IMG/VR virus record: IMGVR_UViG_3300022939_000191
Coordinates: 1 to 20,489 of that record
Strand: one strand, 5' to 3'
Source of the DNA: a virus
Length of the DNA: 20,489 nt
The translations under genes were made by a program, and so were the position numbers. Below the pieces are notes generated by a model. That model saw nothing but the letters and a program-made list of their open reading frames with translations, ran no database searches and was not told the DNA's origin. Positions 1 to 20,489 of the stretch are shown piece by piece (position 1 is the first letter of the stretch; each line of letters begins with the position of its first letter).

Positions 1-298
1 TGGACGGTTGAGAAACATTATCCAGATCGATCTGTACTGGTTTTTCATCATCAAAGTTTGATATAGCATCGTTGACCACATCTTCAATAGCTGCGTCAAC
101 ATCTCCCATCATGGAGATATCTCTATATCTTTTAATTAGCTGACTTTCATTATTGGCAGTACCTTCAATATCAAAGTATGTGCCGTAATATCCACCAGCC
201 TTAATAGCCTCAAGCGATCCGTCATCATGGGGAGCTACGAAAGACTTCTCTCCCTTAGATGGTTTGGATCGCTCGATTGTGTATCCAAACAATTCCAT
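1..298 (-). CDS. gp20: Portal vertex protein of head, gp20-like (N-terminal part; cut by window edge)
   Basis: The minus strand from an ATG at 298 stays open to the window edge and gives 99 residues. T4 gp20 forms the dodecameric portal through which DNA is packaged and to which the neck attaches. Visible family signs are an acidic DDGSLEAIKAGGYYGTYFD stretch at about residues 25-43, followed by the LIKRYRDISMMGDVDAAIED type segment (about 56-76), where T4-like portals have an L-I-x-x-Y-R-x-[ML] ... D-x-A-I-E-D-[IV]-V-N pattern. An AGGG-type ribosome-binding site precedes the ATG. The gene follows gp19 by 26 bases, which is the T4 order 19-20. The C-terminal four-fifths lies outside the window. 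The identification rests on both sequence pattern and synteny. Confidence 0.9.
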   Translation of the reverse strand, partial: MELFGYTIERSKPSKGEKSFVAPHDDGSLEAIKAGGYYGTYFDIEGTANNESQLIKRYRDISMMGDVDAAIEDVVNDAISNFDDEKPVQIDLDNVSQPS

Positions 299-324
299 AA
301 TTTACCCTAGTTACTGAGACTATA

Positions 325-840
325 TTAAGCTACATCGTAGGATGTATACTGGAAAGTCACCGTAAACTCTTCAAAAATATCATTTTGTGCATAGTTCAAT
401 GCGATTTCTGACATCTGAATCGGAAACGCATTGCGAAGGGTGTAAACACCACCAGGCAATACAGCGTCATTTCGATCTAGATGTTCAACAATAACATCCG
501 TTTGGTAATCACGAGGTGTAAGAACACCAGTGTTGTCTTCACGATTATTCATTCCGTCCATCCATTGTTCAAATGGTGTTCTAAGACTGAACTCAGAATC
601 GTTTACAACCGTAATTGTCCACGGATCAAAGATACGTTCACCAGCCAACTTAACCTCACGACCCCTATACTGAATGATAGCGGGGTTTACGTTGGATGCT
701 GGTAACGCAGCGCCCGTTACAAGCAGACTATAAGAGGGATCAACACCAGCCACATAAGAGGGAAAACCAAGTTTCACTCTAAACTGGTTAGGTCTTGCAC
801 CTCCGGCGCCAAGTCTTGACTTAAACTCTTCAATATTCAT
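325..840 (-). CDS. gp19: Tail tube protein gp19
   Basis: This 171-residue protein matches the length and pattern of T4 gp19 (163 residues), which polymerises into the inner tube of the contractile tail. Diagnostic segments are A-R-P-N-x-F-x-V near residues 15-22, A-A-L-P-A near 44-48, and a K-L-A-G-E-R-x-F-D-P-W-T-I-T-V-V-N-D block (about 64-81), which mirrors the T4 block ending D-W-T-V-T-V-M-N-D. The start is an ATG with an AGGAG ribosome-binding site 7-8 bases upstream. It lies between sheath gene 18 and portal gene 20. A late-promoter-like box sits in the 39-base gap upstream, as expected for an abundantly made structural protein. No anomalies were seen. Confidence 0.95.
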   Translation of the reverse strand: MNIEEFKSRLGAGGARPNQFRVKLGFPSYVAGVDPSYSLLVTGAALPASNVNPAIIQYRGREVKLAGERIFDPWTITVVNDSEFSLRTPFEQWMDGMNNREDNTGVLTPRDYQTDVIVEHLDRNDAVLPGGVYTLRNAFPIQMSEIALNYAQNDIFEEFTVTFQYTSYDVA

Positions 841-864
841 CTAACTTTTCTCCTAACTTTCTGT

Positions 865-872
865 TATTTATT
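865..872 (-). promoter_or_regulatory. Possible T4-type late promoter for gene 19 (7 of 8 match)
   Basis: On the minus strand the gap between genes 18 and 19 contains AATAAATA, one mismatch from the T4 late promoter box TATAAATA recognised by gp55-RNA polymerase. It ends 24 bases before the gene 19 ATG. In AT-rich DNA a 7 of 8 match can arise by chance. Support comes from its position in a non-coding gap before a highly expressed gene and from two exact boxes elsewhere in the window. Confidence 0.4.
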
Positions 873-879
873 CTTACTA

Positions 880-2850
880 TTAAGCGCCAAGTTCTTCAAA
901 CGAGATGCCAGTTCTAGTAGCAATAAACGTCAGCGTGATGAAGTTAATAGACTTAGCAGGTTTAACGTAAATGTCAGCTCTAAATTCATTAGAGTCAACA
1001 ACCTGTGGAGTGTTATTTGTCTCGTCACAAACTACACGGAAGTCGTAGATACCTCTGCGACCCTGTACGTCTCTCAAGAACGGTTCTACCAGTGCAACAA
1101 ACTGCGCTCTTGTGAATGCATCGTTGAATTCAAACAACTGGAATTTAGCAGCAGTTGCAATTGCTTTCTCAAGAACAATAAACAATCTGCGAACGTTGAT
1201 TCTATTGAAGGCAGAAGGTTTACCCAACATAGTCTTGTCACCGAAAAGAACGATACCAGCTTCTGGTGTGTTCATTACGGGGTTAATTCCTCTAGAGTAC
1301 AGTGTGTCTCTAGCAGCTTTTCTCGGAGACCATGCAAGTTTAATTGCATTTTTAATGATGCCACGATTCAAACCAGCAGGAGAGAACCAAGGATCATTCC
1401 CCTGATCAGTAACAACACAACAACCAGCAACGTCACCATTAAGGGGAACATATACATATCGGTCATTGTACTTGTCATACTGATATTTCCAACCACTATC
1501 GAAAACACCATAAGATGATCTAGTATAAGCACCAAAGTCGGCCTGACCAGTAATGTCTGTAAGTTCGTCACCCTCGTTATTAACAACACTTGATCTCTGC
1601 GGCGAGATAAATGCAAGACAGTCTTTACGAACTTCAGCGATATTATCAAGAACAAAATCACCAACAGTTGTTGGATGTGCTGAAGTCAAGACAAGAGCAA
1701 CATCAACCAATTCATCATTGGCGAACAGGAGGTATCCATCTTGAATATCTCCAGTTGCCGGATCGTCATCAACACCACCACTCAAAGAAAGAGACTGGTC
1801 TGTGTCACCTATCACCAAAGTGTCAAAGACGATTCCGCCAGAAGCACCAGCAGTACTTTCGCCCCAGTTTGAACCAACAGTAGGATGATCCATCCACCAA
1901 ATATACTTAGAACGATCATTGATTACGTTCTTGTAGTAATTGGTCTGGTTGAGATCGTCTTTAGCATCTCTTGCTTTAGAAACGCCTGCAAACTTCTCAA
2001 GGATAGTACCAGCACTACCACTGATGCCACCATCTTCATCGATGACAATTATGTGCATTTCATCGTATGAAGAACCGTTTTTCTCAGCCCAAGTTGTAGA
2101 TGTGGGGATTGAATCAAACTCGTCTCTGTATACCCACTCCGATGTAGGAAGAGAAGCGGTAGCAGTCAAAACTACATCGGTTTCTCCACCCTGACCATCG
2201 TCTTGTTTACAATTAAGAGTTACGGTTGGAGCAGTAATGTAACCGAAACCAGAATTGGTAACAGTGATGGCATTCACTACACCGGCAGTGATAGTTGCTG
2301 TTGCAGCGGCATTGATTCCACCAGCAGGAGCATCAGCAATATTTACTGATTCTACGCTGAGGATATCAACGTTGTTGGCCTGACTGCTATCTACTGCAAT
2401 ACTTTTAATACTTGTAGTAGTGATTGAGGAAATGTCAGCCATCTCCACTTTAATGTTATTGCCAAGTGAACCAGCATATTTTGCAGCCCAAACACCGACA
2501 GAGGCAGCACCATTTGCAAACTGTTCTTGATAATTATCTTCGTTGGTGATCAAAAGGCCTGATGCGTCAGCAGTAGCATTTCTAGCAGCAGTCCCAACTT
2601 CTCTTACAGTTAAAAGATTTGATCCGTAAGCCAAGAAACTAGCAGCGGTCATAAAGTCATAGTAGACTTCGGTAGTAGGCCTACCAAATCTTTCTACCAA
2701 ATTATTTTCTGAATCAATTTGTACAATTTCGTGTACGGGGCCCCACTGAAAGTTACCAACAATTCCACCAATCGTAGTTGCGACTGCTGGAACAACGTTG
2801 GTAAGGTCTCTTTCTTGGACTAAGACGCCAGGTGAAATCTGGAAAGCCAT
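880..2850 (-). CDS. gp18: Contractile tail sheath protein gp18
   Basis: The 656-residue product is nearly the length of T4 gp18 (659). The N-terminus (S-P-G-V-x-V-x-E-x-D-L-T at residues 6-17, then V-G-x-F-x-W-G-P) and the C-terminus are typical of T4-like sheath proteins. The C-terminal pattern is R-D-V-Q-G-x-R-G-I-Y-D-F-x-V-V-C-D-x-x-N-N-T-P and, at the end, I-x-F-I-x-L-x-F-I-A-T-R-T-G. The C-terminal domain is the conserved polymerising core, while the middle varies between phages. Residues about 187-213 contain a beta-repeat of the form I-x-x-G-x-V-x-x-I ... G-x-G-Y-x-x-x-P that also occurs twice in gp15 of this window. The start ATG has a GGAG ribosome-binding site and an exact late promoter box 55 bases upstream, suggesting its own strong late transcript. 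Confidence 0.96.
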   Translation of the reverse strand: MAFQISPGVLVQERDLTNVVPAVATTIGGIVGNFQWGPVHEIVQIDSENNLVERFGRPTTEVYYDFMTAASFLAYGSNLLTVREVGTAARNATADASGLLITNEDNYQEQFANGAASVGVWAAKYAGSLGNNIKVEMADISSITTTSIKSIAVDSSQANNVDILSVESVNIADAPAGGINAAATATITAGVVNAITVTNSGFGYITAPTVTLNCKQDDGQGGETDVVLTATASLPTSEWVYRDEFDSIPTSTTWAEKNGSSYDEMHIIVIDEDGGISGSAGTILEKFAGVSKARDAKDDLNQTNYYKNVINDRSKYIWWMDHPTVGSNWGESTAGASGGIVFDTLVIGDTDQSLSLSGGVDDDPATGDIQDGYLLFANDELVDVALVLTSAHPTTVGDFVLDNIAEVRKDCLAFISPQRSSVVNNEGDELTDITGQADFGAYTRSSYGVFDSGWKYQYDKYNDRYVYVPLNGDVAGCCVVTDQGNDPWFSPAGLNRGIIKNAIKLAWSPRKAARDTLYSRGINPVMNTPEAGIVLFGDKTMLGKPSAFNRINVRRLFIVLEKAIATAAKFQLFEFNDAFTRAQFVALVEPFLRDVQGRRGIYDFRVVCDETNNTPQVVDSNEFRADIYVKPAKSINFITLTFIATRTGISFEELGA

Positions 2851-2904
2851 GTTGTTCTCCTTCGTATTTTGGTTTAAATACTAATAAATAGTGTTCCTGA
2901 GAAT

Positions 2905-2912
2905 TATTTATA
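2905..2912 (-). promoter_or_regulatory. T4-type late promoter for gene 18
   Basis: The minus strand reads TATAAATA here, an exact match to the T4 late promoter box used by the gp55 sigma-like factor with the gp33/gp45 co-activators. It ends 55 bases before the gene 18 ATG and overlaps the last codons of gene 17. T4-like phages often have a late promoter before the sheath gene. Transcription factors are not encoded in this window, so their presence is assumed. Confidence 0.65.
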
Positions 2913-4536
2913 AAAAATCTTTTCTCTCATCTGCCCACATCCAGTAGTCACCATCAATGACCTCTGCCTCTACTTCAAGTCCATTTTCTATGAACCCGAA
3001 TGGAGTCAGATCGGTTTGTATTGATCTCATTTGAGCGTTATACAATCCTTCTCGTATATCTACATCTGTTAAGTCTTTGAAGAACTGTTGAGTTGATAGC
3101 CACGCAAACAAAACCATACACATGGCCAAGTCATCGTGATAACCTTCATCAGCAGAAAAGGAACCAGCCTTCTCTACGAATGTTGATAGTTCATTAATGC
3201 AATCAGCATCCCAAACTAAAAACTTACTTTCTTCTATTAAACTTTTTAAAGCAAGACAACCCTGCCTTTTTACAGCCTTCGATGTTCTGACACCGAGAGT
3301 TGTCTGTTTTCCAAATCCAGGCGATACATACTGTTTATTTTTTTCTTGTACCGTACTAAAAATATTTTCGTATTCTAGTTCTTGGTGCAATATGTCAACT
3401 ACTTGTTGACCGATATCGTTATTCTCAATCAATACATACGCATTATTATAGTCTTTTGCCACTCTTGCAATAAAGTCTGGATACAGGAGCGGCGCCACCT
3501 TGTTGTCTCTAAACTTTCCAACAACACGGAAAGGCATTTCTGTAATATCAACAACAACAAAAGCAGAAAAATCTCCACCTATTCCCCTTGATGTGTCGGT
3601 TGTGATTACATAATATTTATTTTCTTTCGGTTCTTCATAAATGTCTAGTCCATCTTTCTTATATATGACCTCTTTGGAAGACATCATAGACAGTGCTTTA
3701 CCACTAATCAGAGTGTTGGTTGACCCCAAGAACTCACATAAAACTTCCTGATTGTACTTTACTTCACCGAGAAGTTTAAACTGTTCTTCTGCCCACTTCT
3801 CATCTCTGCCTGGGATTTCGGTGTAGTGGATGAACATATTTTTAAAACCATTGGTTCCCTTCTCCGATTCGTTCCAGAATTTCCAGAAGTGATTGTAACC
3901 CAACGGGGTAGATGTCAAAAGAATCTTTGTAGTTTCACCAGCAGAAATAGTAGGATATACGGAAGCAAAAAACTCATCCGCAATGTTGTTTGGAATGATC
4001 GCCGCCTCATCAATGTACAACCAGTTTACAGACTTACCACGAATACCAGATGTCGTTGTAGCAGAGGTGAATACCCGAGAACCATTCTCAAGATCAACGT
4101 CACCCTTGTTCCAAGTCTTTACGCCTTGTTGCATCCATATAGGCAAATTTTCATACATGATTTGATATCGAGACAGAACCTCTCTCGCAGCAGCGGTCTT
4201 GTTTGCCATGATTGCCACCATCTTGTTGTCTTGAAAGATAGTGTAATGCAAAATACAAGCAGCTGCGGTGATCGTTTTGCCTTGCTGACGACCTTCCATC
4301 AAGATAGTCTTACGATTATTCATAATAAAATCAACTTTATTTTTCTGACAATCGTATAGTTTAAAAGGTTGCAAACCTCTATCAAGAGTTACAATCTTGC
4401 AATAGTTTTCTATGAAATAGATGGGGTCTTCGGAACACTTAACAAACTCTGTCAGTTGTTCTTTTGTGAAATCGTGTTGATATCCAACTGGTTTGAGATT
4501 TGGGTTTCCGTGATAGGAGGTATCAATCTGGCTCAT
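2908..4536 (-). CDS. gp17: Terminase large subunit gp17 (DNA-packaging ATPase/nuclease)
   Basis: This 542-residue motor protein pumps DNA into the prohead and cuts concatemers. The N-terminal ATPase shows a Walker A-type E-G-R-Q-Q-G-K-T at 81-88 (T4 has S-R-Q-L-G-K-T) and Walker B L-Y-I-D-E-A at 173-178 with catalytic E177. L-T-S-T-P near 207-211 fits the coupling motif. The C-terminal RNase H-like nuclease shows acidic positions at D314 (T-T-D-T-S-R-G), E371 (V-L-I-E-N-N) and the H-D-D motif at 467-469, corresponding to the T4 D401/E458/D542 triad. It is shorter than T4 gp17 (610), as in many marine relatives. Its ATG lies inside the end of gene 16, a 14-base overlap that suggests translational coupling. 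All catalytic residues appear intact. Confidence 0.97.
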   Translation of the reverse strand: MSQIDTSYHGNPNLKPVGYQHDFTKEQLTEFVKCSEDPIYFIENYCKIVTLDRGLQPFKLYDCQKNKVDFIMNNRKTILMEGRQQGKTITAAACILHYTIFQDNKMVAIMANKTAAAREVLSRYQIMYENLPIWMQQGVKTWNKGDVDLENGSRVFTSATTTSGIRGKSVNWLYIDEAAIIPNNIADEFFASVYPTISAGETTKILLTSTPLGYNHFWKFWNESEKGTNGFKNMFIHYTEIPGRDEKWAEEQFKLLGEVKYNQEVLCEFLGSTNTLISGKALSMMSSKEVIYKKDGLDIYEEPKENKYYVITTDTSRGIGGDFSAFVVVDITEMPFRVVGKFRDNKVAPLLYPDFIARVAKDYNNAYVLIENNDIGQQVVDILHQELEYENIFSTVQEKNKQYVSPGFGKQTTLGVRTSKAVKRQGCLALKSLIEESKFLVWDADCINELSTFVEKAGSFSADEGYHDDLAMCMVLFAWLSTQQFFKDLTDVDIREGLYNAQMRSIQTDLTPFGFIENGLEVEAEVIDGDYWMWADERKDFL

Positions 4537-4957
4537 GGTCTATAACATTCTCATTTTTTTCATCACGAATTGCTTTAAGAATATCGCTGGTAGTACCAGC
4601 AAAAACTATATTATTTTGTGTTTTTATGAGGGGTTTCTCAACACCAGACTTGACATCTATGCGATTCTTTTTCTCTTGAATCTCCATGACATCTTTTGCC
4701 TGTTCACCCATTGTCTTGATAATCTGACCAGCAACCTCGTATGCTCTAGGGTTATCGCTGTTCATTGCAACATTCAAAATGCCTTCAGCAGCCTGTTCGC
4801 TATAGGCCATTGCTTTCTCAAGAGTTTGTCTAGCCTTTTGGAAGTCGGTATCAACATCGTTGTTACCAGTTTCGGCCGGAGGTTTCACTTGATTGGTTTC
4901 CGTAGAAACCGTTTGAAATGTTTTATCTAGAGCGTCAAAAACTTTATTTCTGCTCAT
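4523..4957 (-). CDS. gp16: Terminase small subunit gp16-like
   Basis: The predicted product is 144 residues from ATG 4957. T4 gp16 (164 residues) is a ring-forming regulator that recognises DNA and stimulates gp17. The sequence is mostly helical and charged, with a likely coiled-coil region around residues 40-105 (Q-K-A-R-Q-T-L-E-K-A and a following A-x-x-G-Q-I-I-K-T-M-G-E-Q stretch). A low-complexity N-terminus precedes it and a flexible acidic C-terminus follows. Direct sequence similarity that I can recall is modest, so the call relies on position between genes 15 and 17, overlap with 17, length and helical character. A GTG at 4960 would add one residue, but the AGGTG ribosome-binding site is 5 bases from the ATG at 4957, so that start is preferred. 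Confidence 0.85.
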   Translation of the reverse strand: MSRNKVFDALDKTFQTVSTETNQVKPPAETGNNDVDTDFQKARQTLEKAMAYSEQAAEGILNVAMNSDNPRAYEVAGQIIKTMGEQAKDVMEIQEKKNRIDVKSGVEKPLIKTQNNIVFAGTTSDILKAIRDEKNENVIDHEPD

Positions 4958-4962
4958 CACAT

Positions 4963-4967
4963 CACCT
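4963..4967 (-). promoter_or_regulatory. Ribosome-binding site deciding the gene 16 start
   Basis: AGGTG on the minus strand overlaps the TAG stop of gene 15 and lies five bases before ATG 4957. The spacing suits this ATG better than the GTG at 4960. The overlap implies that ribosomes ending gene 15 may reinitiate at gene 16. Confidence 0.6.
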
Positions 4968-5967
4968 ATTCATATACTTGTTCAAATTCTTCAATGAACC
5001 TATATGGTTCATCCTTGTATGGGTTTGGATTGTAGTTCGGTGGTTCCTCAAAGGCAACGGCAGGTGGTGTTATGTATCCAGAACCAGCATCGTCAATGAC
5101 AATTTTTGTCACAACTCCATTTGTAATTTCTGCGTGTGCTCTAGCGTTACCATCTATAGTTATATTAGGTGCGCTTTCTGTATATCCTTCTCCACCATAT
5201 TCTATTTCAATTTGACTAACAGAACCGTTTTCTATAGATGCAGTTGCTACTGGCAAAGTACCAGTGACCTCAAACCCAAACTTGATATGTGGGCCTTGCA
5301 TATCTGGATTTTCGTATGTTCTTGCAATAGACTTTTTGATGAAACCTTGGTTCTGTATAAACCCATAGTAATTAAGTTTCATCGTAAAAGTCAAAGACCA
5401 CACAATACTTTGTCTTGCCGCAAAATCTCCTTCATACTGATCTTCAAAAGTTACGCTGTCCAGTACAATTTTTATGTCTCTTTTGATTCCCATTTCTGGT
5501 AGATCATTAACCGTCACACTAAAATCTGGATTGAAGTATGGTAGAATCTGTTCTACAATCTGTAGTGCATCTTCTTGGTTTTTAGAAAAAATATATAATC
5601 CCATTTGCATATCATATGGAGTAGATACGAAAGACTTTCTATATGTGTTAGAATCATCTCCATCACCAACAGCAATGGTTTTTTGTACCTGTGATATTTT
5701 TCTACTGGGATCAAAATTAAATCCAAGAATCTCAAACCCCATTCTGGGGAGAGATATTGCTACCTCACCTCTGGATTCTGCATCAGGAACCTGTGCAATA
5801 CGAGACAGAAATTTTTGTTTTGGTGAGTAAGCAAGAGGCACACGAAGATTCTGAGCAACATCACCATCGGCATTTCTTCTTTCTATCTGAATATTATTAA
5901 AGATAGTGCCGAAAGCTATGATTGCTTTCTTTGTATGTTTGTGATAAAATTGTCTATTCTGAAACAT
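4966..5967 (-). CDS. gp15: Tail sheath stabiliser and completion protein gp15
   Basis: T4 gp15 forms a hexameric ring that caps the finished tail and joins it to the neck. This 333-residue product is longer than the T4 protein (272). Core similarity includes F-x-N-I-Q-I-x-R near 23-30, L-R-V-P-x-x-Y near 41-47, L-P-R-M-G near 73-77, Q-I-V-E-Q-I-L-P-Y-F near 136-145, and K-R-D-I-K-I-V-L with S-x-V-W-S-L-T-F near 162-194. After the core, residues about 242-307 carry two copies of an I-x-N-G-x-V-x-x-I ... G-x-G-Y-x-x-x-P beta-repeat absent from T4 gp15. The gene starts at an ATG that shares one base with the stop of gene 14 (TAATG), so translation is probably coupled. Confidence 0.95.
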   Translation of the reverse strand: MFQNRQFYHKHTKKAIIAFGTIFNNIQIERRNADGDVAQNLRVPLAYSPKQKFLSRIAQVPDAESRGEVAISLPRMGFEILGFNFDPSRKISQVQKTIAVGDGDDSNTYRKSFVSTPYDMQMGLYIFSKNQEDALQIVEQILPYFNPDFSVTVNDLPEMGIKRDIKIVLDSVTFEDQYEGDFAARQSIVWSLTFTMKLNYYGFIQNQGFIKKSIARTYENPDMQGPHIKFGFEVTGTLPVATASIENGSVSQIEIEYGGEGYTESAPNITIDGNARAHAEITNGVVTKIVIDDAGSGYITPPAVAFEEPPNYNPNPYKDEPYRFIEEFEQVYE

Positions 5968-6713
5968 TATCTTAACTCACCAAATGGGTTGACTTCACTG
6001 AAATCAAGAATATCTTCTAAGTCTTGCAGTGTATCAAAATCTGTGTTGTCGGTATTGGCCAATGCTTTTTGTGCAGCAAATTCTTCCAATATAAGAGTCC
6101 CATTATCTTCAAGTACCAATGCATTACCATCTTCAAGTAGAAACTGAAATGCCAACATATCGATTGACTGTTCATCTGCAACAACATCAAGATCGCCAAT
6201 ACCAGTGTCGATGATTTCAGAAGAGTACTCGAACAATTCGCATTGCAATTTGAACACATAAATCTTTCCTAATTGATAGAAAGGATTTTGAAATTCTACA
6301 TATTTAATCTCAAAGATAGAACCAGTCTTTTCAAAATATAACAAGTCACCTTCTGCTGGTCTTGCGTCCAACTGAAAGTCTCCACCAGTAGTGACAACCA
6401 TTTCTTCCCATCTTCTCTTTGACAGAACAAATGTTGCAGAATCTCTAATTTCTATACCAAATTTTGTAAATAAATCTCCCTCACCTTCAAACCCATCTAC
6501 GTTTTCTAAATACATTTCTAGAGGATAGGCTTGTGTAAACTTAGACAATGCATCCTCATCAAGAATCAGGTCTCTGTTTACAATTGTTCTGGGAAGATAG
6601 TAAACATCGTGGCCGTAAATTTTGAGACTTTCAATAACTAAGTCTTCAACCAAACGTTGTTCGTTTGTTGTACCAGATGTGTTTCCAGATTGGAAATAGA
6701 AGTTAGTAGCCAC
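5967..6713 (-). CDS. gp14: Neck (head completion) protein gp14
   Basis: The 248-residue product compares well with T4 gp14 (256), which with gp13 forms the head-tail connector neck. Shared features are an L-V-I-E-S-L-K-I-Y-G block followed by Y-Y-L-P-R (about 26-42), D-L-I-L near 48-51, and a central E-G-D-L-L-Y-F ... F-E-I-x-x-V-E ... N-P-F-Y-Q-L-G-K segment (about 120-150). The start is GTG, giving an M-A-T-N-F-type N-terminus, with a GGGGT-like ribosome-binding site, and lies only 3 bases after the gene 13 stop. The C-terminal third is acidic, with a short internal echo (L-E-D-G-N-A-L then L-E-D-N-G-T-L near 192-208), and diverges from T4. Confidence 0.95.
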   Translation of the reverse strand: MATNFYFQSGNTSGTTNEQRLVEDLVIESLKIYGHDVYYLPRTIVNRDLILDEDALSKFTQAYPLEMYLENVDGFEGEGDLFTKFGIEIRDSATFVLSKRRWEEMVVTTGGDFQLDARPAEGDLLYFEKTGSIFEIKYVEFQNPFYQLGKIYVFKLQCELFEYSSEIIDTGIGDLDVVADEQSIDMLAFQFLLEDGNALVLEDNGTLILEEFAAQKALANTDNTDFDTLQDLEDILDFSEVNPFGELR

Positions 6714-6716
6714 GAT

Positions 6717-7676
6717 TTACCCCACCATGAAGGAAGGAGGCAACTCGTACTTTAATTGCATTTCTTCTTCTATCTGAGATATCTCTTGTACTGCCTCTTG
6801 ATAGATGGTTTCACCATTAAGAGTAACTCCGCCCGGCATTTGGATGCCTTGGAATTTTTTCATATTTTCACCCCACTGTTTCTTGATTAATGCGGTTGCA
6901 TATCTCTTTAGAAACATGTCATCGTAAACCTCGGTGTATTCACTGGGGTCTAATATTGCATAAGCTTCAGCTACAATATAGTCTCCAATGTCATATGTCT
7001 CTGACAAGTCTGCATCAATATGCAGCTTGTTTGTTTTTCTGTTCCACCTAATCTGTCTTTCGTTTCGGAACAGTTGTTCAAGAGTTGTCATGTGACTCTT
7101 TGTCATTGCGTAGTATGTGACATCAGCAGACAACAAGTTGTATAGATCATTCAGTGCAAACTGGTAGTCAACATCAAACAGTCCGTCTGACTTTCCTCCC
7201 ACCAAGGAACCAAACTTAAACAATCTTACAATATTTAGGATGTTATTGCTGATAGGGACATATCCATTCTCAATGTCCCCCTTAGTATATGGGGTCGAAG
7301 AAAGAGTAGCAGTATAACCAGAAGTATTACCAGTGATAGTTTCACTGGCAGACCAAGTTCCCTTACTTTCTTCTACGGAGATGTCGTTTCCGTCCAAGGA
7401 TACTATATTCGCAGTGGCCCCAGAAGTATTCCCCGTGATTAGTTCACCAACATGAAAGTTGCTAGCCAAAGAAGCCTGTAGGTTTACAGTAGAACCCGTC
7501 AGTTTATGTTTGACGTAAGTTCTTTCCGTACCATCAAAATGATATTCTTGCCAAAATTGTAATGCGTCATCAATTCTGTCTGAGATTTGATCTTCATCGA
7601 CATTTATTTCAATGACGGGAAAACCAAGTCTTCTCAGACAGTAATCAATGAGCTCCTGGCGACTTGATAAAGCCAT
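6717..7676 (-). CDS. gp13: Neck (head completion) protein gp13
   Basis: This protein of 319 residues resembles T4 gp13 (309). The N-terminus has L-R-R-L-G-x-P near 14-20 and D-D-A-L-x-F-W-x-E-Y-H-F-D-G near 36-49. The C-terminus has Y-A-T-A-L-I-K-K near 260-267, Q-M-P-G-G-V-T-L-N-G near 279-288, and P-P-S-F-M-V-G at the end, matching T4 P-P-F-G-I-L-V-G. Between residues about 61 and 131 is an extra beta-rich stretch with two G/S-E-x-I-T-G-N-T-S-G-x-T-A repeats that is not part of T4 gp13. The ATG has an AGGAGA ribosome-binding site. It is the first clearly conserved core gene downstream of the variable fibre region and is followed at 3 bases by gene 14. Confidence 0.95.
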   Translation of the reverse strand: MALSSRQELIDYCLRRLGFPVIEINVDEDQISDRIDDALQFWQEYHFDGTERTYVKHKLTGSTVNLQASLASNFHVGELITGNTSGATANIVSLDGNDISVEESKGTWSASETITGNTSGYTATLSSTPYTKGDIENGYVPISNNILNIVRLFKFGSLVGGKSDGLFDVDYQFALNDLYNLLSADVTYYAMTKSHMTTLEQLFRNERQIRWNRKTNKLHIDADLSETYDIGDYIVAEAYAILDPSEYTEVYDDMFLKRYATALIKKQWGENMKKFQGIQMPGGVTLNGETIYQEAVQEISQIEEEMQLKYELPPSFMVG

Positions 7677-7688
7677 TCAACTCTCCTA

Positions 7689-8876
7689 TCAGGAAGCATC
7701 AGCAGCGTATAGTCTCGCTTCAAGTTCTGCAATAGCTGCTTGAACGAATGCAGTCGTTGCAATCTGTGTAGTGTCAGTGCCTGTTGTAGCAGTAGGAGCG
7801 GTTGGAGTACCTGTCAGTGCAGGTGAAGCCAGTGCAGCCTTATCATCCAATTGTGTCTGAATATTGCTTGTTACACCATCAACATAGTTGAGTTCTGTTA
7901 CAGTTGAAGTCAAACCTGTAAGTGTTACAGCAGTGGTCGCATTTGATGCTGTACCAGTCAAGTCACCAGTTACGTTACCCGTTAAGTTTGCTTCAACTGT
8001 TCCTGCTACAAATGTCTCAGAACCAATTGTCCACTTATCATTAGTTTCGTCCCAAAGTAATGTGACAGAAGTAGACCCACCACGAGAAATACTGAGTCCA
8101 GCATCTTCCGTTGGACTTCCAGAGGTGAAGTTACTGTTAAGAACCAGAGTGTTGTCGGCAATGTTTACAGTTTCAGAGTTTACAGTAGTTGTTGTTCCAG
8201 AAACAGTTAAACTACCAGTAACAGTCATGTCATCATTAACCGTGACATTACCAGTTCCGTTACCACTCAATACCAAATTAGTATCGCTACTATAAGTTGT
8301 GATCTGATTTACTTTGATATTGTTTGCAAAGGTAATATCGTTACCAGCAGAGTTGGTGATATTCTCACCGTCCGTAATCTGTAACGTACCCTTAACTTGA
8401 ATAACACCCGTACCAGTGGGATCAAATTCAATATCACCCGTACCAGATGTTTGTACACTAACATTCTGATTGGAGTCAGCAGAAATTGTAATTGTACCAG
8501 AGTTATCTGATACCACCTGTTGTCCGTTTACATACAGAGACCCCGGCCCAACATAGACATCTGCCCACTGTTTTGATGATGAACCGAGACTTCTTGTGTT
8601 GTCTGCATCAGGAACGATGTCCTGATTTACCGATGAGAGAAATGTTCCAACTCTAGCATCCGTGTACCAAAGATTTGTAGAACCTTCAGTGATATCGTCT
8701 GTATCTGTAATTCCAGCAAGTTCCGAGTAAAGAGCGAGTCTAAATCCGCCTGCTGTTGAACCGTCATGAACACGCAACGTATTATTGGTAGTATCATAGG
8801 AAATCTCACCTTCTGCTCCAGTGAAGCTACCGTTCTGCGTTGCTGTTCCCCGTCTAAATTGTACCTGTGTTGGCAT
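7689..8876 (-). CDS. Tail-fibre-like virion protein with N-terminal beta module and C-terminal tail-repeat
   Basis: The 395-residue product begins M-P-T-Q-V-Q-F-R-R-G-T and continues with an F-T-G-A-E-G-E-I-S-Y-D-T-T-x-N-T-L-R-V-H-D-G block. This is an N-terminal domain frequent on marine phage fibre proteins and reminiscent of the N-terminal domain of Mtd-type receptor-binding proteins. The middle is rich in T, G, S, N and V, with V-T-G-S-L-T-V-S-G-T-T-T-T-V-N repeats, suggesting a trimeric beta-fibre. The C-terminus has A-S-P-A-L-T-G-T-P-T-A-P and then T-T-Q-I-A-T-T-A-F-V-Q-A-A-I, the common phage tail-fibre repeat, ending in a short helix. No catalytic motif was seen. It lies 12 bases upstream of gene 13 with an AGGAAG ribosome-binding site. 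The role in adsorption or as a whisker or baseplate fibre is inferred. Confidence 0.75.
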   Translation of the reverse strand: MPTQVQFRRGTATQNGSFTGAEGEISYDTTNNTLRVHDGSTAGGFRLALYSELAGITDTDDITEGSTNLWYTDARVGTFLSSVNQDIVPDADNTRSLGSSSKQWADVYVGPGSLYVNGQQVVSDNSGTITISADSNQNVSVQTSGTGDIEFDPTGTGVIQVKGTLQITDGENITNSAGNDITFANNIKVNQITTYSSDTNLVLSGNGTGNVTVNDDMTVTGSLTVSGTTTTVNSETVNIADNTLVLNSNFTSGSPTEDAGLSISRGGSTSVTLLWDETNDKWTIGSETFVAGTVEANLTGNVTGDLTGTASNATTAVTLTGLTSTVTELNYVDGVTSNIQTQLDDKAALASPALTGTPTAPTATTGTDTTQIATTAFVQAAIAELEARLYAADAS

Positions 8877-8903
8877 AGTAGTTTCTTCCTATAATCTTAT
8901 AAT

Positions 8904-9131
8904 CTAAAATGTTCCACCATCTAGCGAATCTACCTGAGCGCCAGGTATAGTGGCACTAGAATTAAGATTATTTAAATCCGCTCTGAGATGTTCTATTCCT
9001 CCCTGAGTAGTACCATCGTGTACTACCAGAGCCTTTTTGGTTGTGTTGATAGTTATCTCGCCCTCTGCACCAGTAAAACTGGCGTGTTGGGTCGTAGTAC
9101 CTCTTTTAAACTGAACTTGCGTGCCAGCCAT
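8904..9131 (-). CDS. Mini fibre protein: N-terminal beta module with D-G-G-T-F tail
   Basis: Only 75 residues long, this protein has an N-terminal module paralogous to that of the next gene downstream. Shared elements are V-Q-F-[RK]-R-G-T, F-T-G-A-E-G-E-I, N-T-T-x-x-x-L-x-V-H-D-G-[ST]. The module is joined almost directly to the C-terminal sequence V-D-S-L-D-G-G-T-F, with no fibre shaft. Two other proteins in this window end the same way. A GAGAG-type ribosome-binding site precedes the ATG. It could be a capping or attachment subunit that co-assembles with the longer fibre. It could also be a shaft-deleted duplicate, although it is intact and well spaced. No function is known to me. Confidence 0.7.
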   Translation of the reverse strand: MAGTQVQFKRGTTTQHASFTGAEGEITINTTKKALVVHDGTTQGGIEHLRADLNNLNSSATIPGAQVDSLDGGTF

Positions 9132-9143
9132 CTCTCTTTACCC

Positions 9144-9452
9144 TTATGATAATGCGCCCAAATCTTCGGTTGCTAAAGTACCAGTAGGTGTCGTTTTGCA
9201 ATCAAAACTATTTTCAATAATTACTCCAAAAGCATCTGAATCTGGGTTGGTCAAACCACCATAGTCACCAGTTGGAAAGACTAAATTTGGATCACTTATG
9301 GAAAAATTTGCAATAGTAACAATATTATCAGCAGAGTCACGAACAAAAATCTTTTTATCAGCGGTATTTACTGCAACCTCACCCACCACCAAATCACTGG
9401 TAGTTGGTAAAGAAGATGCAGTTTCGCTTCTTTTTAATTTAATCGTTGCCAC
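9144..9452 (-). CDS. Small virion protein with fibre-type N-terminal beta module
   Basis: The 102-residue product begins M-A-T-I-K-L-K-R-S and continues L-V-V-G-E-V-A-V-N-T-A-D-K-K-I-F-V-R-D, a module widespread at the N-termini of marine phage tail proteins, followed by N-I-V-T-I-A. The second half (about residues 50-102) contains N-P-D-S-D-A-F-G-V-I-I-E-N and resembles a short fragment of a fibre shaft protein. The start is GTG, chosen because GGAGAG lies about 5 bases upstream and because the resulting M-A-T-I motif matches the start of the 462-residue fibre protein upstream. It overlaps the end of the preceding coiled-coil gene by 14 bases. Structural role inferred. Confidence 0.65.
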   Translation of the reverse strand: MATIKLKRSETASSLPTTSDLVVGEVAVNTADKKIFVRDSADNIVTIANFSISDPNLVFPTGDYGGLTNPDSDAFGVIIENSFDCKTTPTGTLATEDLGALS

Positions 9453-9708
9453 TTATCTCTCCAGCAGAAAAATTAGCAGGTTGTTTTTTAAATTGACTTG
9501 GAGGAGAAACTTTCGGTGTTTTTTCTTCAACCTTTTTTGGTTGTACTAAAACCTTTTCCTCTGTCTCTTTATTTTCAACCGTCTCCAATCTAGTTAGTTT
9601 TAAATTTGCAAACTCTAATTGAGATTTCAACAAAATGTTTTCTTGTTGTAACTCATTTACTTTAGTAGCCAATTTGTTCACATAAGTTTGTAAAAATTCT
9701 TCATCCAT
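9439..9708 (-). CDS. Small coiled-coil protein, function unknown
   Basis: This 89-residue, highly charged protein has a clear heptad-like helix at residues about 5-43 (L-Q-T-Y-V-N-K-L-A-T-K-V-N-E-L then L-L-K-S-Q-L-E), then a K/E/P-rich flexible linker and an N-F-S-A-G-E-I-S tail. No signal peptide or membrane segment is visible. It sits among fibre-like genes and overlaps the next gene by 14 bases, so it may be a trimerising structural part or an assembly chaperone. Small coiled-coil proteins occur at similar places in marine T4-like phages. I do not recognise a named family. The ATG has GGAG upstream, just after the hairpin at 9731-9749. Confidence 0.6.
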   Translation of the reverse strand: MDEEFLQTYVNKLATKVNELQQENILLKSQLEFANLKLTRLETVENKETEEKVLVQPKKVEEKTPKVSPPSQFKKQPANFSAGEISGND

Positions 9709-9730
9709 TATATGTCTCCATAATATTAAT

Positions 9731-9749
9731 GGGGGGATAAACTCCCCCC
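9731..9749 (-). terminator. GC hairpin after the 462-residue fibre gene (terminator or mRNA-stability hairpin)
   Basis: On the minus strand six G are followed by a 7-base loop (AGTTTAT) and six C, a perfect 6-bp GC stem 10 bases after the upstream gene's stop codon. It is followed by ATTAATATTA rather than a T run, so classical intrinsic termination is uncertain. It could instead protect the 3' end of the abundant fibre transcript or separate expression of the small genes downstream. The next gene's ribosome-binding site begins about 10 bases later. Confidence 0.5.
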
Positions 9750-9759
9750 GTCAATTTAA

Positions 9760-11148
9760 TTAGTAAGAACCGCCATCAATAGCAAGTTCTACCCACTCTG
9801 GTGTCCCATTGTTAGAACGTAGGTAGTAACCATCAGCTCCAGCAGCAGTAGCCTGAATTGCACCAGTACCGTTACCAAAAAGAATACCGTTGCTGGTCAG
9901 TGTAGTAGCACCAGTACCACCATCGGCAACTGCGATTGCGGCAGACAGACCAGAAACAGTACCACTGGTCAAGTTGCCTTCGATGTTAGCAACCAATGTT
10001 GCAACTGCATAACCAGTTGAACCAGTGTCTACTGTAGTAGTAGGAGCAGACTGAGAGTCCTTAAACAGTTTCCACTTACCACTGTCAGACGCATCACGGA
10101 ACAGACCAGCGTACAGGTCTTGTGAACCAGATGTGTCATACAGACCGTAGAAACCAACGTCCACTGAGTCGGATGAATTGTTGCCAGAAGCCAACTTGAA
10201 CAGCGGGTCAGTAACGTCCAAGTTTGTGGTGTTTACTGTGGTAGTTGTACCGTTTACAGTAAGGTTACCAGAAACCGTCAAGTTACCACCAACAGTCGGG
10301 TTAGTTGCAAGACCAACCGTGACTTGGTTGTTAGAAACCGCAGTTGTTACTTCGTTCGCAGTACCAGCAAAGGTAAGAGTCTCACCACCGTTTACCGTAT
10401 CAGTTGTACCACTGTCAGCAGCGACATCAAAAGACGTTGCAATCGCAGCGGTAGTTGCAGCAGTGATACGACCCTGTGCATCAACCGTGATTACAGGAAT
10501 AGCAGTTGTAGAACCGTAAGATGTGGCAGTAACACCAGAAGCAGGCATACTGATTTGACCGCCAGACTTAGAAAGAGTGGAGTCAACACTAATTGCAGCC
10601 TGTGCTCTTGCGTCTGTGTAGTAGAGGTTAGTAGAACCTTCTGCTAGGTCATCGGTATCGTTGTCAGAAAAATCGTCAGCATCAGCAGCAGGAGCCCAAC
10701 TTGTACCATTGTACTTCAGTACTTGACCAGAAGTCGCACCAGATGTTGAAACGTCACTAAGGTTGTCAATTGCAATGGTGATATCAGCAGAACCATCGAA
10801 AGACTGACCAGCGATGTTACGAGCAGTTTCCAAAACTGTTGCATCTGAAGCAGTACCATTTAGGTCAGCAGTAATAGTACCAGCAGAGAAGTTACCAGAA
10901 CCATCTCTCTTGACAATCTTACTTGCAGTATTTGCATCAGTAGCACCATCTACTGCATCGGTATAGTACTTACCACCGATTGCATGAATAACCTGTTGTG
11001 AACCAGAATCAAGAGACTCAATGTACAGTTTGGCGCCCGCACCATCTCCAGACTGATCTTCTGCATAAGCAAGTTCTCCCTGCACCAAATCACTGGTGCC
11101 TGGAGCAGCGCTTCCACTCGATCTTTTGATTTGAATTGTTGTTGCCAT
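9760..11148 (-). CDS. Tail-fibre-like virion protein (462 aa)
   Basis: This protein has an N-terminal module M-A-T-T-I-Q-I-K-R-S ... L-V-Q-G-E-L-A-Y-A (residues 1-30), then repetitive Ser/Thr/Gly/Ala-rich beta sequence. The shaft contains D-L-A-E-G-S-T-N-L-Y-Y-T-D-A-R-A (about 164-179), shared in form with the 395-residue fibre protein, a D-A-Q-G-R-I-T-A-A segment, and V-S-G-N-L-T-V-N-G-T-T-T-T-V-N (about 293-307). It ends A-I-D-G-G-S-Y, a variant of the D-G-G-T-F terminus of two smaller neighbours. There is no enzymatic motif, so it is best read as an elongated trimeric fibre or adhesin. GGAG lies 9 bases before the ATG. The repeats may be hotspots for recombination with related fibre genes. 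Confidence 0.75.
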   Translation of the reverse strand: MATTIQIKRSSGSAAPGTSDLVQGELAYAEDQSGDGAGAKLYIESLDSGSQQVIHAIGGKYYTDAVDGATDANTASKIVKRDGSGNFSAGTITADLNGTASDATVLETARNIAGQSFDGSADITIAIDNLSDVSTSGATSGQVLKYNGTSWAPAADADDFSDNDTDDLAEGSTNLYYTDARAQAAISVDSTLSKSGGQISMPASGVTATSYGSTTAIPVITVDAQGRITAATTAAIATSFDVAADSGTTDTVNGGETLTFAGTANEVTTAVSNNQVTVGLATNPTVGGNLTVSGNLTVNGTTTTVNTTNLDVTDPLFKLASGNNSSDSVDVGFYGLYDTSGSQDLYAGLFRDASDSGKWKLFKDSQSAPTTTVDTGSTGYAVATLVANIEGNLTSGTVSGLSAAIAVADGGTGATTLTSNGILFGNGTGAIQATAAGADGYYLRSNNGTPEWVELAIDGGSY

Positions 11149-11190
11149 TTAGTTTCTCCCAATTAAGGTTTGTTTTTTGTTATCTAAAAT

Positions 11191-11421
11191 TTAAAAAGTT
11201 CCACCATCAATACTGTTTACTTGGACATCTGCCGAAGTCAGTGGAGCAGCTTCCCAATTTCCTGAAGCGGCATTATAAACAAGAGTCTCTCCATCCTGTG
11301 CGTCAGTAACATCAACACCAGCAAGACCTTCTATTCTAGTAGAAGTCTGAGTTTTAGAGTTAGTAGTAGTAGTAACTCTTTTTGTAGATGTGGGCGTATT
11401 AACCCTTACTCTGACTACCAT
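11191..11421 (-). CDS. Mini virion protein: Thr-rich N-terminus with D-G-G-T-F tail
   Basis: A 76-residue product with a basic, Thr-rich N-terminus (V-R-V-N-T-P-T-S-T-K-R-V-T-T-T-T at about 4-19), followed by a D-G-E-T-L-V-Y-N-A-A-S-G-N-W-E-A segment typical of fibre repeats and a V-N-S-I-D-G-G-T-F terminus. Its ATG shares one base with the stop of the upstream gene (TAATG), so the two are probably co-translated. It could be an adaptor linking the upstream small beta protein to fibres. No named family is recognised, and the structural role is inferred from terminus, repeat and position. Confidence 0.65.
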   Translation of the reverse strand: MVVRVRVNTPTSTKRVTTTTNSKTQTSTRIEGLAGVDVTDAQDGETLVYNAASGNWEAAPLTSADVQVNSIDGGTF

Positions 11422-11747
11422 TACCTAGTTACCTCTGGGGTTACTGTAATAATGCCTTCTAATATCCTCAGTGTTTCCGAGGGGTCTTCAATTTCTAAAT
11501 CATAAACATATCTACCAGCTTTCAAAGCACTTGTTTGTGCTGAAGTTAAACTCATTGTAACTTCTCCAGTCAAATCAACTTTGCTCGTTGTAAAAGCTGT
11601 ATAAGTATTAGTATAATAACTCTTTCTAAGTTGAGCTCTAGGAGTATATAAAGACAAGTCTTTTGGACTCCCATCATCATTAGTTAGGTCAATCGACAAG
11701 GCAAAAGTTGTTCCCTGATCAATTACCAAATTTTGTACAGTAGCCAT
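11421..11747 (-). CDS. Small beta-rich virion protein, BppU N-terminal-like
   Basis: The 108-residue product is a single predicted beta domain: Q-G-T-T-F-A-L-S-I-D-L-T-N-D-D-G-S-P-K-D-L (about residues 11-31), then a Y-D-L-E-I segment near 88-92 and a final I-L-E-G-I-I-T-V-T-P. This pattern resembles the Ig-like N-terminal domain of phage baseplate upper protein BppU and small virion proteins of marine T4-like phages. The similarity is judged by eye. It is the first gene of the minus-strand fibre cluster, with an exact TATAAATA late promoter box 23 bases before its ATG and a GGAA ribosome-binding site. A baseplate or fibre-adaptor role is inferred. Confidence 0.65.
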   Translation of the reverse strand: MATVQNLVIDQGTTFALSIDLTNDDGSPKDLSLYTPRAQLRKSYYTNTYTAFTTSKVDLTGEVTMSLTSAQTSALKAGRYVYDLEIEDPSETLRILEGIITVTPEVTR

Positions 11748-11770
11748 TTATGATTCCATCTTTTACAAGT

Positions 11771-11778
11771 TATTTATA
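11771..11778 (-). promoter_or_regulatory. T4-type late promoter for the minus-strand fibre cluster
   Basis: The minus strand reads TATAAATA, an exact T4 late promoter box, ending 23 bases before the ATG of the 108-residue beta protein. It lies in the only divergent intergenic gap of the window (11748-11792, 45 bases). From here a late transcript could run leftward through the fibre genes into gene 13. The other side of the gap starts the plus-strand glycosyltransferase island, for which I see no convincing promoter. Confidence 0.65.
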
Positions 11779-11792
11779 AGAAAAAGAAACTT

Positions 11793-12521
11793 ATGAAATC
11801 CGTGATAACATTGAAGTTTGGAGACAAATATAACTCCAACGATGTCAATTGTATTTATGATAATTCAAATATTTACAGACATGTCTGTATCACAGACGAT
11901 CCAGCAGGATTAAATCCCAACATAGAAATTATACCAATAGATTCTGATACCGATGGATGTTGGGAAAAAATAAAAATTTTCAAGAATGATTGGGTTGGGG
12001 ATTGCCTCTATCTAGACTTAGATGTTATAATACAGGGTAGTTTAGATAGGTTGTTTAATCACTGTTCAACACCGACAATATGTTATTGCTATTGGAAAAA
12101 TAAAGATACTCATGAAACCAAGAATAGAAGATACCAACGAGAGATGCCATACCTTGGAAATGGACTATCAACTGATCCGTGGATGCAAAAATGGAAAGGT
12201 CTTTATAATTCCAGCGTAATGGTTTGGAATGGGAATGATGCAAGATACATTTACGATCATTTTGAAAAAAATGATGAATATTTCATGACTAAATATTGTG
12301 GTGATGATAGATTTTTATATCATGAAAATATGTTTGACAATGTATTTCCAAAAGGATTAATCTATTCGTTGACGGGAGGCGTAGATTTAGACACGGACGT
12401 ATCTCCAAGAGGGTATCAAATAAAACCAGACTATCCAATAGTTTTGTTAAACGGTAACGAACCAAAAGAAGAATTGAGAAAAAAATATTATGATGCACTT
12501 TCTCTGCATGAAATGGGGTAA
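11793..12521 (+). CDS. GT-A glycosyltransferase-like protein, paralog 1
   Basis: This protein of 242 residues shows the signature set shared by four consecutive genes here: K-F-G-D-K-Y near 8-13, Y-L-D-L-D-V-I-I-Q near 73-81 with the metal-binding D-x-D at 75-77, and N-S-S-V-M-V-W near 139-145. A D-x-D preceded by hydrophobic residues and an early T-D-D-P motif fit GT8-like enzymes that transfer sugars from nucleotide-sugar donors. The expected C-terminal H-W-x-G metal-binding segment is replaced by L-L-N-G-N-E-P, so activity is less certain. It starts the plus-strand island, with a weak A-rich ribosome-binding site. Donor and acceptor are unknown. Decoration of virion fibres or host surface glycans is an inference. 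Confidence 0.75.
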   Translation: MKSVITLKFGDKYNSNDVNCIYDNSNIYRHVCITDDPAGLNPNIEIIPIDSDTDGCWEKIKIFKNDWVGDCLYLDLDVIIQGSLDRLFNHCSTPTICYCYWKNKDTHETKNRRYQREMPYLGNGLSTDPWMQKWKGLYNSSVMVWNGNDARYIYDHFEKNDEYFMTKYCGDDRFLYHENMFDNVFPKGLIYSLTGGVDLDTDVSPRGYQIKPDYPIVLLNGNEPKEELRKKYYDALSLHEMG

Positions 12522-15213
12522 CAAATACTCGGCAGAATATGTAAACAATTTACGCAAGATGGTTCAACAGAACTATACGAAACGCCACAAGTTTATTTGT
12601 TATACCGATGACCCAGATGGAATAGACAAAAATATAACCATTAGATCAATTCCCAGAGTTGACCCACTTCATCCAGACTATTGGTTTGGCAAAGAGAACT
12701 GGTGTTGGGATAGGTCGAAATTCTTAGTATTAAACTCTCACCGATGGTTAAAAACCAAGGGGCCTTTTTGTTATTTAGATTTGGATGTTGTAATTCAAAA
12801 CAACATCGATGAAATCTTTGATCTTTCATCTACTCCTCACATGTTGTATTCTCACTGGGAAGACCCCAGAGTACTAAAAGACAGACGTTTCACTGACATT
12901 AGAGGTAGTCTGTACAATTCTAGCGTGATGTTGTGGTGCAATGATGAGGGAGAAAAAATTTACAATGATGTTCTAAAACACAAGAACACCGTATTTAAAA
13001 CCTTTTGGAAGGGAACCGATAACTATTATCCATATCGTGAACACGATGTGGTTGGTGATAATTATTGGTCTTTCCTTCCGTCTGATTGGGTATACTCTTA
13101 CAATAGAGGACAACAATATCCAGATAATGTGACAGAACATCTGTATAGAGAAACGGCAAAGTTTTGTATATTTGATAACCCAGTTGTACCAAGCAAAGGT
13201 CAATTCATAAAACCACATGAAGTCAAAGACTATAACATTCTTATACACTGGCATGGGAAAACTGAGTTTGAAAAACTTTGGATGCCAAAGTTTCCAGAAA
13301 ATTTCTTTACTAAAAATAAACACACAGAAAGAATTGATACTCTGATAAATGATGCAAACTCTTACGATCCTTTTGTAAAACAGATTGAATCCAGACACCT
13401 AGAAACCATCAAAGAACTTGATGGAGACTTGATTTCAATGCACAAGAAATTCTTGGCAGACTTTCCCACCGATCCATTTTTGTTGGACGGAGATGAATCT
13501 TTATACTGGAACAAAGATGTAAATGGAATCTATGATTTCTATAAGGAAAGATATGTTTACAAGATGCACAAGGTTGTCTTTGATGTTCTTATTGATAAGT
13601 TCTACAAGGACTTACCAAAAATAAAAGAGGATTGGGAAAAGTACAACGACAAGTTTGATAGCATTAAGAACTGGTCTCAGTTTGATTCTATGACGGATGA
13701 CACACTAGAAAAAAACTACATGGATCAAAAGATCGTAAGCAGACTCAGACATATGTTGGATGAGAATGATCTGACATCTTTATCAAAACAAATGATAGAG
13801 TACTTCCCAGAGTTAGAAACTCTGAAAGAGGACACCATTCCAAATATCAAGGAAAAGTTCCCAGAGTTAGAAAAAGAAATTTCAGACTTCACATTTATTA
13901 GAAGAATAGAATCTCATCACAGAAAAATAATTAAAGAGATATATGAAACTGGTGATATGATTTCTATGCACAAAAAGTTTTTGGCTGATTTTCCAGAAGA
14001 CAAGATATTGCAGAACGGAGATCAATCACTGTATTGGAATAAAAACGTTGATGGAATCTATGACTTCTATAAAGAAAGGTATATATCCAGACAACACAAA
14101 ATTGTTTATGAAGAAGCAAAAGAATATGGGCCGGTGAGATACTTCTGGAACATCAGCTGGCTACAGTGTTTTGCACTGTATCGTAGACTGTGGCATAAAA
14201 ATGAACTGCCAAAAATAAAAAAAGAGTTCATGAAAAATGTTAGAATGTATGGGATGCAAAGATTATTCTGGGATGCAGATGACGGTGACATCCAGAGTTT
14301 ATACCGCAGATACTACATAGACAATCTAAAAGAGTTGTTCTACAAACAAGATTATGAAGCAGTATTTGAAAGACTGTATAACATCATGCCAAAGGATGAA
14401 CTTTTGGGAATCTTGAAACAAGATAACATATCAGACGATACTCTAGTTAAGTATTTCCAAATGCATGGGGAACAGTACTCTGATATGTATCGAGGACTAT
14501 ATGAAGATGGAGCCCCAGAAGGAGCCTTGGTTCAATTAAGTAGCAAAAGAAACGATACCAATGACCCGTACAATGATTTATTCTTAACAGAAAACGAACA
14601 TACAATCTCATCTATCAGAAAGATTTTCGATAGGTATAGAGTCAATTGGGTTACGCTTATGTGTGAATTGTCAGACCCTACCAAATCAGAACACTTTGAG
14701 GAAATCTGTAAATACTTCCAAGACAATGGGATTACCGTTACGGTTCAAACATATGATCAAACGTTTATCAAACCAACTTGGGTTGATAAAATAGAATATA
14801 TCGATCATCCGCAACAGACGGAAAACATTCCCATAGTACAAGAAACTATCGCCAGTGACATCCCCGTAAACTTGGAAACGTTAAAGATGTTCAAACAAAA
14901 GGACGAGGTTCGTAGACCAAAACCAAAGGCGAAGAAGTCCGAGGCAGTCTGGTGCGATGCAAGAAAGAGTGGATATTTTTATGTTAGTGCTGACAGTGGC
15001 GCATATCCGTGTGCCTATATAGCAAGAGATGTATTAGAAAGTAGATTATTACCCTATCATCCACTTGACTACACATACAATTCGCAGTATAATAGTTTAA
15101 AGAATTTTACTGTTGGCGAGATAATTTATAGTAACGACTTTGAAAATGTTAGTCAGAGTTTAAAAAGAAACCCCCTGACTATTTGTAATAAAAAATGCGG
15201 AGGGTGTAAGTGA
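12490..15213 (+). CDS. Multidomain protein: glycosyltransferase + helical W/Y repeats + radical-SAM/SPASM-like C-terminus
   Basis: The 907-residue protein has three parts. Residues 1-270 form a GT-A-like domain with K-W-G-N-K-Y (8-13), Y-L-D-L-D-V-V-I-Q (95-103), N-S-S-V-M-L-W (143-149), V-Y-S-Y-N-R-G (201-207) and I-H-W-H-G-K (262-267), so metal-binding D-x-D and final His are present. Residues about 299-610 contain repeats: two closely similar 70-residue copies (299-372 and 473-545) and two shorter relatives sharing F-W-[ND] ... L-Y-R-R-x-[WY] (551-568 and 592-609). Residues about 700-907 look like part of a radical-SAM barrel (S-D-P-x-x-x-x-H-F-E-E-I-C then G-I-T-V-T-V-Q-T) followed by a SPASM-like domain with Cys at 822, 841, 899, 903 and 906. 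No Cx3Cx2C lies ahead of the barrel remnant. Starting at ATG 12490 or 12493 preserves the N-terminal motif, overlapping paralog 1 by about 30 bases. Confidence 0.75.
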   Translation: MMHFLCMKWGNKYSAEYVNNLRKMVQQNYTKRHKFICYTDDPDGIDKNITIRSIPRVDPLHPDYWFGKENWCWDRSKFLVLNSHRWLKTKGPFCYLDLDVVIQNNIDEIFDLSSTPHMLYSHWEDPRVLKDRRFTDIRGSLYNSSVMLWCNDEGEKIYNDVLKHKNTVFKTFWKGTDNYYPYREHDVVGDNYWSFLPSDWVYSYNRGQQYPDNVTEHLYRETAKFCIFDNPVVPSKGQFIKPHEVKDYNILIHWHGKTEFEKLWMPKFPENFFTKNKHTERIDTLINDANSYDPFVKQIESRHLETIKELDGDLISMHKKFLADFPTDPFLLDGDESLYWNKDVNGIYDFYKERYVYKMHKVVFDVLIDKFYKDLPKIKEDWEKYNDKFDSIKNWSQFDSMTDDTLEKNYMDQKIVSRLRHMLDENDLTSLSKQMIEYFPELETLKEDTIPNIKEKFPELEKEISDFTFIRRIESHHRKIIKEIYETGDMISMHKKFLADFPEDKILQNGDQSLYWNKNVDGIYDFYKERYISRQHKIVYEEAKEYGPVRYFWNISWLQCFALYRRLWHKNELPKIKKEFMKNVRMYGMQRLFWDADDGDIQSLYRRYYIDNLKELFYKQDYEAVFERLYNIMPKDELLGILKQDNISDDTLVKYFQMHGEQYSDMYRGLYEDGAPEGALVQLSSKRNDTNDPYNDLFLTENEHTISSIRKIFDRYRVNWVTLMCELSDPTKSEHFEEICKYFQDNGITVTVQTYDQTFIKPTWVDKIEYIDHPQQTENIPIVQETIASDIPVNLETLKMFKQKDEVRRPKPKAKKSEAVWCDARKSGYFYVSADSGAYPCAYIARDVLESRLLPYHPLDYTYNSQYNSLKNFTVGEIIYSNDFENVSQSLKRNPLTICNKKCGGCK
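13384..13605 (+). repeat. Protein-level repeat unit A1 in the 907-residue protein
   Basis: This encodes residues about 299-372. It matches unit A2 (473-545) at I-E-S-x-H, then S-M-H-K-K-F-L-A-D-F-P, L-Y-W-N-K-x-V-x-G-I-Y-D-F-Y-K-E-R-Y. The DNA copies have diverged at third positions, so the duplication is not recent. Confidence 0.8.
13906..14124 (+). repeat. Protein-level repeat unit A2 in the 907-residue protein
   Basis: This encodes residues about 473-545, the second copy of the 70-residue module. The two copies are separated by about 100 residues of charged helical sequence containing Y-F-P-E-L-E and K-F-P-E-L-E echoes (438-443 and 456-461). Conservation of the W-N-K and Y-D-F-Y-K-E-R-Y elements in both copies suggests selection on them. 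Confidence 0.8.
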
Positions 15214-16028
15214 GAGTAAATTATGTATGTTGCAAGTGGGGAACAAAGTATGGCCCGCACTTCGTCAACAGATTAAAAGAAATGGCGAAAAGAAACACGC
15301 CAGAAGAATTTGAATTTTATTTTTATTGTTACACGGACAATTCAGATGGATTTGACTCTGACATCAATGTTATACCATTTCCTGATATTCCTAATATTCA
15401 TCCTAAGTATTGGTTTGGGACTGAAGATTTTAAGTATGGTATGGCACGTTGCTGGGATCGTCCTAAAACTTTTGTTTTCAATACTCATAATTTTGCTGAC
15501 GATAAACCTACTGGGCGCTTTGTTTTTTTTGATCTTGATGTTATTATCCAAGGTGATCTTACACCTGTCCTAACATACAACATGGAAAGACCCACTAAGA
15601 TGAAGTCTTGGTGGCAAGACCCAAGACCGATGACCACACGGCAATTTAAATTGGCCCACGGTGCATATACGAATGGTTCTTGTCAAGTGTGGTCAGATGA
15701 TCAGTGTGAGTGTATCTGGAATGATGTATTAGAGAATCAAGAAAAAATTTGGTTCACATACACCGATGGAACCGACAACTATCACTCTTGGAAATGGGGT
15801 AGGTACGGCGAAGACTTGTGGGATCACTTCCCTTCTTGGATGGCATACTCATATAACCGTGGTAGGTCATGGGATGAAGATGATTTGAACGTTGGAATCT
15901 ACAGACCAAACTGTATCATATGTGTGTTCAATGTTGATCTTTTGCCTTTTGAAGACAAAAGTAGAGGTCACACAAAACAAGATGAACTCGCAGACCCTCA
16001 ACTACTAAAACATTGGACTGGTGAATGA
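15210..16028 (+). CDS. GT-A glycosyltransferase-like protein, paralog 3 (GTG start)
   Basis: This 272-residue protein is a close relative of the GT domain of the preceding gene: K-W-G-T-K-Y (9-14), C-Y-T-D-N-S-D-G (40-47), Y-W-F-G (67-70), F-F-D-L-D-V-I-I-Q (106-114) with D-x-D at 108-110, a Y-S-Y-N-R-G motif and a terminal K-H-W-T-G. All GT8-like metal-binding elements are present, so it may be active. The GTG start overlaps the upstream TGA as GTGA, indicating translational coupling. Codons about 58-119 use CCT for all six prolines and CGT/CGC for all three arginines, unlike the CCA/AGA-rich flanks, suggesting a recombined segment over the D-x-D region. Substrate unknown. Confidence 0.8.
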   Translation: MRVNYVCCKWGTKYGPHFVNRLKEMAKRNTPEEFEFYFYCYTDNSDGFDSDINVIPFPDIPNIHPKYWFGTEDFKYGMARCWDRPKTFVFNTHNFADDKPTGRFVFFDLDVIIQGDLTPVLTYNMERPTKMKSWWQDPRPMTTRQFKLAHGAYTNGSCQVWSDDQCECIWNDVLENQEKIWFTYTDGTDNYHSWKWGRYGEDLWDHFPSWMAYSYNRGRSWDEDDLNVGIYRPNCIICVFNVDLLPFEDKSRGHTKQDELADPQLLKHWTGE

Positions 16029-16699
16029 ATATTTACACTGTTAAATGGGGCAACAAATATATTGCTTCTCATGTAAATCAACTCTATGAGAGTTGTAAGC
16101 AACATATAAGTTGCGACTTTGACTTCTATTGTCTAACAGAAGATTCAAAAGACCTAGACCCCGCTATAAAAGTATTGTCATTTCCAGGCGGAAACAAACT
16201 AGAAAAGTGGTGGAATAAGATGTATCTGTTTGATGATACTATTGTTACACAAAAAGGCGAAAAGATGTTCTTTGACTTGGACGTAATCATCCAAAAGAAC
16301 ATCGATGATATTGTAAACTATGATCCAGAAGATTGTCTGTGTTTTGTAAAAACATGGTGGCACGATCTAGAAACACAGTACAGGGACACTAGACACATTC
16401 CACACAAGTACACTGACTTGAACTCATCTGTGTTGCGCTGGAATGACAGTCTAAATACTAGAGAACTGATCGAATATTTTAACAAGTATAAGAAACAAAT
16501 ACTGTGGTACTATCGAGGCCTTGACAACTTCTTCTACAACAGAAGGGTGGTAAAAACAAAAATGTTTCCACTAGGATGGGTGTACAGTTTTAATCAGGGA
16601 TATGTTTTTCCGCATGACATAGAAAGACATACATACAGAGAACTACCATATATTTGTATATTTGACTCAATGGGAAAAAGTGAAGATGTTAAATTCTAA
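16025..16699 (+). CDS. GT-A glycosyltransferase-like protein, paralog 4 (shortened C-terminus)
   Basis: The 224-residue protein has K-W-G-N-K-Y (7-12), C-L-T-E-D-S (36-41), F-F-D-L-D-V-I-I-Q (82-90, D-x-D at 84-86), N-S-S-V-L-R-W and W-V-Y-S-F-N-Q-G, matching the other three paralogs. It ends soon after I-C-I-F-D, without the terminal H-W-x-G segment of paralogs 2 and 3, so it may be inactive or use a different last ligand. Its ATG overlaps the upstream stop as ATGA. The next gene starts inside its last codons. The four adjacent paralogs suggest local duplication, although divergence is high. Confidence 0.75.
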   Translation: MNIYTVKWGNKYIASHVNQLYESCKQHISCDFDFYCLTEDSKDLDPAIKVLSFPGGNKLEKWWNKMYLFDDTIVTQKGEKMFFDLDVIIQKNIDDIVNYDPEDCLCFVKTWWHDLETQYRDTRHIPHKYTDLNSSVLRWNDSLNTRELIEYFNKYKKQILWYYRGLDNFFYNRRVVKTKMFPLGWVYSFNQGYVFPHDIERHTYRELPYICIFDSMGKSEDVKF

Positions 16700-17369
16700 T
16701 TTTATCAACAACTATAAAAACTGGGGCGAAGCTCTACATATTATCGAAAAGAAAATGCCACATAAACTGGCAGACTTCAGACAATCTTTGTCGGAAAATA
16801 ATATGGAAGCTAGTGTCTGGTGTGTAGAAGAACTAAAAAAATATCTTGAGGAGTATTACACAAAAACTGGCAACCTAAGAATTCTAATTCTAAACTCTTG
16901 GTTGGGGATTCCTATGGTTCCTCTTCTCTGTGAAAATCTAGACGTATCACAGATTCACATGGTTGACTTGGATGAAGAGTCAATCGAACTGTCAAAAATT
17001 TTTCATAAACACTACGCCCAAGAAAAATTTGTCAACATCCGTCACTGGAATCTTGATGTACCATTTGAATTTGAAAACTTAAACAAGATTGAAGTTGATG
17101 TGGTAATTTGTATTCATACTGAACAGATGTATCCTCTGCAAGAACTCAATGGAAAAAATGCACAAGCGGTTTATGCAGTACAGAATTCAAATGTGGTAGA
17201 AGAAATGTACGGTATCAACTGTGTCGGATCAATTGAAGAGCTGAAAGAACAGATGGGAATATCCGAAACTGGATACGAAGGAACAAAACAACAGACATAC
17301 TTCTCTTGGGAAGGAAAGAAAGAATATGATCGTTACATGATCATCGGGCAGAGAGAGGGTTTCTTTTAA
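16686..17369 (+). CDS. SAM-dependent methyltransferase-like protein (class I fold)
   Basis: From ATG 16686 this protein has 227 residues. A class I methyltransferase fold is suggested by L-R-I-L-I-L-N-S-W-L-G-I-P (about 64-76, motif I, with a degenerate glycine loop), M-V-D-L-D-E-E-S-I-E-L-S (92-103, acidic end of strand 2 that would hold the SAM ribose), a W-N-L-D segment near 111-114, and V-D-V-V-I-C-I-H-T-E-Q-M (about 127-138, motif IV region). The C-terminal C-V-G-S-I-E-E-L-K and final Y-M-I-I-G-Q-R resemble phage methyltransferases in marine genomes. An upstream in-frame TTG at 16662 would add 8 residues, but GGGAAAAAGTGAAG immediately before ATG 16686 favours the latter. As the last island gene it may methylate a sugar. 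Target unknown. Confidence 0.65.
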   Translation: MLNSNFINNYKNWGEALHIIEKKMPHKLADFRQSLSENNMEASVWCVEELKKYLEEYYTKTGNLRILILNSWLGIPMVPLLCENLDVSQIHMVDLDEESIELSKIFHKHYAQEKFVNIRHWNLDVPFEFENLNKIEVDVVICIHTEQMYPLQELNGKNAQAVYAVQNSNVVEEMYGINCVGSIEELKEQMGISETGYEGTKQQTYFSWEGKKEYDRYMIIGQREGFF

Positions 17370-17971
17370 CCCTCGATGTCCTCTACCATCATTTCCCACA
17401 TAGTTTTGTCGGGAATAACAAACCCTATTGTTTGTCTTGGACTATTTGATCCAGCACAGTGCCAATAGGGTTCTTCCTCTTTACCACCATAATATCCAAC
17501 CTTTGCAGACCAACCAGGCTGGTCATTGATCGTTTTTATTTTACCATCTTCTAGGTGTTTAAAAAATCCACCCCCGTCACTATGAGACAGAAGTATGTTA
17601 TAGCCTGGACAATCCCAGTTATTGTGCCAAGACATAAATCCACCTACGGGATAATAAACGTGGACTGCGGTAAACTTTGCACCAAGATATGCTGATAGAT
17701 TTTTGCTGAAGTCTAAAGATTTTTCTCTGGCTTCTTTTGGAACCTTTGCAGTTAGGTGAAAGTCACATACCTTAGCAAACTCTGGCGGGCCTTTATGTTT
17801 GTTTCCCTTTGACATAACTTCATTAAGATATTCTTGAGAGCAATAATATTCCATATCATTGTCTCCAATCCGTCTCTCATCAAAAGATAGATCAAAGTTT
17901 TTTTTGTTGAACCAAACAATGTAGTCTTCAAGAATCTTATTTAATTCTTGATTGATGGTTATGGTTTGCAT
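17366..17971 (-). CDS. 2-oxoglutarate/Fe(II)-dependent oxygenase-like protein
   Basis: This 201-residue protein has the core of a phage 2OG-Fe(II) oxygenase: V-Y-Y-P-V-G-G-F-M-S-W-H-N-N-W-D-C-P-G (106-123), a G-G-G-F-F strand, Y-W-H-C-A-G-S (169-175) supplying the distal H171, and R179 positioned to bind the 2OG carboxylate. H116 is the likely first ligand. The classical H-x-D carboxylate position is N118, with D120 two residues later, so the metal site may be unusual or I may have mis-set the alignment. Such enzymes hydroxylate proteins, nucleic-acid bases or small molecules. It overlaps the upstream glycosyltransferase by 35 bases and meets the plus-strand methyltransferase tail-to-tail, sharing TTAA. 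Its substrate is unknown. Confidence 0.75.
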   Translation of the reverse strand: MQTITINQELNKILEDYIVWFNKKNFDLSFDERRIGDNDMEYYCSQEYLNEVMSKGNKHKGPPEFAKVCDFHLTAKVPKEAREKSLDFSKNLSAYLGAKFTAVHVYYPVGGFMSWHNNWDCPGYNILLSHSDGGGFFKHLEDGKIKTINDQPGWSAKVGYYGGKEEEPYWHCAGSNSPRQTIGFVIPDKTMWEMMVEDIEG

Positions 17972-18656
17972 TTAAAGTTACTCTTCCCAATGTATAATGA
18001 GTGATAACAACATCTTGTCCCACAAGTTCTTCTGGTCTTTGACCCATACAAAAGTTCCATCTGGCATCTGGTTCTGGGAACTCACCAACTTTTATTTTAT
18101 CTTTGTGGTCTGTTTTATTTAGTAGATACCACATAGTAAAGGTATCCCAAGGTTTCACCATGTGCGTGTATGGACTAGGATCATAAGATGGTTTTATTTG
18201 TTCGCAATAATACTCATACCAATCATCCATGAGGTCAACTGTTTTTGCGTTCTTTTTATAAACAAAAACACCACAGTGATAAACCATTTCTTCCGTATCA
18301 TTTAGTTTTGTTATTTTAGCATTGTATGGACGATTTTTGGTAAAGATAATATCGTTGTTGCCTATAAAACCAAAGACATCTTTGATATCTTCATGTTGAA
18401 TGTAAGTATCACAATCAATATACATGGTGATATCATATGGAGTTCTTGACAAAGCCCACAACTTTGTTCTAACATGATTGGGGATGTCAGTTATAATATG
18501 ATCAAAGATTTCGTGGTCTTCTTCTTCAATCCATTCTTCTAGTGCGAATAAAGTTATTCTTGCTTCTGGATTAAAGTCGAGGAGCGAAAGAGCTGACTCT
18601 TTGGCGGCGAGATAATATTCTTTTCTCACCGTTGCAACGTATAGATATCCGTTCAT
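17937..18656 (-). CDS. GT-A glycosyltransferase-like protein (different subfamily)
   Basis: The 239-residue protein starts M-N-G-Y-L-Y-V-A-T-V-R-K-E-Y-Y-L-A-A, typical of the first strand and helix of GT-A folds. It has M-Y-I-D-C-D-T-Y-I at 78-86 with D-x-D at 81-83, V-Y-H-C-G-V-F-V-Y (125-133) and a late I-T-H-Y-T-L-G-R (about 218-225) that could supply the metal-binding His. It lacks the K-W-G-x-K-Y and D-L-D-V-I-I-Q signatures of the plus-strand paralogs, so it is only distantly related to them. The ATG overlaps the stop of the upstream gene (ATGA). Grouped with the 2OG oxygenase gene, it may take part in modification of surface or virion glycans; donor and acceptor are unknown. Confidence 0.75.
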   Translation of the reverse strand: MNGYLYVATVRKEYYLAAKESALSLLDFNPEARITLFALEEWIEEEDHEIFDHIITDIPNHVRTKLWALSRTPYDITMYIDCDTYIQHEDIKDVFGFIGNNDIIFTKNRPYNAKITKLNDTEEMVYHCGVFVYKKNAKTVDLMDDWYEYYCEQIKPSYDPSPYTHMVKPWDTFTMWYLLNKTDHKDKIKVGEFPEPDARWNFCMGQRPEELVGQDVVITHYTLGRVTLNANHNHQSRIK

Positions 18657-19090
18657 TCAGAATTAGAGATAGCTTCTTGTAATAAAAGTGTTGCGTAAGC
18701 CTGAACCTCAACAACGGTTTTAGCTTTTCTAAGAAGTTTTTTTAATTCTTTGTTGGGAGATTCTTTGATTAGATCAATCTCAAATGCTTCAAGTTTCATC
18801 TCAAAGAGAGTTTCTTGTTTGATCCGATTGATGTGAACTTCTCTAGCTTCTTCAGCCTTCTTTCGATCTTCATCTAAATTTTCTTCATAAAGTTTGGTAT
18901 TCTCATCAAGAACTTCTTCACCAAACTCTTCCATGATATTATCAAAATCTTTATTGACAAGACCCTCTTCTGGGTTGCCAGCATTAATATTACATTGATG
19001 ATATCTTTCTCCGACAAGAATTTCACACCATACTCGGCGAGTTTCTTTATCGACCCATCTAGGATTTTTGTACTTGGGGAGGTCTGACAT
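18653..19090 (-). CDS. Charged helical protein downstream of a fibre gene, possible assembly chaperone
   Basis: A 145-residue product from ATG 19090. The first 45 residues (N-P-R-W-V-D-K-E-T-R-R-V-W-C-E-I-L-V) look globular. Residues about 50-140 are strongly charged and probably helical or coiled-coil (E-E-F-G-E-E-V-L-D-E-N and K-E-L-K-K-L-L-R-K-A-K). No signal peptide or membrane segment is seen. An ATG at 19102 is in frame, but GAGGAA lies 4 bases before ATG 19090 and overlaps the upper ATG, so the lower start is chosen. It follows a fibre-like gene, where tail-fibre assembly proteins often lie, which makes that role possible. I do not recognise a family. Confidence 0.6.
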   Translation of the reverse strand: MSDLPKYKNPRWVDKETRRVWCEILVGERYHQCNINAGNPEEGLVNKDFDNIMEEFGEEVLDENTKLYEENLDEDRKKAEEAREVHINRIKQETLFEMKLEAFEIDLIKESPNKELKKLLRKAKTVVEVQAYATLLLQEAISNSE

Positions 19091-19094
19091 AATA

Positions 19095-19100
19095 TTCCTC
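19095..19100 (-). promoter_or_regulatory. Ribosome-binding site deciding the start at 19090
   Basis: GAGGAA on the minus strand lies 4 bases before ATG 19090. It immediately follows and partly overlaps the in-frame ATG at 19102-19100, which itself has only the terminator's T run upstream. This makes the 19090 start the stronger choice. Confidence 0.6.
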
Positions 19101-19107
19101 ATAATGT

Positions 19108-19143
19108 AAAAAAATAGTGAGTGTCACCACAACACTCACTATT
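19108..19143 (-). terminator. Intrinsic terminator after the Tyr/Gly-rich fibre gene
   Basis: The arms at 19113-19124 and 19132-19143 form a perfect 12-bp inverted repeat (AATAGTGAGTGT on the minus strand) around a 7-base loop. On the minus strand the stem is followed by a run of T (positions 19114 down to 19108), the classical hairpin plus U-tract. It lies 16 bases downstream of the stop of the 324-residue gene and ends its transcript before the three-gene set downstream. The plus-strand side lacks an equivalent T run. Confidence 0.85.
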
Positions 19144-19158
19144 ATATATGTCAATTGA

Positions 19159-20133
19159 TTAAGCGGTTCTCAAGAAAAGTTGTTTTGTTTCTTGTGTAGA
19201 AGATGAAGACTGAATCGTAGCACCAGCATAGTAACCAGTATATGTACCAGAATAACTACCAGCATAAGACCCGTTTAAATATCCAGAGAAGAATCTGTCA
19301 TAGTAACCAGTATATGTACCAGTATAACCACCCGCATAATTTACATTTGTAATATCTTTGAGGTTGTCTGTCATTGTTCCACCCATTTGAACCCATGTGC
19401 CTGGGTCTGTGGGCGAACCAGTCTGAACAAGATATGTTCCTACACCAGAAGAGATAATTCTGTTTCTAAAACTATTATCCAGCGTTTCTACATCAGCAAC
19501 TGACATTTCTGTGACATTACCAAAGTCATCAGATTTTAACAGGAGATTACTATCAGTACCAGCATTAGTGGTAACACCAGTTTTTTGCCACAAATAATAT
19601 GAGACAGTTGTGCCATCTGTCTGAGTATCAGTGATAGTATATCTAGCAGTCCACGTTCCTCCAGCCGGAGAAGATGTGTCAATTTTATACTGACCTACAG
19701 TATTAGCATCTTCTGATACCATCGCATTAATAACAATATCTAAAATTTCTGTGTCAATTTCTCCATCACTACTTTCTTCTACTCCAGACCCATTCCATCT
19801 CAAAGGTCTGGTAGGATTTTCTGATAAAACAGTATTCACCTGACCGAAAGTGTTTGTAGTAGTGCTAATAGCGCCACTTGCTGGATGAGCTCCAACCGAT
19901 TCCTGTCTCACTCTATCCGAGAAAGAACCAATGTTAGTAACTCCAGCAGAAAGACTTCCAGTAGTTACTACGAGTTCGGCAGTACCAGTTCCATCAGTAT
20001 CAGTTGCAAACTTTGATGTAATAACACCAGCAATTTGGTTTGCAATTTCGGTATTAGTAAGCTCACGAAATCCTTGCAAACCATCTGCGGCAGCTGGATA
20101 TGAACCTGCTTTTAGTGTTATTGGGCCAGCCAT
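19159..20133 (-). CDS. Fibre-like virion protein with Tyr/Gly-rich C-terminal tail
   Basis: This 324-residue protein starts M-A-G-P-I-T-L-K-A-G-S-Y. Its body is Thr/Ser/Gly/Asp-rich with scattered aromatic residues, suggesting beta structure: I-T-S-K-F-A-T-D-T-D-G near 38-48, A-G-G-T-W-T-A-R-Y-T-I-T near 156-167, and a T-W-V-Q-M-G-G-T region before the tail. From about residue 265 comes a tail of repeated Y-[AT]-G-x-Y-x-G-x-Y units ending Q-L-F-L-R-T-A. An AAGGAG ribosome-binding site precedes the ATG by 7 bases, the strongest in the window. A strong terminator follows. The tail could be a sticky or self-assembling virion surface element. No catalytic site was recognised, and the adsorption role is inferred. 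Confidence 0.7.
   Translation of the reverse strand: MAGPITLKAGSYPAAADGLQGFRELTNTEIANQIAGVITSKFATDTDGTGTAELVVTTGSLSAGVTNIGSFSDRVRQESVGAHPASGAISTTTNTFGQVNTVLSENPTRPLRWNGSGVEESSDGEIDTEILDIVINAMVSEDANTVGQYKIDTSSPAGGTWTARYTITDTQTDGTTVSYYLWQKTGVTTNAGTDSNLLLKSDDFGNVTEMSVADVETLDNSFRNRIISSGVGTYLVQTGSPTDPGTWVQMGGTMTDNLKDITNVNYAGGYTGTYTGYYDRFFSGYLNGSYAGSYSGTYTGYYAGATIQSSSSTQETKQLFLRTA
19227..19250. repeat. 24-base direct repeat, copy 1
   Basis: This is identical to 19299-19322, a 72-base offset. It encodes part of the Tyr/Gly-rich tail (G-T-Y-T-G-Y-Y). The identity at synonymous positions suggests recent duplication or gene conversion. Confidence 0.85.
19299..19322. repeat. 24-base direct repeat, copy 2
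   Basis: The second exact copy of the 24-base unit in the Tyr/Gly tail. The bases following both copies are also similar but imperfect, so the repeated unit is about 72 bases (24 residues) in total. Confidence 0.85.
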
Positions 20134-20144
20134 CTATAAACTCC

Positions 20145-20489
20145 TTAGTTAATCAATGTACCACTAGAGTTGAACACAGCGAGTCCACGATGTCTGATCC
20201 AATCTGTAGTATCTTTGCATGTCAAAGTAAATGTTGTATGTGCGGGCAAAGTTACCGCAACGTTAGAACTTCCGCCATTGATCGTATCAGATGTATTCGG
20301 ATACAATTTACAATCGGTTGAAGTTGTGTTAGCAACAACAATAGTAAGTCCAGCTGCAGCAGCAGGAAGTTTTACACCCTGAGAAGAAGAGCCAACAGTA
20401 GTAATTGCGTTGAAAGTTTCTGTGAGTGCAGTAGCATCTCCTTGGGAAGTACCAGCAGAAGAAACAGAAGCAGTTACACCAACCTTCAA
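20145..20489 (-). CDS. Virion surface protein, C-terminal fragment (5' end outside window)
   Basis: The minus-strand frame is open from the right window edge and ends at 20145, leaving at least 114 residues. It has no convincing start here: the first codon in view is TTG with no upstream context. The fragment has G-V-K-L-P-A-A-A-A-G-L-T-I-V-V-A-N near 38-54, Y-P-N-T-S-D-T-I-N-G-G near 63-73 and F-T-L-T-C-K-D-T-T-D-W near 86-96, a beta repeat common at the ends of marine phage structural and fibre proteins. The gene ends 11 bases before the next, with that gene's AAGGAG site in between. Length and N-terminal domains are unknown. Confidence 0.7.
   Translation of the reverse strand: MKVGVTASVSSAGTSQGDATALTETFNAITTVGSSSQGVKLPAAAAGLTIVVANTTSTDCKLYPNTSDTINGGSSNVAVTLPAHTTFTLTCKDTTDWIRHRGLAVFNSSGTLIN

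Follow-up and report, generated by a model that had tools for sequence, protein, structure and literature searches.

Closest described systems

In the radical SAM superfamily, a CX3CX2C motif at the start of the barrel holds the SAM-binding cluster, and in SPASM domains the classical cysteine set is seven. A barrel-then-SPASM order is found in SuiB, anSME, PqqE, CteB and the TIGR04317 maturases. A different family of enzymes, the GT8/GT24-like GT-A glycosyltransferases (glycogenin, LgtC, the catalytic domain of UGGT), is recognised by a metal-binding D-x-D and a C-terminal H-x-x-G.

One report describes T4-like marine genomes as rich in radical-SAM genes, one of them with 12 (PMC5332604). In the pelagimyophage host recognition cluster, glycosyltransferases and radical-SAM cassettes lie among the structural genes of T4-like marine phages, as in the genomes studied here; SPASM is absent from the main text of that article, and its passages on the cluster mention no glycosyltransferase fused to a radical-SAM-like domain (PMC7029224).

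A glycosyltransferase joined to a radical-SAM/SPASM-like domain

In marine T4-like viruses, a predicted sugar-transferring enzyme and a radical-SAM/SPASM-like domain form one chain, with a helical stretch between them that differs in length among relatives. In the viral DNA analysed here (IMG/VR record IMGVR_UViG_3300022939_000191; 20,489 nucleotides, hereafter the window), this protein, P0001, is encoded by one continuous frame, open from ATG through stop, as originally predicted. Five further viral contigs (L005, L006, L007, L008 and L022) encode the identical protein, which excludes an assembly accident. The features of the gene are:

12490..15213, + strand: complete gene, 907 aa; GT-A glycosyltransferase, helical insert, partial radical-SAM-like barrel and SPASM-like end (51 distinct complete fused proteins, including P0001)
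12490..13281, + strand: GT-A (GT8/GT24-like) domain, residues 1-264, predicted from the model of relative L111 (phrog_1962 glycosyltransferase, E 0.003)
12778..12786, + strand: D97-x-D99 (D97-L-D99), kept in 51/51
13246..13257, + strand: H253-W-H-G256 (H253, W254 and G256 in 51/51; H255 in 39/51)
13282..14499, + strand: all-helical insert, residues 265-670, from the model; length varies between relatives, missing in 6/51
13372..13584, + strand: duplicated segment, copy 1, residues 295-365, from self-comparison
13894..14112, + strand: duplicated segment, copy 2, residues 469-541, from self-comparison
14500..14829, + strand: partial radical-SAM-like barrel without CX3CX2C, residues 671-780, from the model (top fold matches SuiB, BtrN, PqqE and SpeY)
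14551..14577, + strand: N688-D-T....N-D696 at the expected place of CX3CX2C, placed by eye on alignment A7
14935..15210, + strand: SPASM-like end with invariant C822, C841, C899, C903 and C906 (PF13186 in relatives, not in P0001 itself)

In the set of 51 fused proteins, identical proteins were merged and those cut by a contig end left out. Both the glycosyltransferase (GT) and the C-terminal domain (C-domain) were required for entry, so that their common domain order results from selection; the motifs and lengths do not. Constraint on the sequence is indicated by dN/dS ratios of 0.013 to 0.203 in 14 of 45 domain comparisons, values that are rough because most dS exceed 1, and dS was saturated in the other 31. 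Among the papers listed in open-access literature searches, none describes in its title or abstract start a GT fused to a radical-SAM/SPASM-like domain that lacks the radical-generating cysteines but keeps five others.

The GT-A domain

Residues 1-264 are, as judged from the model of a relative, a GT-A glycosyltransferase of GT8/GT24-like fold. Since the GT of P0001 itself was modelled at low confidence, the fold was read from L111, which has 465 residues, is 48% identical to P0001 and whose GT blocks mostly have pLDDT 70-95, with dips to 50. The best Z of this model in fold comparison was 16.3, and UGGT, glycogenin, LARGE1, GlyE and LgtC aligned with Z 15-16 over 196-241 residues; identity was only 7-18% among the matches listed (best 50). 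D-x-D and the terminal H-W-H-G, both predicted from the sequence by eye, are located as listed above, and D97, D99, H253 and G256 of the D-x-D and H-x-x-G patterns are invariant. The Pfam search with P0001 gave no GT family match at E 1, including Glyco_transf_8 (PF01501), and we therefore file the domain under the GT8/GT24-like fold rather than as a Pfam member. Unlike the GT8/GT24 enzymes, it is fused to helical and radical-SAM-like parts.

The helical insert

The middle of the model is all-helical, with pLDDT 65-92 by blocks over residues 301-620. The best internal self-match scored 275, against 32-54 in 12 shuffles, and corresponds to the duplicated segments, which are 63% identical; of the next two scores, 60 barely exceeds the shuffles and 48 falls among them. 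Hence one clear duplication stands, whereas the originally proposed extent of about 310 residues of repeats was overstated. Copy 1 is missing in the aligned relatives of 832-838 and 734-735 residues. Length classes of the fused proteins run from 438-478 to 907-912 residues, which identifies the helical part as a variable insert, and repeats are not a defining part of the protein since the shortest class (438-478 residues; 6/51) has no helical region. Five of these six proteins, as called, begin past the first GT strand; upstream of them the frame stays open over the 24-27 codons they lack but offers no ATG, GTG or TTG, so that where they really begin is uncertain. Structure searches with the whole model yielded no credible match to the helical part among the matches listed, from which novelty of the fold does not follow.

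The C-terminal module lacks the radical-SAM motif

That residues 671-907 resemble a partial radical-SAM barrel with SPASM behind it is supported, chiefly by the relatives. Radical-SAM enzymes occupied all of the first 14 rows in the fold comparison of P0001, with Z 5.8-8.2 and alignments inside 665-907, and SuiB and its kin gave the best structural matches to residues 673-896. SuiB also accounted for the first five Foldseek matches (E 0.12-0.21; none below 0.1), and three viral models labelled radical-SAM matched with probability 0.92-1.00 and E 0.05-0.55. Model pLDDT was 55-89 by blocks over residues 671-780 and 29-55 at the SPASM end. The fold search with L111 was filled by matches to its GT domain. 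By sequence, the barrel profile PF04055 scored no better than E 0.67 among 13 C-domains (a single one), and reached 0.09 in L238, one of the SEP proteins (stand-alone relatives, see below); in the PDB, no radical-SAM chain was matched by profiles built from the C-domain or SEP alignments.

The match to the SPASM profile PF13186 covered positions 1-66 of 67 in L111 (22.7 bits, cut-off 21.5). Of eight C-domains, six including that of L111 matched with E no worse than 1, and only L111 exceeded the cut-off. In G006, the profile scored 22.2 bits with neighbours in frame and 19.0 for the cut-out C-domain of the same protein; P0001 itself gave no match to it. Five cysteines of the fused proteins (C822, C841, C899, C903 and C906) are invariant in 51/51, and so is H857.

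What distinguishes this family from the radical-SAM/SPASM maturases, besides the attached GT and the partial barrel, is that CX3CX2C is absent from the barrel start in 51/51 fused proteins, and likewise in 34/34 SEP proteins. Canonical radical-SAM chemistry is therefore impossible for this part. The expected place of the motif is occupied by N688 and D689 (both 51/51), N695 (49/51) and D696 (47/51), and the sole CX3CX2C of P0001 is the SPASM tail, C899-C906. The three-part division made by eye in the original prediction holds up, but it had missed both this absence and the fact that the repeats are no defining part.

The two parts are neighbouring genes in sister lineages

Sister phages encode the two parts separately, in adjoining genes (order GT2-SEP-GT3); SEP (a name coined here) is a stand-alone protein of 494-512 residues. 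It sits after GT2 and, where the contig includes GT3, before that gene, in the place of the C-domain, to which it is homologous (99.4% in profile comparison, E 5.5e-22, 217 columns). From 235 complete GT2 domains, 84 distinct ones entered the GT2 tree, in which the fused form is confined to one clade (support 99/94); of the rows labelled split, two were discounted, L025 as a fused-type gene disrupted into two frames and L049 as truncated, which leaves 33 genuine ones. That GT and C-domain belong together is thus supported: they are fused in one clade and neighbours in sister lineages, which points to a functional partnership. The suggested fusion of three phage genes is better described as two adjoining genes that became fused, separated by a helical region that differs in length.

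SEP differs from the fused C-domain by a fuller barrel and by an N-terminal domain weakly resembling GT-A (72% probability over 104 columns), in which TPN replaces D-x-D in 34/34. The terminal cysteine group is lost in 32/34, so that some versions of the module do without the probable metal site. One SEP matched the radical-SAM maturase model TIGR04317 (E 3.4e-5) over barrel end and SPASM, the only one of 14 SEP C-parts to do so at E 1 or better, and three of the 14 matched dihydroorotate dehydrogenase models (best 0.0024), which describe a different barrel enzyme. Alignment A5, of whole SEP C-parts, was discarded as the SEP barrel fell on the GT domain; A6 contains the SEP SPASM parts only.

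Full-length relatives carrying a single simple family annotation were not encountered. P0001 is spanned by none of the Pfam or PHROGs families (NCBIfam was run on C-domains only). Among cultured phages, tblastn with P0001 found seven records, for the GT part only; the C-domain of L111 found seven at E 0.5 or worse, and SEP P0006 and the GT2 of L267 had no match. A pattern scan of bacterial and archaeal genomes with P0001, which detects close relatives only, found none.

The glycosyltransferase cassette

The fused gene belongs to a plus-strand cassette, located among neck, tail and tail-fibre-like genes and opposite in direction to the structural genes:

11793..12521, + strand: GT1, paralogous glycosyltransferase, 32-nt overlap with the 907-aa gene (phrog_1962, E 1.1e-15; E 1.1e-12 to P0001)
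15210..16028, + strand: GT3, paralogous glycosyltransferase, 4-nt overlap with the 907-aa gene (E 4.6e-51 to P0001; phrog_1962 only E 0.031)
16025..16699, + strand: GT4, paralogous glycosyltransferase (phrog_1962, E 2.4e-9; E 1.9e-22 to P0001)
16662..17369, + strand: methyltransferase/spermidine-synthase-like gene, last of the cassette (PF01564, E 0.0072, below its cut-off)

Possible functions of the fused protein

P0001 is probably, though far from certainly, a working GT-A glycosyltransferase fused to a non-radical SPASM-type module that aids acceptor recognition, within a cassette for host-surface modification. The GT-A part would be expected to use a nucleotide sugar, with a metal at D97/D99, and to transfer the sugar. 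The C-terminal module would derive from a radical-SAM/SPASM enzyme that lost the three cysteines for the SAM-binding iron-sulfur cluster and, with them, radical chemistry, while the five kept cysteines probably hold an auxiliary metal cluster. Against this reading stand the middling structure matches, the missing PF13186 match and low pLDDT of the SPASM end in P0001 itself, the profile searches and comparisons that tied the module to no radical-SAM chain of the PDB and to no intact twitch protein, and, in SEP, the single TIGR04317 match and the widespread loss of the terminal cysteines. The module would most likely recognise and position the acceptor, be it a glycan, a peptide or a protein, and the helical insert may serve as a spacer or scaffold of changeable length. 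Acting with the other transferases of the cassette, the enzyme would most likely target host-surface glycans during infection, and possibly virion proteins. Enzyme classes such as kinases are well known to include non-catalytic members; among the papers listed in an open-access search for radical-SAM pseudoenzymes, none concerned one as judged from title and opening of the abstract. Loss of the catalytic cysteines and retention of the SPASM ones is uniform across the 51 proteins. The fused form offers a direct route to asking what SPASM-type domains recognise, and gives a lead on the targets of glycosyltransferase cassettes in marine T4-like phages.

Decoration of the tail-fibre or neck proteins encoded on both sides fits the position of the cassette, but we regard it as doubtful given the opposite direction of the structural genes. 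Moreover, the late-promoter-like TATAAATA, the T4 consensus, precedes the structural gene on the minus strand in 8/12 loci (two near-identical) and the cassette on the plus strand in 0/12; in the window its five matches, versus 3.0 by chance, are not clearly above chance (21/100 shuffles reach 5). The C-terminus could also be a structural tail, made of a zinc- or other metal-binding domain merely resembling SPASM and a Rossmann-like half-barrel of other origin. The middling structural scores (Z at most 8.2), the unrelated beta-alpha folds that come next over 673-776 (a permease domain at 5.8, asparaginases and response regulators at about 5) and the invariance of H857 speak for such an origin, which is nonetheless improbable in view of PF13186 above its cut-off in two relatives, the barrel-then-SPASM order as in SuiB and anSME and the SEP link to TIGR04317.

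In another scenario, to which we give little credence, the SPASM-derived module binds a peptide, of phage or host origin, that the phage's intact twitch radical-SAM enzymes also modify, and the GT glycosylates it into a RiPP-like glycopeptide. Equally speculative is the broader idea that a disarmed radical-SAM/SPASM enzyme came to recognise acceptors on behalf of a viral glycosyltransferase, as a partner next door or fused, in marine phages that glycosylate a peptide or protein also modified by their own intact arrays. Against peptide maturation, regions around the arrays of five contigs held no convincing precursor, the array of G001 lies ~47 kb from the GT cassette, and G012 has an array although the C-domain is missing between its GT2 and GT3. 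The only non-nested short ORF common to the array regions of three contigs encodes a basic protein of 75-83 residues without precursor features. In favour of it, SuiB and anSME, the solved SPASM relatives in the fold comparison, act on peptides, and radical-SAM matches number 7-9 (E 1 or better) in each of the fused-gene contigs of at least 116 kb (G001-G005, of ten searched) and 7-10 in three of eight further contigs (G011, G012 and G014). Profile comparison of these intact proteins with C-domain and SEP gave nothing useful (10.9% and 2.4%), and NF033640 was not among the C-domain matches (13 members; 8 proteins). All four scanned array proteins belong to N_Twi_rSAM (NF033640, 321-410 bits): they share the phage genomes of the fused protein and have their own Fe-S domain and radical-SAM barrel, but differ from it in that CX3CX2C is intact and the Fe-S domain is N-terminal.

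A conserved fused protein of viral contigs

The frame at 12490-15213 (+), described in the original prediction as continuous, is indeed open throughout and encodes the 907 residues of P0001, in which a glycosyltransferase (GT) part is followed by a helical region and by a C-terminal domain (C-domain, residues 671-907). An identical protein was found in 5 other viral contigs. P0001, alignments and relatives served as queries against IMG/VR, which gave 62 loci, 69 loci, the best 80 of 88, the best 80 of 98, and 3 loci, with contigs shared between these sets. After collapsing these loci, at least 51 distinct complete proteins, P0001 included, contain both GT and C-domain. In cultured phages, matches to P0001 were confined to the GT part, and no relative was found in the bacterial and archaeal genomes scanned with P0001. 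At L025:203-2940, a fused-type gene is interrupted, giving overlapping frames of 701 and 211 aa, through a sequencing error or a real split.

For dN/dS, the window gene was divided into five parts and paired with nine relatives, giving 45 comparisons. Synonymous change was saturated in 31 of these, including 9/9 for the helical part; the other 14 gave dN/dS of 0.013-0.203, with dS mostly above 1.

The GT domain and the helical insert

The paralogous genes GT1, GT3 and GT4 flank the P0001 gene. GT1 and GT4 match the PHROGs glycosyltransferase family phrog_1962 (E 1.1e-15 and 2.4e-9), and matches are weak for P0001 (E 0.003) and GT3 (E 0.031). The GT of P0001 was at low confidence in the first structure model. 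A deeper-alignment model was obtained for L111, a fused relative of 465 residues with GT and C-domain but no insert (mean pLDDT 79); its GT matches UGGT, glycogenin, LARGE1, GlyE and LgtC with Z 15-16. Residues D97, D99, H253, W254 and G256 are conserved in 51/51 fused proteins. The GT-A-like domain with a D-x-D proposed originally is upheld by the L111 fold matches and by D97/D99, and the N-terminal part of P0001 is, judging from the model of L111, a GT8/GT24-like GT-A domain with intact motifs.

Residues 265-670 of P0001 are helical in the structure model. They contain one clear internal duplication (295-365 versus 469-541, 63% identical; best self-match score 275 versus 32-54 across 12 shuffles), of which aligned relatives 832-838 aa and 734-735 aa long lack the copy 295-365. 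The 51 proteins fall into length classes of 438-478 (n=6), 731-737 (n=11), 807-808 (n=2), 832-838 (n=17) and 907-912 aa (n=15). GT joins the C-domain directly in the six shortest, and the helical part is thus a variable-length insert. Five of these six have no standard start codon for the first GT strand: in L204, L205, L206, L210 and L212 (438-443 aa), the strand is open in frame upstream without ATG, GTG or TTG, and translation may begin at a non-standard codon (ATT, ATA or CTG).

A SPASM-like domain without the radical-SAM cysteines

In fold comparison of P0001, radical-SAM enzymes occupied 14/14 top rows, with all alignments inside 665-907. SuiB came first (Z 8.2, rmsd 3.5, 144 aligned), ahead of BtrN (7.9), PqqE (7.6) and SpeY (7.3), then 5why (which we take to be CteB), BlsE, anSME and viperin. 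These scores are middling, and Foldseek alone gave a best E of 0.12, again to SuiB. The SPASM family PF13186 is above cut-off in L111 (22.7 bits); the fused protein of contig G006 scores 21.4 bits, or 22.2 with neighbours in frame (over cut-off), and 19.0 as a cut-out C-domain. With weaker matches included, 6/8 C-domains match at E 1 and 7/13 at E 5, P0001 not being among the matches. Sequence profile, structure and domain order, each insufficient by itself, converge on a radical-SAM/SPASM-like C-domain.

The radical-SAM consensus is ELTNKCN..C..C. In the relatives the barrel starts with [E/Q]-x-[S/T]...ND(T/S), which by eye looks like this consensus with other residues in place of its cysteines. 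In all 51 fused proteins, N688 and D689 are unchanged. Outside the C-terminal tail, CX3CX2C occurs in 0/51 fused proteins and in 0/34 SEP proteins, the stand-alone 494-512 aa proteins of sister phages. C822, C841, C899, C903 and C906 are present in 51/51 fused proteins, and the last three are themselves spaced CX3CX2C. A SAM-binding role for this terminal group is disfavoured by its location at the SPASM end, although sequence alone would be compatible with such a role. The group is gone in 32/34 SEP, most of which keep three cysteines.

Equivalence with adjacent genes in sister phages

The SEP C-domain is homologous to the fused one (99.4% probability, 217 columns), with a fuller barrel. One SEP, P0006, matches the radical-SAM maturase model TIGR04317 (E 3.4e-5), but only 1/14 SEP C-parts matches this model, and 3/14 weakly match dihydroorotate dehydrogenase models. 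The SEP N-terminal domain resembles GT2, the GT of the fused protein or its separate-gene equivalent (72% probability, E 3.3e-5, 104 columns). Near the D-x-D place, 34/34 SEP carry TPN, and 9 have some D-x-D elsewhere within residues 81-110. SEP (L220:7392-8897, L267:7371-8858 and 32 other distinct proteins) appear to combine three parts, a GT-A-like domain lacking D-x-D at the usual place, a SPASM-like end and, between them, a radical-SAM-like barrel that lacks CX3CX2C; both halves are possibly inactive. Between SEP and GT3, some split-type phages have a gene which by eye is ThyX-like (thymidylate synthase; L260:9055-9726, L267:9051-9764).

Five GT3 paralogs served as outgroup for a tree of 84 distinct GT2 domains. 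The 47 fused rows all fall into a single supported clade (99/94), which also takes in L025 (broken) and L049 (truncated). In the remaining 35 rows, GT2 is followed by SEP (n=33) or directly by GT3 (n=2). One fusion of neighbouring genes most simply accounts for this pattern; with the deepest forks unresolved, fission may instead be the direction of change.

Proposed function

The architecture and the conservation are shown, as are the intact GT motifs, the absence of the radical-SAM cysteines and the gene-neighbour equivalence. We propose that P0001 joins an active glycosyltransferase to a radical-inactive SPASM-type module, which would recognise the acceptor for the glycosyltransferase. The five-cysteine site presumably holds a metal, acceptor recognition by the module is likewise predicted, and the target would be at the cell surface. 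The architecture is a variant assembled from known kinds of parts; no description of it was found in the titles and abstract starts of the open-access papers listed.

Genomic setting

The GT cassette, on the + strand, lies within a minus-strand T4-like structural region that encodes tail tube, sheath, terminase, sheath stabiliser, neck and tail-fibre-like proteins; the terminase is closest to cyanophages (~50% identity). Features of the window are as follows.

865-872, 2905-2912 and 11771-11778 (-): TATAAATA/AATAAATA, late-promoter-like matches not clearly above chance, directly upstream of minus-strand structural genes
4966-5967 (-): sheath stabiliser homolog, family match to phrog_227
17366-18656 (-): two genes convergent with the cassette

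The element at 11771 is retained in 8/12 loci, and none was found on the + strand ahead of the cassette in 12 loci. Of the convergent genes, one is 2OG-oxygenase-like by eye, with no credible family match, and the other is weakly GT8-like (PF01501, E 0.021).

PMC7029224, on pelagimyophages, calls a region of similar kind a host recognition cluster; it contains glycosyltransferases and radical-SAM cassettes, and the paper proposes host O-chain modification. T4-like marine genomes rich in radical-SAM genes are already reported in PMC5332604, and marine phage genes including radical-SAM and glycosyltransferase genes in PMC7150976. Radical-SAM matches at E 1 number 7-9 in each of five long contigs that carry the fused gene, and all four array proteins scanned are NF033640 (twitch radical-SAM). 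Clusters of intact twitch genes occur in T4-like marine phage contigs (L194, at G001:135500-152500; L196-L199; L202), beside genes that by eye are GNAT-, 2OG-oxygenase-, nucleotide-sugar dehydrogenase- and desaturase-like. Among the twitch genes is a basic protein of 75-83 aa (L198:4735-4962, L199:3311-3544, L202:8845-9096); the one scanned had no NCBIfam match. Finally, the sheath stabiliser homolog has an additional C-terminal stretch (~residues 241-305) matching several other structural-protein families.
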